This document shows positions 1 through 64,000 of a stretch of 64,000 nucleotides of DNA, one piece after another (the stretch's first letter is position 1; each line of letters starts with the position of its first letter). The DNA is from an uncultured bacterium (GTDB lineage: Bacteria > Verrucomicrobiota > Kiritimatiellia > RFP12 > UBA1067), in the NCBI GenBank assembly GCA_902764415.1, contig CACWVU010000017.1, forward strand, positions 1-64,000. Direction: 5' to 3'. Below the pieces are notes generated by a model. That model was not told where the DNA came from and did no database searches. It was given only the letters and a program-made list of their open reading frames with translations. The position numbers and the translations under genes are program-made.

Positions 1-86
1 TTGCTACCTCCCGGATCCCGTTCGACTTGCATGCCTAATCCACGCTACCAGCGTTCGTTCTGAGCCAGAATCAAACTCTCAGAAAA
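1..86 (-). rRNA. rrs: 16S ribosomal RNA, 5' end only (partial)
   Basis: Read on the minus strand, 60-79 is the universal 27F priming site (AGAGTTTGATTCTGGCTCAG), followed by the conserved AACGAACGCTGG and GCATGCAAGTCGAACGGG blocks. The mature 5' end normally lies about 7 nt before the AGAGTTTG, hence about position 86. The gene runs off the left edge. The GTAGCGTGGATTAGGCATGC stretch resembles Verrucomicrobia/Kiritimatiellae/Lentisphaerae 16S more than Proteobacteria; that placement is judged from memory of the family. Confidence 0.95.
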
Positions 87-194
87 AGATTCTTGAGTTA
101 TTGTTGATCGGCCCCTTGCACAAACATTTACTGTCTTCTCAAACACCCAGATTTCAAAGAGCGATGCCCACCCCTTAGGGGCGAACGGATGTGT

Positions 195-224
195 AGTATA
201 TCATAATCGACGTGATGCGCGCAA
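195..224 (-). promoter_or_regulatory. Candidate rRNA operon promoter
   Basis: On the minus strand there is a -35-like TTGCGC (219-224), an 18-nt spacer and a -10 TATACT (195-200), about 105 nt upstream of the 16S 5' end. That is the usual place for an rrn promoter with a leader. The AT-rich leader between 87 and 190 shows no open reading frame. Call rests on motif and position only. Confidence 0.55.
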
Positions 225-280
225 GGGGGTATTTTAAAAAATTTTAAAATTCTGGTTTTGGCTTCCCTTGCCGATTTGCG

Positions 281-2056
281 CTATGGCAGATGGACCTTGC
301 GGAAGGAGCGAAAGTAGGCGCCCTTCGGATCGTGGCCGGTCGCAAGTGTCTGGAGATGCAGGTAGGAGGGTCCGAACGGCGACTTGCCATCGGTCCTGAG
401 CGGAAGCGCGCGGGCGACGCCGTTGGTGGAGCACGAGAGCTCCGCCGTGCCGGCCGACCAGTCCCAGCTCAGCCGGACGACCTGCCACTTCCCCTTCCCG
501 CCCAGCGTCTCCGCCATCACCGGGACCGCGAGCGCCGCCTCCTCGCCGACGAACTCGTCGCAGGGGTTGAACCAGCGGTCGCAGAGCGCGAGCTGGAAGC
601 CCTCGCCGTCGACGCGGCACTCGAGCTCGACCTTGCCCTTGAGTCCGGCCGGGAAGTTCCACGCCACGCCCTGGCGGTCGGAGACGAGCCGCTCGTCGCT
701 GATGCGGCAGATCTGCAGCGCCTCGCGCTTGGAATATGGGTTCGTGTCCGGCTCGCGCACCATCAGAGCCCCGGGCACGCGGTTGAACGCGCAGTGTCCG
801 CTCCAGCCGCGGATGTTGCCGTTGAGCGACTTCACGTACAGGTGGTTGGAGAGCCCGTCGAGGCCGTAGCGGAAGTCGTCGAAGCGGTCGGTCTCGTAGA
901 GCCACGCGACGTCGAAGATGCAGATGCGGGCAGCGGCGCCCTGGCCGTATGGCAGGAGGATCTTGCCGTCGGGCATCTCCATCGGCTGGGACTGGTGGAC
1001 GCTCTTGTCGTGCTCGCGCCACGGCATGTTGCCGTATTCGCGGAAGTCGGCGCGGTTGCGGATGGGGTCGAGCGCCACTTCGCGGAAGCCGGTCCAGGTT
1101 TTGCCGTCGTCCTCGGAGATCGCCGCGTGGAGTGCGTCGCGGTTGGTGAAGAAGGTCTCGGCGCGCCCGTCGATCTCAGGATCCCAGAGCTCCGGGTACT
1201 CCGAAGGGTCACGCTTAGGCAGCGGCTCGGTGTTGTTCCAGAAGAAGAGGATGCGGCCGTCCCTCAGCTTCAGGAACGTCGGCATCGTGTTGGAGGCGTA
1301 GAACATCGGCGCCGGGACCGGTTCCTCCCAGGTCTCGCCGGCATCCTTCGAGCGGTAGAGGTAGTGGTGGCGGAATGATGCGCGCGCGGCCATCAGGAGC
1401 TCGCCGTTCGAAAGCTCGACGATAGTCGGCTCGCAGCAGCCGTTGTTCCAGCGGAGCGACTTGTCGTGGTAGAGGATGCGGTCGGCGGAGACGGCGTTGG
1501 TGACCACCACCTCGTGCCAGGTCTCGCCGTCGTCGGCGGAGATCGCAAGCGCGGGGCGCTCGTAGCCGTCGATCCGTCGCGCGCCGGCGAAGATCCAGCG
1601 GCGGGACTTCTCCAGGGGCTGCACTGGACGGAAGAAGTTGAGCGAAGTGGAGACGGTGTCGTTGGTCCTAACCTCCACCTTGCCGTCGGGACCGTCCTTG
1701 GAGCGGATGCAGCGCAGGAAGCCGCCCTTCTCGGCGGGCTCGACGACGGTGATGTAGTAGTCGGCCCAGGGGCACTTGGCCATTTCGCCCAGATCACCAG
1801 GCTGGCAGAGCTTCGTCTTCCACGAGAGCCCGCGGTCTCGCGACGAGAGGTAGACTTCGCGCGGCCGGCCGTCCACAAGGTCCTTCCCGTAGTAGCGGAC
1901 CTCGCCGTCCGGCATCAGCACCATCTCCTTGTGAGTGTGGTTGGGCTGTACCGCCACGACGCGGGGCTCGTGGATCGACCGGTAGATGGCCGCGTCCGAG
2001 GCGTCCAGCGCCGGCCAGACGGCAGCCGCGGCAATCGCCAGCGCGGACAGAGTCAT
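281..2056 (-). CDS. Secreted sialidase-like BNR/Asp-box protein
   Basis: 591 residues with a short hydrophobic N-terminus that looks like a signal peptide. Four Asp boxes of the form S-x-D-x-G-x-x-W lie near residues 71-79, 173-180, 236-243 and 314-321, the hallmark of six-bladed sialidase propellers. A conserved EPTIVEL segment (about 209-215) is typical of the sialidase/BNR superfamily. The last 130 residues look like a beta-rich add-on (lectin-like). The family cleaves terminal sialic acid or related sugars from host glycans; exact substrate cannot be read here, and the Arg triad was not confidently placed. The ATG overlaps the stop of the upstream lipoprotein gene by ATGA, so both are translated from one message. 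Confidence 0.75.
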   Translation of the reverse strand: MTLSALAIAAAAVWPALDASDAAIYRSIHEPRVVAVQPNHTHKEMVLMPDGEVRYYGKDLVDGRPREVYLSSRDRGLSWKTKLCQPGDLGEMAKCPWADYYITVVEPAEKGGFLRCIRSKDGPDGKVEVRTNDTVSTSLNFFRPVQPLEKSRRWIFAGARRIDGYERPALAISADDGETWHEVVVTNAVSADRILYHDKSLRWNNGCCEPTIVELSNGELLMAARASFRHHYLYRSKDAGETWEEPVPAPMFYASNTMPTFLKLRDGRILFFWNNTEPLPKRDPSEYPELWDPEIDGRAETFFTNRDALHAAISEDDGKTWTGFREVALDPIRNRADFREYGNMPWREHDKSVHQSQPMEMPDGKILLPYGQGAAARICIFDVAWLYETDRFDDFRYGLDGLSNHLYVKSLNGNIRGWSGHCAFNRVPGALMVREPDTNPYSKREALQICRISDERLVSDRQGVAWNFPAGLKGKVELECRVDGEGFQLALCDRWFNPCDEFVGEEAALAVPVMAETLGGKGKWQVVRLSWDWSAGTAELSCSTNGVARALPLRTDGKSPFGPSYLHLQTLATGHDPKGAYFRSFRKVHLP

Positions 2057-2628
2057 TTCTTCCTCCCCTCGCAGCGCGCGAGGTCAATGAGGATGCAGCG
2101 GGCAACAGTCTCGCACCAGACCGCCTTGCTGTTTACCACGTAGCCGCCTGCGCGCTCGGCGAGGACGCGCTCGACCGCCTGCGACGGCTTTTCGCCGATT
2201 GCGCCGATGACGGCCTTGACCGATTCCCAGTCCATTGGATCGGCACCGGGGCCGGCGCAGACCTTGCAGGACTCCTTCGCACCCGGGAACTTGCCGCGGG
2301 GTTTGTCCTCGAAGACCTTCGTCCAAACCTTGACCCCGCTGCCGTCGGCCGGGAAGGCGCGCGGATCGAGGACGTGGAGGACCGCCTCCACCTCGCTGGC
2401 GAGGTCGCGGTCGTCGTACCAGTACTTGGTCTCATTGATGGCGATGGCCGACACGAAGAACGGACCGAGCGAGTAGACGCCTGAAAGCTCCGGCTTCGCC
2501 GTATCGCCAGAGTGGAGCGCGCCGTAGGTCCACGACGAGCACCCTGCCAGCAGCAACGTGACGGCAACGCCTACCACCGCCGCCATCCTGCGCATCTGCG
2601 CCAGTCCCAGCTGTCTCATTTGCCTCAT
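2053..2628 (-). CDS. Hypothetical lipoprotein upstream of the sialidase-like gene
   Basis: 191 residues. A basic N-region is followed by a hydrophobic stretch ending in LLLAGC, a good lipobox with Cys30 as the lipidated residue if the 2628 start is used; in-frame ATGs at 2619, 2595 and 2586 are alternatives and a shorter start would give a more typical signal peptide. The rest is rich in Asp/Lys with a DDRDLASEVEAVLHVLDP segment and has no family I recognise. It ends in a conserved-looking VWCETVARCILIDLARC tail with several cysteines. It starts only 13 nt after the tRNA-Leu gene and no separate promoter is visible, so it may be transcribed through from the tRNA promoter. It overlaps the sialidase-like gene by 4 nt. 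Confidence 0.65.
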   Translation of the reverse strand: MRQMRQLGLAQMRRMAAVVGVAVTLLLAGCSSWTYGALHSGDTAKPELSGVYSLGPFFVSAIAINETKYWYDDRDLASEVEAVLHVLDPRAFPADGSGVKVWTKVFEDKPRGKFPGAKESCKVCAGPGADPMDWESVKAVIGAIGEKPSQAVERVLAERAGGYVVNSKAVWCETVARCILIDLARCEGRKK

Positions 2629-2641
2629 TTCACGAACTTGG

Positions 2642-2727
2642 TGCCGGAGACGGGGATCGAACCCGTACTCTCGATTACCGAGAAGCGGATTTTAAGTCCG
2701 CCGCGTATGCCATTTCGCCACTCCGGC
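2642..2727 (-). tRNA. tRNA-Leu (anticodon UAA)
   Basis: The minus strand folds as an 86-nt class II tRNA: acceptor stem GCCGGAG/CTCCGGC with discriminator A, D-arm GTGGCGAAATGGC, anticodon arm GCGGA-CTTAAAA-TCCGC giving anticodon TAA, a long variable arm and a canonical T-arm GGTTCGATCCCC. No CCA is encoded. It sits between a -10 box at 2742-2747 and the lipoprotein gene. Confidence 0.96.
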
Positions 2728-2741
2728 AGTGCCATGCGCGT

Positions 2742-2747
2742 ATTATA
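2742..2747 (-). promoter_or_regulatory. -10 box for tRNA-Leu
   Basis: Minus-strand TATAAT preceded by TGC, 14 nt upstream of the tRNA 5' end. It belongs to the recurring extended -10 pattern seen throughout the window. Confidence 0.6.
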
Positions 2748-2793
2748 GCAAAAATCGCCATGCGGCGGCTTTCCCATTTCCGCGGACATAAGC

Positions 2794-3588
2794 CTACAGA
2801 CGCTCGATCGGCACCTTGCGCGACGCACCGGGGACATCGGCCACGAACCGCGGCAGCGCGAGCCCGCCGATGCGCGCGGCGCACCACTCCTCAATCTCGC
2901 GCGCCCGAGCAAGCGGCACCGCGAAGCGCTCCGAGACTCCCGCGACCGGGTCGCACTGGAAGACATAGTAGGGACGAATCCGCGCCGCGGAGAGCGCCCG
3001 GAGAAGCGCGAGCATCTTCGCCGGCGTGTCGTTGACGCCCTTCAAAAGCACGGTCTGGGAGGATACGGGGATCCCCGCCTCCACCAGCCTCGCGGCGGCC
3101 GGCGCGGCTTTCCGCGCCTCGGCGGCGGTGTTGACGTGGATGTTGGCCCACACCTTCTTCGAGCGCCCGAGCAGGCGCGCCAGGCGGGCGGTGACGCGCT
3201 CGGGCGCGTCGACCGGCGCGCGGGTGCAGATGCGCACCACCTCGACCTGGTCAAGCGCGGCGAAGGCGTCAACGAACCGCATCGCCTCGCGGTCGGAAAG
3301 CGTCAGCACGTCGCCGCCGGAGAGGAGGACGTCCCGCACCTCGCGGTGCCGGCGCACGAAGTCGACGCAGGCGGCGAGGCGCTCAGGGGTGTCCACGACC
3401 GGCGCGCGCCCGAGGATGAACGCGCGCGTGCAGTGGGGGCAGCGCTTGAAGCACCGGTCGGTGGTCATCACCAGCACCCGGTCGCGGAAGCGGCGGAGGA
3501 GTCCCGGCGGCAGAGCGCGCTTCGCGCCGAGCTCGCCGAACGGATCGCGGCCGGCAGGTGCGGGGCTACTTCGCCGCGGCATCCGCAC
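2794..3588 (-). CDS. Short KamA/EpmB-type radical SAM protein
   Basis: 264 residues. The cluster motif C46-x3-C50-x2-C53 (DRCFKRCPHC) is that of the lysine 2,3-aminomutase family. It is followed by the family blocks LLSGGDVLTL, VWANIHVN, SSQTVLLKGVND and PYYVFQCDPVAG. The C-terminus keeps a Lys in VPGASRKVPI, where family members bind PLP. Lysine 2,3-aminomutases are about 400 residues and EpmB about 340, so this protein lacks much of the usual N- and C-terminal regions. It may be an EpmB-like enzyme that makes beta-lysine for EF-P, but no efp gene is in the window. The start overlaps the end of cstA by 23 nt, so the two are probably co-transcribed. Confidence 0.75.
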   Translation of the reverse strand: MRMPRRSSPAPAGRDPFGELGAKRALPPGLLRRFRDRVLVMTTDRCFKRCPHCTRAFILGRAPVVDTPERLAACVDFVRRHREVRDVLLSGGDVLTLSDREAMRFVDAFAALDQVEVVRICTRAPVDAPERVTARLARLLGRSKKVWANIHVNTAAEARKAAPAAARLVEAGIPVSSQTVLLKGVNDTPAKMLALLRALSAARIRPYYVFQCDPVAGVSERFAVPLARAREIEEWCAARIGGLALPRFVADVPGASRKVPIERL

Positions 3589-5047
3589 TGGTCCTTCCGC
3601 CGCCGCGCAGGCCAGAGCGCAGCACCGCGGCGACCACGACGGCCGTCACGACCGCGCCCGCGCAGGCCGCGAACCCAAGCGGAAGCCCGCCGGGGATGAC
3701 GCCCCAGACCTGTCCCTTCGACGGCCACGCCCAGAAGATGAAGGTCGTGATCACCATGCACATGAAGATACCGGGGACGAGCGTGACCAGGGACTTCGCG
3801 CCGCGCCCGAGCCGGAGCAGCCACACCGTGGCCGTCATCAGCATGGTAGCGGAAAGGAGCTGGTTCATCCAGGCGAAGTAATTCCAGAGATGGCCGAAGC
3901 TTTTCGCATCCTTGTTCGACCACCAGAGCAGCGCGGCGACGATGGCGATCAGCGGCAGACAGGTGAGCACGCGAGTCTTGATCTGCACCTGATCTATCCC
4001 CGCCTCCTCGCCGAGCGAAAGCCGCGCCGACCTAAGCGCGGTGTCGCCGGAGGTGATCGCCAGCACCACGATCGCCGCGACCGTCACCCCGCCCATCCAG
4101 GTGCCGAGGAAGTGGGTGGCGATGTGGCCGAGCACGACCGGCCCCGGGAGCGAGATGTAGTCTGCGTTGAGGTTGTAGATCGCAAGCGCCGCCGCAGCCC
4201 AGATCATCGCGATGACGCCCTCGGCGATCATCATGCCGAAGAACGTCGCGCGCGCCTCGCGCTCCGACCGGCAGGTGCGGGCGACGATCGGCGACTGGGT
4301 GGCGTGGAAGCCGGAAATGATGCCGCAGGCGATGGTCACGAAGAGACACGGGAAGAGCGGGTTCTTCGACTGGAAGCCGGCGAAGCCGGCGCAGTCGGAG
4401 AGTATCTCCGGGTTCCTGAAGCCAGCGACGACGAGCGCGACGGAGATGGCAGCCGAACCGACGATGAGCAGCGCGCCGAACACCGGGTAGACGCGGCCGA
4501 TGATCTTGTCCACCGGGAAGAGCGTCGCGGCAATGTAGTAGACGAAGATCGCGACGACCGCCCACCAGAAGACGTTCGTCCCCGGCAGCCACTGCCGGTC
4601 GATGAGCGTCGAGGGGACGTTGATGAACACGGTCACGCACAGGAGCAGCGCGAGCATCATGATCCAGGTGAACACGCGGGCGTAGGCAGCTCCGAGGTGC
4701 TCGCGCACCATCCGCGGCATATTCGCGCCGTTCATGCGCATCGAAACCATACCGGCGAAGAAGTCGTGCACCGCGCCCATGAAGACGCAGCCGACCGGGA
4801 TGATGAGAAGCGCGACCTTGCCGAACTTGATGCCGAGGATGACGCCGATGACCGGCCCCACCCCGGCGATGTTTAGGAGCTGGATGAGCATGTTCTTCCA
4901 CTTCGGCAGCGGAACGTAGTCCACGCCGTCGGGATGGGCGATGCACGGCGTCTTGCGGTCGTCAGGCGGAATCAGCCTCTCAACCACCTTGCCGTAGGTG
5001 AAGTACCCGATCACGAGGAACGCGATGCCTCCGAGAAACCAGCTCAT
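3566..5047 (-). CDS. cstA: Carbon starvation protein A family transporter
   Basis: 493 residues, a polytopic inner-membrane protein with more than ten hydrophobic segments. The N-terminal third carries the CstA signature LLNIAGVGPVIGVILGIKFG and the block GAVHDFFAGMVSMR. CstA proteins import peptides or pyruvate, depending on the member. This is the short CstA form; E. coli CstA is about 700 residues. The gene lies between uraA (18 nt upstream) and the KamA-like gene (overlapping), so the three form a probable operon. Confidence 0.9.
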   Translation of the reverse strand: MSWFLGGIAFLVIGYFTYGKVVERLIPPDDRKTPCIAHPDGVDYVPLPKWKNMLIQLLNIAGVGPVIGVILGIKFGKVALLIIPVGCVFMGAVHDFFAGMVSMRMNGANMPRMVREHLGAAYARVFTWIMMLALLLCVTVFINVPSTLIDRQWLPGTNVFWWAVVAIFVYYIAATLFPVDKIIGRVYPVFGALLIVGSAAISVALVVAGFRNPEILSDCAGFAGFQSKNPLFPCLFVTIACGIISGFHATQSPIVARTCRSEREARATFFGMMIAEGVIAMIWAAAALAIYNLNADYISLPGPVVLGHIATHFLGTWMGGVTVAAIVVLAITSGDTALRSARLSLGEEAGIDQVQIKTRVLTCLPLIAIVAALLWWSNKDAKSFGHLWNYFAWMNQLLSATMLMTATVWLLRLGRGAKSLVTLVPGIFMCMVITTFIFWAWPSKGQVWGVIPGGLPLGFAACAGAVVTAVVVAAVLRSGLRGGGRTSADAAAK

Positions 5048-5065
5048 CTCTCCGCCACCTCCCTC

Positions 5066-6709
5066 TTAGTCCTTCTTGGGCTTCGGGCCGCCGAAGCGCT
5101 CGGCGTCCTTGATCGACGGCGCGGTCTCGGAGAATGCGAAGTCCTTGCCCGGGAGGATCGCGTTGAGGACGATGCCGAGGAGCGCGCCGACGGCGAGGCC
5201 GGAGAGCGAGATCTTGAGCGAGCCGACCGTGAACGCGATTGCGCCGGCCTTGGAGAAGGAGATGCCGAGGGTGAGGACAAGGATGAGCGCCGCGATGAGC
5301 ATGTTGCGGCTCTTGCCAAGGTCGACCTGGCTCTCGACGAGGTTGCGGACGCCGACCGCCGAGATCATGCCGTAGAGGATGAACGAGACGCCGCCGATCG
5401 TCGCGCCCGGGATGGTGCCGATGAAGGCGGAGAACTTCGGGCAGAACGAGACCAGGATCGCGAGGCAGGCGGCGATGCGGATGACGCGCGGGTCGTAGAC
5501 CTTGGAGAGCGAGAGGACGCCGGTGTTCTCGCCGTAGGTCGTGTTCGCCGGCGCGCCGAAGAGCGAAGCGAGGCAGGTGGCGAGGCCGTCGCCGAGCATC
5601 GTGCGGTGCAGGCCCGGGTTCTCGAAGAAGTTGCGCTTCACCGTGGAGGAAATCGCCGAGACGTCGCCGACGTGCTCCATGATCGTCGCGAAAGCGAGCG
5701 GGAAGACGATGGCGACGGCGCTCACGATCCGTCCCCAGTCGGGGCTGGAGAGGAGCGGGAACACGGTGTTCTCCCACTTGACCGGCAGGCCGATCCACGC
5801 GGCGTTGGCGACGTTAGTGTAGTCGATCGCATCGCACCAGCCGAACTTGCCGAAGACGACGGCGGCGAGGTAGGAGACGATCACGCCCATCAGAATCGGG
5901 ATGATCCTGAACATCCCCTTCCCGAAGATCGAGAACGCGATCACCGTGACGATGGCGATGACGGCGACCGGCCAGCTCGAGGTGCAGCTGTTGATCGCAA
6001 CCGGCGCAAGCACGAGGCCGATGCCGATGATGATAGGTCCCGTCACGACCGGCGGGAAGAACTTCATCACCGTCTTCACGCCGCACGCCTTGACGAACCC
6101 GGCCACGACGAAGTAGACGAGCGAGGACGAGGCGACGCCGAGGCAGGCGTACTGGAGCATCGTCGACTTCGAGACAGTCTCGTAGCCGACCGTGCCCGCC
6201 ATGCCAGCCAGCGCAAAGTAGCCGGCGAGGTAGGCGAAGGACGAGCCGAGGAACGCCGGCACCATGCGCTTGGTGACGAGATGGAAGAGGAGCGTGCCGA
6301 GGCCCGCCCAGAGCAGCGTCGCGCTCGGGCTGAGGCCGGTGAGGATCGGCACGAGGATCGTGGCGCCGAACATGGCGAACATGTGCTGTACGCCGAGGAC
6401 GCCCATCTTGGGAAGCCCGAGCGTCCGCGCGTCGTAGACGCCGTCGGACGCCTGGTACTTCGCGCGCAGGGCGGCGATCGCCTTCGCCAGCGCCGCGGAC
6501 TCCTCGGGGGTGACGACGCCGTCCTCCTCGATGTCGATCAGCAGCTTCTGGAAGGCCGCGAGGTCAGGGTCCTGCGCGGCGAACGGACGGATGAGCCCGA
6601 TCAGCGCACGCGTCTCGTTGATGTCCGCGCGTCCGTCAGCGAAGGTGAACTTCTCCGCGGCCGTGACGAGCTGCGAGAGCGTCCAGTTGCTTGCGTTCTG
6701 TGTTGCCAT
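5066..6709 (-). CDS. uraA: NCS2 uracil/xanthine permease with a TerB-like N-terminal extension
   Basis: 547 residues. From about residue 95 this is a UraA-type nucleobase:cation symporter: the TM8 motif MEHVGDVSAISS and the TM10 motif YGENTGVLSLSKVYDP carry the two substrate-binding glutamates, and IPGATIGGVSFILYGMI follows. The first ~90 residues are extra. They contain FADGRADINETRALIGLI and EEDGVVTPEESAAL, an acidic helical pattern like TerB/EF-hand-like domains and not found in UraA, which is about 430 residues. The start ATG has AAGGA-type sequence just upstream (AAAGAAAGGACAAC). Substrate (uracil, xanthine or other) cannot be fixed from the motifs alone. Confidence 0.88.
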   Translation of the reverse strand: MATQNASNWTLSQLVTAAEKFTFADGRADINETRALIGLIRPFAAQDPDLAAFQKLLIDIEEDGVVTPEESAALAKAIAALRAKYQASDGVYDARTLGLPKMGVLGVQHMFAMFGATILVPILTGLSPSATLLWAGLGTLLFHLVTKRMVPAFLGSSFAYLAGYFALAGMAGTVGYETVSKSTMLQYACLGVASSSLVYFVVAGFVKACGVKTVMKFFPPVVTGPIIIGIGLVLAPVAINSCTSSWPVAVIAIVTVIAFSIFGKGMFRIIPILMGVIVSYLAAVVFGKFGWCDAIDYTNVANAAWIGLPVKWENTVFPLLSSPDWGRIVSAVAIVFPLAFATIMEHVGDVSAISSTVKRNFFENPGLHRTMLGDGLATCLASLFGAPANTTYGENTGVLSLSKVYDPRVIRIAACLAILVSFCPKFSAFIGTIPGATIGGVSFILYGMISAVGVRNLVESQVDLGKSRNMLIAALILVLTLGISFSKAGAIAFTVGSLKISLSGLAVGALLGIVLNAILPGKDFAFSETAPSIKDAERFGGPKPKKD

Positions 6710-6740
6710 TGTAGTTGTCCTTTCTTTGGGAAAAATCGTC

Positions 6741-7769
6741 TCAGAGCCTGGTCAGGAGGTCGTTGCGGTAGAGCGCGCGCACCGCGTCGCAGTCAAGCGT
6801 GTGCCCGGCGCGGTAGCTCACCACCGTGCCGACGAAGCGGTCCGCCCCGGTCAGCGAGAGCGCGGCCATCAGGTCAAGGGTGGCGCGGTGCCAGACCGGC
6901 TCGAGGTACTTCTCCCCCAACGGATAGCGCGGCGAGGTGTAGAACCGGCGGCGGCCGTGGATGAGGATGTTCTTGTCGTTGTAGCCAAGGTTGCGGGTGG
7001 AGGCAAAGAGTTTGCCAACCGTCTTGGCGAGGATGTACTGCTTGCGCGTCGCGTTGGTGCGCGCGTAGGCGGCGTAGCGGAAGGTCTCCGGCGTCGCGTC
7101 GAAGAGCACCCGCTGGCTGCCGATCACCGTGTTCCAGCGGATCGCGCAGTCGATGCGCAGATTGCGCTCGCCGTCCTCCGCCGGCAGGAAGAGGAGAAAG
7201 TCGCCGCGCGAGCCGCCGAACGCCACCGGCTCGCGCACGGTGACATAGGTGGCGTCGGCACCGGTCTCCACCACTTTCGCGTGGTCAATCGCCTTGACGA
7301 GCGGCATCGAAGAGTCGTTGAAGAGCGGCGGGTCGCCGGAATTGACCTTGATGAGCACGTCGTCCACCCCCAGCCCGGCCCGGAGCGCGATGATGTGCTC
7401 CACCATGCGCAGGTAGTTGTGGGAAGAGCCCGAGCGCAGCACCAGGTTCTGCGAGCTCGTCCAGAGGTTGGCGATGTCCACCTGCGTATCGAGTTGCTCG
7501 GGGTGGTCCATGCGGCGGATCCACCAGCCGGGCTTCGCGGACGGCGCGAAGGTGAGCGTCTGCTTCTCGCTCCCCTCGAATGTGCCGACGCCGGCGACAG
7601 ATGCTTCGCCGGCGAGGGTGGTGCGCTTTAGGCTGAACGGGCAATCGCGCGATGGCGCAAGCCGCGTTTCGTCGATCGGCTGGGCGCGGAAGGCCTCGTA
7701 GGCGGCGCGGATCGCCGCCTCGCTGCCGATCACGGTGCGTCCGATTTGGTATTCGGGAAGGGAATTCAT
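6741..7769 (-). CDS. Divergent LpxC-like deacetylase
   Basis: 342 residues from an ATG that overlaps the upstream stop by ATGA; that overlap and the loss of any family similarity before this Met decide the start. LpxC features are in order: MVEHIIALRAGLGVDD (first zinc His), NSGDPPLFNDSSMPLV, then HRATLDLMAALSL and YRAGHTLDCDAVRAL. LpxC removes acetate from UDP-3-O-acyl-GlcNAc, the committed lipid A step, in the cytoplasm. Oddity: the second His and the Asp zinc ligands are five residues apart here (H-RATL-D), where LpxC enzymes have H-x3-D. This may be a paralogue with another substrate. Family placement is reasonable; enzyme activity is uncertain. Confidence 0.65.
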   Translation of the reverse strand: MNSLPEYQIGRTVIGSEAAIRAAYEAFRAQPIDETRLAPSRDCPFSLKRTTLAGEASVAGVGTFEGSEKQTLTFAPSAKPGWWIRRMDHPEQLDTQVDIANLWTSSQNLVLRSGSSHNYLRMVEHIIALRAGLGVDDVLIKVNSGDPPLFNDSSMPLVKAIDHAKVVETGADATYVTVREPVAFGGSRGDFLLFLPAEDGERNLRIDCAIRWNTVIGSQRVLFDATPETFRYAAYARTNATRKQYILAKTVGKLFASTRNLGYNDKNILIHGRRRFYTSPRYPLGEKYLEPVWHRATLDLMAALSLTGADRFVGTVVSYRAGHTLDCDAVRALYRNDLLTRL

Positions 7770-8383
7770 TTTCCGGCTTCGGCGCTCGGCAGCTCGCAAC
7801 TCGTTCCGTTGCACACGGGCGTTTCGACGCGCTTGGCGCCGGGCATGGGCTTGTCCGCAGCCTTGGCGCGCTTCACGCCCTTGCGCTTCGCCTCGCGCTG
7901 CTGAAGGTACTCCTCGAGCGAAATCCCCGCCTTCTCCGCGGCTATCTTGTCGCGCTCGAGCATCTTCGCCTTGGTGACCTCGCGCAGCTTGGCGTTCTGA
8001 GCCTCCTTGTCGAGCTTGGACCATTCCTCGAAGCTCATGCCTGCGGCCTTGGCCATCTTCTCGCCGCGCTGGCGGCGGAGCTCCTCGACCGTAATTCCCT
8101 TCTCTTTCGCAGCGGCCTCCTCGGCGGCGGCGACCCTAGCCTCTATCGCCTTCCTCCGCGCCTCGATACGCTCCTGCTGCTTGCGCTTCATTTCCGCGAT
8201 CTTCGCCTCGCGCTCCTCCGGAGTGAGCTTCTTGTCCTTGGCGACGTCGGACACCTTAAGCGTTTTTGCTGTCCGCTTCTCGACCGCGGCGGTCTTCTCG
8301 GCTGGAGTAGTCGGCGGCTCGTCGGCGGCAAAAGAAGCGCCGAGCGCAAGCGCGGCGACTGCGGAGATGGCTATTGTCTTCAT
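7766..8383 (-). CDS. Secreted Lys/Glu-rich coiled-coil protein
   Basis: 205 residues. A clear signal peptide (MKTIAISAVAALALGASFA) is followed by a highly charged helical region of Lys, Glu, Ala and Arg with repeats of the type EEREAKIAEMKRKQQERIEARRK. Two similar short units, KGITVEELRRQRGEK and AGISLEEYLQQREAK, suggest an internal duplication. The tail has two cysteines (VCNGTSCELP). No known family was recognised; it looks like a periplasmic or secreted extended helix. The gene has a good Shine-Dalgarno AAGGAG 6-7 nt before the ATG and its own -10 32 nt upstream, and it is translationally coupled to the LpxC-like gene. Confidence 0.7.
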   Translation of the reverse strand: MKTIAISAVAALALGASFAADEPPTTPAEKTAAVEKRTAKTLKVSDVAKDKKLTPEEREAKIAEMKRKQQERIEARRKAIEARVAAAEEAAAKEKGITVEELRRQRGEKMAKAAGMSFEEWSKLDKEAQNAKLREVTKAKMLERDKIAAEKAGISLEEYLQQREAKRKGVKRAKAADKPMPGAKRVETPVCNGTSCELPSAEAGK

Positions 8384-8415
8384 GTTTCGGCTCCTTGGTT
8401 TGGTTGTATGCGTGT

Positions 8416-8421
8416 ATTATA
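8416..8421 (-). promoter_or_regulatory. Extended -10 promoter of the coiled-coil/LpxC-like pair
   Basis: Minus strand GAATTGTGGTATAATACAC: TATAAT preceded by TGG. No convincing -35. The ATG is 32 nt further on, leaving room for the Shine-Dalgarno site. The same GCGAATTGTGGTATAATAC string precedes pilB. Confidence 0.7.
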
Positions 8422-8441
8422 CCACAATTCGCGGCTCTTGG

Positions 8442-10916
8442 TTATTCGCCGAGCCGGCGCCAGCCGGGTGGGAGCGAGAGCTCCTCGACGAGCTCGCCGG
8501 ACGGGGCCTTGCGCCAGCCGGCGCGGACGAAACCGCCGCCTCCGACCGGCAGCGTCATCGAAAGCGAGTCGATCGGCAGATCGCGCGGGGGCGAGAACTC
8601 GAGCGTCTTCGCGGCGTAGTCCATCTTCCTCAGCCCCAGCAGGTCGCGGCGGCAGGTCACCGCAATGTGGCTCGCGAAGCCGTGGTTGCAGCTCGCCTCG
8701 GTGCGAATGTACTCCCAGAGCGTGCCGGTGATCTCGGCCATGTAGAGGAAGAACCCGCGCGTCTCCTCGAGGATCTGCGCCGACAGCCCCTCGCGCGCGA
8801 GGCACTCGAGCCGCAGGTAGTTGCCGATGAAGGCGTTCGAGGGGTGGATCTTCGGGAACTTGCCGGTCTTCGCGCGCTTCGGACCGAAATCCTCCACCAG
8901 CCGCTTCCATAGTTCGGGATGGGTCTCCTTCGTCGCAATGCCGAAGAAAAACGCGTAGTACTGGCAAGTCTCGGTGCATTCGCCCGAGAGCTTCAGCGAG
9001 CCGTCCTGCTGGCGCAGCGCGTTGTCGCAGAACCACTCGCCGGTCCAGGACTGGCGGCGGACCGCCTCGCGCACCCGCGCGGCCTCGGCGGCGAGCTCCG
9101 GCATCGAGTAGAGGCGGTCCATCGCCTCGAGCATCCGCGCCCAGAGCATGTTCGAGGGGTAGCTTACGTCCTGCACCAGCGAATTGGCGCGCGACCACTC
9201 CACGAACACCCAGCGCGGCAGCTTCTCGAGGAGCCCGTCGGAGTTGCGGAAGCCCTTCAGGTAGGCGACGAGCGCCTCAAGGCGCGGACGATACGCCGCG
9301 ACGAGGGCCGGGTCGCCGCCGCGGTCGCGGTACTCCTCCACCTCCAGCGCCAGCCACATCGCCCAGTTGGGGATGAAGTTGCCGTTCGGGAAGTCGGCCG
9401 GATAGCACATCGCGAACATGCCCCGCGGCAGAAAGTCGAAGCAGTCCGGCAGCACGTAGTTCTCGAGGAAGAGCCGCTCCGACTCGAGCGAGCCGGTGAA
9501 GAGCTCCGCCGAGCGCCCGAGGAAGAAGCTGTCGCAGAGCCAGCCGGCGCGCTCGCGCCCGGGGCAGTCGGTGAAGACGTCGGCCGAGTTCTGGGAAAAA
9601 GTCTCCTGAGCCGCGGCGAAGATCTTCTCGAGCGCCTTGTCGGACGACTCCAGCGTGGCCCTGAACGCCTCGGGGTTCTTGTATTCCCTGAGCGACGGCG
9701 GGTCGATCTCGAACGCGCCCGAGCAGGCGACGACGTCAGCGTACCTGAGCGTGTAGGGCTCGAACGCCTCGAGCGCATACTCGCCGGGCTCCAGGAGGTC
9801 CCAGACGACCACGTTCGCGCATTCGTAGCGGGTGGGGCTCACCTCGCCGTTCACCAGCACCTCGTCGAAGCGGAAGGCGATCTTGCCCGGACGGAGGCAC
9901 TTGACGCGCAGCATCGGGAAGCCGCTGTCGTTAAGCCCCGCGTCGAAGATCACCGAGTCGCCGTCCGCGAGCGCGATGCGCCCCGCCGCCGCGTCGTCCT
10001 TCCACGGCGTGCGGTTCGTCGCCACGTAGCGCTGGGAAAGGTCCCACCAGTTCTCCTCCAGCTCGCTCTTCGCAAACGCGGCGCCGACGCCGTCGGGGCC
10101 GATTCCGTCCACGAACCTGACCGGACGCGTGCGGCGCTTGGCGTCGAAGACGGTCTTCGCGCGCGACACCGGACGGAACGGACCGCGCACCTTGAACTCC
10201 GCGTAAGGTGCGCGGCGCGGCAGCAGCTTCACCTCGGGACGCTCCTCCAGCGGCGAACTTATATTGGCAAGAACGCCACGCTTCCAGCCGTCTGGGCAGG
10301 ACCGAAGGCGGTAGAGTTCGCTGAACGCGCGCTGGTAGCTGTAGCGCGCCACCTTCTGTACCCGCGGCAGCAGCCACGCCGAGAAGCCGCCGTCCACGCC
10401 GGTGGCGGCAATCACCCGGTCGCCCAAGACCACCTCGGCCTGCAGGAACGGCGGCTGGTCCATGGTGCAGTAGCTGTTGACGTTGTAGCCTGCCACTTCG
10501 ACGGCGAGGATGTTCTGCCCTGCCTTCACCTGGAGCGGAATCTCGTCCACCCTGAAATACCCCTTCGCCGCACGGGCCGGTCCCCAGCCGACGTGCTCTC
10601 CGTTGAGCGAAATGCGGTAGTCGCTCGCGCCGGTGATCCGGAGGAGCGGACGTTCCCCCTCCTTGGCGTCGAAATGCGCCGCGAAGCCGACGAACAGGTT
10701 GCGCTCGAGCGCCATCCATTTCGGCCACACCGGCTTTGCCGCGGCGAAGCGCGGGACAAAAGGGTCTGTATATGCTTTTACTGTATATGCCGCAGGGCGC
10801 GGGTTGGTCTGCGACGAATTCTCTACCCATTCCGACGCGTCACAGCGCATGCCAGCCGCAATTCCGCCCACGATGGCGAGGGCGAGCGCAAGCGCGGACT
10901 TGTCACGGTTGTTCAT
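8442..10916 (-). CDS. Secreted GH78-type alpha-L-rhamnosidase
   Basis: 824 residues from the ATG that begins a signal peptide (MNNRDKSALALALAIVGGIAAG). The N-terminal half is beta-rich with jelly-roll-like features (TGASDYRISLNGEHVGWGPA). The catalytic barrel contains DVFTDCPGRERAGWLCDS, the GH78 block holding the acidic residues around D-C-P-x-R-E-R-x-GW, and GTLWEYIRTEASCNHGFAS, the C-terminal GH78 signature. GH78 enzymes release terminal alpha-L-rhamnose from pectin side chains and other glycans. The -10 box ends 7 nt before this ATG, so the mRNA should be leaderless. An in-frame ATG at 10988 lies upstream of the promoter and is rejected. With the GH106 gene at 29.6 kb it points to rhamnose-containing substrates. 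Confidence 0.82.
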   Translation of the reverse strand: MNNRDKSALALALAIVGGIAAGMRCDASEWVENSSQTNPRPAAYTVKAYTDPFVPRFAAAKPVWPKWMALERNLFVGFAAHFDAKEGERPLLRITGASDYRISLNGEHVGWGPARAAKGYFRVDEIPLQVKAGQNILAVEVAGYNVNSYCTMDQPPFLQAEVVLGDRVIAATGVDGGFSAWLLPRVQKVARYSYQRAFSELYRLRSCPDGWKRGVLANISSPLEERPEVKLLPRRAPYAEFKVRGPFRPVSRAKTVFDAKRRTRPVRFVDGIGPDGVGAAFAKSELEENWWDLSQRYVATNRTPWKDDAAAGRIALADGDSVIFDAGLNDSGFPMLRVKCLRPGKIAFRFDEVLVNGEVSPTRYECANVVVWDLLEPGEYALEAFEPYTLRYADVVACSGAFEIDPPSLREYKNPEAFRATLESSDKALEKIFAAAQETFSQNSADVFTDCPGRERAGWLCDSFFLGRSAELFTGSLESERLFLENYVLPDCFDFLPRGMFAMCYPADFPNGNFIPNWAMWLALEVEEYRDRGGDPALVAAYRPRLEALVAYLKGFRNSDGLLEKLPRWVFVEWSRANSLVQDVSYPSNMLWARMLEAMDRLYSMPELAAEAARVREAVRRQSWTGEWFCDNALRQQDGSLKLSGECTETCQYYAFFFGIATKETHPELWKRLVEDFGPKRAKTGKFPKIHPSNAFIGNYLRLECLAREGLSAQILEETRGFFLYMAEITGTLWEYIRTEASCNHGFASHIAVTCRRDLLGLRKMDYAAKTLEFSPPRDLPIDSLSMTLPVGGGGFVRAGWRKAPSGELVEELSLPPGWRRLGE

Positions 10917-10923
10917 CGCGTGA

Positions 10924-10929
10924 ATTATA
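10924..10929 (-). promoter_or_regulatory. Extended -10, probable leaderless promoter of the GH78 gene
   Basis: Minus strand AAATGGTATAATTCACGCG then ATG. Seven nt separate the -10 from the start codon, so transcription should begin at or within a base or two of the ATG. Confidence 0.65.
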
Positions 10930-10984
10930 CCATTTTTGCCGCTCTCTGTGTTGGCTTCCGCGGCAGTAATGGTTTGCTGGTTAG

Positions 10985-11081
10985 TCAACTTTTCAACTTC
11001 TCAACCGGCGTAGCCCACCCGGCTCCGCCCAACCTTTCAACTTTTCAACCTTTCAACCTTTCAACCTCTCAGGTGCCGCGC
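10985..11081. repeat. Degenerate TTTCAACCT tandem repeat
   Basis: Intergenic tract made of repeated (C/T)TTTCAACCT-like units: 10985-11006 and 11031-11081, broken by a GC-rich 25-nt segment. It lies between the GH78 promoter and the end of the sigma-fusion gene. No coding potential is seen in it. Confidence 0.7.
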
Positions 11082-11135
11082 AAACTGCCGCGGAGTCCAG
11101 TAACATTCACCCAACTAACCCGACTTCTTTCCAAG

Positions 11136-11154
11136 AAATAACGGCGATCCGCCG
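11136..11154 (-). terminator. Weak candidate terminator after the sigma-surface fusion gene
   Basis: Minus strand CGGCG-GAT-CGGCC-like hairpin (CGGCGGATCGCCG) followed by TTATTTCTT, 20 nt after the stop codon. The stem is only 5 bp. Confidence 0.35.
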
Positions 11155-11173
11155 AGACTGCGCAGCGGCTGCG

Positions 11174-13177
11174 TCAGCGCACGATATAGATGAAGCCGCT
11201 GGATCTGACGGGCTGGTCGGGGAGATAGACGGTCTCGGACCACTTGCCGTCCGCCGTGTAGAAGCGGACGTAAACGGTGCCGCGCACAAGGTCCGGCGTC
11301 GCGAACTTCGCCGTCTGGGCGTTTTCCGCAAACGCGCCGAGCCGCTCCGTGTGCGCCCATTCTGCCGCGTCCATCGCGGCGTAATCCGCCCCCCACACGG
11401 CATGGACATCGGTCTCCGCCGTCGAGGCCACATCGCGGCGCAACGTCACCGTCAGCGTCCGGCCGACGAAACTCACGGAGTCGATGGTCAGAATGCCTCC
11501 GATGTTAACCGCAGAACCTGCGAGGAACGGCGTCGCGCTGCCGTTCGGGCACCAGACGCCGGCGACAAGATCGTAGAGACCATAGGTGCCGTCCGAAATT
11601 TTGCGAACCGGCACGAAGTCGTGTATCAGCTCGCGCGGGGATGCGGAGTCGTTGTAGAACTTGAGGGAGTAAAGGCGCATGACGCCAAACTGGTCCGGAT
11701 CGTTCCCCGGCCCGTTGCCGGCGGCGAACACGAAGACGTTTGGCCCGGAGCTAATCGTTGCCTGCGTCACGTTCTGGATATTGGTCGTCGCTCCGCAGAT
11801 CGCGCGATAGTTGCTGCTGCCAGTACTCTCATCAAGCGTGATCTGCATCCTCTCGTTTCTGGTCAGCTTGGCATTGTAGGCAGGCATCGTCGCATTGTAC
11901 CAGAACAGTCCCGTGGGGAATGTGCCGCTGCCGCCAGTGCTCGTCGAGATCAGCAACTTGGCGTTCTGATCCTTGACGACAGACGACAAGTAAACGCCAT
12001 AGCCGGTATCGCGATCGTCTGTGTCGTGGAACGCCCCCTTCTGGAACGAACTGTAGCCGATGAAATCAATGGCGAAGCCCAATCTGACACTGTTCGGCGC
12101 AAAGCCGCAGTCGATATACTGGTGCCCCGTGTCCGTCGATTCAATGTATTCAACCGCCTCAAACCCGCCAGGCAACACGCCGGCTGGCATGACGTCAAGT
12201 GGCGTTGAAAACTCAACTACTTCACCCAGCTCCACCGTTCCGTTCGCGGCAACGATGCCAAACTGGAGCGTGTAGTCGGCTCCAAGCCGAAGACCGGGGA
12301 TTGTGGTTTCGTAGAGTCCAGTGAATTGCGTGGCACGCGCCAGCCAGTTCGTGTCGGCGTGGTCTCCCGTGCGGTATGTGACGAAAATATCGTATGGATC
12401 GACTTCCGCCCCCGCCGGGAAAATCGACGCCTTCGCCGTCGCCGAGCCATCGGCGTTCGGCGACACGGGGCTTGTCTTGTACAGGCAGACGTCGCGCCGA
12501 CCGGCTTCGTAGGGTCCTATCAGGCCCGACATGCAGATTTCGCCAAGCTGGACGTAGTCGTTGTTGCCGGTCGATCCCGTGAAAGCGAAACGAACATGCC
12601 GAAACGCCACTGGCAGCTCAAGCGAGAAATCGGCCGTGTAGCAGCCGTTCACCGGGCCATAGAAGGAATACGTCAACCCGGAATGGCTGTCAACCAGCAC
12701 CCAATCGTCGTCCGAGGACGGGTTTTCCTTGTCGCTGACCTTGATCGTCCACGCAGCAGGAAGACGGTTGGGGATTTGCCACCCGCCGGCCGTCGTCACA
12801 TTGGCCATGCGAAAGCCGTATTGTCCCAAGAAGAGCGGACGGTTTCCAAACGCCGCCGGATTGAAGGACACCGTGACCGTCGCGCCTTTTGACAAGACGA
12901 AAAGCACGCGGCCATTTTCGGAGTCAGCCTTGTTGTTGTCCGCAGTCAGGTCGCCGTCGAAAAGCTGCATGACGGCGCTCAGGCTATCGCTGGCCGAATG
13001 TGCGCCGGTGTACGCCACCGTAAACGGCGACTCGACTTCGCTCTGCCGCACCGTCTCCATGATGTCGATCACGGCGAATTCGTTGGTGCTCGCCGCCAGC
13101 GCGGCGGATGCGCCGCAGAGAACCGCCGCGGCCGCAACCAATTTCGCCGCATACTTCTTGACTATTGAACCATTCAT
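11174..13177 (-). CDS. Nested product: secreted lectin-like surface protein from an internal start
   Basis: In-frame ATG (13175-13177) eight nt after AAGGGGG on the minus strand, followed by a classical Sec signal peptide with two Lys, a 16-residue Ala/Val/Leu core and an ASAALA cleavage site. It gives a 667-residue secreted protein. Such a signal peptide makes little sense in the middle of a fusion that is already past a membrane segment, so independent translation is likely. Function unknown; the VEYIES-TGHQYID block recalls concanavalin-like domains of gut surface and phage proteins. No sortase or PEP-CTERM anchor was seen at the C-terminus. Confidence 0.6.
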   Translation of the reverse strand: MNGSIVKKYAAKLVAAAAVLCGASAALAASTNEFAVIDIMETVRQSEVESPFTVAYTGAHSASDSLSAVMQLFDGDLTADNNKADSENGRVLFVLSKGATVTVSFNPAAFGNRPLFLGQYGFRMANVTTAGGWQIPNRLPAAWTIKVSDKENPSSDDDWVLVDSHSGLTYSFYGPVNGCYTADFSLELPVAFRHVRFAFTGSTGNNDYVQLGEICMSGLIGPYEAGRRDVCLYKTSPVSPNADGSATAKASIFPAGAEVDPYDIFVTYRTGDHADTNWLARATQFTGLYETTIPGLRLGADYTLQFGIVAANGTVELGEVVEFSTPLDVMPAGVLPGGFEAVEYIESTDTGHQYIDCGFAPNSVRLGFAIDFIGYSSFQKGAFHDTDDRDTGYGVYLSSVVKDQNAKLLISTSTGGSGTFPTGLFWYNATMPAYNAKLTRNERMQITLDESTGSSNYRAICGATTNIQNVTQATISSGPNVFVFAAGNGPGNDPDQFGVMRLYSLKFYNDSASPRELIHDFVPVRKISDGTYGLYDLVAGVWCPNGSATPFLAGSAVNIGGILTIDSVSFVGRTLTVTLRRDVASTAETDVHAVWGADYAAMDAAEWAHTERLGAFAENAQTAKFATPDLVRGTVYVRFYTADGKWSETVYLPDQPVRSSGFIYIVR

Positions 13178-13990
13178 TGCATTTTCCCCCTTGTTAGTGT
13201 TAAAATTATCAGTTACCTCGGCAACAACCTGGGGACTGTCCCCATCTGCTCCCGTTGTTTGCGATTCTTGATTAGCGGATAATCCTGTCAAAGACCCATC
13301 TGAGACCTCCGTGCTCTCCGCGGGAGCCGCTTCTGCCGCGGGTTCTGCCGCGGTAAACAGCGAGGGCGCAAGCCCGACGGCGACCGCCGCGGCGTAGACG
13401 AGCGATCCGCCGAAGAGTACCGCGGCAATTGCAAGCGCGGCACGGCCCATCATCTTGCCGAGCCGCTTGGCCAGCACCTTGCGGGCATAGTACAGGTTGC
13501 TCCGCACCGAATCCGGCGAACGGCGGATGATTTCCGCGATCTGGCGGATGGGAAGCGACTCGAAATAGCGAAGCATGATGATCGAGCGCACGTCAGGGGG
13601 CAGGCGGGCGATGGCGCTGCGGACCAGTTCCGCGTCGGAATGGGCGAGAATCGCCTCGTCGGTCGAGTTGTCGACCGCCCCAAGCTCGGCCAGTCGCTCG
13701 GCGTCGGTCTGGTCGACGTAGACCGTGCAGGCGCGCGCCTTGCCGCGGATGGAGTTTTGATAGTGGTTGCGGACGGCGGCACGGAGCCAGGCGCCGGTCT
13801 TGTCCTCGGACGGCAGTTCGTCCTCCGGCTTCGCGAGATACGTCTCGACGGCCTTCATCGCGAGGTCTTCCGCAGTCTGGTCGTCGCCGCAGAGCCGCTT
13901 CGCCTCGGCGAGCAGCATGGAATAGTACCCGCGCATGAGACGCAGCGCCTCACGCTCGATGTCATTCCTCACTTCTCTGATAAATCCCAT
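11174..13990 (-). CDS. ECF sigma factor fused through a membrane segment to a secreted surface protein
   Basis: One uninterrupted 938-codon frame. Residues about 20-95 are sigma region 2 (YYSMLLAEAKRLCGDDQTAEDLA) and about 125-180 region 4 (AIARLPPDVRSIIMLRYFES, then the helix-turn-helix IAEIIRRSPDSVRSNLYYAR). A hydrophobic stretch follows at about 183-207, then a Pro/Ala/Glu/Ser/Thr/Gly-rich linker. At residue 272 a second Met begins a perfect signal peptide (MNGSIVKKYAAKLVAAAAVL, ending ASAALA). The remainder (about 640 residues) is beta-rich with a lectin-like VEYIESTDTGHQYIDCGF block and the tail SSGFIYIVR. The N-terminal part would act in the cytoplasm, the C-terminal part outside. An internal Shine-Dalgarno and a possible internal promoter suggest that the second part is also, or only, made separately. 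A 5' leader of about 210 nt precedes the gene. Confidence 0.8.
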   Translation of the reverse strand: MGFIREVRNDIEREALRLMRGYYSMLLAEAKRLCGDDQTAEDLAMKAVETYLAKPEDELPSEDKTGAWLRAAVRNHYQNSIRGKARACTVYVDQTDAERLAELGAVDNSTDEAILAHSDAELVRSAIARLPPDVRSIIMLRYFESLPIRQIAEIIRRSPDSVRSNLYYARKVLAKRLGKMMGRAALAIAAVLFGGSLVYAAAVAVGLAPSLFTAAEPAAEAAPAESTEVSDGSLTGLSANQESQTTGADGDSPQVVAEVTDNFNTNKGENAMNGSIVKKYAAKLVAAAAVLCGASAALAASTNEFAVIDIMETVRQSEVESPFTVAYTGAHSASDSLSAVMQLFDGDLTADNNKADSENGRVLFVLSKGATVTVSFNPAAFGNRPLFLGQYGFRMANVTTAGGWQIPNRLPAAWTIKVSDKENPSSDDDWVLVDSHSGLTYSFYGPVNGCYTADFSLELPVAFRHVRFAFTGSTGNNDYVQLGEICMSGLIGPYEAGRRDVCLYKTSPVSPNADGSATAKASIFPAGAEVDPYDIFVTYRTGDHADTNWLARATQFTGLYETTIPGLRLGADYTLQFGIVAANGTVELGEVVEFSTPLDVMPAGVLPGGFEAVEYIESTDTGHQYIDCGFAPNSVRLGFAIDFIGYSSFQKGAFHDTDDRDTGYGVYLSSVVKDQNAKLLISTSTGGSGTFPTGLFWYNATMPAYNAKLTRNERMQITLDESTGSSNYRAICGATTNIQNVTQATISSGPNVFVFAAGNGPGNDPDQFGVMRLYSLKFYNDSASPRELIHDFVPVRKISDGTYGLYDLVAGVWCPNGSATPFLAGSAVNIGGILTIDSVSFVGRTLTVTLRRDVASTAETDVHAVWGADYAAMDAAEWAHTERLGAFAENAQTAKFATPDLVRGTVYVRFYTADGKWSETVYLPDQPVRSSGFIYIVR
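13264..13291 (-). promoter_or_regulatory. Possible internal promoter inside the sigma-surface linker
   Basis: Minus strand perfect -35 TTGACA (13286-13291), 16-nt spacer, -10-like AAGAAT (13264-13269). It would place a start site about 80 nt before the internal ATG at 13177. The region is unusually AT-rich for this genome. The -10 matches only four of six bases. Confidence 0.35.
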
Positions 13991-14386
13991 GCCCTTAACA
14001 TTTTAGTGTCAGGCAAACGGCAAAATGTGAGAAAAAAATTTTCGCGGCACATCCGCCGCGTCAGCAGTTGCCGGGGACAAAATGGCCGGACCCTTTTGTT
14101 CCTCTCAGGCTTCCATCCGACGCCTCCCATGTCCGCAATGTCTCCACTGCGCGGGAAATCTGGCTTGCCTCGGCGGACTGGGGCAGTCCCTTTCCGCCTA
14201 AGCGCACGTATTATACCATAAATTCAGGTCTGCGGACGGTGATCTCGCGAAAACCGCCGGCCGCAGGCCTGTCCGGGCTCTCTCAGCCGGATACTGCCTA
14301 ATGGCACACTAGTATACGGCGGGGAGTGGAAGAACTGACAGGAAAGTGTTTGAGTTGAGAGGGTTTGAGTTGGGAGGCGGATAGCG
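13991..14386. other. Intergenic region between hipA and the sigma-fusion gene
   Basis: About 400 nt without a gene. 13991-14203 is the presumed 5' leader of the sigma-fusion mRNA. 14210-14215 is its -10 box. 14216-14386 follows hipA and holds two copies of a 15-nt unit GTTTGAGTTGRGAGG (14348-14362 and 14363-14377). No strong terminator or ORF with homology was seen. Confidence 0.6.
14210..14215 (-). promoter_or_regulatory. Extended -10 promoter of the sigma-surface fusion gene
   Basis: Minus strand TTTATGGTATAATACGTGC: TGG plus TATAAT. The leader to the ATG at 13990 is about 210 nt, the longest in the window, leaving room for post-transcriptional control. Confidence 0.65.
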
Positions 14387-15667
14387 CTATGCTTCCAGCC
14401 GGCGCGCGATCGCCTCGGCAAGCTCGCCTCGGACACCGGCCTCGGACGCAAAGCGCGGCCAGTCTCGGACGGCGTTCTTCACTTCGTCAAGGACTGCGCG
14501 CGCCCTGCGCTCGCGCATGTTGGCGAACGTCGCCAAGGCGAGGATGTCCGCGTCCTCGATGCCGATGCGCTTGCCGTTGACGGACATCTGATGCCGCGAT
14601 GTCCAGTCCCCTTCCGGATTGTGCGCATAGCAGACGTCGTATGCCGGCGCAAGCGCCCATTCGCCGCGCCGGTCCATCAGGTACGCGATGTTCTTCACGT
14701 GGTCGTCGCAGTTCCACGCAAGGACGTTGAACGCCATGCGGCGGAATAGCTGCTCGTCCGCCCGCGCGTCGTTCACGACCTGCCGCGTGACGCGAAACGC
14801 CTGTTCGTAGGAATAGCCGGCGGGGTCGTTGAAATCCATGTGCGCCATCGCCCCCAGCGTCTGCGCATGCAGCTTGCCGCCGTCCGGAAGCCGGTCGAAC
14901 CGCCGCGTCATGAAGTGCCGCCCGTCCCAGAGACGGCATTCCGTCATCTCTATCCCGGCGGCGCGGGCCATGAGATGGTATGCATACTCGACGCGGCCAT
15001 AGCCCCACTTGTCGTCGCCCTCCCTGTCGCCGTTGCCCGCGATTCCGTCGAACTTGACGAGCCAGTAGCCGAATCCTCCGGGAAGCGCAATCTGGCCGGA
15101 GCGCACTTCGCCCGTCGCCTCGTTCCAGCCGATGAGCGCCTTCGCCCTGGCGCCGCCGGCGGAAGATCCGACCCTGAGGATGGAGGCGTACCGCTTCATG
15201 TCGGGGACGAGCCTGGCGACGGACTCGGTCCGCACCCTGAGCACCTCGGCTGCCAGTTCGGCAAGGGCGTCGACATGGAGCTCCTCCGTCTTGTCCTCGT
15301 CGTCGAACAATGCCGGCCTGTACTCAAGCGCCCCCATCCCGCGAACGCCGGTGTAGCAAAGGCGCTCAATCGGCGTGAGGCTTTCCGGCAGCCGCCCCTG
15401 CGCCTTCAGCCACGCCCCGATCACCGCGTTGCCGAACTTGTCCGGAAGCGAATCGGACAGCATTCCCGGAAGCCCGTGGAACGAGACCTGCGGAAGCGCG
15501 GCAAAAGAATACGTTCCGGCGCCTACGGGCATCATCAGCGGCGATGGCTCGATGCCCGCATCAATAAACTCCCGGTCGTATGCAAACGACGCACAGGACG
15601 ATCCCTCGGTCCTTGACACAACGCCGATGCGCCGTCCCCAAAGATAGACCTCCGCCGCTTCGCTCAT
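14387..15667 (-). CDS. hipA: HipA-family serine/threonine kinase toxin
   Basis: 426 residues from the ATG that overlaps the hipB stop (ATGA). HipA features in order: N-terminal strand VYLWGRRIG, the LSDSLPDKFGN block, SSAGGARAKAL (Gly-rich loop with the autophosphorylatable Ser equivalent), the catalytic motif NCDDHVKN and the metal-binding PAYDVCY. HipA kinases phosphorylate an aminoacyl-tRNA synthetase, typically GltX, and stop growth; HipB neutralises them. All key residues appear intact, so the toxin is probably active. The gene is the second of a two-gene operon and convergent to nothing; the plus-strand peptide locus starts on the far side of hipB. Confidence 0.88.
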   Translation of the reverse strand: MSEAAEVYLWGRRIGVVSRTEGSSCASFAYDREFIDAGIEPSPLMMPVGAGTYSFAALPQVSFHGLPGMLSDSLPDKFGNAVIGAWLKAQGRLPESLTPIERLCYTGVRGMGALEYRPALFDDEDKTEELHVDALAELAAEVLRVRTESVARLVPDMKRYASILRVGSSAGGARAKALIGWNEATGEVRSGQIALPGGFGYWLVKFDGIAGNGDREGDDKWGYGRVEYAYHLMARAAGIEMTECRLWDGRHFMTRRFDRLPDGGKLHAQTLGAMAHMDFNDPAGYSYEQAFRVTRQVVNDARADEQLFRRMAFNVLAWNCDDHVKNIAYLMDRRGEWALAPAYDVCYAHNPEGDWTSRHQMSVNGKRIGIEDADILALATFANMRERRARAVLDEVKNAVRDWPRFASEAGVRGELAEAIARRLEA

Positions 15668-15999
15668 TGGTCTGTCCCCCACATATTAGCCACCGCTCGC
15701 CGACGCCGCGCGCGCTTCGGCAATGTTCGCCTTGCGAGGATGTCCTGCGGCGACAACTGCACCTCCGGGAGCAGGGCCTCAAAGCCATCCGTCAGCGACA
15801 ATGCGCCGCAAACGGCGAAGAAGACATCAAGCCGAAGTCCTCCAGCACCAGACTCAAGCCGCTCAAGCGAGCGCTTGGACACCCCGGCTCGCTGCGATAG
15901 TTCTGCCTGCGTTATGTTGCGAGCAAGCCGGATTTGCGCAAAACGCCTGCCCGCCTCTCGTAAAGCCTCGTCCAAAGTCATTGCGACATTGAATTTCAC
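15664..15999 (-). CDS. hipB: HipB-like helix-turn-helix antitoxin
   Basis: 111 residues from a GTG with AAGGTGG four nt upstream; an ATG at 15981 is the alternative start. Residues about 15-65 form an HTH_3 domain (RFAQIRLARNITQAELSQRA, then GVSKRSLERLESGAGG). The C-terminal tail (LARRTLPKRARRRRAVANMW) is basic. As in other hipBA loci the antitoxin gene comes first and overlaps the toxin gene by ATGA. The product should bind its own promoter and hold HipA inactive. Confidence 0.82.
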   Translation of the reverse strand: MKFNVAMTLDEALREAGRRFAQIRLARNITQAELSQRAGVSKRSLERLESGAGGLRLDVFFAVCGALSLTDGFEALLPEVQLSPQDILARRTLPKRARRRRAVANMWGTDQ

Positions 16000-16012
16000 A
16001 ATTCCACCTTTC

Positions 16013-16065
16013 TGGCGAATTACATCTTGATTACGCCTATTACTCGCCAACAACTGCGTATTATA
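16013..16065 (-). promoter_or_regulatory. hipBA promoter and possible operator arms
   Basis: The -10 TATAAT is at 16060-16065, in TGTGGTATAATACGCAG. Downstream, inside the leader, lie TGGCGA (16013-16018) and TCGCCA (16044-16049), an inverted pair 25 nt apart that could be HipB half-sites. The arms are only 6 bp, so the operator part is a guess. Confidence 0.5.
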
Positions 16066-16153
16066 CCACAATCCTCCGCAGTTGCGCAAGGGGCACGAGC
16101 CAAGTTGTCAATAGGCGTCAGATTGGCGGGGATTGGACGTATATGAGCATGGT

Positions 16154-17809
16154 ATGAAAACTGACAAGCATAGCAAGAGGAAGTTCGCGCGGACGAGATT
16201 TCTCGCGGCGGTGGTGATGTCTTCGCCGGCGGTCGCATTCGTCTATTCGCCGCTACTGGCCGGGATGACCGTCGTCGGCATCGTCGTCCCCTTCGCGATG
16301 GGGCGCTTCATCGACGCGCTCGTGGGCGGCCAGCCGCCGGTTGCTCCGTTCGCGGTCCTCGCCGCGCTGCTGGCAGCCCGAGCCGTCCTGACGCCCTGCC
16401 TCCAGCGGTTCGCCATCTCCCGCGCCAGGATGGTAGAGATACGACTCCAGGAGCGCGTCCTCGCCGCTGTCATGGACTTTCCTCCCGCCGAGCTCTCGTC
16501 GCTCGCCGACGGATCGCTCGTCGCCAAGCTGACGCGCGACGCGTACGCCGTCGGCGGGTTCGTGAACGGACTCTACCCGCGGCTGCTGACCGCCGTCGTC
16601 ACGATGGCCGCGGCCGGCGTCGCGCTGCACTCGCGCTCGCCCGCGCTTTCCATCGCCTTCATGGCGTTCATCCCGCTCGCAATCCTCCTTTTCGTCCCCT
16701 TCGCGCGGCACTTCGCGGCCGACTCACATTCCGTGCGCACGAAGAGCGACGTCGCATTTGCCGCGCTCTTCGACTTCTTCCGCTCGCTCCCCTTCCTGCG
16801 CACGCTCGACGCCGAGCGCCGCTTCGCCGAGGCGCCGCGGCAGTCGCTGCAGGAGCTCAAGGACGGCAACTGCGCGATGGACAGGCTGACGGTCGCGTTC
16901 GGCGCACTGCTCGGCGCAACTTTGGTCGTGGGGGAAATCGGCGTCCTCGGCGTGGCCGGCGCGCTCGCCGCCAGGGGCGCGATTCCGGTCGGGGACGTCG
17001 TGGTCTACCAGATGCTGTTCCTCGCGGCGATGCAGTCCGTGCAGGGCATCGTCTCGCTGCTGCCTGAGACCGCGGCGCTTCGCGAAGGCGTCGACTCGCT
17101 GAACGAAATCCTCGGCCACGCGCCGCCGCGCCGCGGCGGACGCCGGATCGACGCCGTGGAGAGCGTCGAGTTCCGCGGCGTCACGTTCGCCTACCCGGGC
17201 GCGGACGCAAAGCCAGTAGTCAAGGACTTCTCCACCTCCTTCCGAGCCGGGAGAATCGTCGCGCTAGTCGGCGCCAACGGCTCCGGGAAAACGACCCTGT
17301 TCAGGCTGGCAACCGCGGCGCTGGCGCCGCAGGCTGGCGAAATCCTCGTCAACGGCTCGCCCATCGCGGCACTCAACGATGGGTTCTTCCGGCGAAGGCT
17401 CGGGATCGTCTTTCAGGACAGCCTGCTCGTCTCCGGCACGGTGCGCGACAACATCACGTTGCGGGATCCCGACTTCACGGCAAGCGACATCGACGAGGCA
17501 ATGACGCTGAGCGGGCTAAAGGATGTAGTCGGACGGCTCCCGGACGGACTCGACACGCGCGTCGGACTCGGGGGACAGTCCCTGTCTGGCGGGGAGATGC
17601 AACGCCTCGCGATTGCCCGCGCGCTTGTCCGCCGGCCAGGCATCCTCGTCCTCGACGAAGTCACGAACCATCTCGACGCGGAGGCGCGCGCTGGCTTCGG
17701 GAAACTCCTGCGCCGACTCGCTCCTGGGCGCATCGTCCTCGTCGTCAGCCACGATCCTGCCATAATCAAACTTTGCGACGAAAAGATTTCCTGTCAGATT
17801 TACAAATAG
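16154..17809 (+). CDS. ABC exporter (fused permease-ATPase) of the peptide locus
   Basis: 551 residues. The N-terminal half has about six hydrophobic segments; the C-terminal half is a nucleotide-binding domain with Walker A GANGSGKTT (about 372-380), Q-loop GIVFQDS, signature LSGGEMQRL (about 476) and Walker B ILVLDEVTNHLD. It starts directly with the membrane part, so there is no C39 leader peptidase domain. A TTG at 16133 with GGCGGGGA just before it is an alternative start. The gene points the same way as the peptide and ATP-grasp genes that follow, 73 nt away. It most likely exports the modified peptide, with leader removal by another protease. Confidence 0.85.
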   Translation: MKTDKHSKRKFARTRFLAAVVMSSPAVAFVYSPLLAGMTVVGIVVPFAMGRFIDALVGGQPPVAPFAVLAALLAARAVLTPCLQRFAISRARMVEIRLQERVLAAVMDFPPAELSSLADGSLVAKLTRDAYAVGGFVNGLYPRLLTAVVTMAAAGVALHSRSPALSIAFMAFIPLAILLFVPFARHFAADSHSVRTKSDVAFAALFDFFRSLPFLRTLDAERRFAEAPRQSLQELKDGNCAMDRLTVAFGALLGATLVVGEIGVLGVAGALAARGAIPVGDVVVYQMLFLAAMQSVQGIVSLLPETAALREGVDSLNEILGHAPPRRGGRRIDAVESVEFRGVTFAYPGADAKPVVKDFSTSFRAGRIVALVGANGSGKTTLFRLATAALAPQAGEILVNGSPIAALNDGFFRRRLGIVFQDSLLVSGTVRDNITLRDPDFTASDIDEAMTLSGLKDVVGRLPDGLDTRVGLGGQSLSGGEMQRLAIARALVRRPGILVLDEVTNHLDAEARAGFGKLLRRLAPGRIVLVVSHDPAIIKLCDEKISCQIYK

Positions 17810-17882
17810 CCTTCGTAATCTATTATGCAACGGGCGAGTGTCCGCTGTATTGGTTAACCAAAACAAAAAGGAAACAACAAAA

Positions 17883-18011
17883 ATGACACCTAATGACATC
17901 GTGACCGACATCAGCACGGTCAAAGTCGACAACATCAACTGGCGCACTTATGCAACGTACTGCATTAGCGGCGGCCAGACGCAAGTCGCCGACGATCAAA
18001 GCTCCTACTAA
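17883..18011 (+). CDS. Candidate RiPP precursor peptide (42 residues)
   Basis: ATG preceded by AAGGA 10 nt upstream, stop TAA at 18009-18011. The peptide starts MTPNDIVTDISTVKVDN, continues INWRTYATYCISGG and ends QTQVADDQSSY. The front half reads as a leader; a Gly-Gly at 30-31 could be the leader/core border. The tail has hydroxyl residues (Thr33, Ser40, Ser41) beside Asp37-Asp38, the chemistry needed for Ser/Thr-to-Asp ester links by a graspetide ligase. The microviridin core consensus T-x-K-x-P-S-D is absent. It lies between an ABC exporter and an ATP-grasp ligase on the same strand, and its DNA is far more AT-rich than the genome. No homologue is known to me; the role rests on context, the ribosome site and composition. 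Confidence 0.72.
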   Translation: MTPNDIVTDISTVKVDNINWRTYATYCISGGQTQVADDQSSY

Positions 18012-18033
18012 ACAACCAGACTGAGAGTCTAGT

Positions 18034-18067
18034 AAGAGTTGGGGCTGGATTGCCAGCCCCAACTCTT
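18034..18067 (+). promoter_or_regulatory. 15-bp perfect hairpin between peptide and ligase genes
   Basis: Arms 18034-18048 (AAGAGTTGGGGCTGG) and 18053-18067 are perfectly complementary with a 4-nt ATTG loop. It starts 22 nt after the peptide stop and ends 20 nt before the ligase ATG. There is no T-tract after it, so it is more likely a partial terminator, RNA-processing or mRNA-stability element that keeps precursor message in excess over ligase message, a common arrangement in RiPP operons. Confidence 0.75.
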
Positions 18068-18087
18068 CGACTAAACAACGAGAAATC

Positions 18088-19023
18088 ATGATTTTCACAT
18101 TCACATTCAGCCAAGACGAAACCACAGACATTGTCATGAAGGAATTGGACACAAATGATGTCCTGCGATTCAACATCGACAAGCCGGACGATTTTGCATG
18201 GGATTTCCACAACGGCGGATTTCGCATTGCAGATAAAACTTGCGGCAAAGAAATCACCGAAAAAACCTTTACTTCATTCTATCTCCGCAAGCCGATGTAC
18301 TTCGACCTAATCGACGTGCCGAAACACGGCTGCGTGGAAAACTGGCGGCGAGAAGAAACAGACGAGCTAATGAGGGACTTCTTCCGCGAATGTCAGCATC
18401 GTGGACTCGTCACACTCGTTCGCTCTCAGGACAACAAATACGGCAAACTGCGGCAGCTTCTCGTCGCACAGAAATTTTTCCGCGTCGCCAAGTGGCACTT
18501 CTTCCATGGCGAGCTGCCGGACGAGCTGAAGCGCGGCAGATGGGTGGTGAAGTCGATGACGCAAACGTCTATCGGGGAAAACAAGGTTTTCTTCGTCAAG
18601 GAAGTCGACCCTGCCGCGCTGGACCTCTCTTATCCGTGGTTTGTGCAGGAGCGGATCAAGGGAGAAGAGGAAGTGACGGTGGTCTACGTCGACGGCAAGA
18701 CATACGCGGCAAGTGCGCCGCGGGAATCGTTCGGCGGAGAGGACTCGCGGAAGTCGCTGCTTGAGCATCCGGTTGCATGGCCGCGATGCGAGCTGACGCC
18801 GGAGGAGGAGCGCGCGATACGCGGCTTCATGGACGAGACGGGCTACCGGTTCGGGCGCTTCGACTTCATCCGCAAGGACGGCGAGCTGTGGTTCCTGGAG
18901 CTGAACCCAAACGGACAGTGGGCGTGGCTCGACGAGAAGAACGAGCACGGGCTCGTCTCAATGGTCGCGGACGCGATCAAGGCCGAAGACCGGGAGCATC
19001 GGGCGCGTCCATCTCTTCTCTGA
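18088..19023 (+). CDS. ATP-grasp peptide ligase of the graspetide (MvdC/MvdD) type
   Basis: 311 residues. The N-terminal domain has the family pattern of these maturases (TTDIVMKELDTNDVLRFNID, then SFYLRKPMYF). The ATP-grasp core includes KYGKLRQLLV, RWVVKSM, PWFVQERI and EEEVTVVYVDG; the C-terminus has FDFIRKDGELWFLELNPNGQ followed by WAWLD (about 262-283), the N-P-x-G-Q-W motif characteristic of MvdC/MvdD-like ligases, with Glu and Asn as metal ligands. Such enzymes form ester or amide rings between side chains of a precursor peptide. It probably acts on the 42-residue peptide upstream. Its last 47 nt overlap the end of the convergent sigma gene. First ~350 nt are AT-rich, later codons are GC-rich, hinting at acquisition followed by amelioration or recombination. 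Confidence 0.85.
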   Translation: MIFTFTFSQDETTDIVMKELDTNDVLRFNIDKPDDFAWDFHNGGFRIADKTCGKEITEKTFTSFYLRKPMYFDLIDVPKHGCVENWRREETDELMRDFFRECQHRGLVTLVRSQDNKYGKLRQLLVAQKFFRVAKWHFFHGELPDELKRGRWVVKSMTQTSIGENKVFFVKEVDPAALDLSYPWFVQERIKGEEEVTVVYVDGKTYAASAPRESFGGEDSRKSLLEHPVAWPRCELTPEEERAIRGFMDETGYRFGRFDFIRKDGELWFLELNPNGQWAWLDEKNEHGLVSMVADAIKAEDREHRARPSLL

Positions 19024-19591
19024 CCTTCGCGGCGGTTTCGCGCAGCTTCGCGGTGAGGCGGGCGCGGATCTGGTAGAGGTTGTCGCGCGAGATGCCGTAG
19101 AGCTTCATCACCGTCTCGGTGTCCTGCCCATCGACTGCGCTCGCCACGAACGCCGCGTAGTGGTCGGGGCGGACTTCCGGCTTGATGCGGCGCAGCGCCT
19201 CCTCCAGCGCGGCGGCCTGCCATTCGCGCTCGGAGAAGCCGTTGTCGTCGCCAGGCTTCGTCTCTAAGACGTCCTTCAGCGCGGCGTCGCGGTTCCTCTC
19301 CCGAAACTTGTCCTTAACGCGCCAGTGGACGAGTCCAGTCAGGTACGACCTGAACTTGCCCTTCGCGCGGTCGTACTGGAACGTCGGGAGGTTCCGCGCG
19401 AGGTCGGAGAAGACGACCTGCAAGACGTCGTCCGCGTCATCCTCCGATAGCCCCTTGGAGCGCGCGATGGAGAAGATAAACCCCGCATAGAGGTCGAAGA
19501 GCCGCTGCCAGGCGGCCTGGTTGCCGGTGTCTGAGACCGCCCTGATGACGCTGGAGCGCGTCGATTCGTTATTGAAGTGTCTGTAGGTCAT
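18977..19591 (-). CDS. ECF sigma factor paired with a membrane kinase
   Basis: 204 residues. Region 2 spans about 25-95 (WQRLFDLYAGFIFSIARSKG, DDADDVLQVVFSDLARNL, FRSYLTGLVHWRVKDKFRER), region 4 about 135-190 with a C-terminal helix-turn-helix (VMKLYGISRDNLYQIRARL). The pattern YDRAKGKFRSYLTG is typical of ECF sigmas of Planctomycetes and Verrucomicrobia. The gene starts 23 nt inside the end of the kinase gene, so the two are co-translated. Kinase-linked ECF sigmas (ECF43-like) are activated by phosphorylation instead of an anti-sigma factor; no anti-sigma gene is seen here. The 3' end overlaps the convergent ATP-grasp gene by 47 nt. Confidence 0.82.
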   Translation of the reverse strand: MTYRHFNNESTRSSVIRAVSDTGNQAAWQRLFDLYAGFIFSIARSKGLSEDDADDVLQVVFSDLARNLPTFQYDRAKGKFRSYLTGLVHWRVKDKFRERNRDAALKDVLETKPGDDNGFSEREWQAAALEEALRRIKPEVRPDHYAAFVASAVDGQDTETVMKLYGISRDNLYQIRARLTAKLRETAAKVREEMDAPDAPGLRP

Positions 19592-21128
19592 GCTCCTCTC
19601 CTCTCAATTCCCTTCTTGCGGCATCAAAGATATAAACCTCATTTAGGGTTATTCCAAAGCCGTTGTCAAGGTTAAAGTCTCCTTTCCAATCAGAGCCAGG
19701 CTCCCATTTTTCATTTCCATACGCCATTCTCGCAATCCCATAAATTTCCTTTTCAACATCAGTCCTCTCGCGGTCCAATTTACGCGCTTGCGCTATTAAC
19801 TCTTCCACGTCATTTTTGACTGTCCCATCAATTTTCTCTATTCTTTGGTTGAACCTGATTCGTATCTTGCAAATCCTTACGGCGAGTTCTCGCAATTGCT
19901 TTTTCAGTTCAAGAAGCCGTGGTTTGCTTTGTTGCAAAACATCCTTCCCGGCACGAACATCAATAGCCGGAATCCCCCATGAAACTCTAAACTCATTAGT
20001 TTGTTTAAGTTTAATGTCGTCAGTTGCAATGTCAATCTCAGAATATAGCCTTTCAACTATTCTATGTAAACAGAATATTTCCGTTGTCAAATTGTCAATC
20101 CAGTTTCTGGCGTCTGCGAGATACGATGCCAATTGCGCTTGGTTCACGACGCCTTTTGCCGGAGTGATTTCTTTGGATATCTTGGACACCTCGTCGCTCA
20201 TTCTGTCATTGCTAACGACAAGGTATCCAATAAACGCGACTACGGTTATTGCCGCCGCATAAACAATTGCCCTGGTCGCCCTCGAACCGAACTTCGACAC
20301 GATCTCCGTCCTAAGACGGAGCTCCTTGAGGTCCTTCAAGAGCGCCTTGGCAGACTGGTAGCGTCGGGATGGTGTTGGATCAGTTGCCTTGTTGAGGATA
20401 CGCCACCAGGCGGGGAAGAACCTTGATCCCGTATCCGCCTCCAGCGCAGGGCCCTTGTCCAGATCCTCGATTTTCCGGCCAAAGCTCGCTGCCTTGAGCG
20501 TGAGGCCAAGGCTATAGATGTCTCCGGCGGCATCCGTAAAGTTCTCTGGCGGAACATAGCCTGGCGTTCCGACGAGCGATACAGCCTGAGACTCCTCGAC
20601 GACAAGTCCCGGATCGGAGAGGACAGGGCGACCCCGGACATAGATCACATTCCCGGGCTTGATGTCTCGGTGCAGCAGATGATGGCGCTGAAGTGTCTCA
20701 AGTCCTTTGGCGAGCGCAATGCCAAGCTTCACGGACACGTCGAGCGGCAGGGCTTTTTCGCCGTCGATGACACTGGCGAGAGTCTTTGGACGATAATCCC
20801 GGCCGCCGGAAACTCCCTGCCCGAATTCGTCATCCGCAAGCTCCATGACCGTGTAGAAACCCCACTGCTCCTCCGCCAGCTCCAGCATCCTGACGAGCCC
20901 ATCCTGTGGCGGAATTGCGCTATACAGCCTCGCCCCGCGCAGCTCACGCTCGTAGCGTTCCTCGCCGATGGTCTCGCGTCGGCAGACCTTCACCGCCGCC
21001 CGTTCGCCTTTGGAGTTCACCGCGGCATAGACTACGCCATAGGCACCATGTCCAATCTCGCAGTCAAGCCGCCAGTCGCCGCAACACGACATTTCCCCGT
21101 CCAACTGTTTTCCGTCAGCTTGCTCCAT
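19569..21128 (-). CDS. Membrane Ser/Thr protein kinase with coiled-coil extracytoplasmic domain
   Basis: 519 residues. Kinase domain about 20-270: Gly-rich loop GHGAYGVV (26-33), catalytic Lys47, HRDIKPGN (153-160), GTPGYVPPE (187-195). The metal-binding DFG is replaced by DPG (172-174); Asp is kept, so activity is plausible. A single membrane segment at about 287-306 (AIVYAAAITVVAFIGYLVVS) is followed by about 210 residues of helical, coiled-coil character outside the membrane that should sense a signal. The C-terminus overlaps the ECF sigma gene. The kinase probably phosphorylates and activates that sigma factor (inference). The last half of the gene is AT-rich compared with its kinase half. 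Confidence 0.88.
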   Translation of the reverse strand: MEQADGKQLDGEMSCCGDWRLDCEIGHGAYGVVYAAVNSKGERAAVKVCRRETIGEERYERELRGARLYSAIPPQDGLVRMLELAEEQWGFYTVMELADDEFGQGVSGGRDYRPKTLASVIDGEKALPLDVSVKLGIALAKGLETLQRHHLLHRDIKPGNVIYVRGRPVLSDPGLVVEESQAVSLVGTPGYVPPENFTDAAGDIYSLGLTLKAASFGRKIEDLDKGPALEADTGSRFFPAWWRILNKATDPTPSRRYQSAKALLKDLKELRLRTEIVSKFGSRATRAIVYAAAITVVAFIGYLVVSNDRMSDEVSKISKEITPAKGVVNQAQLASYLADARNWIDNLTTEIFCLHRIVERLYSEIDIATDDIKLKQTNEFRVSWGIPAIDVRAGKDVLQQSKPRLLELKKQLRELAVRICKIRIRFNQRIEKIDGTVKNDVEELIAQARKLDRERTDVEKEIYGIARMAYGNEKWEPGSDWKGDFNLDNGFGITLNEVYIFDAARRELRGEEHDLQTLQ

Positions 21129-21138
21129 AATGGTCCTT

Positions 21139-21144
21139 ATTACA
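21139..21144 (-). promoter_or_regulatory. Degenerate extended -10 before the kinase gene
   Basis: Minus strand TTTTGGTGTAATAAGG: TGG followed by TGTAAT, one mismatch from TATAAT. Ten nt lie between it and the kinase ATG. It overlaps the last codons of the upstream membrane-protein gene. Confidence 0.4.
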
Positions 21145-22807
21145 CCAAAACCTTTTCTCCCCGGCGGGAGAGCGAAAGCGCAATGACGGCGAACGAGGCG
21201 AGCAGCGAGACAACGCCCAGCGCCACCGCCGCCGGATTCGGGTTCCAGGGCGCGGCGGGAGCTTCCTTCTGCCGCGGGGTGAGGACCTCAACAAGATAGA
21301 CGTCAGGATTCCACGGCAGCCGCGCGAGCGAGACGATGCGCCTAAGCCGCATCATTTCCGCCACCTGCGGGCTCGAGAAGTCCTGGGTGCGCAGGAACGA
21401 CAGCTGCATCGAGGAGTCGGTGCGGCGCGCCTCGGTCAGGTCCACCGGCGCGCAGTAGAGGCGGTCGACCCGCGCGAGGTCGAACGCACCGACGACCGCC
21501 ATCGCGCCGAGCGCACAGAGCGCGGCCTTGCGCGCGGCCTCCCCCTTCTTCGCGGCGAGCGAGGCAACGAAGTCGATGCCGTAGGCCGCCAGCACCGCGA
21601 GCGAAAGCTCCGCGAGGTGGATCCACTTCACCGGGCAGCGGACGAGGTCGCCGACCGGCAGCGCGAACACGCAGCGGTAGAGCGGCTCGAAGTAGCGACC
21701 GAGCGAGAGGCCGAAGGCGAGGACCGCCGCGGCGAGGAAGAAGAGCGCGTCCCCTTCGCGCCGGCGGAACGCCGCGACCGCGCCGACGAGCGCGAGGAGG
21801 CAGGTAACCCAGCCGACGTAGAGCGAGTGCTGGCGGTAGTTGCCCTCCTTCGCGCCGTAGGGACGCCCCAGCGCGCCGGTGTACGGCTTCACGCCAGAGC
21901 CGGTGCGCGCGCCGATCGAAAGGACGTAAGGGCAGCTCGTGTCGCCCTTGCCGCGCGAAGAGAAGATTTCGCAGATTTCATCGGACGGCAGCGACCAGTT
22001 GGTGACGAAGATCCACTGCTTCTCGCGCTCGGCCTTCCGTTCCGCCTCGGACTTCTCCGCCGCCGCGGCGTCACCGTCCTTCTTACCGACGTCCACGCCC
22101 GCCGACTCCATCTGCTTCTCGCGCCCCGCGACCTCGCGCAGCGACGCCATCACGCCGGGCGCGCCGACGAGCGCAAAGGCGAGCGCGGCAAAAAGCGCGC
22201 CCCTCCACGGCAGCGCGCGCTCGCGGACGCAGCACCAGACGAAGTACGCGCCGGTGAAGAGGGTGAAGACGAGCCAGAGGTCCTGCTGGCGGAAGCTCGC
22301 CCAACCGACGACGGCGCCGAGAAGGAGCCAGTGGCGCAGGCGTCCGCGACGGACGGCGCGGTCGGCAAGTCCGAAGGCGAAAACGCCGTAGGTCATCCAG
22401 CGGAACCAGCCGAGGTGTCCGGCGGAGAAAAGCGTGAACCAGTACCCGGAGAGCGAGAGGAAGATGCCGGCGGAATACGACGCGAGGCGCGAAAGCCCGC
22501 GGCCGCGGCAGTAATAAGCCACCGCGAGGCCGGCGAGGAACGCCGGGACCGCATACTGCAGCTCCTGCAGGAAATACGGCGCGCCGGCGAACGCCTTGAG
22601 GTCGTCGGGCGAGAAGAGGCCGGTCCTGACCCACTCGCGCAGGAACGCCGAGACGTTCGCCCACCAGCCTTCGGGATGGGAGATCGGACAGTCTGGCATC
22701 ACCGGCGAGACGTCGGTCGACCAGGTGCCCCAGAACACGAACGCGGCGCACACGGCGAAAAGCGCCGCGTACGCCGCGAACCACGCAGCCTTCGGGCCGA
22801 GCTTCAT
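21140..22807 (-). CDS. Multi-pass membrane protein at the end of the V-ATPase operon
   Basis: 555 residues with about ten hydrophobic segments and one large soluble loop at about 225-310 that is rich in Lys/Glu (KKDGDAAAAEKSEAERKAER). The layout, with an early extracytoplasmic loop and LSGYWFTLFSAGHLGWFRWM, recalls YfhO/GT-C type membrane glycosyltransferases, but no diagnostic catalytic motif was recognised. Its ATG is 2 nt after the ntpK stop, so it is translated as part of the D-I-K operon. Whether it has anything to do with the ATPase is unknown. Confidence 0.6.
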   Translation of the reverse strand: MKLGPKAAWFAAYAALFAVCAAFVFWGTWSTDVSPVMPDCPISHPEGWWANVSAFLREWVRTGLFSPDDLKAFAGAPYFLQELQYAVPAFLAGLAVAYYCRGRGLSRLASYSAGIFLSLSGYWFTLFSAGHLGWFRWMTYGVFAFGLADRAVRRGRLRHWLLLGAVVGWASFRQQDLWLVFTLFTGAYFVWCCVRERALPWRGALFAALAFALVGAPGVMASLREVAGREKQMESAGVDVGKKDGDAAAAEKSEAERKAEREKQWIFVTNWSLPSDEICEIFSSRGKGDTSCPYVLSIGARTGSGVKPYTGALGRPYGAKEGNYRQHSLYVGWVTCLLALVGAVAAFRRREGDALFFLAAAVLAFGLSLGRYFEPLYRCVFALPVGDLVRCPVKWIHLAELSLAVLAAYGIDFVASLAAKKGEAARKAALCALGAMAVVGAFDLARVDRLYCAPVDLTEARRTDSSMQLSFLRTQDFSSPQVAEMMRLRRIVSLARLPWNPDVYLVEVLTPRQKEAPAAPWNPNPAAVALGVVSLLASFAVIALSLSRRGEKVLV

Positions 22808-22809
22808 CT

Positions 22810-23268
22810 TCAGCCGATCTTGCCGAGCGCTATGAGCGCGAACACCATGGCAAAGATCGCGACGGTCTCGACGATGCCGAGCGCGGCGAGGTAGTTGGTG
22901 AAGCCCTGGTTGGTCTCGGCCTGCGCGTCACATGCTGCCGCGCCGGCGCGGCCCTGGAAGAGCGCAGAGAGGCCGATCGCGAGGCCGGCGAAGATGCCCG
23001 CGACGAGGCAGGGCAGCCCCGAACCGGCGGCGGCCTTGCCGACCTTGTCGAGCATGATGAACATGAGAATCATCCCATAGAGCGTCTGGGTGATCGGCGC
23101 GCCGACGAACGAGAGGAGAAGGAACGGCGCCTGCTTGTTCGCGGCATAGCACTTCTTCCACGCGCCGACGGCCGCCGAGGCCGCGAACCCCGTGCCGAAC
23201 GCGCTGCCCGCTCCGGCGAGCCCCAGGCAGGCGATCGCGCCCGCGACTATCATTGCTGCATCACTCAT
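22810..23268 (-). CDS. ntpK: V-type ATP synthase subunit K (proteolipid ring)
   Basis: 152 residues, four membrane helices in two hairpins, the double-length proteolipid of V/A-type ATPases. The ion-binding Glu is in the last helix (ALGIVETVAIFAMVF); the matching position of the first hairpin has Gln (GAPITQTLYGMI), as in Enterococcus-type NtpK. The ring moves H+ or Na+ against subunit I. A strong Shine-Dalgarno AAGGAGG precedes the ATG, just downstream of an octamer repeat. Only D, I and K of the V-ATPase are in the window; the catalytic A and B genes must lie elsewhere. Confidence 0.93.
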   Translation of the reverse strand: MSDAAMIVAGAIACLGLAGAGSAFGTGFAASAAVGAWKKCYAANKQAPFLLLSFVGAPITQTLYGMILMFIMLDKVGKAAAGSGLPCLVAGIFAGLAIGLSALFQGRAGAAACDAQAETNQGFTNYLAALGIVETVAIFAMVFALIALGKIG

Positions 23269-23283
23269 TTTGTTTTTCCTCCT

Positions 23284-23335
23284 TGGTTAGATGGTTGGGT
23301 GGTTGGGTGGTTAAGTGGTTAGGTGGTTAGGTGGT
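23284..23335. repeat. Octamer tandem repeat between ntpI and ntpK
   Basis: About six units of GGTTAGGT/GGTTGGGT on the plus strand. The tract contains the stop codon of ntpI and runs to within 15 nt of the ntpK Shine-Dalgarno site. An 8-nt unit can change the ntpI/ntpK spacing or the last ntpI residues by slippage. Confidence 0.75.
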
Positions 23336-24997
23336 TCTGCGAAACGGACGGAACGCGTAGCCGGCCCAGCTGACGCCCTTGTGGTTGGAGAACTCGAGCG
23401 TGTTGAGGCGGACCGCGTGGACGAGAATGGAAAGCCCGGCCATCGCCAGGTTGAGGCCGTGGCCGACGACGAGGATCGCGACCATCGCGACGGCCATCAG
23501 CGCCTTGGCCCAGACGGCGTCGGCCCCGGCCACGAGCGACATCGCCATGGAGTTGAAGTTCTCCGCCACCTTGACGGACGCGAGGCCGACCGCGAAGAGC
23601 CTGACGTAGCTGATGATGTCGCCGAGCGCGCTCATCACGTTGAGCGGCAGCATGCCGAGCTCGGCGCCGCGCGTCCTGAGCTCCGACGGCTTGACCGAGA
23701 ACCCGAACACGCAGACGAGCGCCGCGCCGAGCACCCAGAACGCCCAGGACGGGACGCCCGCGAAGATGCCGACGATGGAGTTGGTGACAAGATACATGAA
23801 GAGGAGGATGCCGGCCCAGCCGAACTCCGCGACCGCCGTCGAGTCCGGCAGCCGGCAGACGCCGTTCCAGATGCGCGCGAGCATGAGGTGAGAGACGCCG
23901 ATGGTGAAGCAAAGAAGCATCATGTTGTGGTAGCTCGGGTCCGCCAGCCACTTCACCGTCGGCCAGTCGGCGCACCACGGAATCGCCGCGCCGAACCAGG
24001 TGTTGGAGAGGACGCCCCACGCAATCGTCGCGGCGGAGAAAACGGTCAGGAGCGTGAACCAGCTCCGCGACAGCTTCTTCCTCAGCGCGAACGTGGCGGC
24101 AAGGAAGATCGCGCCATAGGCGCCGTCGCCCACGAGCATCGCGAAGAAGAGCGAGAAGTAGCACATGAACGGCACCGACACGTCCGACTCGGTGTAGGCC
24201 GGGGCGATGCCGAGACCATCGAAGAGCGCCTTCACCGGACGGAACAGGCGCGGCGGCTCGATCAGCGTCGGCGGCGTCTCACCCGGTTCGGGGTCGCGCA
24301 GAAGGACGCCCCAGCCGGGCGTGTGCGTGCGCGTGAAGAGGTCGGTCTGGTCGCCGCGCACGATCTCCATGAGCGACTTCACCTTCGACTCCGGGATCCA
24401 GCCCGAAACCACCGCGACCGCGCCGTGCTCGTGCAGAAGCTCCCTCGCCTGCTCGAAGGCCATGCGGTCGGCGAGATGCGGATACCACGCCTCGATCGCC
24501 TTGTCGTCGCAGCCGGCGAGCCGGGCGTCGTCGATGCGGATGCGGTTCTCGACCCGGGCGAGCTTCTCGCGGAGGCGCGAAAGCGACATCTCGGGCAGCT
24601 TCTCGGGAAGCGGAACGGCGTCGCGCAGGCCGTCGACCCGCTCGAGGAGCCGCTTCGCGAGCGCGGGGTCGAAGTCGCCGTAGGGCTCGTAAGCCTTGAT
24701 CTCGCGCTCAAGGCGCTCGCGCTCGGCCTTGAGCGTCTCGCGGTCGGCGTCGATCGCCAGCACCTCGGCGACGGAGTGCGGACGCTGCTCGACGTCCTGG
24801 ACGAGCTCGCGCGCCTTGCGGATGAGCAGCAGCGCGCGCTCGGCGTCGGCGATGTCGCCCTTGGCCTTCGCCACCGCCTCGCCGCCGGCGGCGGAAAGCT
24901 CGAGATGCACCGCGCCGAGCAGGCGCAGCCGCTCCAGCGTGGCGTCCCGGTCCGAGGCGAGGCAGACGAGGTCGAGGTGCTTCATCGGGACGATCAC
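23327..24997 (-). CDS. ntpI: V-type ATP synthase subunit I (a-type stator)
   Basis: 556 residues. The N-terminal ~250 residues are helical and coiled-coil (lever arm), the C-terminal half has about seven membrane segments with the conserved FALRKKLSRSW, GLASVKVAENFNSMAMSLV and GHGLNLAMAGLSILVHAVRL, the last carrying the essential Arg of the a-subunit half-channel. The start ATG overlaps the ntpD stop by ATGA. Length is shorter than the 600-660 residues usual for bacterial NtpI. The protein ends RRTT inside the octamer repeat. Confidence 0.9.
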   Translation of the reverse strand: MIVPMKHLDLVCLASDRDATLERLRLLGAVHLELSAAGGEAVAKAKGDIADAERALLLIRKARELVQDVEQRPHSVAEVLAIDADRETLKAERERLEREIKAYEPYGDFDPALAKRLLERVDGLRDAVPLPEKLPEMSLSRLREKLARVENRIRIDDARLAGCDDKAIEAWYPHLADRMAFEQARELLHEHGAVAVVSGWIPESKVKSLMEIVRGDQTDLFTRTHTPGWGVLLRDPEPGETPPTLIEPPRLFRPVKALFDGLGIAPAYTESDVSVPFMCYFSLFFAMLVGDGAYGAIFLAATFALRKKLSRSWFTLLTVFSAATIAWGVLSNTWFGAAIPWCADWPTVKWLADPSYHNMMLLCFTIGVSHLMLARIWNGVCRLPDSTAVAEFGWAGILLFMYLVTNSIVGIFAGVPSWAFWVLGAALVCVFGFSVKPSELRTRGAELGMLPLNVMSALGDIISYVRLFAVGLASVKVAENFNSMAMSLVAGADAVWAKALMAVAMVAILVVGHGLNLAMAGLSILVHAVRLNTLEFSNHKGVSWAGYAFRPFRRTT

Positions 24998-25617
24998 GGC
25001 GCGGCCTCCTCCCCTTCGCCTTCACCGGCCGGGGCGCGGCTCTTGGCGATCTTGCCGCGCGTGACCGATGAGGTCTGCTCGTCGCCGAGGGCGATCTTGA
25101 TCACGCGGATCGCCTCTTTGCACTCGGGTATCTTCACTTTCTCGAAGAGGTTCACGCGCTGCGAGGTCTGCTGCAGCTCCTCGGCGACGAGGCGGCGCTG
25201 CTCCTCGAAGACGGCGCGCTCGGAGCGGAGCGAGACGACCTCCTTCGCCGCCTCGACCGCGTCGTCGACCCACGGCGGCGTGGCCCAGCGGTCGATGCGG
25301 CAGACTTCGGTCTCCGCCGACTCGAAGGTGGGGATCTCGACGCCGGCGATGTTCGCCCGGCCGGTCTTCACCTCGCCGACCTTGACGAGGCCGGAGAGCA
25401 GGCCGTCTTCGGTGGCGACGACGCCGATCCAGGCGTTCATCGCGGCGCGCAGCTCGCGCTCGCGCGCGGCCACGGCCTCGGCCTTGGCGACGATGGCGGC
25501 GATCTCGGCCTGAAGCTGCTGCTTCTTGAGCTGAAGCATGGGCAGGAAGCGCTGAAACCGCTTCAGCGCGTCCGTCTGAGCCTTGAGCTCGGTCTTAGTC
25601 AGCTTCACCTTCACCAT
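24994..25617 (-). CDS. ntpD: V-type ATP synthase subunit D (central stalk)
   Basis: 207 residues. It begins KVKLTKTELKAQTDALKRFQ and ends with the conserved QRVNLFEKVKIPECKEAIRV and the block LGDEQTSSVTRGKIAK, diagnostic for the V/A-type D subunit that forms the rotating shaft. It is the first gene of the D-I-K-membrane-protein operon. The -10 TATAAT lies 11 nt before the ATG, so the leader is only a few nt and no Shine-Dalgarno is present. In related bacteria D follows A and B in one operon; here a separate promoter and a tandem repeat precede it. Confidence 0.93.
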   Translation of the reverse strand: MVKVKLTKTELKAQTDALKRFQRFLPMLQLKKQQLQAEIAAIVAKAEAVAARERELRAAMNAWIGVVATEDGLLSGLVKVGEVKTGRANIAGVEIPTFESAETEVCRIDRWATPPWVDDAVEAAKEVVSLRSERAVFEEQRRLVAEELQQTSQRVNLFEKVKIPECKEAIRVIKIALGDEQTSSVTRGKIAKSRAPAGEGEGEEAAP

Positions 25618-25628
25618 GATTGGAGTGT

Positions 25629-25634
25629 ATTATA
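25629..25634 (-). promoter_or_regulatory. Extended -10 of the V-ATPase D-I-K operon
   Basis: Minus strand ATTTGGTATAATACACTCC, TGG plus TATAAT, 11 nt before the ATG of ntpD. Near-leaderless arrangement. Confidence 0.65.
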
Positions 25635-25640
25635 CCAAAT

Positions 25641-25687
25641 TTCGTGGTTCGTGGTTCGTGGTTCGTGGTTCGCGGTTCATGGTTCGC
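25641..25687. repeat. GTGGTTC heptamer repeat upstream of ntpD
   Basis: About six copies of GTGGTTC with single-base variants. It ends just before the 3' end of the flavoprotein gene and covers the place where a -35 element for ntpD would lie. A shorter copy of the same unit is upstream of the pilB promoter (40312-40328). Confidence 0.75.
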
Positions 25688-25696
25688 CCAAGCACC

Positions 25697-26776
25697 TTAT
25701 ATACTTCCAGCAATGGAAGCGACGGCGCGGCGGGCGGTGGCAAAGGCGAGCGTCAGGTTGTAGCCGCCGGTCGGACCGTCGATGTCGAGCACCTCTCCCG
25801 CGAAGTATAGCCCGGGGACTATGCGCGACTCCATCGTGGCGGGATTCACTTCGTCAAGCGCAACCCCGCCGATCGTGACGATCGCCTCCTTCAGCGGACG
25901 CGGTTTCGGACCGTCGACGCGTACGCACTCGCGCCCGAAGACCGCCTCGACGGAAAGCCCCGCCGCCTTCAGGTCCGGCCGCCCGCGCAGGTAGTGCTCG
26001 ATGAACCGCTGGCAGTTGTAGATTGCCGCGCCGCTGAGGCCGAACGTCTCGCAGTCGACTTCGCCCCTGTATTCGTACAGCGTTTTGCCGTCACCGGCAA
26101 CCACCCTCGCGCTCGCGTCCTCGAAGCGCTGTCCGGCGCGGCGCGTGACGCGCGGGTCGTCCGTCTCAAGACCGATCAGCCCCGGGCGGTACGGAACGAG
26201 GCTATGCCCGAGCCCAGCTGCGAAACGCTGTCCGTCACCAACCGAGCCAAGCTTGGGGTAGCTGACGCCGCCGGTCGCCAGCAGGACGTTCTCGGCGCAG
26301 AGGGTGAAGTTCCTAGTCGCCACGACAAAACCTGGCTTCTGGGGCTCGATTCCGACGACCGGGCAGTTCGAGATAATCGGCACGCCGCTTTCGCGCAGCA
26401 GATCGCCGAATGCATGGACGATCGTCGCGGCCTTGCCGTCCGCCGGGAACATCCGCCCGTCCTCCATGCGCCGAAGCCTCACGCCCAGCGACTTGAAGCC
26501 CGAGATGATCTTGCGCGGCGGACACTCGCGCACTGCCTGCGCGACGAACGCCGCGGCCGGGCCGACGTCGGCGAGGAACTGGTCGGCGGAGATGTCCTTC
26601 GTGAAGTTGCAGCGACCGTTGGCGGTCATCAGCACCTTCGACCCCAGCCGCGCCTTGCGCTCGATGACAACGCAGGGGATATTGCGCTCCGCGGCAACGG
26701 CCGCGGCGAACATGCCCGCAGCGCCCCCGCCGATAATCGCCAGTCTCACCGGCGTCTGCCTGACTGCCGTATTCAT
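25697..26776 (-). CDS. BaiN/HI0933-type NAD(P)/FAD-dependent flavoprotein
   Basis: 359 residues from the ATG one nt after the exonuclease stop. The N-terminus has the FAD-binding loop LAIIGGGAAGMFAAAVAAER and the family block GSKVLMTANGRCNFT. Later come VLLATGGVSYPKLGS and, near the C-terminus, PGLYFAGEVLDIDGPTGGYN, which closes the FAD site. This is the HI0933/BaiN/RdsA flavoprotein family, flavoenzymes of mostly unknown redox substrate; the bile-acid role of BaiN should not be assumed. The member is slightly shorter than the usual 390-410 residues. Confidence 0.85.
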   Translation of the reverse strand: MNTAVRQTPVRLAIIGGGAAGMFAAAVAAERNIPCVVIERKARLGSKVLMTANGRCNFTKDISADQFLADVGPAAAFVAQAVRECPPRKIISGFKSLGVRLRRMEDGRMFPADGKAATIVHAFGDLLRESGVPIISNCPVVGIEPQKPGFVVATRNFTLCAENVLLATGGVSYPKLGSVGDGQRFAAGLGHSLVPYRPGLIGLETDDPRVTRRAGQRFEDASARVVAGDGKTLYEYRGEVDCETFGLSGAAIYNCQRFIEHYLRGRPDLKAAGLSVEAVFGRECVRVDGPKPRPLKEAIVTIGGVALDEVNPATMESRIVPGLYFAGEVLDIDGPTGGYNLTLAFATARRAVASIAGSI

Positions 26777-26777
26777 G

Positions 26778-27242
26778 CTACAAATGCACGCCTTCCATGG
26801 CAAGGACAGTGGCGAGGTTGGCGCAGGCGACGGCGTCGAAGAGCGCGTCGTGCCAGGTGCGGCCGGGAATGTCCGGCACGCAGCCGAACATGGCGCAGAG
26901 GTCGCCCAGCGCATACGACGGCAGCTTGGGGTAGCGGGCGCGCGCGAGCTTGAGCGTGTCCACCCACGGGCCCCACTTCGTCAGCGGCGCGAGCCGGGTG
27001 AGGATGGTGCGCTCGGTGGCGATGTTGTGGGCGACGAGCCGGCGGCCGATGAGATGGGGCGCGAAGTCGTCCCACTGGTCGAAGATCGGCTGCGCGTCCG
27101 GGGTGAGCGCGGTGCCGAAGAACCACTCGCGCGTCTCGACGACCGCGCCGTCGCGCACGAGCGCAAGCCCGAGCTGCCAGGGCTCGTTCTTCTCCCCGTT
27201 CTCGTAGCCGGTGGTCTCGAAGTCTATCGCCGCAAACTCCAT
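26778..27242 (-). CDS. DnaQ-like 3'-5' exonuclease
   Basis: 154 residues, a single DEDDh exonuclease domain. ExoI is AAIDFETTGYE, ExoII LVAHNIATERTILT, ExoIII the H-x4-D motif in TWHDALFDAVA. It resembles the stand-alone proofreading-like exonucleases and the exonuclease domain of DNA polymerase III epsilon, without a C-terminal alpha-binding tail. Its stop (TAG) is one nt from the ATG of the flavoprotein gene, suggesting coupling. Substrate unknown, likely single-stranded DNA or RNA. Confidence 0.82.
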   Translation of the reverse strand: MEFAAIDFETTGYENGEKNEPWQLGLALVRDGAVVETREWFFGTALTPDAQPIFDQWDDFAPHLIGRRLVAHNIATERTILTRLAPLTKWGPWVDTLKLARARYPKLPSYALGDLCAMFGCVPDIPGRTWHDALFDAVACANLATVLAMEGVHL

Positions 27243-27246
27243 CCGT

Positions 27247-28017
27247 CTACTTCATCCCCAGGTTGAAGACATTCTGCACCCTGACGACGAACTCCCAGGG
27301 GAAAACCGCGAACACCGCCTTCTTGAGGTTGGACTTCAGCCGCGGCCAGAACGGCGGCAGCCCGCGGCGCGAGAAGTCGTAGTCGATTCCCTCGCGCTTC
27401 AGGAGCGCCACCCCTTCCGGCTCCCAATAGCCCTTGTGGAGCGCGTCGACGAAGGGAAACTCCTTCCGCTCCGTCACCATTATCGGCCGCGGGTCCGACT
27501 CGTCAAACATGTAGCTGCCGTAGCGCTCGAACTCCCACGCGCTCTTCGTCCGCCGCGCAAGGCCGAGGAGGAACTCTCGGTTCCAGTAACCGGCCTGGCA
27601 GGACACGGCGTAGGCGCTGTTCTTCACCGCGCGCGGCGGATTGGGGTTCATCCGCAGGTTGAGCGCGTCCGCCGCCTCGGCCCGCGACAGCAGCTCAAGC
27701 TGCCGCGCCGTGTCCACCCGCGAGTCGAGCAGGTAGTCGTTCATCAGCATAAGGACGTACGGAGTGGAGATCCGCTCCAGCGCAAAGGCGAGCATCTCGC
27801 TCCAGCTGAGGCCGGGACCAGTGGCGACGACGCGGTCGAAGCCGTCCGCGGCAGTTCCTCCGTCGCCGCCGCCCGACTCCCTTACCGCCACGAGCCCAAA
27901 CGGGCAGTCCGGCCAGTGCCGCCGCCACAGCGCCAGGAAAGGCGCCTCGATGTCGCGGTAGCGGTCGCAGCTCGTCACCAGCACGGTGCACCGGTTGCTC
28001 TCGTTCGGACACGCCAC
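27247..28017 (-). CDS. Hypothetical glycosyltransferase-like protein
   Basis: 256 residues, no signal peptide or membrane segment. The start TVLVTSCDRYRDIEAPFLAL, the RRHWPDCPFGLVAV strand and ISTPYVLMLMNDYLL look like the Rossmann half of a GT-A fold, with the acidic ND at the position of a metal-binding DxD. I cannot place it in a numbered family. It lies 4 nt downstream of gmd and ends just upstream of the exonuclease gene, so a role in sugar transfer using GDP-fucose or related nucleotide sugars is possible but only inferred. Confidence 0.6.
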   Translation of the reverse strand: MACPNESNRCTVLVTSCDRYRDIEAPFLALWRRHWPDCPFGLVAVRESGGGDGGTAADGFDRVVATGPGLSWSEMLAFALERISTPYVLMLMNDYLLDSRVDTARQLELLSRAEAADALNLRMNPNPPRAVKNSAYAVSCQAGYWNREFLLGLARRTKSAWEFERYGSYMFDESDPRPIMVTERKEFPFVDALHKGYWEPEGVALLKREGIDYDFSRRGLPPFWPRLKSNLKKAVFAVFPWEFVVRVQNVFNLGMK

Positions 28018-28021
28018 GGCG

Positions 28022-29002
28022 CTATCCCCTCCTTGCCAGTTCGAGGTCGGCGTCGACCATCATCGCGACGAGGTCGGCGAACTTGACCTTCGGCTCCCAG
28101 CCCAGCTCGCGCCGGGCCTTGGACGGATCGCCGTCGAGAGCCTCGGCGTCCAGCGGGCGCTCCAGCGCCGGATCGTGGACGACGTGCTCGCGCCAGTCGA
28201 GCCCGAGCCGTCCGAACGCCGCTTCGAGAAACTCGCGCACGGTGTGGGTCTCGCCGGTGGCGAGCACGAAGTCGTCCGGCCGGTCGTGCTGGAGGATGCG
28301 CCACATCCCCTCCACGAAGTCGCCGGCAAACCCCCAGTCGCGCCTGGCGTCGAGGTTGCCGAGGCAGAGCTTGTCCTGAAGCCCGAGCTTGATGCGCGCG
28401 GCGGCGCGGGTGATCTTACGGGTCACGAACATTTCGCCGCGGCGCGGGGACTCGTGGTTGAAGAGAATGCCGTTCGAGGCGAAGAGCCCATACGCCTCGC
28501 GGTAGTTCCTCACCGCCCAGTAGGCGTAGAGCTTGGCGACGGCGTAGGGAGAGCAGGGATGAAACAGCGTCGTTTCGCGCTGCGGGCATTCCGACGCCAT
28601 GCCGAAGAGCTCCGAAGTCGACGCCTGGTAGAAGCGCACGTCGCGGCCGATGCCGGACTGCCTGACCGCCTCGAGAAGCCTGATTGTGCCGAGCGCGTCG
28701 ACTTCGCCGGAGTACTCGGGCATGTCAAACGACACGCCAACGTCGCTCTGCGCGGCAAGGTTGTAGATCTCGTCGGGGCGAACCTCGCCGCAGAGCTGCG
28801 CAAGCCGTCCGGAGTCGGTCAGGTCACCATAGTGCAGGACGAGTCCGCTGCCGTCGCCGAGCAGATGGTCGATGCGGGTGGTGTTGCCGACAGAAGAGCG
28901 CCGCACGATGCCGTGCACCTTATAGCCCTTCGCAAGCAGCAGCTCTGCGAGGTAGCTGCCGTCCTGCCCGGTGATGCCGGTGATAAGAGCCGTTTTAGCC
29001 AT
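28022..29002 (-). CDS. gmd: GDP-mannose 4,6-dehydratase
   Basis: 326 residues, an extended SDR enzyme. NADP-binding [16 protein letters not shown] at the N-terminus, then [12 protein letters not shown], the catalytic Thr/Ser-Glu around ASTSELFG, and YAVAK with catalytic Tyr and Lys. Other GMD blocks are [18 protein letters not shown] and [17 protein letters not shown]. It converts GDP-mannose to GDP-4-keto-6-deoxymannose, the first step to GDP-L-fucose or GDP-rhamnose. No fcl/wcaG follows; the next gene is the glycosyltransferase-like protein. A complete promoter is visible upstream. Confidence 0.95.
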
Positions 29003-29033
29003 GTCGACATTGACTTGATTTTTGTTGAGCGGT

Positions 29034-29063
29034 AGTATAGCAGATTTGGCTCAGGTTTGTAAA
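29034..29063 (-). promoter_or_regulatory. gmd promoter
   Basis: Minus strand -35 TTTACA (29058-29063), 18-nt spacer ending in TGC, -10 TATACT (29034-29039). The leader to the gmd ATG is about 25 nt. Confidence 0.75.
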
Positions 29064-29076
29064 GCGCCGCGGATGC

Positions 29077-29109
29077 AAAACGGCGAGGACCCGAACGGGA
29101 CCCCGCCGT
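29077..29109 (-). terminator. Rho-independent terminator of the TRL-like gene
   Basis: Minus strand hairpin: ACGGCGGGG (29101-29109) pairs with CCTCGCCGT (29080-29088) around an inner CCCGTTCGGG, followed by a short T run. It lies 28 nt after the TRL-like stop codon and just before the gmd promoter. Confidence 0.85.
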
Positions 29110-29137
29110 CTCTGGCCTTGATTCGCCTTAGGCGCGA

Positions 29138-29470
29138 TTACTCGCCCCAGACGATCGTGGTGGCGGTCGAGTAGATGTTGAGGATGTTGAACATCTCAAC
29201 GTCGACGTGGTGGACCTTCTTGATGCCGCCGTTTTCCATCGCCTTCTGGATCGAGTTGTCGCCAGCAGTGAAGATGACAATGCCCTTGCAGGTGGCAGTG
29301 CCCTTCTTCTCGCACTTGACCGCGTTGTCGACATCGAACGCCGCCGGGGCAACGTGGTCGATGACGAGGCCGCCGCAGCCGCCGGTGGTGATGGCGGCGC
29401 CAGTGGGCTGGACGCAGCCGGTGAGGGAAAGGCCAGCCGCAAGGCCAAGGCCGATCATCAGCTTTTTCAT
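29138..29470 (-). CDS. TRL-like lipoprotein
   Basis: 110 residues. Signal peptide MKKLMIGLGLAAGLSLTGC with the lipobox LTGC. The body contains PTGAAIT, then CKGIVIFTAGDNSIQKAMEN, GGIKKVHHVDVEMFNILNIY and STATTIVWG. This matches the TRL-like family first noted next to tRNA loci in Leptospira; members are small lipoproteins of unknown function. It is a single-gene transcript with its own promoter and a strong terminator, and is likely abundant. Confidence 0.8.
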   Translation of the reverse strand: MKKLMIGLGLAAGLSLTGCVQPTGAAITTGGCGGLVIDHVAPAAFDVDNAVKCEKKGTATCKGIVIFTAGDNSIQKAMENGGIKKVHHVDVEMFNILNIYSTATTIVWGE

Positions 29471-29529
29471 GTGTATTTTACTCCTTGTGTGTTTGCCGTC
29501 GCGCCAATACGGTCGCGTCAGATGTGCGT

Positions 29530-29535
29530 ATTATA
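29530..29535 (-). promoter_or_regulatory. Extended -10 of the TRL-like gene, with adjacent hairpin
   Basis: Minus strand AATGTGGTATAATACGCAC; leader about 55 nt. Directly upstream, where the -35 would be, a 20-nt hairpin (29541-29560, arms TTCCCCG/CGGGGAA) occurs, which also lies 15 nt after the GH106 stop codon. Confidence 0.65.
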
Positions 29536-29574
29536 CCACATTCCCCGGTTCAGCGGGGAAAAAACACCGTCTCG

Positions 29575-32397
29575 CTATTCCATCACTAAGCGCTTCACCG
29601 GACCAAGCAGGCCGGAGGGGACGAGCTTGTCCTTGTCCTCGGCGCGCCAGTGGCGCCAGGTTGTGAAGGTGTGGCGGCCGGTCGGGCTCTTCTCGCCACG
29701 GCGCACCCACTCCGGGATCTTGGCGACGCTGCCGCCGTGCCAGTCCCCCTGCCACAAACGGTCCTCGGGCAGCAGCTCGTCGCCGACGAGCCGGTTGGGC
29801 CAGAGCGTCGTCACCCGGACGGCAATCTCGTTCTCCTTCGCCCAGGCGTCGGTCACGTCCACGCGGAACGGCGGCCGCCATAGAGCCGGGAACTCGTGCC
29901 CGTTCACCGTCACCGCCGCCAGGTTCTTCACCTCGCCGAGGTCGAGGACCACGCGGTCCCCGGGATTCCGCGGCCGCGCGTCGGCGAACTTCATCCGGTA
30001 GGTGGCATAACCCGCAAAGTAGCGCACCTCGGGATCGGAGTGCTTCGAAAGCGAGGCGAGGGACTTCATCTTCACCGGCGCGGGGACATCGGGATACGAT
30101 GCCTCGAAGGACACCGTCCATGTCCCCTTCACCTCGTCCGCCGCCGTTTCGCGCACGGCGCGCTTCGCCGCCGCGCCCGGCGTCGGCCGGGGACGGAACA
30201 TCACAAACGCCGAACCAGACGGCCTCAGCTCGATCGAAAGCGAAGTTCCCTCGTTCGAAGCGGTCCAGACCGGCGCGAGCGAGATCTCGCCGGTCTCGGC
30301 GTCCCATATCTCCGGCGCGCGGACAGTTGCCGGCAGAACAACGTGCACGTTGCGCGCCTCGGCGTTGTCGCATGTGACGAAGAACCCATCGGTGCCGTCG
30401 GCGTAGCGGCGGTGAATCCATATCTCGTCGCCGTATGTCTTCTCGTCGACGAACTCTCCCGCCTGCAGCAATGCCTGGCAGCGCGTCTGGTAGTCGATCC
30501 ACCCCTTCTGGTCGAACCACCAGGTATTGGTGCGTTCGAAGTGCGTCCCCCACGGCCCCATCGTCATGCCGGGCGCGAGATTTCCCTTGGTCCACGGCTG
30601 GTGGGCATAGCGGTGGTAGACAATCCGGTTGACGCCAAGCGCATACATGTGGTCGCCGGTCGACTTGAGCGTGTAGGGGTCGATCGTCCAGCGGTCGTTG
30701 GTTGGCCACGCCGTGAACGCCTCGGCGGCGATGATGCGGTTGCCGCGGTCGGGACGGATCCGCGCACGGGCGACGACGCTGCGCACATTGCCGTCGTTCA
30801 TGTCCCTGGCCGAGCTGCCGGGCTTGATCCAGAACTCGCACATGGTGATGTCCTCGGCACGGCCGTAGAGCTCCGGGGTGGACGGGAAGCTGCCGTAGGA
30901 CTCGATGCACAGCTTGAGTCCGCGCTCGTGGCAGAGCCGCGCGAACTCGTCGGCGAAGTTCTCCGCCAGCAGGTTGGAGATGACGTCCCGGAAGTCCGCG
31001 AGGAACCGCTCGCTTTCGTCGGCGCCGTCCACGACCACGCCCGCGAGCGTCGGCAGCCAGGGCGTGATGTCGTAGCCGCGCCGCCGCGCGAACTCGCGCT
31101 CGAATCCCTGCGTCCAGTTCTGCGTGCCCGCCTCCCAGCTGTCCACCAGCACGCTGTTGAGGCCGAACTCGACCTTGCCGGCGAGAGACGGGCCGACTCG
31201 GTCGCAGACCTTGGCGACGTAATTGCCGAAGACGGCGCGGACGCCCGCCTTGGCGAGCTTGTCGCACTCGAGGCCGACGCCCTTCTCCGACGCGGGATTG
31301 CACTTCATGCCGTTCGCGGCGTAGCCAATTCGCATCACCCGCCAGGCGCCGGCGGGAGCGTCCCAGTCGAGGCCGCCGGTCGCGCGGTTGAACCTGGCGG
31401 TGAGGTCGAGGACGTCCTTGCTCCTGACGACCTGGTCGGGCGCGGCGGCGTAGGGACGAGTCGCCGCGGCAGTGGAGACGAACCAGCCCTTGTTGGCTAT
31501 GTTGGAGATCCTCGCGCCGCAGGAGAGCGGCATGGCCTCGAACTTGAAGTCGCCGGTGGAGCAGTCGACCGCCTTCACGACGAGCCGCCAGCGGCGGGCG
31601 GAAGTCTCGGCAAAGCCGAAGGACCGGACGTTGTCGTCGACCTGAATGCCGCAGCTCGCATACAGGGTCTCGCGCGAGACCTCGCGCCACTTTCCGTCGG
31701 CGTCCGCGGCGGAAAGCGTCGCCTCGACGGTTGCCATCCAGACCGGCGCCGCATCGCGGATGCGGCACTCCCAGAGCGAGGCGCGGATGTCGGCGGGGTA
31801 TTCGAACTCGTAGACGATCTCCTTGCCGTCGCGCTTGACTTCCGTGATTTTGCCGGCCGCGCCATCAGGCAACCGCTCGGCCGCCGGCACCGGCCAGGCG
31901 AGGACAGCGACGTCCTCGTAGAAGCCGTGCTTGTTCGGCGGAGCGGGCAGCGCCGCGGCGAAGCGCCGCGGTCCAGCGACGTCCACGAGCGAGTAGGAGA
32001 CGACCTTCATCGAGTTGGAGGGCGCGATCCACGGTCCACCGGAGGTGGAGTAGCCGCTGCAGTTGTGGAGGCATATCTCGATGCGGCGCTTCGCGGCCTC
32101 GGCGACGGCGAAGGCGACGGTGTCGATCCACTCCTGGGTGTTGAACTTGACCGGACCGGGCGGGATGCCGACGCCGACGTCGAAGATCGTCGCGCCGCCG
32201 ATGCCCACGGCGGCCATGGCGTCGAGATCGGCGACGATTCCCTCGCGGGTCACGTTGCCGTTCATCCAGTGCCACCAGACCTGCGGACGCGCCGCGGGCG
32301 GAGGCGAGCGGAAGGCGGAGAGGAGCTGGTCTTCGCCGGCCGCGCCGGCGACGGCCGCGGCAAACGCGGCCAGCATTGAGAACACTACTCGCTTCAT
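29575..32397 (-). CDS. Secreted GH106 alpha-L-rhamnosidase
   Basis: 940 residues with a signal peptide (MKRVVFSMLAAFAAAVAGAA). The start of the mature protein, PPPAARPQVWWHWMNGNVTR followed by EGI, is the GH106 hallmark. Further blocks are CLHNCSGYSTSGGPWI, VDSWEAGTQNWTQGF (candidate catalytic Glu) and CIESYGSF. The last ~150 residues form a galactose-binding-like beta-sandwich (FAGYATYRMKF, TVNGHEFPALWRPPFRVDVT). GH106 enzymes release L-rhamnose from rhamnogalacturonan II and other glycans. A strong Shine-Dalgarno AGGAGGT precedes the start. It follows the GH31 gene by 18 nt in one operon. Confidence 0.9.
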   Translation of the reverse strand: MKRVVFSMLAAFAAAVAGAAGEDQLLSAFRSPPPAARPQVWWHWMNGNVTREGIVADLDAMAAVGIGGATIFDVGVGIPPGPVKFNTQEWIDTVAFAVAEAAKRRIEICLHNCSGYSTSGGPWIAPSNSMKVVSYSLVDVAGPRRFAAALPAPPNKHGFYEDVAVLAWPVPAAERLPDGAAGKITEVKRDGKEIVYEFEYPADIRASLWECRIRDAAPVWMATVEATLSAADADGKWREVSRETLYASCGIQVDDNVRSFGFAETSARRWRLVVKAVDCSTGDFKFEAMPLSCGARISNIANKGWFVSTAAATRPYAAAPDQVVRSKDVLDLTARFNRATGGLDWDAPAGAWRVMRIGYAANGMKCNPASEKGVGLECDKLAKAGVRAVFGNYVAKVCDRVGPSLAGKVEFGLNSVLVDSWEAGTQNWTQGFEREFARRRGYDITPWLPTLAGVVVDGADESERFLADFRDVISNLLAENFADEFARLCHERGLKLCIESYGSFPSTPELYGRAEDITMCEFWIKPGSSARDMNDGNVRSVVARARIRPDRGNRIIAAEAFTAWPTNDRWTIDPYTLKSTGDHMYALGVNRIVYHRYAHQPWTKGNLAPGMTMGPWGTHFERTNTWWFDQKGWIDYQTRCQALLQAGEFVDEKTYGDEIWIHRRYADGTDGFFVTCDNAEARNVHVVLPATVRAPEIWDAETGEISLAPVWTASNEGTSLSIELRPSGSAFVMFRPRPTPGAAAKRAVRETAADEVKGTWTVSFEASYPDVPAPVKMKSLASLSKHSDPEVRYFAGYATYRMKFADARPRNPGDRVVLDLGEVKNLAAVTVNGHEFPALWRPPFRVDVTDAWAKENEIAVRVTTLWPNRLVGDELLPEDRLWQGDWHGGSVAKIPEWVRRGEKSPTGRHTFTTWRHWRAEDKDKLVPSGLLGPVKRLVME

Positions 32398-32415
32398 GGC
32401 GGACGACCTCCTGCT

Positions 32416-34533
32416 TTATCTGCGTCGACGAGGGGCAGATTCGTTGACGACGACGAACTCGGGCTGCGCGGCGGGCATGCCGGCGAATGAGCCCTGGCGC
32501 TGGCCGATCTCCAGCTTGCCGCCGCGGTTGACGATCTTGGTGAGCGCGTAGGCGCCGTCGCGGTAGGCGAGCGAGTCGCCGTCGTCCTCGTAGAGCGTCG
32601 CCTCGCCGTCGCCGGGCCAGACGTGGAGCTCGACCGTCTCGTTCCAGCCGCGCTCGAGGTGCTGCTTCAGCGGCCACATCGGCACCACCGCCCCGGCGCG
32701 CACTAAGAGCCCGCCGCCACGAGAGGGATCGATTCTGAGGCGCAGACGCCGCGGACCCGTCACCTTCTCGCCGGTGTAGAAGTCGTACCAGTCGCCCGGC
32801 GGGATGAACGCCTCCTCGGCGAAGGCGGAGACAAGCAGGTCGTCGCCGAACATGTAGGTGGTGGTGACGTTCGCGTACTCGTCGCGGTCGGGGTAGACGA
32901 ACGCGAGCGGACGCATCAGCGGCCAGCCGGTGCGGTGCGCCTCCGCCGCGGCGCCGTAGAGGTAGGGGAAGAGGCGGTAGCGCAGGTTGTCCGCCGCGCG
33001 GAACGCCTCGACGCCGGCGTCTTCCTGATACCAAGGCTGGTTGTGGTAGTCCCAGTTGTTCTGTTGGCTCCAGGGCGAGAGGAAGCCGAAGTGGATGCCG
33101 GCGGGATACAGGACGCCGTCCTTGAAGACGGACATGTCGCAGCTCTGGTTGGAGTGACCGCTGACCGCGAGGTTGAGGCAGGAGACCATGCTCCCCACGC
33201 CGCCGCCGGTGTCGCCGGCCCATGTCGCCACGTAGCGCTGGATGCAGGCGTAGCCGCAGGAGGTGTAGACCATCGCGCGGCGGCCGGTGTACGCCTCGTA
33301 GCCCTCGCACATCTGCTTGGCGTAGATGAGCGGGTAGAGGTTGTGGTTCTCGTCGTCGGAGCGGCCGTTCGCCCACTGGCGCGAGGACGGGTTCTCCTGC
33401 TGGCAGCCGTCGAGCTTGAAGCACCTCGCGCCGGAGTCGCAGAAGTACTTGAGGTGCTCGAACCAGGGTCGCGTCCCTTCCGGACCGAGCGCCCGCGCGC
33501 GCCCGCACTCGACATTGTAGCGCGGGTCCTTGATGGCATTTGGCTGGACGATGTGGTCGTCGACGAAGGTCTCGTCGGTCTCCTGCGGCTTCGAGCCGCG
33601 CAACATGGCGCCCTTCCACTTGCCCTCCAGCAGCTCCTCTTCGTAGCGGGTGAGGTCGTAGTCGCAGCAGAGCCAGAGCGAGAGCTTGAAGCCCATGCGC
33701 TCAAGCGCCCCGGCGGGACCGAGCCGCCGCTGCGTCTCGGGGCTCATCCAGTATGGCATGTAGAACCTGCCGGGGTCCCAGCGCTTGCGGGTTGACTTGT
33801 CGTAGAAATACTCCATCCAGCCCGGCTCGAGGCCGAGGACGTCGCAGGGGAGCTTGCGGTCGCGGAACTCGCGTGCCTCCTGGAGCAGGTCGAATGCGTT
33901 GATCCACTGGTTGCAGACGAAGGAGAAGCCAAAGGCGAAAGCTGGTAGCAGCGCGGGGCGGCCGGTGAGCGAGGTGTAGACCTCGAGGAGCTCGCGGAAG
34001 TCTCGGCCAGTGAAGACGTAGAAGTCGACCGTCCCCTTCTTGGCCGTGCAGACCACCGCGTCCTTGTCGGCCTCGCCGACGTCGACGACATTCGGCCAGG
34101 TGGTGTTGAGGAAAAATCCGCGACCCTTCGAGGTGATCGCCATCGGGATGGGGATGTAGCTCGAGATGTTCTTCACGTAGATCTCGTAGCGGCCGGGGCG
34201 GCGCTGGAGGTTGGCGCGGCTCGCGTCGCCGAGACCGTAGACGCGCTCGTCGGGATCGAGCGGGAAGTGGATGCGGAAGCCTTCGCCGTCCTTCGCGACC
34301 GCGATCTCGGCGCCCGCGAGGGACACCGCGCCGTCGGCGACGAGGTTGGACGAGAGGACCGGGAAGTCGCGGACCGTGCCGTAGCGGTTCATCAGGCTTC
34401 CCTCCGAGCCATGCTCGCGCACGCGCCAAAGCCGCGGCGAGAGCGTCTCCACCGAAAGCGCGGGACGCGCCGCCTCCGCCGCGGCAGCCGCCGCGAAAAG
34501 CGCCGCCGCCATTGCCAGTCCTGCCTTCTTCAT
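32416..34533 (-). CDS. Secreted GH31 glycosidase (alpha-glucosidase/xylosidase type)
   Basis: 705 residues from the ATG after GGAGGGAGACAGG; this start gives the signal peptide MKKAGLAMAAALFAAAAAAE. N-terminal beta domain with DERVYGLGDAS and GFFLNTTWPN, catalytic barrel with the nucleophile Asp in FKLDGCQQEN and the acid/base Asp in TWAGDTGG, and a proximal C-terminal domain ending in EATLYEDDGDSLAYRDGAY. GH31 covers alpha-glucosidases, alpha-xylosidases and related enzymes; substrate is not resolvable here. It is the first gene of the operon with GH106. A near-palindrome at 34553-34577 sits just upstream. Confidence 0.9.
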   Translation of the reverse strand: MKKAGLAMAAALFAAAAAAEAARPALSVETLSPRLWRVREHGSEGSLMNRYGTVRDFPVLSSNLVADGAVSLAGAEIAVAKDGEGFRIHFPLDPDERVYGLGDASRANLQRRPGRYEIYVKNISSYIPIPMAITSKGRGFFLNTTWPNVVDVGEADKDAVVCTAKKGTVDFYVFTGRDFRELLEVYTSLTGRPALLPAFAFGFSFVCNQWINAFDLLQEAREFRDRKLPCDVLGLEPGWMEYFYDKSTRKRWDPGRFYMPYWMSPETQRRLGPAGALERMGFKLSLWLCCDYDLTRYEEELLEGKWKGAMLRGSKPQETDETFVDDHIVQPNAIKDPRYNVECGRARALGPEGTRPWFEHLKYFCDSGARCFKLDGCQQENPSSRQWANGRSDDENHNLYPLIYAKQMCEGYEAYTGRRAMVYTSCGYACIQRYVATWAGDTGGGVGSMVSCLNLAVSGHSNQSCDMSVFKDGVLYPAGIHFGFLSPWSQQNNWDYHNQPWYQEDAGVEAFRAADNLRYRLFPYLYGAAAEAHRTGWPLMRPLAFVYPDRDEYANVTTTYMFGDDLLVSAFAEEAFIPPGDWYDFYTGEKVTGPRRLRLRIDPSRGGGLLVRAGAVVPMWPLKQHLERGWNETVELHVWPGDGEATLYEDDGDSLAYRDGAYALTKIVNRGGKLEIGQRQGSFAGMPAAQPEFVVVNESAPRRRR

Positions 34534-34552
34534 CCTGTCTCCCTCCTGAAAC

Positions 34553-34577
34553 GATTTACGAAACAATTTGCGAAATC
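34553..34577 (-). promoter_or_regulatory. Candidate operator upstream of the GH31-GH106 operon
   Basis: 25-nt near-palindrome with arms GATTTACGAAA (34553-34563) and TTTGCGAAATC (34567-34577), 8 of 11 positions complementary. It lies between the HU terminator and the GH31 Shine-Dalgarno site, where a regulator of glycan use would bind. No clear -10 was found in the same 45 nt. Confidence 0.4.
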
Positions 34578-34614
34578 AAAAAAGACAGGCGCGAGCTCTC
34601 GGCCCGCGCCCGTC
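34578..34614 (-). terminator. Rho-independent terminator of the HU gene
   Basis: Minus strand: 13-bp stem (34602-34614 with 34584-34596, two or three G-T pairs), 5-nt loop, then six T. It is 36 nt after the HU stop codon. Confidence 0.92.
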
Positions 34615-34649
34615 AGCGGCAACTCTGAAGTCAAGTCGCCATTGTGCCG

Positions 34650-34943
34650 TTAGGCGAGGACGGCGTCCTTCGCCGCCTTGGCGACGCGGAACTTCACCTT
34701 CGTGCGGGCGGGGATCTTGATCGCCGCGCCAGTCGCGGGGTTGCGGCCCATGCGAGCCTTGCTCTTCGCCTTGATGAGCTTGCCGAGGCCCGGGAGGACG
34801 ATGCCCTTGGGGCCCTTCGCGCCCTCGTAGGCGACCGCGAGGAGCTTCTCGTAGGCAGCGACGGCCTGCTTCTTGCTGATGCCAGCGGCCTCAGCAATGG
34901 CGGCCATGATCTCGGACTTGGTGGCAGGAACTTTCTTAGCCAT
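34650..34943 (-). CDS. HU-family DNA-binding protein
   Basis: 97 residues, full HU length. N-terminal helices KSEIMAAIAEAAGISKKQAV, then GKLIKAKSKARMGRNPATGA, where RxGRNPxTG is the DNA-contacting arm signature, and a C-terminal strand AIKIPARTKVKFRVAKAAKD. It bends DNA and compacts the nucleoid as a dimer. It is a single-gene transcript with the best promoter in the window and a strong terminator, in line with high expression. Confidence 0.96.
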   Translation of the reverse strand: MAKKVPATKSEIMAAIAEAAGISKKQAVAAYEKLLAVAYEGAKGPKGIVLPGLGKLIKAKSKARMGRNPATGAAIKIPARTKVKFRVAKAAKDAVLA

Positions 34944-35007
34944 GTTTTGATCCTTTTTGTTTCACTAGTGAACCACACGGAAAACCCTTTCCGCTGTGGA
35001 TGTGAGT

Positions 35008-35036
35008 AATATACCAATTTTCCGTGAGTTTGACAA
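35008..35036 (-). promoter_or_regulatory. Strong sigma-70 promoter of HU
   Basis: Minus strand -35 TTGTCA (35031-35036), 17-nt spacer ending in TGG, -10 TATATT (35008-35013). Leader about 60 nt with a purine-rich AAAGGATC near the start. Confidence 0.85.
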
Positions 35037-35165
35037 GGGGGAATTGTGTTTTTTTTGAAATCTCCTCCACAACCCATTGTGGTGGCCAAGGCTGGAATCC
35101 GGAACCAACGGCACATCATCTTGAAGACGGCGGACTGGAAATCCACCATCGGTAGTCAGACCGTG

Positions 35166-37031
35166 CTAACGCAGATTCAGCAAGTCGCGTCCAAGCGTGG
35201 TGGATATCTCGCGCATCGCGGACTCAAACGGCTGGAGTTTCGCGTCGACTGACTTGTCCACGACCGGCGTCTTGCCCTTGAGGAGCTTCGCCTCTACCTT
35301 GTCGCCGTTCTTCGACACCGAAATGGTGAACGCCGGCACTTCTGGCGGCTGCTCATCCGAAGTACTGTCGTCCTGCGTCTCCTCCTCAGGCGGTGGTTCC
35401 TCCGGCTTCTGCTCGACCGGCTCGTTCATTTCCTCAAGGATCATCCTGGCCATCAGCTCGATCTTGCGCCTGACACTCGGGAAGAGCCCGGCATGCTGCT
35501 CATCGGCGTTCGCCGGCAATTCGCCGTCAGGCCAGAGCGTGGCGATCCGCCGCTCCGCCCACTTGTCCTCCGTCGCCGCGGTCAGCATCGCCGCGATCGC
35601 CTTCAAGTCCGGCGTCCTGCGCCAGAAGCTGTCCTTGCGCGCGCGCGACTCCGCCAGCACCCCGGCGTGCGACGACTCGACGATCTCGTTCTGCGCTGCG
35701 ATCGCGCTCCTCGCCAGGTCGAACGCCGCCGCCACCCGCTCGTCTGCCTTCGCTTCGGCCTCCTCCATCACCGGCCGGCCGCCGTCCGCCGCGGCAAGCG
35801 ACTCCATCCCCTTCACTTCGCGCCAGTCCCTGACGGCCTGGGAATAATCGCTTCTAGCCGCGGTCTCGTCCGCCAGCTCCGCCGGCGGATACCACGTCCG
35901 GTCGCAGAGCGTCGGCCAGGTGGTCTCCGCCAGCTTCCTCGCGGCCTCGGCACGCGCCTCGCGCCACTTCGGCATGACCTCCTTGCGGACGAGCCGCTCC
36001 ACCGCCTTCGTCACCGCGGCAGACTGGAGCCGTGAGGAAAGATATCCGCGAAGCTCCTCCCGGTCCTGCCCCAACACCTCGGACAGCGCCAGCTCCATGG
36101 CCTCCGAAAGCGCCTTCGCCGAATACGCGACGACGAACAGCTTCTCGCTCTCGGACGCCTTGGCGTGCGCGGCGGGATCGTCGGCGACGGTCTTCGACAC
36201 CTCCTCCGTCGTCACGTCCAGGCGCACCTCGTCGATGCGCGAGACGAGGCGGTCCAGGATCCTGCGCTCCACCGCGGCGGGCACGCCCTGCGACAGCACC
36301 GACGGGAACACCCCCCAGGCGTTCGCGGCGTCCGCCTTCTTCGCGCGCTCTTCCACGTTCGCGCGGAGCCGGGACTCGATGTCAGCCGCAAGCTTCGACG
36401 GAACGACGGCGTCGCTGCGGACGCGCATCAGGTACTCGTTCTGCCGCTTGCGCTCGGCCTTGGCCGCCGCGATCACGGGATCGACCATCTTCTCCGAAAT
36501 GTACGAAAGGTTCTCCTCGAAGACCGGCGTCTTCTGCCCTTTGGCGATCCGCTCCGCCATCTCGCGGCGAAGCGTGACCTCGTCCTTTGACTCGAACTCC
36601 TCCTCGCCCGGGCGCGTCACGGCGACGATCCCCCTGGCCTGCGCGGCGACCGCCTCGCGGCGCTCCTCGTCGAACGCGCGGCGGAAGCGCTCCTCGACGC
36701 CCCTGCGGTCACGCTCGGAAAGCTCGACGCGGAAGTCGTCCGGCAGCGACAGCCTCCTGGCAACGTCGGACATCTCGGCCGCGTACGCGTCCTCCGCGGA
36801 CTTCACGTATATCGGGAGGCATTCCGCCTCCGCGGCGGACTTCTCCGCGAACCGACCGGGATCGGCCAGCATCGCGTCCTTCAGGACTCCCGTCGCCGCG
36901 CCACTCTCGGCGAGCGACTTCCCGAACCGGGCCATCGCTATCTTCGCCGCGCCCTCCGACGCGGTGCGGTCGAACTCCGCGTTGCCGGCGCTGAGCGCCG
37001 CCGCGAACATCATCGCCAAAAGCACCGTCAT
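35166..37031 (-). CDS. Large secreted helical protein, third gene of the TolQ/TolR-like module
   Basis: 621 residues with an N-terminal signal peptide (MTVLLAMMFAAALSAGNA). The body is strongly helical, rich in Ala, Glu, Arg and Lys, with many potential coiled-coil stretches, e.g. RRGVEERFRRAFDEERREAV and VERLVRKEVMPKWREARAEA. Near the C-terminus an acidic Pro/Glu-rich linker (about 545-572) precedes a short beta-like segment (FTISVSKNGDKVEAKL). No family was recognised. Its ATG overlaps the stop of the TolR-like gene by ATGA, so it is made with it and probably is its periplasmic partner. Confidence 0.65.
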   Translation of the reverse strand: MTVLLAMMFAAALSAGNAEFDRTASEGAAKIAMARFGKSLAESGAATGVLKDAMLADPGRFAEKSAAEAECLPIYVKSAEDAYAAEMSDVARRLSLPDDFRVELSERDRRGVEERFRRAFDEERREAVAAQARGIVAVTRPGEEEFESKDEVTLRREMAERIAKGQKTPVFEENLSYISEKMVDPVIAAAKAERKRQNEYLMRVRSDAVVPSKLAADIESRLRANVEERAKKADAANAWGVFPSVLSQGVPAAVERRILDRLVSRIDEVRLDVTTEEVSKTVADDPAAHAKASESEKLFVVAYSAKALSEAMELALSEVLGQDREELRGYLSSRLQSAAVTKAVERLVRKEVMPKWREARAEAARKLAETTWPTLCDRTWYPPAELADETAARSDYSQAVRDWREVKGMESLAAADGGRPVMEEAEAKADERVAAAFDLARSAIAAQNEIVESSHAGVLAESRARKDSFWRRTPDLKAIAAMLTAATEDKWAERRIATLWPDGELPANADEQHAGLFPSVRRKIELMARMILEEMNEPVEQKPEEPPPEEETQDDSTSDEQPPEVPAFTISVSKNGDKVEAKLLKGKTPVVDKSVDAKLQPFESAMREISTTLGRDLLNLR

Positions 37032-37726
37032 GGCAGCACCTCCGCTCCCGTCGCCTCGCGCACGAGCTCCAGCGACTTCGACTTTATCGCCTCGGCGAGC
37101 GCGTTGGCGTCGCGCACATCGCCCAGTGTATCCGGATGCTCGACAAGCGACCGCTGGAGCCGCGCCGCAAGCGCACGCTGGACGCCGCGCACGTCAAGCC
37201 GCATCGACTCGACGCGCTCGGATATCTCCCCGGCCAGCCACTCGGTTTCGGCCGGCGCCAGATCGGCTTCGGCAAGCCCCGCCGTCGCAAGGACGTCCCC
37301 GCGCCAGGCCGCCTCCAGCGCCGCGCGGTCGCCGTAGTCGGAAAGCGCCGCGGCGCTGCCGGACGCAAACGCGGCGCGGGCAGCAGGAGCCAGGCCGAGC
37401 CGTCCGGCGGAGACGTGCTCGTCGGCGTCGAAGGTGCGCCGGCCGTCCGTGCCCTGCGTCATCAGCGCGTTCAGCCCGTACTTCACGCGGTGGTCCTCCG
37501 CCGTCTGTTCGAGGGCGAGGACAAGCTTCTGCCGGTTGAGGTCCAGGACCTGCTCCTCGCGCTCCTTCTTCGTCTCCGTCACGAAGATGAAGTACGCGAT
37601 CATGAACACCATCAGCAGCGCGAACACGACCTGCAGCAGCAGTCCCTGGAGGTCGTCGGTCGACGCCCGCCTGGACGGCGCGCCGCCGCCGAGCCTGGCC
37701 AGAGCCCTTCTGTCGGATTCCGTCAT
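37028..37726 (-). CDS. TolR/ExbD-like single-span membrane protein
   Basis: 232 residues from the ATG four nt after the upstream stop; a TTG at 37738 is the alternative. A basic N-terminus is followed by two Asp (24-25) and a membrane segment LQGLLLQVVFALLMVFMIAY. An Asp at the start of the only membrane helix is the arrangement of TolR, ExbD and MotB, where it carries the proton. The extracytoplasmic part is helical and Ala/Glu/Arg-rich, with no OmpA-type peptidoglycan-binding domain. Assignment rests on topology and on the TolQ-like gene just upstream. Confidence 0.6.
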   Translation of the reverse strand: MTESDRRALARLGGGAPSRRASTDDLQGLLLQVVFALLMVFMIAYFIFVTETKKEREEQVLDLNRQKLVLALEQTAEDHRVKYGLNALMTQGTDGRRTFDADEHVSAGRLGLAPAARAAFASGSAAALSDYGDRAALEAAWRGDVLATAGLAEADLAPAETEWLAGEISERVESMRLDVRGVQRALAARLQRSLVEHPDTLGDVRDANALAEAIKSKSLELVREATGAEVLP

Positions 37727-37730
37727 GGCT

Positions 37731-38534
37731 TCAGGCAATCGCCGCGGCCACGGCCTTCAGCTTCTCGTTGGCGGACGCCGCGCGCGAGCGCTCCTCCGCG
37801 GCCTGCTTCTCCAGCTCGGCGATGCGCCGCGCGAAGAACTCCGAGTATTCGCGCTGGCGGGCGGAGAACTCCTTCTCGTATTCCGCCAGCCGCCGCTCGA
37901 ACGCGGCCTCGTACTCCCGCTGGCGCCGGTCGAACTCGTCGGACGCCGCCCCGAGCCTGACGACCAGCCGATCCACGGCCTGGGCGAGGTCGCCGTCGTC
38001 GGTTTCGGCCAGCCCGGAGCGCGAAAGGATCCTGCAGAACCACGGGCGCACCAGCGGACGGTCGATCATAAACACCCAGACTACCGCCATCAGGGTGGAG
38101 AAGAGCGCGGTGTGGAGGCACTGCATCAGGTCCGCCATCGACACCGTGTCGAGGTTGAAGTAGCCGATGACGATGATTCCCCAGAGGGTTCCGAAGAGCC
38201 CCAGGGCGACGTTCAGCTGGTCCGAGCCCTTGAAGAACGGAAACTCCGCCGCGCTTGTCCTGCGCCCGGCGATGAGTCTGCCCAGCGCCAGCGCCATGCA
38301 GGTAAAGCCGAGCGCGGGGATGAAGGTGGTCACCGCCGAATAGTCGACGACGCTCCAGTCGAGCCAGGGAATGAAGCCCCTCGCCGTCTTCGCCGCCAGC
38401 CCGGCCGAGTCGCCGCCCGCGGCGATGAAGTCGCTCCACCAGTTGACGACGGCGGCGACATTGTTTGCGAAGGCCAGCCAGGACACGACGGCCGCCGCGA
38501 ACACGGCCAGGAAAAGAGGAATGAGCTTCTTCAT
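37731..38534 (-). CDS. MotA/TolQ/ExbB-like proton channel protein with coiled-coil tail
   Basis: 267 residues. Membrane segments at about 5-24, 68-88, 108-126 and 138-157. The third and fourth carry the family pattern: LNVALGLFGTLWGIIVIGYF and LMQCLHTALFSTLMAVVWVF. The cytoplasmic C-terminus from about 185 is a coiled coil with repeating RRQREYEAAFERRLAEYEKE. In TolQ/ExbB/MotA such proteins form the pentamer that drives the single-span partner using proton flow. It is the first gene of a three-gene operon; the -10 box is 7 nt before the ATG, so the message is leaderless. Confidence 0.78.
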   Translation of the reverse strand: MKKLIPLFLAVFAAAVVSWLAFANNVAAVVNWWSDFIAAGGDSAGLAAKTARGFIPWLDWSVVDYSAVTTFIPALGFTCMALALGRLIAGRRTSAAEFPFFKGSDQLNVALGLFGTLWGIIVIGYFNLDTVSMADLMQCLHTALFSTLMAVVWVFMIDRPLVRPWFCRILSRSGLAETDDGDLAQAVDRLVVRLGAASDEFDRRQREYEAAFERRLAEYEKEFSARQREYSEFFARRIAELEKQAAEERSRAASANEKLKAVAAAIA

Positions 38535-38541
38535 GGCGCGT

Positions 38542-38547
38542 ATTATA
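38542..38547 (-). promoter_or_regulatory. Extended -10, leaderless promoter of the TolQ/TolR-like module
   Basis: Minus strand TTATGGTATAATACGCGCC then ATG: seven nt between -10 and start codon. Confidence 0.7.
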
Positions 38548-38606
38548 CCATAATTCCGCCGCGCAAACAGTCGCGGTGGGAAACGCTAAGTCGGCCTAAA
38601 GGACGC

Positions 38607-40286
38607 CTAATCGGCGTCGCCCATGGTGACGCGCAGGACCTCGGAGAGCGAGGTGAGACCGGAGCCGACCTTGAGCATGCCGTCCTCGCGCAGGGTGCGC
38701 ATGCCGAGCTCGCGCGCGCGCTGGCGGAGAATCGTCGCGGGGGCGTGGTCGAAGATGAGCCGCTGCACGGTGTCGTCGACCTTGAAGATCTCGAAGATGC
38801 CCTTCCGGCCCCTGTAGCCGGTCTTGTGGCAGCGGTCGCAGCCGGCGCCGTGGTACATGTGCTCTGGCATCTGCGCGTTGGAGCCGGCGGAGAGGCCCTT
38901 GAGCATCTTGATCTCGCGGTCGGACGGGGTGTACTCCTCCTTGCAGTTCTCGCAGATCGCGCGCACGAGGCGCTGCGCCATCGCCGCGCGGAGCGCGGAG
39001 GCGACGAGAAACGGCTTGACGCCGATGTCGAGAAGACGCGTCACCGCCGACGGCGCGTCGTTGGTGTGCAGGGTGGAGAACACGAGGTGGCCGGTGAGCG
39101 CCGCCTCCATCGCGATGTCGGCCGTCTCCTCGTCGCGGATCTCGCCGATCATCACGATGTTCGGCGCCTGGCGGAGGATCGAGCGGAGCGCGGTGGAGAA
39201 GTCGAGTCCGACGTCCTTGTTCACCTGCACCTGGTTGATGCCGCTCATCTGGTACTCGACCGGGTCCTCGACGGTGATGAGCTTCTTGTCCGGCGTGTTG
39301 ATCTGGCCAAGGCAGGCGTAGAGCGTCGTCGTCTTGCCAGAGCCGGTCGGACCAGTCACCAGCACCACGCCGTCCGGCAGCTTGATGAGCCGCTCGAAGG
39401 TGGTCTGGTCGTCAGAGAGGAAGCCGAGCTGCGGCAGGCCGAGCGAGAGGTTGGACTTGTCGAGGATTCGCATCACTATCGACTCGCCGTGGTTCGTCGG
39501 CACCGACGAAACGCGCAGGTCCAGGTCCTTGCCGCCGACGGAGATCTGGATGCGGCCGTCCTGCGGAACGCGCTTCTCGGAGATCTTCATCTTCGACATG
39601 ATCTTGAAGCGCGAGATGAGCGCGCCCTGGAGGCGCTTCGGCGGCGAGTCCATCTTCCTGAGCGCGCCGTCGACGCGGTAGCGCACGCGGAACTCCTTCT
39701 CCATCGGCTCGATGTGGATGTCGGACGCCTTCATCTTGATCGCGTTGGTGATGATCAGCGTGGCGAGCTTCACCACCGGCGCGTCGTCGCCGGTCGCCTC
39801 CTCGATGCCGCCGATCACCTCGTCGCGCGTGGTGACGGCGTCGGCGCCCTGCGAGGGGTAGAGCTTCTCCATCGCCGCCTTCACCTCGCCGATCGGCGAA
39901 AGCACCGCCTCGACGTCCTTGCCCTGCAGCACGTAGCGGAGCGAGTCGACGGCGTCGTATCCCATCGGGTCGAGGAGCGCAACCGTCACCGAGCTGTCGC
40001 TGGCGACGACCGGCACCACGCCGTACTTCTTCGCAATCTCCTGGGGGAACTCCTTGACCACGTCGGGGTTGATCGCGTCGGCGTCGATGTGGCAGTACTT
40101 GAGACCGAACTGGTCGGCAATCGTGCCGAGCACGATGTCCTCGTCCACCGCGCCGCCGGCGACAAGCGCGTCGAGCGTCGTCTCGTTCTCGGCCTTCATC
40201 GACTCCCTGGCGGTGGCTACCTGGGCGTCGGTCAGGTACCCGCGCTCGGTCAGCAATTGCAGTACGTACTCGTCGTTGCTTGTCAT
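38607..40286 (-). CDS. pilB: PilB/GspE-type secretion or pilus assembly ATPase
   Basis: 559 residues. N-terminal MshEN-type domain (about 1-150), then the ATPase: Walker A GPTGSGKTTTLY, Asp box TVEDPVEYQMSG, Walker B NIVMIGEIRDEETAD, His box GHLVFSTLHTNDA, and the tetracysteine zinc site (CENC about 80 residues before the end, then CDRC). It powers pilus extension or type II secretion from the cytoplasmic face. No other pil or gsp genes are in the window, so the partner genes are elsewhere. The -10 box ends 8 nt before the ATG (leaderless). PilB and GspE cannot be separated by these motifs. Confidence 0.92.
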   Translation of the reverse strand: MTSNDEYVLQLLTERGYLTDAQVATARESMKAENETTLDALVAGGAVDEDIVLGTIADQFGLKYCHIDADAINPDVVKEFPQEIAKKYGVVPVVASDSSVTVALLDPMGYDAVDSLRYVLQGKDVEAVLSPIGEVKAAMEKLYPSQGADAVTTRDEVIGGIEEATGDDAPVVKLATLIITNAIKMKASDIHIEPMEKEFRVRYRVDGALRKMDSPPKRLQGALISRFKIMSKMKISEKRVPQDGRIQISVGGKDLDLRVSSVPTNHGESIVMRILDKSNLSLGLPQLGFLSDDQTTFERLIKLPDGVVLVTGPTGSGKTTTLYACLGQINTPDKKLITVEDPVEYQMSGINQVQVNKDVGLDFSTALRSILRQAPNIVMIGEIRDEETADIAMEAALTGHLVFSTLHTNDAPSAVTRLLDIGVKPFLVASALRAAMAQRLVRAICENCKEEYTPSDREIKMLKGLSAGSNAQMPEHMYHGAGCDRCHKTGYRGRKGIFEIFKVDDTVQRLIFDHAPATILRQRARELGMRTLREDGMLKVGSGLTSLSEVLRVTMGDAD

Positions 40287-40294
40287 TGATGCGT

Positions 40295-40300
40295 ATTATA
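40295..40300 (-). promoter_or_regulatory. Extended -10, leaderless promoter of pilB
   Basis: Minus strand GCGAATTGTGGTATAATACG, eight nt before the ATG. The 20-nt core is shared with the promoter at 8416. A short GTTCGTG repeat lies directly upstream. Confidence 0.7.
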
Positions 40301-40337
40301 CCACAATTCGCGGTTCGTGGTTCGCGGAAGGTCAGCT

Positions 40338-41609
40338 CTAGCGGTCGGCGAAAGACGCAAGCACCTCGCCGGCCGCGGGGCCGACGCCGTCGGCGGAGTC
40401 GAGGACGCCCTCAAGTTCCTTGCCCCGGGCCGGAGGCGGCTTGGCGCGGAAGCAGATGCGGTTGATGATGGAGTCGAAGCTCTCGGCGCCGGAGATGATC
40501 TCGATCGCGATGCGCAGGTAGAGGCACTTGACCGGCGAGGTCTCGAGCCGCGGGAACCTGACCGCGTCCTTCTCGGTCGTCACCAGCGCGTCCGCGCCCA
40601 TGTCGGCGGTGCGGTTGAGCGCGTAGAGCACCTCGGACGGCGCGTAGCGGTGGTGGTCGGCGTAGCGCTCGCACCAGACCACCTTCGAGCCGAGGTGGCG
40701 CAACGAGTTCTCGAACCCCTTCGGCGAGGCGATGCCGGATAGGGTGCAGACGGTCTTGCCGTCCAGCCAGGAAAGCGGGAACTCCTCGCGGCTCCAGACG
40801 TCCTTTAGCGATTTCGGGGTGTGGTTGCACTCGACGATCTCCGCCTTCGGGTTGAGTCGGCGGATCTCCTCGCGCACCTCGGAGACGTCGCCGCGGCACT
40901 TGGTGAGGAAGATGATGTCGGCGCGCTTCAGGTGCCGCGCCGGCTCGCGCAGGATGCCGCGCGGCAGCATTCGCCCGTTGCCGAACGGGTTGGTGGAGTC
41001 CACGAGCAGCACCTCGATCGAGTGCTTGAGCCGCTTGTACTGAAAGCCGTCGTCGAGGATGATCGTGTCGCAGCCGAGGCGCTTGATGGCGTAGCGGCCG
41101 GCCTTGACGCGGTTGCGGTCGACCACCACCGCGACGCCGGGCAGGTTGGAGGCGAGCATGTAGGGCTCGTCGCCGCCGACTTCGGGGTCGAGCAGCACGC
41201 GGCGGCCGTCGGAGACGACGAGCGGCGGGTCGACGACGCCGGTGAGGATGCGCCGCCACCACGGCGCCTCCTTGCGCCGGTAGCCGCGCGAGAGGATGGC
41301 CACCTTGCGGCCCTCGGCGGCGAGGGTGCGGGCGAAGATCTCGGTTACCGGGGTCTTGCCGGTGCCGCCGGCGGTTACGTTGCCGATGGAGATGACCTGG
41401 ATGCCGAGCGGGTTGGGGCGCAGCACGCCGATATGGTAGAGGAAGCCGCGGAGCGCGACGGCGGCGGCGAAGAGCGCGGCGAGGCAGGAGAGGAACACGA
41501 GGAGCACCCGGATGGAGAACGGCTGGTCGCGGTCGGCCCCCTTCTCCTGGATGATCTTCACGAGCGCGCTTTCGAGGCGCTCGATTCCGCTCGGCCTGGG
41601 CTTGCGCAT
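40338..41609 (-). CDS. lpxK: Tetraacyldisaccharide 4'-kinase
   Basis: 423 residues from the ATG 20 nt after the lptD stop, where family similarity begins. A hydrophobic segment near residues 30-55 anchors it to the inner membrane. Walker A is VTAGGTGKTPV, followed by VAILSRGYRRKE, GDEPYMLA, IILDDGFQYKRL (the DDGFQ motif) and VLLVDSTNPFGNGRMLPRG followed by ILREP. LpxK phosphorylates the 4' position of the lipid A precursor. It is the last gene of the rng-lptD-lpxK operon. About 80 residues longer than E. coli LpxK because of C-terminal extra sequence, including GAESFDSIINRICFRAKPPP. Confidence 0.93.
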   Translation of the reverse strand: MRKPRPSGIERLESALVKIIQEKGADRDQPFSIRVLLVFLSCLAALFAAAVALRGFLYHIGVLRPNPLGIQVISIGNVTAGGTGKTPVTEIFARTLAAEGRKVAILSRGYRRKEAPWWRRILTGVVDPPLVVSDGRRVLLDPEVGGDEPYMLASNLPGVAVVVDRNRVKAGRYAIKRLGCDTIILDDGFQYKRLKHSIEVLLVDSTNPFGNGRMLPRGILREPARHLKRADIIFLTKCRGDVSEVREEIRRLNPKAEIVECNHTPKSLKDVWSREEFPLSWLDGKTVCTLSGIASPKGFENSLRHLGSKVVWCERYADHHRYAPSEVLYALNRTADMGADALVTTEKDAVRFPRLETSPVKCLYLRIAIEIISGAESFDSIINRICFRAKPPPARGKELEGVLDSADGVGPAAGEVLASFADR

Positions 41610-41629
41610 CGGTAGACCAGCCCCCCGCG

Positions 41630-43807
41630 TCAGTTGAAGATGCTGCGTCCGCTGTCGCCGAAAGCGCGCAGGATGAGCTGGAAGCCGAAGTTCCAGTCGT
41701 CGTCGTAGCGGGCTCCGTCCACAAGCCAGCACTCGTTCTCGTACTCGACGTAGAAGCGGAAGATGAGGCAGTCGGTCATCAGGTCGATCGTCGCGCCTAC
41801 GACGTCAAGCTCGTTCTCGTCGATGTCCCAGCGGATGAACGGCGAGTAGCGGAGCCAGTCGATCGGCTGATGGGTGAAGCTGAGCTCGGCGAGGTGGAAG
41901 AAGGCGCGGTTCATGGTGTCGTCGCGCATGTACGAGGGGTCGAACGGCGAGGAGGAGAAGTCCCACATCCGGTGGTCGCGGAGCATGTAGGAGAGCTTCC
42001 ACTCGAAGTTCCTCGTCAGCTTGTGGTTGAGGGTGAAGTCGGCGAGCGCCACCTTGTTGTCGTCGGAGTCGTACTCGGCGCGCGCGGCAAGGCGGACGTC
42101 CTGGACCGGGGTCCACCTCACCCTCGCGCCCGGCACGACGGTCGGGTCGCCCTCGCCGTAGTTTGGCTTGCCGTTGACCGCGAGGCGGTGCCAGGCGTCG
42201 TCGAGGCCCCAGGGCGCGTGCAGGTAGTCGGCGCGGTTGAACTGCACCGCGGCGTAGACGTCGACGTCGAGCGCGGTGCGGAGGCGTCCCTTGTCGTCCG
42301 CCACGCTCCAGGCGTTGCGCAGGCCGGGGGTGACGCCGTAGTACTCGTAGGGCAGGTTGCGGGAGCGGCCGGCGAACTGGTCCTCCCAGGTGCGCGAGGC
42401 GTCGAGCGAGTCGTAGACGTAGGCGCGTGCTCCGCAGGAGTCGCCGGAGATGTGGGCCTGCTGGGCGAGGACGTCGAAATACGGCTCCACGAGGTGGCGC
42501 CAGCGGTCGTTCACCCATGCCTCGCCGCGCGCGGCGAAGGTGATGCCCTCCTCGACGATCGAACGCGAGAACCACTTGCCGGTGGAGCCGGCCTCCGACC
42601 AGCCGTCGAGGCAGGAGTAGCCGGCCTTGTCGTAGAAGGTGCCGCGCCAGGCGAGGCGGGGCACGGCGGAAATGACGTCGAAGAGCCTGAACGGCGCGGT
42701 GAGGCGGTGGTAGGTGTCGATGCGGAGCGACTCGTAGTCGGCCCACGACCCCGGGCTGTACCGGTACGCCGGGTGCGTGGCGAATGTGCTCTCGGCGTTG
42801 CGGCGGCGCAGGTAGCCGATGCGGCTCGACGACTCGTAGTTCACGGGCAGGAGCGGCACCGGGAGCGGGTTGACGTCGAAGTATATCTCGGGCAGGCGCT
42901 CGGTGGCGCCGTGGAAGTTCTCGAGGCGGCCGTCGGCCTCGGCACCGAAGGAGAACTGGTTCTCGATGTGCTCCCAGAACACGCCGCTCGTGTCGTAGCT
43001 GCGGAACTGGTTCTTGATGTTGAAGAACGAGTCGCGGAAGTAGTCGCTGCGGAAGTAGGCGTCGGAGTAGAGCGAGCCGCGGAGCGTCACCGTGTCGCGC
43101 TCGGTCGGCTCCCAGCGGTGCTTCACCTCGAAGCCGTAGCGGTCGCGCCCGACCGAGCCGCCGCCCCAGTTGGAGTAGGTGGTGCCGTAGCCGTAGCGCT
43201 TGTCGACGTCCTCGTCGAACCCGTAGTAGGCCTTGAAGCTGCCGGTGCCGAACTGGCCGAGGCCCCACTCCACGTCCTCGCCGATCGCCACCCCCAGCTT
43301 GTACCGGAGGTCCAGCCGCGTCGCCGCGCCGAGCCACCAGTTCTCGTCGCCGTGCGCCTCGTCGCCGAGCAGGTGGTAGCGGTACTTCGTCATCAGGTAC
43401 GCGCCCCAGCGGCTGGTGTAGCCGGGCATCCAGCTGAAGCCGCACTTGGTGTCGAGCGGATACCAGGCGTAGGGCAGCCAGAAGACCGGCACCTCGAACA
43501 GCCGCAGCCACACGCCGCGCAGGACCACGTAGTCGTGGGGACGGTACTCCACCTCGCCCTCGGCGCACCAGTGGGTGTGGCCTGGCGCGTTGGTGCAGGT
43601 GGTGGCGACCGTGGGGTCGTGGAGGAGGACGAGCCCGGCGGAGTCGCGCTCCAGCTTCTGGGAGCGGAGGGAGATCACCCCCTCGGTCACCGTGACGTTG
43701 CCGGTGGCGACGGCCGCCTTGGTGACGTTGTCGACGGCGATGCGGTCCGCCTTGATGTCGAGCGTCCCGGCATCCACGGCGGCGGCGAGTATCAGCGCGA
43801 TGACCAT
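41630..43807 (-). CDS. lptD: LPS-assembly outer membrane protein LptD (OstA-like)
   Basis: 725 residues. Signal-like N-terminus, an OstA/LptA-type jelly-roll half (about 15-120: DIKADRIAVDNVTKAAVATG, repeated strands), the LptD signature VPVFWLPYAWYPL, and a long aromatic, alternating beta-barrel region to the C-terminus (SIFN). LptD with LptE inserts LPS into the outer leaflet. The four disulfide cysteines of E. coli LptD are not clearly conserved. AGGAGGAAC directly precedes the ATG. It lies 7 nt after rng and 20 nt before lpxK, grouping LPS export with lipid A synthesis. Confidence 0.85.
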   Translation of the reverse strand: MVIALILAAAVDAGTLDIKADRIAVDNVTKAAVATGNVTVTEGVISLRSQKLERDSAGLVLLHDPTVATTCTNAPGHTHWCAEGEVEYRPHDYVVLRGVWLRLFEVPVFWLPYAWYPLDTKCGFSWMPGYTSRWGAYLMTKYRYHLLGDEAHGDENWWLGAATRLDLRYKLGVAIGEDVEWGLGQFGTGSFKAYYGFDEDVDKRYGYGTTYSNWGGGSVGRDRYGFEVKHRWEPTERDTVTLRGSLYSDAYFRSDYFRDSFFNIKNQFRSYDTSGVFWEHIENQFSFGAEADGRLENFHGATERLPEIYFDVNPLPVPLLPVNYESSSRIGYLRRRNAESTFATHPAYRYSPGSWADYESLRIDTYHRLTAPFRLFDVISAVPRLAWRGTFYDKAGYSCLDGWSEAGSTGKWFSRSIVEEGITFAARGEAWVNDRWRHLVEPYFDVLAQQAHISGDSCGARAYVYDSLDASRTWEDQFAGRSRNLPYEYYGVTPGLRNAWSVADDKGRLRTALDVDVYAAVQFNRADYLHAPWGLDDAWHRLAVNGKPNYGEGDPTVVPGARVRWTPVQDVRLAARAEYDSDDNKVALADFTLNHKLTRNFEWKLSYMLRDHRMWDFSSSPFDPSYMRDDTMNRAFFHLAELSFTHQPIDWLRYSPFIRWDIDENELDVVGATIDLMTDCLIFRFYVEYENECWLVDGARYDDDWNFGFQLILRAFGDSGRSIFN

Positions 43808-43814
43808 GTTCCTC

Positions 43815-45404
43815 CTATGACTGGGAGTAGACCACCTGGCCGGTGGCGGCGTCGAGCACCGCGAACGACTCGGGGTGGCGGTGGAGTTCGGAGACGAAGG
43901 TGAGGCAGGTGTTGAAGTCCTTCTGCAGCTGGGCGAGGATCTGGCTGTCCTCGGTGCGGAGGCGCTGCATCACCTGCGGCGCGATGACGATCTTCGGCTC
44001 GAACGGCTTCTTGTTCTGCTCCGCCTTCCTCAGGAGCGTCGTCAGCGTGCGCTGGATCTCCACCGAGACGGCCATCGGGGACTTCACGAGCCCGCTGCCC
44101 TGGCAGTAGGGGCACCTGGAGGTGAGCTGCGAGAGGATGGAGCTGTCCTGGCGCTGGCGCGACATCTCGAGCAGCCCGAGCTCGCTGATCTCGAGCACGT
44201 TGGTGCGCGCGCGGTCCCGCTTGAGCGCCTCCTTCAGCCGGCGCACCACCTCGCGCTGGTGCTTGCGGCTCTTCATGTCGATGAGGTCGAGCACCACCAG
44301 CCCGCCGATGTTCCGCAGCCTGAGCTGCCGCGCCACCTCGTCCACCGCCTCGAGGTTCACCTCGCGGATGGCGTCCTCCTGGTTGCCGTTGCCCTTGTAG
44401 TGGCCGGTGTTCACGTCCACCGCCACCAGCGCCTCGGTCTCGTCGATGACCAGGTAGCCGCCGGACTTCAGCGCCACCTTGCGCGCGAACGCGTCGGTGA
44501 GCTGGCGCTCGATGCCGTAGTGGTCGAAGATGCCGGCGTTGCCGTCGTAGCGGCGGATCTTGGACTTCGCCCGGCGCGAGATCTGGCCGGTGAGCTCGCG
44601 CATCGCCTCGTAGCTCGCCTCGTCGTCGATGACGATCGAGTCGACGTCCTCGGTGAGCCAGTCGCGCACCACGCGCTCGCAGAGGTCCGGCTCCTGGAAG
44701 ATGCAGCACGGCGTGCGCAGGTTCTTGGTGTTGGCCTGCATCTCGTTCCAGACGGAGAGAAGCCCCCTCAGGTCGCGCGCGAACGCCCGCGCGCTCGCTC
44801 CCGCGCCGACGGTGCGGACGACGAGGCCGACGTTGTCGGGGAGCGGCAGCTTGTCGAGGATCTTCTTCAGCCGCTTGCGCTCGGCGCCGTCGGAGATCTT
44901 CTTGGAGACGCCGCGGATCTTCTCGCCAGGCATCATCACCAGGTAGCGGCCGGGAATGGAGAGGTTGGCGGTGACGCGCGGTCCCTTGGTGGAAATCGGG
45001 CCCTTGGTGACCTGGACGATGATCTCCGACCCGGGCGGGAAGCGCTTGGCGATCTCCTCGTCGGAGAGGCGGTTGGACTTCTTTCCGCCGCGGCGCTGCT
45101 CGGAGCGGGACTTGTCGTCGTCGTCGTCGAGGATCGAGTCCGCGTCGCTGGTCATGTCCCAGTAGTGGAGGAAGGCGTTCTTCTTCAGGCCGATGTCGAC
45201 AAACGCGGCCTGAAGGTCGTTCTCGAGGTTCTGCACCCTGCCCTTGAAGACGCTGCCGACGAGCCGTTCCTCCTCGGGATGCTCGACCATGTACTCCTCA
45301 AGGCGGCCGTTCTCTATGACGGCGACGCGGGTTTCGAGCTTTTCAACGTTGACGATGATCTCGCGCTTCATTTTGGAGCGCTTGAGCCAGCCGAAAATGT
45401 TCAT
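43815..45404 (-). CDS. rng: Ribonuclease G/E family endoribonuclease
   Basis: 529 residues, RNase G size. S1-like domain near the N-terminus (VGSVFKGRVQNLENDLQAAF, VDIG), interrupted by an acidic Asp-run insert (DSILDDDDDKSRSE). The catalytic Mg sites are the Asp residues in ALVAVDVNTGHYKG and GLVVLDLIDMKSRK, and the zinc link is CPYCQGSG. It processes rRNA and degrades mRNA. A Met at residue 12 (MKREIIVNVEK) is a possible alternative start. First gene of the operon with lptD and lpxK; the leader is about 65 nt. Confidence 0.92.
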   Translation of the reverse strand: MNIFGWLKRSKMKREIIVNVEKLETRVAVIENGRLEEYMVEHPEEERLVGSVFKGRVQNLENDLQAAFVDIGLKKNAFLHYWDMTSDADSILDDDDDKSRSEQRRGGKKSNRLSDEEIAKRFPPGSEIIVQVTKGPISTKGPRVTANLSIPGRYLVMMPGEKIRGVSKKISDGAERKRLKKILDKLPLPDNVGLVVRTVGAGASARAFARDLRGLLSVWNEMQANTKNLRTPCCIFQEPDLCERVVRDWLTEDVDSIVIDDEASYEAMRELTGQISRRAKSKIRRYDGNAGIFDHYGIERQLTDAFARKVALKSGGYLVIDETEALVAVDVNTGHYKGNGNQEDAIREVNLEAVDEVARQLRLRNIGGLVVLDLIDMKSRKHQREVVRRLKEALKRDRARTNVLEISELGLLEMSRQRQDSSILSQLTSRCPYCQGSGLVKSPMAVSVEIQRTLTTLLRKAEQNKKPFEPKIVIAPQVMQRLRTEDSQILAQLQKDFNTCLTFVSELHRHPESFAVLDAATGQVVYSQS

Positions 45405-45470
45405 TTCTTGCCTGTTCCATTTAAGAGTTTAAAATCTGCTTTTACGCGCGACACCTCGCGCATAGTGCGT

Positions 45471-45476
45471 ATTATA
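45471..45476 (-). promoter_or_regulatory. Extended -10 of the rng-lptD-lpxK operon
   Basis: Minus strand AATTATGGTATAATACGCAC. The leader to the rng ATG is about 60 nt. Confidence 0.65.
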
Positions 45477-45526
45477 CCATAATTTCGCCGAGCGTGCGGA
45501 AAATGCCCAGCCGTCCAGAAACATGG

Positions 45527-48500
45527 TTAGCGGCTCGGAAGCACCGTGCAGATCATTTCGTGGGTTCGGCTCTGGCCGGGCGCGAGCGGACGCGGAGCAA
45601 GCGTGCAGGGCTCGATGCAGTAGAAGCGCTTCCATTCGTCGGGACCAAGCGTTACGCAGAGCGGAGTGCGGTCAACGCCGGGGTTCCACACCATCCAGTC
45701 TTCGTTGTCGTTGGATTCCACCGTAATAACTCGCCCGCTGACGAGGTCGGTCAAGGTGCGGCGACGCCCCTTCTCCGCAGCAGTTGTGTGCACGAGGACG
45801 CTGGGACGCGGCTGGCGCTCGCCGTCCACCGCCACGCGCTCGGCGTCGGCTACGCGGAAATACGGATGAAATCCCCACGCCGACTCGAACGCCTCCTTGC
45901 CCGTGTTGGTCTCCGTCAGCCGCACAATCAACCTGCCGTCACCATCCGTCCTGACTTCCACTTCAAGATGGAAGTCGTGCGGCCACAGCGCTCGCGTCGC
46001 GTCGTTGGAATCAAGCTCGAACACCACCCCGCTCTCGCCATCGCGCTTCGTGCACTTCCACGTCGCATAGCGGGCAAGGCCGTGCTTTGGCAGTCCCTCC
46101 TTCGGCGGTGCGCCGAACCAGGGCCAGCAGATCGGGATGCCGCCGTGGACCTCCTTGCCCCAGGGCGGATGCTCCTGCATAAACAGGGCTTCGCCGTTCG
46201 CCTTCGTCGGCCGCCAGCTCCAGACGTACGCACCCGTGCACCGCGCCTTAATCTCCCCGAACTCGACGACGTCACAGTCCAGCCCCGTGAATTCGGACCA
46301 CGCGCCCTTCCGTCCGTCATTGTAGACGCTCCGCACGCGGTAGACATGCCGCGTCGAAGGCGACGCCTCCGCGTCCTCGTAGCGGGCGTTGCGGTAGAGG
46401 ACGCCTTCGTCCACGATGTTCGTCACCGTCGCAAGCGGCAATCCGTCGCGGTAGATTTCGTAGTGGTCGAAGTCGGGCGCGTCGTCGGTTCCCCAGAGCA
46501 GATAGGTGGTGCCGTTCTTTCCGCCGGGGAAGACGCGCGGACGCGTAAGGAGCCCCGTCCACGGCTCCTTTGCCGCGGCAGTCTTGAACGGCGGCAGCTC
46601 GCCGGTCAGCCGCAAAGTAACCGTCTCGAACGGACGCAGCTCGAAACCGTCTTCCGCGGCAGCTTCGCCGCGCCACGGTTCCTCCAGCACGGTGACGCGC
46701 TCGATCCGCGCGTTCTTCACCAGCGATTGCACGACCTTCGCCCGCGTCGCGCGGCCCTCCGTCTCCCGGAAGCGCGCAATCAGTCCATTGCCGTCCTCGG
46801 CCAGCTTGAGCGCCGTGAGCTCGACGTTCGGCCGGTCCGCCCGAATAAGCGCGACGATTCCGCGGTCGGCCGCGAGCGCCCCCACCTGACGCGCCGCGAA
46901 CGCGGGGATGTGCGCGTCGCGCCACGACCCGGCGTAGGACGTCAAGACATACCGGAAGCGGAAGGACGGCGGGCGGTCGAGCTGGTACTGGAGTCCGTCC
47001 GAAAACGCAAACGAATAGACGTGCCCGCAGCCCGGACGCCCAGCGCGGCAGTAGGCGTTCGTCGTATGCAGCTCGCCGTATTCGACGATGCAGGTGTCTG
47101 GCTGGACAATCGCGACGCCGAATTCGCCGTTCTCCACCGCGCACCAGTCGCGGATGCACGAATAGGTGTCCTGCACATGCGGCGTGACGCCGTCGTGCGC
47201 GTCGACGACGGGGCCGTTCAGCTGGGAAACAAAGCGCGGCGATTCTACCTTGAACGGGAAGGCGTAGTGGCCGTAGCGGTAGAAGCGGTTGGTGTTCCAG
47301 AGGTCGGCGGCGTCCTCGATCGTGTTCTCGACGACGATGCGCTTCTCGTCCGGATCCAGCGACACCTTCTGGACGATCTTCGCGCCCAGCGTCGCGGGAT
47401 CGCTCCAGCTGCGGTATCCGTCGCGCGTGTAGAGGAGGCGGTTGGCGACGCCGTCCAAAAGCTCGCGCCTCAGGTCCTTGTCGTAGATGGAGGTTATCTC
47501 GCCGCGCGCGTCGACCTCGACCCGATACCACCGGTTCTCCAACGTCTTTTGCGCTTCCTCTTTGCGTCCTTTGCGTTCTTTGCGGCTAAAACCATACCCA
47601 GCGATACGCGCAGCAGTCTCGATCCAGTCGCGGTGCTGCGTCCAGGTGTCGTAGCAGCGGCGCCCTGAATAGCCGCTGAAGCCGTAGGAGTGGTCGTCGT
47701 TGAGGACAAGCGCCGCGTAGCCGTGCTCGAGGTCGTCATGTGGATACGGCGCGCCGTCCTTCACGGCGGCGACGACTGCGCGCGCCTCGGCGAGCGGCAG
47801 AGCGCGGTCGGACGCGAGCTTGTCCGCCAGCAGCTCCGCCGCGGCCGGAAGCGTGCGGTCCCAGGCGCAGGTCAGGTCGCCGCGAACAACTGGTATCTTG
47901 TCCGCGAACTTGCCTCGCAGGCGCTCGAACGGCTCGTCCAGGCGTCCGACGGTGCGGAAGACCGGCGTCGCCCATTTCGCGTTCCACTCCGCAAAGGAAT
48001 CAGCCAGCCGCGTCGAGGGGATCTCGTCGTCGTTGTAGTCCGGGAAGAGCCACACGTCGTAGGGAATCGCCTGTTCGAGCCACGCGAGCGTCCCCGCGGT
48101 CGCGCGCTCCATCTTCTCCAGGTCTGGCCGCCAGTTCGGGGAAGGCACCTCGGCGATTTCAGGCTGGGGATGGGAGAGCCTGTCGATGAAGGCGGTCGCG
48201 AGGCCGAACCGCTCGCCGCCGATGTAGTGCGAGCCCGACCAGACGAGCAGGCGGTTGCCGCTCGGCGCCTCCCACCAGAAGACCAGCGGATAGTCAGAGC
48301 CGGGCGCGAACCTGATGCGCATGCGCCTGGGGTCGTTGCCGCAGTCGAGCTGCTTCAGCACCCAGCCGTTCGGCCAGAAGGTGAGGTTCTCGATGCCGGC
48401 CTCGGCATACGGATCGATGACGGCGCACGAGACGCCGGGGTTGTCCACCAGCTGCGAGGTATGGCCCCGGACGTTCCACTTCGCCCGAAGCTCGCGCATC

Positions 48501-49027
48501 GGATAGATCGAGCGAGCAAGTTCCTCGTAGCCGAAGACGTGCGTCGTGACGCCGCAGAGCGAAAGGCCGATGTCGAACCGACCGCGCCGCAGCAAATCGT
48601 CGAAGTCCGCGTGCGCCCGCTCCTCGTCGCGGTCGGCGATGAAGTTGAACCAGCCCCACCAGCCCTCCTGCACGTAGCGGAGCGCGGCGGGGTCGTCGTC
48701 GGGACGGCGGTCGGCGTCCATCAGCTCCTTGGCAAGTTCCAGCCGGCGGACCGTCCCCTTGCGCTGGACGTAGTTGGAGCGGTGGAGGCCAAGGTCGGTG
48801 TGGGCGGACTTGATGCCGTAGATCGTCCATTCCCTGACCGGCGGAAGGCCCGGCGGCAGCGCATTGGTCGCCACGAGCTCGAACACCGTCTCGCCGTTAA
48901 CGCTTCGCGAGACGAGCCGCCGTCCGTCGCGCGTCACCATCGAATACGCCGTCAGTCCGTCGGCTGCCTGCGCAACCGCCGCGGCCGCCAGCGCCGCCAG
49001 GAATCCAATGCACGCGATTCGTCTCAT
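45527..49027 (-). CDS. Secreted GH38-like mannosidase fused to an aldose-epimerase (mutarotase) domain
   Basis: 1166 residues with a signal peptide (MRRIACIGFLAALAAAAVAQ). About 65-480 resembles the GH38 N-terminal barrel: KSAHTDLGLH supplies the zinc-binding His and Asp, and WNVRGHTSQLVD aligns with the family D-x-P-G-H-T block but has Asn where the nucleophile Asp is expected. About 490-800 is the GH38 beta C-terminal region. About 830-915 looks like a fibronectin-type strand domain (FDHYEIYRDGLPLATVTNIV). About 915-1166 is a YeaD-type hexose mutarotase domain (HGGIPICWPWFGAPPKEGLP, then KHGLARY; catalytic Glu in FYCIEPC). A lysine/arginine-rich RKERKGRKEE at about 480 is a dispersed repeat. 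The gene follows uxuA by 6 nt in one operon. Confidence 0.78.
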   Translation of the reverse strand: MRRIACIGFLAALAAAAVAQAADGLTAYSMVTRDGRRLVSRSVNGETVFELVATNALPPGLPPVREWTIYGIKSAHTDLGLHRSNYVQRKGTVRRLELAKELMDADRRPDDDPAALRYVQEGWWGWFNFIADRDEERAHADFDDLLRRGRFDIGLSLCGVTTHVFGYEELARSIYPMRELRAKWNVRGHTSQLVDNPGVSCAVIDPYAEAGIENLTFWPNGWVLKQLDCGNDPRRMRIRFAPGSDYPLVFWWEAPSGNRLLVWSGSHYIGGERFGLATAFIDRLSHPQPEIAEVPSPNWRPDLEKMERATAGTLAWLEQAIPYDVWLFPDYNDDEIPSTRLADSFAEWNAKWATPVFRTVGRLDEPFERLRGKFADKIPVVRGDLTCAWDRTLPAAAELLADKLASDRALPLAEARAVVAAVKDGAPYPHDDLEHGYAALVLNDDHSYGFSGYSGRRCYDTWTQHRDWIETAARIAGYGFSRKERKGRKEEAQKTLENRWYRVEVDARGEITSIYDKDLRRELLDGVANRLLYTRDGYRSWSDPATLGAKIVQKVSLDPDEKRIVVENTIEDAADLWNTNRFYRYGHYAFPFKVESPRFVSQLNGPVVDAHDGVTPHVQDTYSCIRDWCAVENGEFGVAIVQPDTCIVEYGELHTTNAYCRAGRPGCGHVYSFAFSDGLQYQLDRPPSFRFRYVLTSYAGSWRDAHIPAFAARQVGALAADRGIVALIRADRPNVELTALKLAEDGNGLIARFRETEGRATRAKVVQSLVKNARIERVTVLEEPWRGEAAAEDGFELRPFETVTLRLTGELPPFKTAAAKEPWTGLLTRPRVFPGGKNGTTYLLWGTDDAPDFDHYEIYRDGLPLATVTNIVDEGVLYRNARYEDAEASPSTRHVYRVRSVYNDGRKGAWSEFTGLDCDVVEFGEIKARCTGAYVWSWRPTKANGEALFMQEHPPWGKEVHGGIPICWPWFGAPPKEGLPKHGLARYATWKCTKRDGESGVVFELDSNDATRALWPHDFHLEVEVRTDGDGRLIVRLTETNTGKEAFESAWGFHPYFRVADAERVAVDGERQPRPSVLVHTTAAEKGRRRTLTDLVSGRVITVESNDNEDWMVWNPGVDRTPLCVTLGPDEWKRFYCIEPCTLAPRPLAPGQSRTHEMICTVLPSR
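47545..47591. repeat. Intragenic copy of the CTTTGCG dispersed repeat
   Basis: Plus strand run of CTCTTTGCGTCCTTTGCGTT and flanking TTTGCG units inside the GH38-fusion gene. It is the same family as the CTTTGTG/CTTTGCG hairpins at 51.9-52.6 kb. It is in frame and encodes the basic segment SRKERKGRKEEAQK. Confidence 0.8.
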
Positions 49028-49033
49028 CGTCGC

Positions 49034-50158
49034 CTACCTCGCTTCCGCCGCGGACTTGATGAGCGCCTTGAGGTATCCGTTGGCGAAGAGCCGGCCGAGC
49101 GTGAAGTAGCCGGGCGTCCCCTCTGGCGTAAGCTCGCGATCGTAGGACATCTCCGGGACGTGGTCGCCGCGCAGCGGAACGTCGAGCCCGAGCTCGCGGT
49201 AGACGCGCATCAGCGCGAGCTGGTCGACGTCGCCCTGGTCGTGGAAGAGCTCGGTGAAGTCCTCCTTCGTTCCCTCCACGTCGCGCGCGTGGATGAAGGC
49301 GATGCGCTTGCCGAAGTGCCGCGCCAGGTCGGAGAGTGTCTTGACAGGATTTACAGGATTAACAGGATTGTCTGGATTTGTAAACATCAGCTTGAAGTTC
49401 GCCTGGCAGAAGGTGACGGCGTTCGAGGTCGAGGGATACATGGCGTAGGCGCGGTCGTACGCCTCGACAGAGCCGAAGATGCGTGCGTAGCCGCCCAGCG
49501 AGGGCAGGCAGGGGTCGTCGGGATGAAGAGACATGCGCACGCCGCACTTCTCCGCCGTAGGCATCACGGACTTGATGAAATGCTCGTAGTTCGCCCAAAC
49601 CTGGTCATGAGAGATTATTAACTCCGATTTATCCGATGCCTCCACTAACGTTCCGGCCTTTCTGGAAGGCGAAGCGTTAGCGGAGCCATCGGTTTTAATC
49701 GGAGTTGAATTCTTCGCATCCACAAGCGAGAAGTACGTCGCCTTGGCGCCGCCGCGGCCTTCGCGGACGCCGGTGCGCGACCAGCCCTTCCCGACCATAA
49801 AGTTGTAGCAGAGCAGCTTTATCCCCAGCCGCCCCATCGACTCCAGCAACTCCCGGTAATGCGCTATCGCAACCTCTCTGTGCTCTTTGAGGCTAAAATC
49901 TTCTGCCGCTCCATACTCCTTGATGGGCGACATGTCGAACGGATCGCCTTCAAGACCAACGACATTGAGACCTGCGGACTTGAGCCGAGAGACAATCGAC
50001 GCGAGGGTCTCGTACCGCCACGGATCGGGGAGACCGGTCAGATCCGGGTTGACCTTGACGACGACGTCGGTTATCCCCATCTGCGGACAGAGCTTCCACA
50101 GCGGATGCGGCGTCGGCGGAACGAACTCAACGAGCCTGATTGTCGGTATAAATCCCAT
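49034..50158 (-). CDS. uxuA: Mannonate dehydratase-like protein with two in-frame repeat insertions
   Basis: 374 residues. UxuA features: LLCYNFMVGKGWSRTG, the metal-binding block VRMSLHPDDPCLPSLGGYAR, TFCQANFKLM, FGKRIAFIHARDVEGTKEDF and the C-terminal VPLRGDHVPEM. UxuA turns D-mannonate into 2-keto-3-deoxygluconate in hexuronate use. Two segments are foreign: residues about 152-180 come from an 87-nt palindrome, and about 259-272 (NPDNPVNPVNPVK) from an ACAGGATT repeat. Both keep the frame and fall between conserved blocks, so the enzyme may still fold. The -10 is 9 nt before the ATG. Co-transcription with the GH38 fusion suggests one catabolic unit. Confidence 0.85.
   Translation of the reverse strand: MGFIPTIRLVEFVPPTPHPLWKLCPQMGITDVVVKVNPDLTGLPDPWRYETLASIVSRLKSAGLNVVGLEGDPFDMSPIKEYGAAEDFSLKEHREVAIAHYRELLESMGRLGIKLLCYNFMVGKGWSRTGVREGRGGAKATYFSLVDAKNSTPIKTDGSANASPSRKAGTLVEASDKSELIISHDQVWANYEHFIKSVMPTAEKCGVRMSLHPDDPCLPSLGGYARIFGSVEAYDRAYAMYPSTSNAVTFCQANFKLMFTNPDNPVNPVNPVKTLSDLARHFGKRIAFIHARDVEGTKEDFTELFHDQGDVDQLALMRVYRELGLDVPLRGDHVPEMSYDRELTPEGTPGYFTLGRLFANGYLKALIKSAAEAR
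49341..49381. repeat. ACAGGATT decamer repeat inside uxuA
   Basis: Plus strand TTGACAGGATTTACAGGATT, then AACAGGATTGTCTGGATTT: four units of about 10-11 nt. Read on the gene strand it encodes NPDNPVNPVNPVK. The same ACAGGATT/AATCCTGT unit is known as a dispersed repeat in other bacterial genomes. Confidence 0.85.
49620..49706. repeat. 87-nt palindromic element inserted in frame in uxuA
   Basis: Arms pair stepwise: AACTCCGATT (49620-49629) with AATCGGAGTT (49697-49706); CCGATG with CATCGG; CTCC-x-CTAACG with CGTTAG-x-GGAG; GCCTT with AAGGC at the tip. Length is exactly 29 codons and no stop is introduced. Its ends match the terminal inverted repeat of the longer element at 50269-50544. Confidence 0.88.
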
Positions 50159-50167
50159 GGTGAACGT

Positions 50168-50173
50168 ATTATA
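50168..50173 (-). promoter_or_regulatory. Extended -10, leaderless promoter of uxuA
   Basis: Minus strand AATATGGTATAATACGTTC, nine nt before the ATG of uxuA. Confidence 0.65.
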
Positions 50174-50268
50174 CCATATTCATGGCTCCCCAACTTAACC
50201 CCCAAACCCATTCGTGAAAAATTCTTCGGAGTTTTCAGTGGGAAAGTGTGGATTGAATGATGATAGTA

Positions 50269-50544
50269 GAAACTCCGATGGTTGGGGTTCTCGCTACCGC
50301 TCCACTGCTCCGCATCCAACAACCCCTATCCAGTTCCGCGGCAGATTTGGTTCACACAGAGGCGCAGAGGCACAGAGTTATTTTTAACTGGGGGCAAGCC
50401 CCCAGACCCCCACGGCCAACTGCGGCGGAGCCGCAGATCAAACCCATGGTCACCGCGACCGTGTTGAGCGAATGCTATGCGCGAAGCATAGTCCATTCTG
50501 CGGAGCGGTAGCGAGAGCGCGAGAGCCCCACGGATCGGAGTTTC
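50269..50544. mobile_element. MITE-like element, copy 1 (276 nt)
   Basis: Bounded by perfect 11-bp inverted repeats GAAACTCCGAT (50269-50279) and ATCGGAGTTTC (50534-50544). Inside are three compact hairpins: TGGGGGC-AA-GCCCCCA, CTGCGGC-GGA-GCCGCAG and CTATGC-GCGAA-GCATAG. About 250 nt are nearly identical to 63600-63851. It fills the gap between the uxuA promoter and the 3' end of birA. No transposase is encoded; an 84-codon frame through it is not convincing. Confidence 0.85.
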
Positions 50545-50547
50545 TCT

Positions 50548-51261
50548 CTAAAAAACAAAAATTCTCGCCTCGCCGGCGAAGACGGGATGGCCGGCCACGT
50601 CGAGCGAGCCGTCGGGATTGACCCCGCCGCAGACGCCGGCGACCGGCGCGGTGTCTACATCGGTCTGCACCACCTCGACTTCGCGGCCGCGCAGGAAGTC
50701 GACCGCGGCGATGCGCGGATGAAGCGCCGCAAATCCGTCCCGCCGCCAGACCGCGTGGAGATCGGCGAGCGCGGCGAGGACGGCGTCGCGCACCGCCGCG
50801 ACCGGCGGAGCCTTCGGAGCCGCCAGCGCGAGCGACGTCGCGCGCGCGGCGATTTCGGCGGGAAAGCTGCGCTCGCCGACGTTGACGCCGATGCCGGCGA
50901 TGATCCGATCGCCGTCAAGCTCGCAGAGGATGCCGCAGACCTTCCGGCCGCCGACGTAGACGTCGTTCGGCCACTTGAGGAGAAACGGCGCTGACGCGTC
51001 CGGGCAGAGCGACGAAAGCGCGCCGACGACGGCAAGCCCGACGACGAGCGGAAAAGTAGCCGCCGCCTCGGGCGGCATTCCGTCGACCGGCACGACCGCG
51101 CTCATCATCAGGTTGACGCCACTCGTCGAATGCCAGCGGTGGTCGAGGCGTCCGCGCCCCGCGGTCTGGAAGTCGGCGGTGAACGCGGTCCACGGCGCGG
51201 CGCCGCGCGCATCGAGGTTGGTGGAGGATGTCTCCTGCCGGTGGTGGACCGTCCAGTTCAT
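50548..51261 (-). CDS. birA: Biotin-[acetyl-CoA carboxylase] ligase (catalytic type, no HTH)
   Basis: 237 residues. Biotin-binding loop QTAGRGRLDHRWHS, then KWPNDVYVGGRKVCGILCEL and IAGIGVNV, the three BirA signatures, and a small C-terminal SH3-like domain. There is no N-terminal helix-turn-helix, so it is the non-regulatory form that joins biotin to BCCP for fatty acid synthesis. Its ATG overlaps the SDR stop by ATGA. The stop codon lies 3 nt from the terminal repeat of the MITE-like element. Confidence 0.92.
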   Translation of the reverse strand: MNWTVHHRQETSSTNLDARGAAPWTAFTADFQTAGRGRLDHRWHSTSGVNLMMSAVVPVDGMPPEAAATFPLVVGLAVVGALSSLCPDASAPFLLKWPNDVYVGGRKVCGILCELDGDRIIAGIGVNVGERSFPAEIAARATSLALAAPKAPPVAAVRDAVLAALADLHAVWRRDGFAALHPRIAAVDFLRGREVEVVQTDVDTAPVAGVCGGVNPDGSLDVAGHPVFAGEARIFVF

Positions 51262-51923
51262 ACCGCCACCGCCCCTTCGCCGCCGTCCACGGCGATGATG
51301 CAGCCGGTGGTGAACTGCGCCGCGGCGAGGAAGGCGACCGCCTCGGCCACCGCCTCCGGCGTCGGTCGGCCGAGCGGAGTAAGGCCCGCTTTCTCGCGGA
51401 AGCCGACCGGCGCGAGCACCGGACCCGGCGCGACGCCGTTGACGCGCAGGGTGTCCGCGAAGAGCGCCGCGGCGCGGCGCGTGAACTCGACAAGCTTGCG
51501 CTTCGACTCGAGGTAGGCGCCGCCGCCTTCGCCCGCGAGCGCGCGGGAGTCGAGGATGTTCACCACCGCGCCGCGACCGGATTCGCGCCCGGATGCGAGG
51601 ATGGTGAGCTTCTCCGCGGCAGTGTAGTTGACGGTCTCGATCCGCGCGGCGGTTTCGGCGTCCACCTCGCCCTGGGCGAAAAGTCCGGCGTTGTTGACGA
51701 CGAGGTCAGGCGGCTCACCGCCGAGCTGCCGCAGCGCCTCGGCGTAGAGGCGCGCCGCGCCAGCCGGCTCGGAGAGGTCGGCGACGATGTCGGCGCCGGC
51801 ATCGGCGCGGTGGGAACTCGTCAGCACCTGCCAGCCGCCGGCACGCAGGCGCCCGGCGACCGCGAGGCCGATCCGCGTCGTCCCCCCCGTCACCACCGCA
51901 GTAAGATGATTTGTCGACTTCAT
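51258..51923 (-). CDS. Short-chain dehydrogenase/reductase
   Basis: 221 residues. NAD(P)-binding VVTGGTTRIGLAVAGRL, NNAG, catalytic Ser in NILDSRAL, and Y-x3-K in AYLESKRKL. The T-G-G-x-x-R-I-G loop and VAPGPVLAP segment recall pteridine reductase/FolM-type and other classical SDRs; substrate unknown. It is translationally coupled to birA. No clear promoter was seen in the 20 nt before the repeat block upstream. Confidence 0.85.
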   Translation of the reverse strand: MKSTNHLTAVVTGGTTRIGLAVAGRLRAGGWQVLTSSHRADAGADIVADLSEPAGAARLYAEALRQLGGEPPDLVVNNAGLFAQGEVDAETAARIETVNYTAAEKLTILASGRESGRGAVVNILDSRALAGEGGGAYLESKRKLVEFTRRAAALFADTLRVNGVAPGPVLAPVGFREKAGLTPLGRPTPEAVAEAVAFLAAAQFTTGCIIAVDGGEGAVAV

Positions 51924-51940
51924 TTCTTCCTATGTAGGAA

Positions 51941-52026
51941 TTTTAACACAAAGAACACAAAGAACGCAGAGAACGCAGAGAGCTTGTATGCCCTCCTTTG
52001 TGCCCTTTGTGATCTTTGTGTTAAAA
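51941..52026. repeat. CTTTGTGTT hairpin repeat, unit 1
   Basis: Palindromic unit with perfect 14-nt ends TTTTAACACAAAGA / TCTTTGTGTTAAAA and further paired AAGAAC / CTTTGTG blocks around a GAGCTTGTATGCCC centre. It begins just upstream of the SDR start codon. Confidence 0.85.
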
Positions 52027-52057
52027 AACCTCATTGCCTCGCCTCGTTCCTCTTTTC

Positions 52058-52128
52058 AACACAAAGAACACAGAGAACGCAGAGTGCTTGTAGACCCGCC
52101 TTTGTGTCCTTTGTGCTCTTTGCGTTGA
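52058..52128. repeat. CTTTGTGTT hairpin repeat, unit 2
   Basis: Ends CAACACAAAGA / TCTTTGCGTTG, centre GTGCTTGTAGACCC. Separated from unit 1 by TTAAAAAACCTCATTGCCTC-type spacer that recurs after unit 3. Lies directly after the GxxExxY stop codon. Confidence 0.82.
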
Positions 52129-52137
52129 GAAAAAAAA

Positions 52138-52509
52138 TCATACCACCCTCTTTATGCACTGGAACTTTTCCGACCCAAAGTTTATTAGCATGCCATGGCG
52201 CAAACCAGTAGCACGCAAATAATTGATCAGCTGCATTTCATGTATCGGCACTAATGTCGAGACCGCCTTCAGCTCGACAATGACACAATCCTCAACCAGC
52301 AGATCCGCACAATATTCTCCAACCACAAAATCGTCTTCGTCTCGCACGACAATCGGAGCCTGCTGCCTCACTGACAAACCCAATTTAGACAAGCGATGCG
52401 ACAGAGTGTTCTCGTAGACCTTTTCAAGATATCCTGGCATGAACCGCACATGCACGTCATATGCTGTCTGCCTTATTGTATCGCAGATGAATTTTATGTC
52501 AGGCTCCAT
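52138..52509 (-). CDS. GxxExxY family protein (PD-(D/E)XK nuclease-like)
   Basis: 123 residues from ATG 52509; a GTG at 52521 is possible. The name-giving motif is GYLEKVYENTL (G-x2-E-x2-Y), followed by VVGEYCADLLVEDCVIVELK, which carries the D-x(n)-E-L-K nuclease-fold signature, and IHEMQLINYLRATGLRHGML and INFG at the end. The biochemical role of this family is unknown. The gene is framed by hairpin repeats of one family on both sides, as if gene and repeats form a mobile cassette. It is more AT-rich than its neighbours. Confidence 0.88.
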   Translation of the reverse strand: MEPDIKFICDTIRQTAYDVHVRFMPGYLEKVYENTLSHRLSKLGLSVRQQAPIVVRDEDDFVVGEYCADLLVEDCVIVELKAVSTLVPIHEMQLINYLRATGLRHGMLINFGSEKFQCIKRVV

Positions 52510-52529
52510 GTTTTCACCCACTATGTGTC

Positions 52530-52644
52530 CTTTGTGCTCTTTGCGTTAAAAACCTCATTGCCTCGTTCCTCTTTCAACACAAAGAACACAGAGTGCGCAA
52601 AGAGCTTGTAAGCCCTCCTTTGTGCACTCTGTGTTCTTTGTGTT
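52530..52644. repeat. CTTTGTGTT hairpin repeat, half unit plus unit 3
   Basis: 52522-52551 is a right half-unit (TGTCCTTTGTGCTCTTTGCG) and 52576-52644 is a near-perfect hairpin with arms of about 27 nt around AGCTTGTAAGCCCTC. The block lies between thiN and the GxxExxY gene. Confidence 0.85.
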
Positions 52645-52652
52645 AAAAAACC

Positions 52653-53252
52653 TCATTGTCTCGTTTCTATGTAGACAAAGGCTGGCGATGAGGACTTGAC
52701 CTCGATCGTCGCGGCGGCGGCACGGTTCAGCGTGGCGCAGTACGGATTCGCGAACTTCACCCCGTCCAACGGCCAGACCAGTCCCTTCGACGACATCCTC
52801 GCCGCCCGATCCGCCGTGAACACCGACACCCCGGCGCCCTTCCACGCCCGGAGCCGCGCACGGCCATGGACCGGATGGAACACGCCGAAGTCGGTCACCA
52901 CCCTCACCTGCGCCTCCAGTGCGCGGAATACGTTGCCGATCGTGTGATCCTCGCGTCCGCCGGTCGCGCCGACGACCACCAGGTCGCTCCATCCGCGCCT
53001 GCGGCAGAAGGCAATCGCCTTGGCGAGGTCGTTGTCGTCCTGCGACTCCACCCGCACCGCGTTCGGCGGCGCTGCCCGGCACGAGTCGAAGTCGCCCACG
53101 GTATAGTCCGGCCATCTGCGGAACCGCCGCCGGTAGGCGAGCGCGGCGCCGTCGCAGGCGACCACGCGGCGGGCGCGCTCAAGAAGCCGCCTCGCCTCGC
53201 CGCCCGGCCGCGGAAAGTCGCCATCCGCGACAATTACCGTGTAACTGCTCAT
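52653..53252 (-). CDS. thiN: Thiamine pyrophosphokinase
   Basis: 199 residues from the ATG 7 nt after the -10 box. ThiN features: VACDGAALAY, PDYTVGDFDSC, ESQDDNDLAKAI (Asp-rich metal site), VVGATGGREDHTIGNV. It transfers pyrophosphate from ATP to thiamine to make the TPP cofactor. No thi operon or TPP riboswitch is adjacent; it stands alone between repeats and the large housekeeping operon. The message should be leaderless. The last codons (SPAFVYIETRQ) abut repeat DNA. Confidence 0.9.
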   Translation of the reverse strand: MSSYTVIVADGDFPRPGGEARRLLERARRVVACDGAALAYRRRFRRWPDYTVGDFDSCRAAPPNAVRVESQDDNDLAKAIAFCRRRGWSDLVVVGATGGREDHTIGNVFRALEAQVRVVTDFGVFHPVHGRARLRAWKGAGVSVFTADRAARMSSKGLVWPLDGVKFANPYCATLNRAAAATIEVKSSSPAFVYIETRQ

Positions 53253-53259
53253 GCCGCGT

Positions 53260-53265
53260 ATTATA
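53260..53265 (-). promoter_or_regulatory. Extended -10, leaderless promoter of thiN
   Basis: Minus strand GATATGGTATAATACGCGGC then ATG, seven nt from -10 to start. Confidence 0.7.
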
Positions 53266-53332
53266 CCATATCCGCCGCGGAAGGTGCCGCGGGGACAGTT
53301 CTCCGCAGCGGTTTCAAACATTGGAAGTTTGG

Positions 53333-54478
53333 TCAGCTTTGGCGGCGGCGAAGGATAATGACGGTGATTTCGGCGGGGTTGAGGATGCGGAGCGGGAAAC
53401 CCGCCCACTGGCCGGTGCCGGGCGAGACATGCAGAAAGCGCCCAGGCGCAAACTCGAAGAGTCCGCGGACATGTCCCTCGTTGAACTGCGCGACCAGCAG
53501 GCTCAAGAGCGGCATCGCCCCGCCATGGGTATGCCCCGAAAGCTGCAGGCTCACCCCCGCCTCCGCCGCACCGGTCGCCGCGGTAAGCGGACGGTGACAG
53601 AGCAGCACCCGAAACGCGCCGGCCGGCACTCCAGCGAAGGCGCCACCTACGTGCCAGTCTTCAAGCAGGCAGAAGAAAGCGCGGTCGCGCATCCCGCCCA
53701 CGAAGATGGCGCTTTCGCCGCGGCGGATTTCGACCGGACCCGTCTCCTCCGGAAACACGATGCCGAATCCGGTGAGGACATCGCACCACCGGTCCCACCG
53801 CCAGTACATCTCGTGATTGCCAGTGCAGCCCACGACGCCGTCCCGGGCGCGGAGGAGCCGAAGCGGCGCGAGGTCGTCCAGCCGGTCGGCGGGAAGCCCG
53901 TCCACGAAGTCGCCGGTGATCGCCACCAGGTCGGGGTCGAGCGCATTGACGCGGTCGACGATCCGCCGGAACCTCGGCTCCCGCGCGGCGCTTGAGCAGT
54001 GGAGGTCGCTGAGGTGGACGATGCGGTAGCCGTCGAACTCCGCCGGCAGATCGTCAAACGTGACCTCGATGCTCCTCGTCGGCGGCGTGCGCACGCCCTC
54101 GAACATCCCCCAGGAAGCGAGCGCCAGCGCCGCGGCGGCGAGCGCAACTGCGCGGATGCGCCTAAACCGCAGTCCGACCGGGAGGCGGAGGAGCAGCGGC
54201 AAGAGGTCGACCGCCCAGGCGACGCCGGCGAATAGCGCGTAGAACATCGCCGCGCCGTAGGCCCAGCCCAGCGCCCAGATGACCGGCGCCGGCAGCATGG
54301 GCGTGAAGGCGTCGCCCCCGACGACGGCAAAGACCGCGAACTTCGAAAACGCGAGCGCCAGCACGGCGACGGTCAGCCACAGCCAGCGGCGCGGAATCCG
54401 CAGCGGCAATACGCCGAACACGACCGCCGCGCCAAGCGCGGCCAGGGGGATCAGCTGGAACGTCAGCCTCCAGAGCAT
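53333..54478 (-). CDS. Membrane-anchored calcineurin-like metallophosphoesterase
   Basis: 381 residues. Four hydrophobic segments in the first ~135 residues, then a metallophosphoesterase domain with VHLSDLHC, ITGDFVDGL, GCTGNHEMYW, LLCHRPL and SGHTHGGAMP, all five metal-site blocks. The layout (membrane part plus phosphoesterase) matches YkuE/YaeI-like proteins, some of which act on UDP-diacylglucosamine or phospholipid head groups; whether this one is LpxG/LpxI-like is not known. Last gene of the ten-gene operon. Confidence 0.85.
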   Translation of the reverse strand: MLWRLTFQLIPLAALGAAVVFGVLPLRIPRRWLWLTVAVLALAFSKFAVFAVVGGDAFTPMLPAPVIWALGWAYGAAMFYALFAGVAWAVDLLPLLLRLPVGLRFRRIRAVALAAAALALASWGMFEGVRTPPTRSIEVTFDDLPAEFDGYRIVHLSDLHCSSAAREPRFRRIVDRVNALDPDLVAITGDFVDGLPADRLDDLAPLRLLRARDGVVGCTGNHEMYWRWDRWCDVLTGFGIVFPEETGPVEIRRGESAIFVGGMRDRAFFCLLEDWHVGGAFAGVPAGAFRVLLCHRPLTAATGAAEAGVSLQLSGHTHGGAMPLLSLLVAQFNEGHVRGLFEFAPGRFLHVSPGTGQWAGFPLRILNPAEITVIILRRRQS

Positions 54479-54494
54479 GCCAGGGACGGCGGCC

Positions 54495-55049
54495 TCACGC
54501 GCGGTAGCGCTCGACCGCCTCCTTCCAGGCCTGGGTGCCGCAGAAGCCGCAGGGCTTGAACTCGGGGCAGAACCCGCGGTACACGCACTCGGGCACGCAG
54601 CACGAGGCGAGCTCGGGCTCGGTCTTGGCGATCTCGTCCACCACCAGCTTCCACGCCGCGCGCGTCTCGGGGCTCGCCTGCCCGCAGAGCCGCCGCCGCG
54701 AGATGAACATCACCGCCTGCGCGTTCGCGAAGCACTCGTGCATCACCGGTGCGTCCTGGCGGCTCGAGTCCCGCGGCATTCCGGTGCGGTCGGTGCGCTG
54801 GGTGGAGACGAAGTGCTCGATGCCGAACTTGTGGCGCACGAAATGCACCGACACCCAGTACGGCAGGTCGACCCACTTCCAGTTGAAGCAGAGCTTGCGC
54901 ACCGGCGAGTGCTCTGCGAGGAGGATGCGCTTCTTCCAGCGCGGGCTCGGCTCCTTCACGCCCTCGTCGAGACGGATCGTGGTGCGCGCGGCGTCCGCCA
55001 CCTCGCGCCACGACCCCACCTTCTTCATGAACTTGACCTTCGCCTCCAT
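54495..55049 (-). CDS. thyX: ThyX-like flavin-dependent thymidylate synthase, Cys-rich C-terminus
   Basis: 184 residues. The ThyX signature R-H-R-x7-S appears as RHKFGIEHFVS (Arg to Lys at the third position), preceded by AEHSPVRKLCFNWKWVDLPY and followed by STQRTDR. The C-terminal part differs from classical ThyX: VMHECFANAQAVMFISRRRL, then CCVPECVYRGFC and CGFCGTQAW, with eight cysteines near the end that could bind zinc or a cluster. ThyX makes dTMP from dUMP with FADH2. The small size (ThyX is normally 220-250) and Cys tail suggest a divergent or phage-type member. GGAGGG precedes the ATG by 6-7 nt. Confidence 0.7.
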   Translation of the reverse strand: MEAKVKFMKKVGSWREVADAARTTIRLDEGVKEPSPRWKKRILLAEHSPVRKLCFNWKWVDLPYWVSVHFVRHKFGIEHFVSTQRTDRTGMPRDSSRQDAPVMHECFANAQAVMFISRRRLCGQASPETRAAWKLVVDEIAKTEPELASCCVPECVYRGFCPEFKPCGFCGTQAWKEAVERYRA

Positions 55050-55078
55050 CTTTGCGCCCTCCGTTGTCGTTTGAGAAA

Positions 55079-56257
55079 CTACTGCTTGCCCAGGAACTTC
55101 GCCATGCGCTCGACCGCGATGCGCAGCTTCTCCATCGATGTCGCATAGCTGAGCCTGACGTAGCCCGCGCCCGACTGACCGAACGCCGAGCCGGGCACCA
55201 CGGCGACCGCGTGCTCTTCGAGGAGCCTCAGCGCGAAATCCTCGTCGGAAAGTCCGCTGGAGCGGATGTCCGCGAACGCGTAGAACGCGCCCTTCGGCAT
55301 CACGGTCTTAAGTCCCATCGCGTTCAGCGCCGGCACCAGGAAGTCGCGCCGCCGCCGGTACTCCTCGCGCATCCGGACGACGTCAGGGTCGCCGTGGTCC
55401 ATCGCCTCCACACCGGCCGCCTGGGACGGCGTCGGCGCGCTCATGATGCCGTACTGGTGGATCTTCATCATCGCCCCGACCACGTCCTCCGGACCGCAGG
55501 CGTAGCCAAGCCGGTAGCCGGTCATCGCCCACGACTTGGAGAAGCCGTTGAGGAGCACCACCCGGTCGCGGAACTCGGGGAAGGACGCGAAGGAGGCGAG
55601 CGGCTCGTCCGCCGGCGCGTCGTAGTTGAGCTCGGAGTAGACCTCGTCCGCCAGCACGACGAGGTCGTGGCGTTCGGCGATGCGGAGGATCTCGAGCATG
55701 TCGCCGCGCGAAAGCGTCGCGCCAGTCGGGTTGCAGGGAAAGTTGAGCAGCACCGCCTTGGTGCGCGGCGTCACCTTCGCCTCGAGCGCGGCGGGTTCGA
55801 GCCGGAAGCCGTCCTCCGCGCGCGTCTCCGCCGCCACCGGCACGGCGTGGGCGAGGCGGATCGTTGGCGAGTAGCTCACGAAGCACGGCTCGTGGTAGAT
55901 CACCTCGTCGCCGGGCGAGCAGAGGGCGCGCACTGCGAGGTCGATCGCCTCGGAGACGCCGACGGTGGCGAGGATCTCGCGCCCGGGGTCGAAGGACGCG
56001 CCGAAGCGCCGCTTAAGGTAGCGCGCGATCGCCTCCCGAAGCTCGACCGTGCCGAGGTTGGAGGTGTAGTGGGTGCCGCCGTCCTCGATCGAGGTGATCG
56101 CCGCGCGCGAGATGTGCCAGGGCGTGTCGAAGTCCGGCTCGCCCACGCCGAGCGAGACCACCCCCTTCGACTTCGCGACGACGTCGAAGAACTTGCGGAT
56201 TCCGCTCCGCGGCAAAACCGCCACGTGGGGCGCGATTCTGGACTTCTCCCCGCTCAT
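55079..56257 (-). CDS. Class I/II aminotransferase (aspartate/aromatic type)
   Basis: 392 residues from the ATG that overlaps the murG stop by ATGA. Fold type I PLP enzyme: VGEPDFDTP, THYTSNLGTVELREAIARYL, VGVSEAIDLAVRALC, NFPCNPTGATLS, DEVYSELNYD, and the PLP Lys in LNGFSKSWAMTGYRLGY. C-terminal SYATSMEKLRIAVERM. The pattern fits AspC/AraT-like enzymes of subgroup I-gamma. Substrate (Asp, aromatic, Ala or LL-DAP) cannot be fixed by motif. Confidence 0.9.
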   Translation of the reverse strand: MSGEKSRIAPHVAVLPRSGIRKFFDVVAKSKGVVSLGVGEPDFDTPWHISRAAITSIEDGGTHYTSNLGTVELREAIARYLKRRFGASFDPGREILATVGVSEAIDLAVRALCSPGDEVIYHEPCFVSYSPTIRLAHAVPVAAETRAEDGFRLEPAALEAKVTPRTKAVLLNFPCNPTGATLSRGDMLEILRIAERHDLVVLADEVYSELNYDAPADEPLASFASFPEFRDRVVLLNGFSKSWAMTGYRLGYACGPEDVVGAMMKIHQYGIMSAPTPSQAAGVEAMDHGDPDVVRMREEYRRRRDFLVPALNAMGLKTVMPKGAFYAFADIRSSGLSDEDFALRLLEEHAVAVVPGSAFGQSGAGYVRLSYATSMEKLRIAVERMAKFLGKQ

Positions 56258-57315
56258 TCCCCTTCCACCATGTCCGCCACCCTGGCGGCTGCGTCCGGCG
56301 TGGCCAGCGCCTTCATCTTCTCGGACATCCCGGCGAGCCGCGCCGGGTTGTCGTAGAACCCCAGAAGGTGGCGGCATGCCTGCAGGGGGTCGAGCTTGGA
56401 CTGCACGCCCTCGTCCGCCGCGCCGTGCGAGGCGAAGGCGTCCGCGTTGAAGTGCTGGTGGTTGCGCACCGCCGACGGCAGCGGCACGAGCAGCGCGGGC
56501 TTGCCGCACGCGGCGAGCTCGAAGCAGGTGGACGCGCCCGCGCGCGCGACCACCACGTCGGCGGACGCGAACGCGGACGCCATGTCGGTCTCGAAGGCGT
56601 GGACGCGCGCGGGGATCTCGGCGTTCGCGTACGCCGCGGCGACCTCAGCCTCGTCCTTCGCGCCGGTCTGGTGGATCACGTAGAGCTTCCTCCCCGCGCC
56701 GCGGCGGTCGAGCTCCGCCTTCATCTTCACGAGCGCCTTGCTCATCAGCTCGTTCACGGCGTGCGCGCCCTGCGAGCCGCCGGTCACGAAGACCACGAAG
56801 GAGTCCGGCGGGATGAAGCCGAAGCGCGAGCCAGAGGCGATCTCGGCGCGCACCGGGAGGCCCGTCACCACCGTCTTCACGCCCGGCAGGTACTTCGCCG
56901 TGCTGTCGAAGCTGATCGCCACCGCGTCGGCGAAGCGCGAGAGGAACTCGACCGCCTTGCCCGGCACCGTGTTCGCCTCGTGGAGGCAGATCCTCACCTT
57001 GCGGCTGCGGGCCGCCAGCACCGGCGGCAGCGACGAGTAGGAGCCCATCGCGAGGAGCGCGTCGGGACGGTTCCGCCGCATCTCGCGGCGGCAGCGGAGA
57101 ATCGAGGCGAAGTTGAAGAGCGCGTTGCGGATCTTAAGCTGCCGCGCGCCGGTGGAGAACACCGGACCCTGCCAGCGCTTCATCACCGAGCTCTCGACGT
57201 CACGGCCCGACTCCCACACCGTCACCTCGTGTCCGCGGCGCACGAGCTCCTCTGCCACCGCGAGCCCCGGAAACGCGTGTCCGCCGGTCCCTCCGCATGC
57301 CACTATGATCTTCAT
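56254..57315 (-). CDS. murG: UDP-GlcNAc:MurNAc-pentapeptide-lipid GlcNAc transferase
   Basis: 353 residues. The N-terminal loop GGTGGHAFPGLAVAEEL, then LLAMGSYSSLPP, CLHEANTVPGK, VTGLPVRAEI, VTGGSQGAHAVNELM and the donor-site VVARAGASTCFELAACGKPAL. MurG makes lipid II at the inner face of the membrane. Start: the upstream stop and the ATG overlap as TGATG; a GTG one codon earlier is also in frame. Sits between the BatC-like gene and the aminotransferase, away from a classical mur/dcw cluster. Confidence 0.95.
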   Translation of the reverse strand: MKIIVACGGTGGHAFPGLAVAEELVRRGHEVTVWESGRDVESSVMKRWQGPVFSTGARQLKIRNALFNFASILRCRREMRRNRPDALLAMGSYSSLPPVLAARSRKVRICLHEANTVPGKAVEFLSRFADAVAISFDSTAKYLPGVKTVVTGLPVRAEIASGSRFGFIPPDSFVVFVTGGSQGAHAVNELMSKALVKMKAELDRRGAGRKLYVIHQTGAKDEAEVAAAYANAEIPARVHAFETDMASAFASADVVVARAGASTCFELAACGKPALLVPLPSAVRNHQHFNADAFASHGAADEGVQSKLDPLQACRHLLGFYDNPARLAGMSEKMKALATPDAAARVADMVEGE

Positions 57316-58682
57316 CACCAGTCCCTTTCATTCGGCGGCAGCGGCGCCTTGCGCATCCGCGCCTTCTTGTCCGCCTCGTGTTCGTCGTTGCGCTCCTGCG
57401 CCTTCTTGAGCAGCGCCTCGATCTCCTTGTCCTCGGGCTTCTCCTCTTCCTCGCCTTCCTGGCCCTGGGCCTCCTCGGCCTCGGGCGGCTCCTCCTCCTG
57501 CTCGCCCTGGGTCTCGCCCTCGCCGTCCTCGGACTGCTGGTCCTGCTGCTGGTCCTGGTTCTGCTGCTGGTCCTGCTGCTGGTTCTGTCCCTGCTGTCCG
57601 CCGGACTGCGGCTGGCCCTGGCCGCCGCCGCTGTTGTCCTTCGGCAGCAGCTCGCGGATCTCGTTGAGGATGTCGCACGCCTTGAGCTGCTGGGGCGGGA
57701 CGCTCTTCTCGCAGCACTCGAGCTGGATCTTCTCCAGCTCGGTCGCGAGCGCGGAGATCTTCGCCTGGTCCTCGGCGGTGAACGGCGGCTTGTTGGTGTC
57801 GGCCTGCGCCTGCTGCTCGTAGTTCCTCGCCCAGGCCGGGAACTTGGCGCGGAACGAGCGGGTGAAGTCGAGCGCGTCCTGCTGCCACTCGCGTCCGTTC
57901 ACCGCCTCGACGTCGAGGTACGCGTTCGACTGCGCCACCAGGTCTTCGTCAACGGCCAGCGGCGGCAGCGCCACCAGCTTGAGGAATCGAGTAAAGTCGT
58001 GCTCGGCGTCGCTCATCGCCGAATACGCCTCGCTCTTCATGTCGGAAAGGTCCTTCGCCGCGGCCTTGGTCTTCGCCTGCGCCTGCTCGATCTGAGCGAC
58101 GATGGTCGCGGCCTGCTCCTCGTTGGTGACCGACTGCGCGATCGCCTCGCGCAGCGGATACCAGACGTCGACCAGTTTCTCGGCGCGCCGCGAAAGCGCG
58201 TCCGAGAGCGCCACCGCGCGCTCCGCGCGGTTGGTCAGGTAGCCGCCGGCCTCCACGAGAAGCCGCCGCGACTCGTACACCGCCTCGCGCAGCATCGCGC
58301 CTGGGTCCTTGCCCTGCGCCGCCTTGATGACAGCCTCGATGTGCTTCGTCTCGCGCTCGGCGGCGAGCCCGTCGACCGCGCGGGTGAAGTTGCGGTTCGC
58401 CTTCGCGTCGCCGGGCGCGGCCCTGAGCGCGATCTGCGCCGCCGCCGCGGCCTCCTCGCGGTCGCCGCGCGCATGGGCGATCGCCGCCACCACCTCCGCC
58501 GCGCGCGCGCCGTGGCTCTTCGAGAGCATCAGCGGACGCAGCACGCGGAGCGCGTTGGTGACGTCGCCGGCACGGTAGTACTCGACGCCCTCGTTCCACA
58601 CCTCGCCGTCGGTCCGCTCGGCGTCGCCGGCGAAAGCCGCCGCCAGCGCCGCCGCGGCAAATATGGCGAGTAACCCCCTCAT
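57315..58682 (-). CDS. BatC-like secreted TPR protein with Gln-rich linker
   Basis: 455 residues with a signal peptide (MRGLLAIFAAAALAAAFAGD). TPR-like helices at about 25-95 (VWNEGVEYYRAGDVTNALRV), a central helical region, then a Gln/Gly/Glu low-complexity linker at about 350-415 and the C-terminus EIEALLKKAQERNDEHEADK ending PPNERDW. The low-complexity region plus a terminal basic-acidic helix ending in D-W is typical of BatC/BatE proteins of the Bacteroides aerotolerance operon. BatA, BatB and MoxR are not in the window, so the function is uncertain. Coupled to pyrF by ATGA and to murG by TGATG. Confidence 0.65.
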   Translation of the reverse strand: MRGLLAIFAAAALAAAFAGDAERTDGEVWNEGVEYYRAGDVTNALRVLRPLMLSKSHGARAAEVVAAIAHARGDREEAAAAAQIALRAAPGDAKANRNFTRAVDGLAAERETKHIEAVIKAAQGKDPGAMLREAVYESRRLLVEAGGYLTNRAERAVALSDALSRRAEKLVDVWYPLREAIAQSVTNEEQAATIVAQIEQAQAKTKAAAKDLSDMKSEAYSAMSDAEHDFTRFLKLVALPPLAVDEDLVAQSNAYLDVEAVNGREWQQDALDFTRSFRAKFPAWARNYEQQAQADTNKPPFTAEDQAKISALATELEKIQLECCEKSVPPQQLKACDILNEIRELLPKDNSGGGQGQPQSGGQQGQNQQQDQQQNQDQQQDQQSEDGEGETQGEQEEEPPEAEEAQGQEGEEEEKPEDKEIEALLKKAQERNDEHEADKKARMRKAPLPPNERDW

Positions 58683-59374
58683 CCCCCGATCTCTTGGACG
58701 ATCGCCCGCGCCGCCGCCACCGGGTCAGGCGCCGCCAGCACCGGGCGCCCGACCACCAGGTGCGTCGCGCCGTCGCGCACCGCCTCGGCCGGCGTCGCCA
58801 CGCGCTTCTGGTCGCCGAGGGCGCTTCCCGCCGGACGCACCCCCGGAGTCACGAAAATGGTCCCCGGACGCAGCGACCGCGAAAGCGACCCCACTTCCAG
58901 CGGCGAGCAGACGAGCCCGTCCGCGCCGGAGTCGACGGCGAGGGACGCCACCGCACGCACCTGTTCGGCCGGAGTCCGCCCGGCGACGCCGATGTCCGCG
59001 AGGTCCTGCGCGTCCATCGAGGTAAGCACCGTCACCGCGAGGATCTTCGGGGCCTCCTCGCCGAACTCCGCCGCCGCGTCCGCCGCCGCGCGCACCATCG
59101 CCCGGCCGCCGGAGGCATGGATGGTAAGGAGGTTGACGCCGAGCCGAGCGGCGGACTTCACCGCGCGCTCGACGGTGCGCGGGATGTCGTGGAACTTGAG
59201 GTCGAGGAACACGCGCTTGCCGAGGTCCCTGACCGCCTTGACGACGTCCGGGCCCTCGGCCGCGAAGAGCTCGAGGCCAATCTTGTAGAAGCCGACCGCG
59301 TCTCCGATCGTCTTCACCTTCTCCACCGCCTCGCCGCGGCTCGCCACGTCCAGCGCCACTATGAGCTCAGCCAT
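58679..59374 (-). CDS. pyrF: Orotidine 5'-phosphate decarboxylase
   Basis: 231 residues. Catalytic block FLDLKFHDIPRTVERAV (Asp-Lys-x-x-Asp centre), substrate-binding VTVLTSMDAQDL, and phosphate-binding FVTPGVRPAGSALGDQKRVA plus THLVVGRPVLAA. This is the last step of UMP synthesis. Full length for the bacterial class. Start ATG is 3 nt after the hisD stop; the stop overlaps the BatC-like ATG. Confidence 0.96.
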   Translation of the reverse strand: MAELIVALDVASRGEAVEKVKTIGDAVGFYKIGLELFAAEGPDVVKAVRDLGKRVFLDLKFHDIPRTVERAVKSAARLGVNLLTIHASGGRAMVRAAADAAAEFGEEAPKILAVTVLTSMDAQDLADIGVAGRTPAEQVRAVASLAVDSGADGLVCSPLEVGSLSRSLRPGTIFVTPGVRPAGSALGDQKRVATPAEAVRDGATHLVVGRPVLAAPDPVAAARAIVQEIGG

Positions 59375-59377
59375 CTC

Positions 59378-60685
59378 CTACCTCCTTTTCGCGGACTTTC
59401 CCTGCTTCTCGAAGCGGATCGACGCGGCGCGTCCGTGGCCGTCGAGACCCTCGACCGCGGCAAACGCGGCGATGGTCGGCGCCGTCTCGGCGAGGTCGGC
59501 GCGGGTGAAGGCGACGAAGCTGTGGCGGCGGCGGAAGTCGTCCGGCGTAAGCCCGTTGAACATGTTGGCCGCGCCTCCGGTCGGCAGCACGTGGCTCGGA
59601 CCGGCGACGAAGTCGCCCGCCGACTCGGGCGTCCAGGGACCCGCGAACACCGCGCCGGCGGACCTCACGCCCTTCATCACCTTCAGCGCGTCCTTGGTCA
59701 TGATCTCGAAGTGCTCGGGCGCGAAGCGGTTCACGATCTCCAGCCCCTCGCGGACGCTCTTGGCGACGACAACGAGGATTCCGTCGCGGTCGATGACGCG
59801 CTGGACGAGCTCGCGGCGCGAGAGCGTCGCGGCCTGGACAAGCACCTCGTCACGCACCTTCTCGGCGAACCTGCGCGAGGTGGCGACGCAGAGCGACTTC
59901 TCCCAGCCGCTGCCGTGCTCGGCCTGGCTCAGCAGATCCGCCGCGATCCAGCGCGCGTCCACCGAGCCGTCGGCGAGGACGGCGATCTCGCTCGGACCCG
60001 CCACCTGGTCGATGGCGACGTAGCCGTAGACCTGGCGCTTCGCCGCGGTCACGAACGCGTTGCCGGGACCGGCGATCTTCTGCACCTTGCGGCAGGTCCT
60101 GGTGCCGAACGCCATCATGCCGATCGCCTGGATGCCGCCGACGCGGTATACCTCGGTCGCCCCCGCGAGCCTGAGCGCGTAGAGGAGGACGGGGTTCACC
60201 TTGCCGTCGCGCCCGGCCGGCGTGCAGGCGACTATCTCCTTCACCCCGGCGGCCTTCGCGAGCGTTACCGTCATCACCGAAGTCGAGGCGAGCGGCGCGG
60301 TGCCGCCGGGCACGTACACGCCCACGCGATCCATCGGGGAGTAGAACTCGCCCAGCCTGCCGCCGCGCGGCGAAGGCATCGACCACGCCTCGCGGAGCGA
60401 CGCCTTCGAGAACTTCAAGACGCGCCGGTGCGCGTCCTTGACCGCCTTGACGAGCTTCGCGTCGAGTCCCTTCTCCGACACCTTCGCGAGGTCCACCCTG
60501 AGCGCCGACGCCCGCGGCGCCCTGAAGCCCTCGAACTTCGCCACCAGCTCGACGACCGCCGCGTCGCCGCGCGCGCGGATCTCGGCAAGCGCAGCCGCCG
60601 CGGCGCGCTCGGCCTCCTCGGGGAACGCGGGACGCGCGTTGAAAGCCTCGATGCGCCGGTCGCCGGAATCGACAATCCTCACCAT
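59378..60685 (-). CDS. hisD: Histidinol dehydrogenase
   Basis: 435 residues, full length. VGVYVPGGTAPLASTSVMTV, QAIGMMAFGT, KIAGPGNAFVTAAKRQVYG, DQVAGPSEIAVLAD (substrate and NAD contacts), LLSQAEHGSG with zinc-binding Gln and His, RFAPEHFEIM (catalytic Glu-His) and AGDFVAGPSHVLPTGG with the further zinc ligands. It oxidises L-histidinol to histidine in two steps. The other his genes are not in the window; hisD is embedded in a fatty acid/nucleotide operon. Confidence 0.96.
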   Translation of the reverse strand: MVRIVDSGDRRIEAFNARPAFPEEAERAAAAALAEIRARGDAAVVELVAKFEGFRAPRASALRVDLAKVSEKGLDAKLVKAVKDAHRRVLKFSKASLREAWSMPSPRGGRLGEFYSPMDRVGVYVPGGTAPLASTSVMTVTLAKAAGVKEIVACTPAGRDGKVNPVLLYALRLAGATEVYRVGGIQAIGMMAFGTRTCRKVQKIAGPGNAFVTAAKRQVYGYVAIDQVAGPSEIAVLADGSVDARWIAADLLSQAEHGSGWEKSLCVATSRRFAEKVRDEVLVQAATLSRRELVQRVIDRDGILVVVAKSVREGLEIVNRFAPEHFEIMTKDALKVMKGVRSAGAVFAGPWTPESAGDFVAGPSHVLPTGGAANMFNGLTPDDFRRRHSFVAFTRADLAETAPTIAAFAAVEGLDGHGRAASIRFEKQGKSAKRR

Positions 60686-60704
60686 TGGCCCGGACCCTTC
60701 TCCG

Positions 60705-61196
60705 TCATCCCCGGCGGTCGCCGACGATCTTGCCGCCCATCATGCACTTGACGGTGCACTCCACCGCCGGCTCGCCCTTCTCGTTCGGCTCGCCGTTGAG
60801 GTAGCCGCGGCAGCGGTAGACGCCGAGCGGCACGCGCTCGCGCACGATCTCCACCACCGTCACCAGCTTGTCGCCGGGACGGAACGGCTGGCGGAAGCGC
60901 ACTTCGTCGATCGCCGCGAGCGCGAAGGCTACCTGCACACCCAGCACCTCGCGGGCGACCACGTTCGCGCCGGCGGCCTGGGCCATCGCCTCGACGAGCA
61001 CCACCCCCGGCACCACCGGGTAGTCCGGGAAGTGTCCCTTGAAGAATTCGTTCTTCTCCTGCGTGAAGGTGTACTCGGCGATGCAGCCGGTCTCGTCGCC
61101 GGCGATGAGCTTGTCCACGAAGAGAAACGGGGGACGGTGCGGCAGCAGTTCCACGCCGTCCCAGTTGAAGACGTTCTTGTACTTTGGCAGGTCCAT
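60705..61196 (-). CDS. fabZ: 3-hydroxyacyl-ACP dehydratase, FabZ type
   Basis: 163 residues, hot-dog fold. LLPHRPPFLFVDKLIAGDE, then the active-site block FFKGHFPDYPVVPGVVLVEA with catalytic His and, in LVEAMAQAAG, Glu. C-terminal RFRQPFRPGDKLVTVVEI. It dehydrates beta-hydroxyacyl-ACP. Located 3 nt after fabF. The N-terminal ~10 residues (MDLPKYKNVF) are extra. Confidence 0.93.
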   Translation of the reverse strand: MDLPKYKNVFNWDGVELLPHRPPFLFVDKLIAGDETGCIAEYTFTQEKNEFFKGHFPDYPVVPGVVLVEAMAQAAGANVVAREVLGVQVAFALAAIDEVRFRQPFRPGDKLVTVVEIVRERVPLGVYRCRGYLNGEPNEKGEPAVECTVKCMMGGKIVGDRRG

Positions 61197-61199
61197 GGC

Positions 61200-62483
61200 T
61201 TAAACCTTCTTGAATACCAGAATTCCGTTGTGTCCGCCGAATCCGAGCGAACTCGACATCGCGACGCGGATGTCGCGCGGATGGCCGACGTTGGGCGTGT
61301 AGTCGAGGTCCAGCGGCACCTCGCCCTTGGAAGCGTCGACCTCGAGGTCGGGCTCGTTGTAGTTCGGCGTCGGCGGCACGAAGCCGTCCTTCACCGCCAG
61401 CGCGGTGATCGCCGCCTCGATCGCGCCCGTCGCGCCGAGGCAGTGGCCGTGGCAGGGCTTGGTGGAGGAGATGGAGATCTTCTTCGCCCCCTCCTCGCCG
61501 AAGACGGTCTTGAACGCCTTGGTCTCCATCTGGTCGTTGAGGTGGGTGGAGGTGCCGTGGGCGTTGATGTAGTCGACGGTCGAGCGGTCGGTGACGCCGG
61601 CGTCGGCGAGCGCGACCTCGATCGCCCTGATCGAGCCCTCGCCGCTCGGGTCGGGCGCGGTGATGTGGTAGGCGTCGCACGTCGCCCCGTAGCCGGCGAG
61701 CTCGGCGTAGACCTTGGCGCCGCGCGCCTTGGCGTGCTCCTCGCTCTCGAGGATCAGTACTGCCGCGCCCTCGCCCATCACGAAGCCGTCGCGCCCCTTG
61801 GTGAAGGGACGGCACGCGGTCTCGGGCGTGTCGTTGTAGGAGGTGGAGAGCGCCTTCTCCTTCATGAAGCCGCCGACGGTGAACTCGATGATCACCGCCT
61901 CGGCGCCGCCGGCCACCACCACGTCGGCGCGGCCGGTGCGGATAAGGTCCATCGAGTAGCCGATCGCGTCGGTCGAGGACGCGCAGGCGGTGGTGAGGAC
62001 GTGGCAGGGGCCCTTCGCGCCGAGCGCGATCGCCACGTTGCCGGCGCCCTCGTTGGCGATGAGCTCGGGGATGGCGAGCGGCGAGAGCCGGTCGGGTCCC
62101 TTGTCGAAGAGCGTGCGGAACGCGTCTTCAGTCACCTCGAGCCCGCCGATGCCGACTCCGAAGATGGTGGCCACGCGGTTCATGTCGGGCTTCTTCTCGG
62201 CGTCGAAGCCGGCGTCGCGCCAAGCCTCGTTGGCCGTCGCCACCGCGTACTGCGAGAACTTCGCCATGTGCCGCGCCTCGCGCTTCTCCAGGAGCCCCGC
62301 GCCGAGCGCGTACTCCTCGAAGCCCTTCACCTCCGCCGCAACCTGGCAGGTGCAGCGCGAGGGGTCGAACTTGGTTATGCGGCCGACGCCGGGCTTGCCG
62401 GCCTTCACCGCCTCCCAGGTCGCGTCCTTGCCGTTGCCGACAGCGGTCAGCATGCCGATGCCGGTGATCATCACTTTCTTCAT
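61200..62483 (-). CDS. fabF: 3-oxoacyl-ACP synthase II
   Basis: 427 residues from the ATG that follows AAGGAGAAGCGAA; a longer in-frame stretch upstream overlaps fabH and has no homology. Catalytic Cys in TTACASSTDAIGYS, His in NAHGTSTHLND and His in KPCHGHCLGATG (an unusual K-P-C-H-G-H variant of K-S-x-x-G-H). C-terminal MSSSLGFGGHNGILVF. It elongates acyl-ACP with malonyl-ACP. Second gene of the ten-gene operon. Confidence 0.95.
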   Translation of the reverse strand: MKKVMITGIGMLTAVGNGKDATWEAVKAGKPGVGRITKFDPSRCTCQVAAEVKGFEEYALGAGLLEKREARHMAKFSQYAVATANEAWRDAGFDAEKKPDMNRVATIFGVGIGGLEVTEDAFRTLFDKGPDRLSPLAIPELIANEGAGNVAIALGAKGPCHVLTTACASSTDAIGYSMDLIRTGRADVVVAGGAEAVIIEFTVGGFMKEKALSTSYNDTPETACRPFTKGRDGFVMGEGAAVLILESEEHAKARGAKVYAELAGYGATCDAYHITAPDPSGEGSIRAIEVALADAGVTDRSTVDYINAHGTSTHLNDQMETKAFKTVFGEEGAKKISISSTKPCHGHCLGATGAIEAAITALAVKDGFVPPTPNYNEPDLEVDASKGEVPLDLDYTPNVGHPRDIRVAMSSSLGFGGHNGILVFKKV

Positions 62484-62518
62484 TTCGCTTCTCCTTGTTG
62501 TAAATCCGCCGCGCCGAC

Positions 62519-63541
62519 TCAGAGGTTCGGCCACGTCATGTAGGTTCCGCCGTAGGTGAGCCCGGCGCCGAAGCCGACGAGCACGATGCGCATGCCGTCC
62601 TTCAGCTCCCCCGCCCTGACCGCCTGGTCGAGCGAGATCGGCACCGACGCCGCCGAGGTGTTGGCCGTCGTCTCGAGGTTCAGCCAGAACTTCGAGAGCG
62701 GCAGCTTCATCCGCCGCGCCGTCGCCTCGATGATGCGCCCGTTCGCCTGGTGGGCGAAGACGCGGTCGAGCGACTCCGGCGTGGTGCCGAGGCGCTCGCA
62801 GAGGTCGCCCACCACCTTCGAGAGCTTGCGCACCGCGAAGGCGAAGACGTCGTGGCCCTGCAGCGTCAGCTGCGGCAGCTGCGGCTCGCCCTTGAGCGGG
62901 ACTCCGGTGAGCGGGTCGAACTTCGGCGCCTCGCGGGTGCCGCCGGTGCGCATGATGAACGCCTGGCCCTTGCCGTCCGCGCCCAGAATCGTGTGCGCGG
63001 TCGTCTTGGCCGACGCCATGCCCGGCCCCTCGTCGTTCCCGAGCACCACCGCCCCGGCGCCGTCGCCGAAGAGGATGCAGCTCGAGCGGTCGGTCCAGTC
63101 GAGGATGCGCGTCAGGCACTCGGCGCCGATGACGATTGCCTTCTTGTCGGGGTAGAAGTTCACGAACCCGCGCGCCTGCTCGAGCGCGTAGACGAAGCCG
63201 GCGCAGGCCGCCTGCAGGTCGAACGCGCCCGCGTTCACGCAGCCCAGGAGGTCCTGCACGATGCACGCGGTGGACGGAAAGGTGCCGTAGTCGGGCGACG
63301 AGGTCGCCACCACGATGAGCCCGATTTCCTCGGGCTTCACCCCGGACATCTCCAGCGCCTCGCGCGCGGCCTCGGCCGCCATCGAGGAGGTCGTCTCGCC
63401 CTCGCCGGCGACATGTCGCGCATGAATGCCGGTGTGGGAGAATATCCACTCGTCGCTCGTGTCCAAGGATGCGGCGATGTCGCCGTTGGTTACCACTTTC
63501 GGCGGCAGATAGCTCCCAGTTCCTAATATCTTGATTCCCAT
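62519..63541 (-). CDS. fabH: 3-oxoacyl-ACP synthase III
   Basis: 340 residues. DEWIFSHTGIHARH, catalytic Cys in LQAACAGFVYALEQ, His in VFAHQANGRII, Asn in TTANTSAASVPISL, and the C-terminal VLVGFGAGLTYGG. FabH starts chains from acetyl- or branched acyl-CoA and malonyl-ACP. First gene of the ten-gene operon; the -10 is 8 nt before the ATG (leaderless). acpP, fabD and fabG are not in the window. Confidence 0.96.
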   Translation of the reverse strand: MGIKILGTGSYLPPKVVTNGDIAASLDTSDEWIFSHTGIHARHVAGEGETTSSMAAEAAREALEMSGVKPEEIGLIVVATSSPDYGTFPSTACIVQDLLGCVNAGAFDLQAACAGFVYALEQARGFVNFYPDKKAIVIGAECLTRILDWTDRSSCILFGDGAGAVVLGNDEGPGMASAKTTAHTILGADGKGQAFIMRTGGTREAPKFDPLTGVPLKGEPQLPQLTLQGHDVFAFAVRKLSKVVGDLCERLGTTPESLDRVFAHQANGRIIEATARRMKLPLSKFWLNLETTANTSAASVPISLDQAVRAGELKDGMRIVLVGFGAGLTYGGTYMTWPNL

Positions 63542-63549
63542 AGCCGCGT

Positions 63550-63555
63550 ATTATA
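63550..63555 (-). promoter_or_regulatory. Extended -10, leaderless promoter of the fabH operon
   Basis: Minus strand AAATATGGTATAATACGCGG, eight nt before the fabH ATG. No other promoter of this type is seen until the thiN promoter at 53260, so the following ten genes are probably one transcript. Confidence 0.7.
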
Positions 63556-63599
63556 CCATATTTGGCGGGTTAGGTGGTTATGCGGCTGGGGGAAAGAGA

Positions 63600-63851
63600 A
63601 GAAACTCCGATGGTTTGGGTTCTCGCTACCGCTCCACTGCTTCGCATCCAGCAACCCCTATCCAGTTCCGCGGCAGATTTGGTTCACACAGAGGCGCAGA
63701 GGCACAGAGTTATTTTTAACTGGGGGCAAGCCCCCAGACCCCCAAGGCCCCTGCGGCGGAGCCGCAGATCAAACCCATGGTCACCGCGACCGTGTTGAGC
63801 GAATGCTATGCGCGAAGCATAGTCCATTCTGCGGAGCGGTAGCGAGAGCGC
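63600..63851. mobile_element. MITE-like element, copy 2 (252 nt, right end missing)
   Basis: Same orientation as copy 1 at 50269, about 97% identical by eye with a one-base deletion in the CCACGGCCAACTGCGG region. The left end GAAACTCCGATGG is present; the right inverted repeat is replaced by the rlmN promoter region. The three hairpins are all kept. It fills the fabH-rlmN divergent gap. Confidence 0.88.
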
Positions 63852-63863
63852 CACGAAATATGG

Positions 63864-63869
63864 TATAAT
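63864..63869 (+). promoter_or_regulatory. Extended -10, leaderless promoter of rlmN
   Basis: Plus strand AATATGGTATAATACGCACC then AATG; eight nt from -10 to ATG. It directly abuts the end of the MITE-like copy. Confidence 0.7.
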
Positions 63870-63877
63870 ACGCACCA

Positions 63878-64000
63878 ATGACCAAACCCGCCTGGAGCAT
63901 ACTGCCCGACGAGTGGAAGCCGATCCTGGTGGATCGGGGACTGCGCGCATTCAGGGCAGACCAGATACTCCAGTCGCTGTATCGCGATTGCATACGCGAC
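63878..64000 (+). CDS. rlmN: Probable 23S rRNA/tRNA adenine-C2 methyltransferase RlmN, N-terminus only
   Basis: 41 codons before the right edge: MTKPAWSILPDEWKPILVDR, then GLRAFRADQILQSLYRDCIR. The F-R-A-x-Q-I-x-x-x-L-Y pattern and its position match the start of RlmN radical SAM methyltransferases, which modify A2503 of 23S rRNA. The cluster and catalytic cysteines lie outside the window, so the call rests on the N-terminal block alone. The start follows from the leaderless promoter 8 nt upstream. Confidence 0.65.
   Translation, partial: MTKPAWSILPDEWKPILVDRGLRAFRADQILQSLYRDCIRD

Follow-up and report, generated by a model that had tools for sequence, protein, structure and literature searches.

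What does a short peptide gene, lodged between an ABC exporter gene and an ATP-grasp ligase gene in a rumen bacterium, give rise to, and what switches it on? We have examined this locus within a window of 64,000 nucleotides, the whole stretch of DNA analysed, and in related genomes. Our results indicate that the cluster very probably produces a short peptide of graspetide type, closes its rings and exports it, and that the cluster is probably switched on by a neighbouring sigma factor and protein kinase. The reading we regard as likely is that of a graspetide cluster of a branch absent from the sources consulted, carried by Verrucomicrobiota/Kiritimatiellota-type genomes and placed within its own ECF sigma regulon.

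As the preliminary description had noted, three plus-strand ORFs, for exporter, 42-residue peptide and ligase (Table 1), stand in minus-strand surroundings, with hipA/hipB-like genes (14387-16089) on one side and the sigma factor and kinase genes (18977-21128) on the other. The AT-rich stretch described there is real (G+C 0.454 at 17750-18249 vs about 0.67-0.71 in windows inside the exporter gene), and its attribution to horizontal transfer is rejected. At every one of the 21 loci examined, G+C is lower in the opening 300 bases of the ligase gene than in the 630 that follow, and the 70 bases upstream of the peptide gene fall below the mean of their own locus (locus means 0.42-0.72). Since the dip is common to all 21 loci, it is a lasting property of the cluster and no sign of recent transfer into this genome.

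Table 1. Features of the peptide cluster and its surroundings in the window
Feature	Position	Strand	Remarks
Start of conserved RNA leader	14268-14290	-	Copy truncated; upstream of gene 11174-13990
Third promoter-like site	14315-14340	-	TGTCAGTT...CGTA; before the structured RNA leader
ECF-type promoter of exporter gene	16116-16141	+	CGTCAGATT...CGTA; ends 12 nt before ATG
ABC exporter	16154-17809	+	Permease and ATPase (ABC_membrane, ABC_tran), no C39 peptidase domain; orthologs upstream of ligase in relatives
ECF-type promoter of peptide gene	17792-17817	+	TGTCAGATT-N13-CGTA; overlaps exporter 3' end
5' leader hairpin of peptide mRNA	17825-17850	+	Loop GAGU (GGGU, UAGU in relatives)
Palindrome	17850-17861		TTGGTTAACCAA; separates hairpin from ribosome site; kept in most loci of the family
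Graspetide precursor	17883-18011	+	42 aa; putative leader/core border at about residues 17/18; core with Thr22, Thr25, Asp37, Asp38
Hairpin between precursor and ligase	18034-18067	+	15 bp
Graspetide-type ATP-grasp ligase	18088-19023	+	311 aa; NCBIfam, PDB profiles, predicted structure, tree
ECF sigma factor	18977-19591	-	Convergent with ligase gene
Hanks-type protein kinase	19569-21128	-	Kinase domain, likely membrane-spanning stretch (by eye), variable C-terminal part

The ligase and the peptide

The ligase carries the NPNGQW ending reported for it, and its NCBIfam matches with E < 1e-6 are all graspetide-type maturases (TIGR04187, 4.5e-22; MvdC, 6.3e-17; MvdD, 2.2e-9; GwsG-type, 8.1e-7). 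In the PDB profile search it matched AMdnB (1.5e-16), MdnB (2.1e-14), CdnC (5.2e-11), MdnC (2.9e-9) and 9bou/PruB (1.2e-8); graspetide ligases only were found below E 0.3, and RimK and Ddl are absent among the seven matches. The AlphaFold model of the protein (pLDDT 89.4, pTM 0.86) matches MdnC, PruB, AMdnB, CdnC, PsnB (the plesiocin ligase) and MdnB at Z 22-26, above RimK (Z 18.1) and Ddl (Z 15.6 or less). Profiles and fold thus agree with the earlier assignment and rule out RimK or a D-Ala-D-Ala ligase as closest kin: the enzyme is a graspetide-type ATP-grasp ligase of the MvdC/MvdD/TgmB/CdnC/PsnB kind, though its scores lie far under the curated NCBIfam subfamily cut-offs (MvdC, 61.7 of 425 bits; MvdD, 36.9 of 475; GRASP_SAV_5884, 78.6 of 350; GRASP_w_spasm, 28.7 of 230). 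In a tree of 31 hand-chosen rows (17 ligases of the host phylum, 13 references from plasmids and E. coli RimK), 16 of the 17 ligases formed one clade, whose position relative to MvdC, MvdD, TgmB and GwsG is not fixed, the branches being long. The two remotest ligases in the clade (25-29% identical) likewise have an adjoining ABC gene, with sigma-like and kinase genes no more than about 6 kb away.

The small ORF is preceded by the ribosome-site-like AAAAAGGAAAC, as first described, and it is conserved where the ligase is: across family and order it is kept before the ligase wherever sequence is available (in L057 and L089 the gene was read from the DNA), with the same leader and the same Thr/Asp core. 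A profile search of 114 genomes found one homologous peptide each in 20 of the family's 21 ligase-bearing genomes and none in the 93 others; the peptide counts exclude fragments that lack the ligase start (L020, L039, L041, L062). The copy in G030 is interrupted by an in-frame stop. Farther out in the phylum, other peptides were found at ligase loci L102, L104 and L105, and no precursor was recognised at L103 and L106-L108. The precursors are short and single-core (33-47 aa). The pattern T-x-x-T-x-[TSC]-x(3-11)-DD fits 20 of 23 distinct peptides, a set outside which L021 stands (its genome, G056, is in the genome count); in two of the other three the first Thr comes one residue later, and one has an in-frame stop. 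The leader consensus is M-TPND-IATDI, an agreement partly built into the 23-peptide set, which was filtered by leader pattern, and less so into the ORF listing and profile search. Only T25, D37 and D38 are near-invariant, which leaves the role once given to the SSY tail unsupported; the Gly-Gly formerly taken for the leader/core border (...ISGGQTQ...) lies inside the core and is missing from several relatives. With a conserved leader, hydroxyl and carboxylate residues in its core and a gene beside the ligase, the peptide has the features of a graspetide precursor. Its exporter, as reported, has no C39 protease, no peptidase being among its 20 Pfam matches, and the cluster has no conserved protease gene.

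A promoter pattern, a sigma factor and a kinase

The sigma factor, the kinase and the promoters are additions to the preliminary description. Upstream of both exporter and peptide genes lies a general pattern, TGTCAGATT-N13..16-CGTA. Where upstream DNA is present (18 loci, exporters more than 45% identical), it lies 6-34 nt before the exporter gene in 16, and it precedes the peptide gene, similarly spaced, in 20 of 21 cases; in L091 and L092 the peptide-gene pattern is present though no exporter gene overlaps it. Across the loci there are 63 matches in 376 kb vs 1.0 expected, and three kinds of place account for 52 of the 63; these counts are to be read with the pattern having been derived from these same loci, which are related and not independent. 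Genome-wide, 59 matches were found in the sigma-bearing genomes (19 of 20, without G043) and 4, in three genomes, among 20 chosen from the other 94, while the reversed pattern gave one match across all 39. Ligase or sigma contigs hold 48 of the 59; elsewhere there are 11 in 19 genomes vs 4 in 20, and because so few lie off these contigs our confidence in the cluster and regulon reading was lowered slightly. The pattern was not found at ligase loci L102-L105. In the window alone, a looser form gave 3 matches vs 1.14 expected (not significant, 6 of 100 shuffles reaching 3) and a form with three mismatches 3 vs 1.62; in the host genome TGTCAGN16-17CGTA has 2 matches, both inside the island, equal to the reversed control (2). 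The case rests on the counts over many loci and genomes.

Of 22 ligase loci, 19 have a homolog of the sigma factor on the same stretch and 18 have the kinase. Among 114 genomes, 20 carry a sigma ortholog (at least 60% identity), and 17 of these also carry the ligase; the next best full-length sigma factors are about 30-32% identical. Three genomes have the sigma factor without the ligase, to which G029, with a 47-residue sigma fragment, may be added; four have the ligase without the sigma factor, namely G054 and G075 (whose contigs measure 4.1 and 7.6 kb), G056 (where it is a fragment) and G042 (unexplained). This co-occurrence suggests that the pattern may be recognised by the cluster's own sigma factor.

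Kinase activation has been shown for sigma factors of the ECF43 type, such as EcfK/PknS of Xanthomonas citri and EcfP/PknT of Vibrio parahaemolyticus (PMC13147305, PMC8999054), in which uncharged residues, with a Thr that is phosphorylated, take the place of the DxxD of region 2.2. As in those systems, the ECF sigma gene here adjoins one for a Hanks kinase and lies near the system that it is proposed to control; unlike them, ours has a peptide cluster as the proposed output, and the sigma factor keeps its DxxD. By eye, region 2.2 (DADD...QV) has D..D or D..E in 26 aligned rows, with the E of QE replaced. We therefore rejected membership of ECF43, and from that group only is the sigma factor set apart, the same source naming further kinase-linked groups (ECF59, 61, 62, 217 and 283; PMC8999054). 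In the wider sense of a sigma gene adjacent to a Hanks kinase gene it is a kinase-coupled ECF factor, and activation by the kinase may be envisaged.

The third promoter-like site precedes a structured RNA leader whose gene, not a graspetide gene, is possibly a member of the same regulon. A model of the 3' part of this leader finds it in 55 of 114 genomes; it is therefore not tied to the sigma factor. The hairpin ahead of the peptide gene has a covariation score of 0.273, reached by 0 of 500 shuffles, and its paired cells also exceed the shuffles; its pairs changed on both sides (equalled by 75 of 500) and its further pair types (by 360 of 500) do not (L037/L091, L060/L092, L089 and L061/L093, where loop or spacing differs, are omitted). 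In the alignment the palindrome has one-base variants in L025, L029 and L034 and is absent from L037, L060 and L061. In the hairpin between precursor and ligase the structure and not the sequence is conserved, an unbroken stem of at least 8 bp being found in 20 of 21 distinct intergenic regions. At the Rfam gathering score the sole match in the window is a tRNA; a weak glmS match (12336-12483) and microRNA matches in L035, seen at a lax threshold, were taken as chance.

Proposed mechanism and known systems

We propose that the kinase would sense a signal and activate the ECF sigma factor, which would fire the promoters of the exporter and peptide genes. Lying between two hairpins, the peptide message might be made in larger amounts than the ligase message, which follows the second hairpin. 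The leader would dock on the ligase, which would use ATP to activate Asp37 and Asp38; as conservation and family suggest, these may be joined to Thr22 and Thr25 as macrolactones. The ABC protein would export the product, and a separate protease may cut the leader near residue 16-18. The ring chemistry, the activation of the sigma factor by the kinase and any biological role of the peptide are inferred.

Might sigma factor and kinase be mere neighbours that serve the RNA leader and other genes, another factor transcribing the graspetide? On the compared stretches of L094-L098, which show no graspetide genes, they do stand beside promoter and RNA leader; kinase genes are fairly common (10 kinase-domain matches in the host genome) and promoter matches off the island are few; the pattern nevertheless precedes nearly all exporter and peptide genes, even where no exporter overlaps, and we consider such an arrangement quite unlikely. 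Far less probable still is a RimK-like ligase that extends another protein by residues or links it, the small ORF regulating it. RimK has the fold in common, but six solved graspetide ligases outscore it, peptide and ligase co-occur nearly one to one, and the peptide conserves its Thr/Asp side chains and its leader, whose codons have pN 0.226 against pS 0.476.

Within the graspetide reading, a third conserved position could take part through a thioester or third link. All 23 distinct peptides have T, S or C at position 27, two residues after Thr25 and Cys in the window; yet the position varies among these three residue types and the near-invariant acids are two only, so that its taking part seems to us unlikely, with a small but real chance.

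Graspetides with solved ligases, of the microviridin type (MdnB, MdnC, AMdnB) and those of CdnC of Chryseobacterium, PsnB and PruB, share the ligase fold and family, and have, as here, a short leader-core precursor with Thr and Asp in its core beside the ligase, and an ABC exporter gene. Our cluster differs in its single ligase, the lack of a C39 domain and the ECF sigma factor, kinase and promoter pattern alongside. Its core, T-x-x-T-x-[TSC]...DD, and its leader, M-TPND-IATDI, match none of the core motifs TxKxPSD, TTxxxxEE and TxxTxxxExxDxD.

Makarova et al. (2022; PMC8939145) describe 174 graspetide precursor families, one core signature of which, TxxxTxxDxxxxDD, ends in DD as ours does. 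About half of the precursors have a leader pattern Phhx(1,2)h, frequent and not obligatory; our leader lacks it, its Pro being followed, by eye, by polar residues. Verrucomicrob-, Kiritimatiell-, Lentisphaer- and PVC are absent from the main text of that article, whose supplements may list a matching family. Literature searches on graspetides with Verrucomicrobia, Akkermansia or sigma factors gave no such cluster, judged largely by title, and those on Kiritimatiell- RiPPs and rumen or Verrucomicrob- ATP-grasp RiPPs gave nothing on one among the titles listed.

What would such a cluster mean? We lean towards a new class of graspetides that has a TxxT...DD core and a ligase clade to itself. A Hanks kinase and an ECF sigma factor devoted to it would switch on its production, and the promoter type used would also drive a structured RNA leader: a signal-gated peptide regulon running through the gut Kiritimatiellae, without counterpart in the graspetide literature consulted. 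If true, this would add a graspetide branch in largely uncultured gut bacteria, with a short single-core precursor easily tested by co-expression. The natural core variants, three loop types on one Thr/Asp frame, offer a ready series for ring-size studies, and the promoter pattern connects a natural-product cluster with a kinase-coupled ECF sigma factor in a concrete way that can be tested.

Ligase and precursor peptide

Our results show that the three plus-strand ORFs reported in the preliminary description (exporter, 42-residue peptide and ATP-grasp ligase) lie where it had placed them, between minus-strand genes: to their left is a hipA/hipB-like pair, and to their right are genes for an ECF sigma factor and a kinase of the Hanks type. 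Pfam matches of the exporter cover an ABC membrane domain and an ATPase domain; as had been noted, a C39 peptidase is absent among them. In the family search, all NCBIfam matches of the ligase with E <1e-6 were graspetide-type maturases, as expected from the earlier reading, but all fell far under the curated cut-offs. A profile built from 21 relatives matched AMdnB, MdnB, CdnC, MdnC and PruB among PDB sequences, and nothing else with E <0.3. The solved graspetide ligases also head the fold matches of the AlphaFold model (pLDDT 89.4, pTM 0.86), with Z scores of 25.7 for MdnC, 23.8 for PruB, 23.7 for AMdnB, 23.2 for CdnC, 22.5 for PsnB and 22.4 for MdnB; judged on this model, RimK (Z 18.1), one of the alternatives that had been raised, is not the closest relative. 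Positions invariant among 29 ligases, with identity down to 25%, include K120, K155, Q187, D219, R221, D259, E271, N273, G276 and Q277. Of the 17 ligases sampled from this phylum for a 31-row tree, 16, the window's included, fall into a single clade (100/100) that sits on a long branch, with no settled placement relative to MvdC/MvdD, TgmB and GwsG; the seventeenth, from locus L070, groups with the TgmB rows (84/89). The ligase occurs in 21 of 114 family genomes, in 26/161 genomes of the order and, more distant ligases included, in 13 of a sample of 387 from the phylum.

Within the family the peptide is kept where the ligase is, as the preliminary description would have it: 20/114 genomes carry one match each, all among the 21 with a ligase, and the remaining one (G043) holds just a contig-edge ligase fragment. 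Outside the family it was found in genomes G158 (loci L037/L059/L091), G156 (L060/L092), G157 (L061/L093) and G137 (L057/L089). The frame T-x-x-T-x-[TSC]-x(3-11)-DD is matched by 20 of the 23 distinct peptides; in those of L081 and L084 the first Thr comes one residue later, and that of L100 (genome G030) has an in-frame stop ahead of DD. For leader codons 2-13, pN was 0.226 and pS 0.476 over 210 pairs, a ratio of 0.47 that is rough because pS is high and the pairs are non-independent. Between the Thr frame and DD there are three types of loop, e.g. FERLDD, FVGGNLTIDD and ISGGQ...VADD, so the Gly-Gly formerly taken as the leader border falls within a loop of the core; in the window peptide the border likely falls near residue 16-18, at the x-[GD]-[ND]-[ILV] step. 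A different, longer peptide (74-84 aa, ending ...DDWHLA or ...DDWNIC) precedes the ligase at L102, L104 and L105, loci of genus g88, family f44, whose ligases are 36-40% identical to the window's and which possibly represent a sister graspetide group. No peptide was recognised ahead of the ligase at L103 and L106-L108.

Sigma factor, kinase and promoter

Sigma orthologs (identity >=60%) were found in 20/114 genomes, 17 with a ligase and 3 without (G052, G089, G108), the next best full-length sigma factors being ~30-32% identical to the window's. Genome G029 has a sigma fragment of 47 residues, and four ligase genomes (G042, G054, G056, G075) have no ortholog. Among the 22 mapped loci having a ligase start, 19 also have a sigma homolog on that stretch and 18 a kinase match; L077, L078 and L079 have neither. 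In the window both genes converge on the ligase gene; elsewhere they take other orientations and lie up to ~8 kb away. At L106 an ABC gene adjoins the ligase, and genes for a sigma-like protein and a kinase are no more than a few kilobases off; L107 has the same set within ~6 kb (sigma genes read by eye). The window genome holds 10 kinase-domain matches in 2.6 Mb, so the recurrent kinase adjacency at ligase loci is beyond chance expectation, though the loci are related. The C-terminal part of the kinase varies greatly in length and sequence. The pairing resembles the ECF43 systems PknS-EcfK (PMC13147305) and PknT-EcfP (PMC8999054), but the DxxD missing from ECF43 members is kept here, and the sigma factor is therefore not assigned to ECF43.

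DNA alignment revealed TGTCAG-N16/17-CGTA ahead of the peptide gene, also at L037 and L060, two loci in which it is free of any overlap with an exporter gene; the exporter site in the window starts CGTCAG. The pattern [TC]GTCAGA-N13..16-CGTA has 63 matches in 376 kb of loci, versus 1.0 expected in first-order random sequence. We also searched whole genomes, 19 of the 20 sigma-bearing ones and 20 chosen sigma-less ones, for TGTCAGATT-N13..16-CGTA: there were 59 matches, in 19/19 sigma-bearing genomes, against 4 in 3/20 sigma-less genomes, a comparison that is partly circular because the pattern was derived from these loci and 48/59 matches lie on contigs with a ligase or sigma gene. Off those contigs the figures are 11 in the 19 genomes and 4 in the 20, and a reversed pattern gave 1 match over all 39 genomes. 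The single match in the window genome is ahead of the peptide gene. From this co-occurrence we infer that the sigma factor of the cluster recognises the pattern.

Features of the window and of related loci, and occurrence of the promoter pattern
Feature	Position or number	Strand	Distance or remark
938-aa protein	window 11174-13990	(-)	N-terminal ECF-like sigma-70 part, then long region without clear Pfam domain
Structured RNA leader	window 14268-14340	(-)	truncated copy; ECF-type promoter ahead
hipA/hipB-like pair	window 14387-16089	(-)	between RNA leader and exporter
Trypsin/PDZ-like protease gene	L079:894-2375		beside ligase; same ECF-type promoter
Inverted repeat, ~100 nt	L035:6128-6243		downstream of ligase
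Pattern before exporters	16 of 18 with upstream DNA		6-34 nt from ATG
Pattern before peptide genes	20 of 21 found by script		54-74 nt
Pattern before structured RNA leader	16 of 22 copies, including remnants		23-25 nt
Pattern elsewhere in 376 kb of loci	11

RNA elements

A conserved hairpin stands at the start of the peptide message, with a covariation score of 0.273 against 0.211 +/- 0.018 for shuffles (0/500 as high) and at most 0.101 for slid versions; neither its pairs with both bases changed (4) nor its further pair types (11) were above shuffles. Between peptide and ligase, a second hairpin has an unbroken stem of at least 8 bp in 20/21 distinct regions, with pair types that change freely. 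The T-run that could follow it is absent in the window, and it is thus read as a processing or stabilising element, which would let the peptide message exceed that of the ligase.

The structured RNA leader is a candidate cis-regulatory RNA family. Intact copies of ~360-440 nt are present at L076, L080, L086 (two), L087, L094, L095, L096 and L097. RNAalifold gave 98 pairs for 9 sequences, and in 27 of these pairs one or more of the sequences had both bases changed; a model search with the 3' part found 1-6 copies each in 55/114 genomes. The gene that follows varied among the 12 copies read, and no Rfam match to the leader was obtained in the window, L030, L035, L024 or L038. The hipA/hipB-like pair is at the same place in L074 and L075 and missing there in L100, where the promoters of RNA leader and exporter are back to back. 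Weak matches of the L035 repeat to plant microRNA models were taken as chance.

Proposed pathway and known graspetides

We take as established the gene content of the cluster and its conservation, together with the predicted fold, the promoter pattern and the two hairpins. We propose that a signal would be sensed and the sigma factor then activated, that the ligase would form ester bonds between Thr22/Thr25 and Asp37/Asp38, in a putative order, and that the product would be exported and its leader removed. Known graspetides include protease inhibitors. The protease beside the ligase at a single locus, L079 (HtrA-type by eye), is possibly a maturation protease or a target. By fold and layout the cluster is a graspetide cluster, with predicted chemistry; its leader and core frame, the clade of its ligase and the partnership with a sigma factor and a kinase are, to our knowledge, unlike those of known graspetides.
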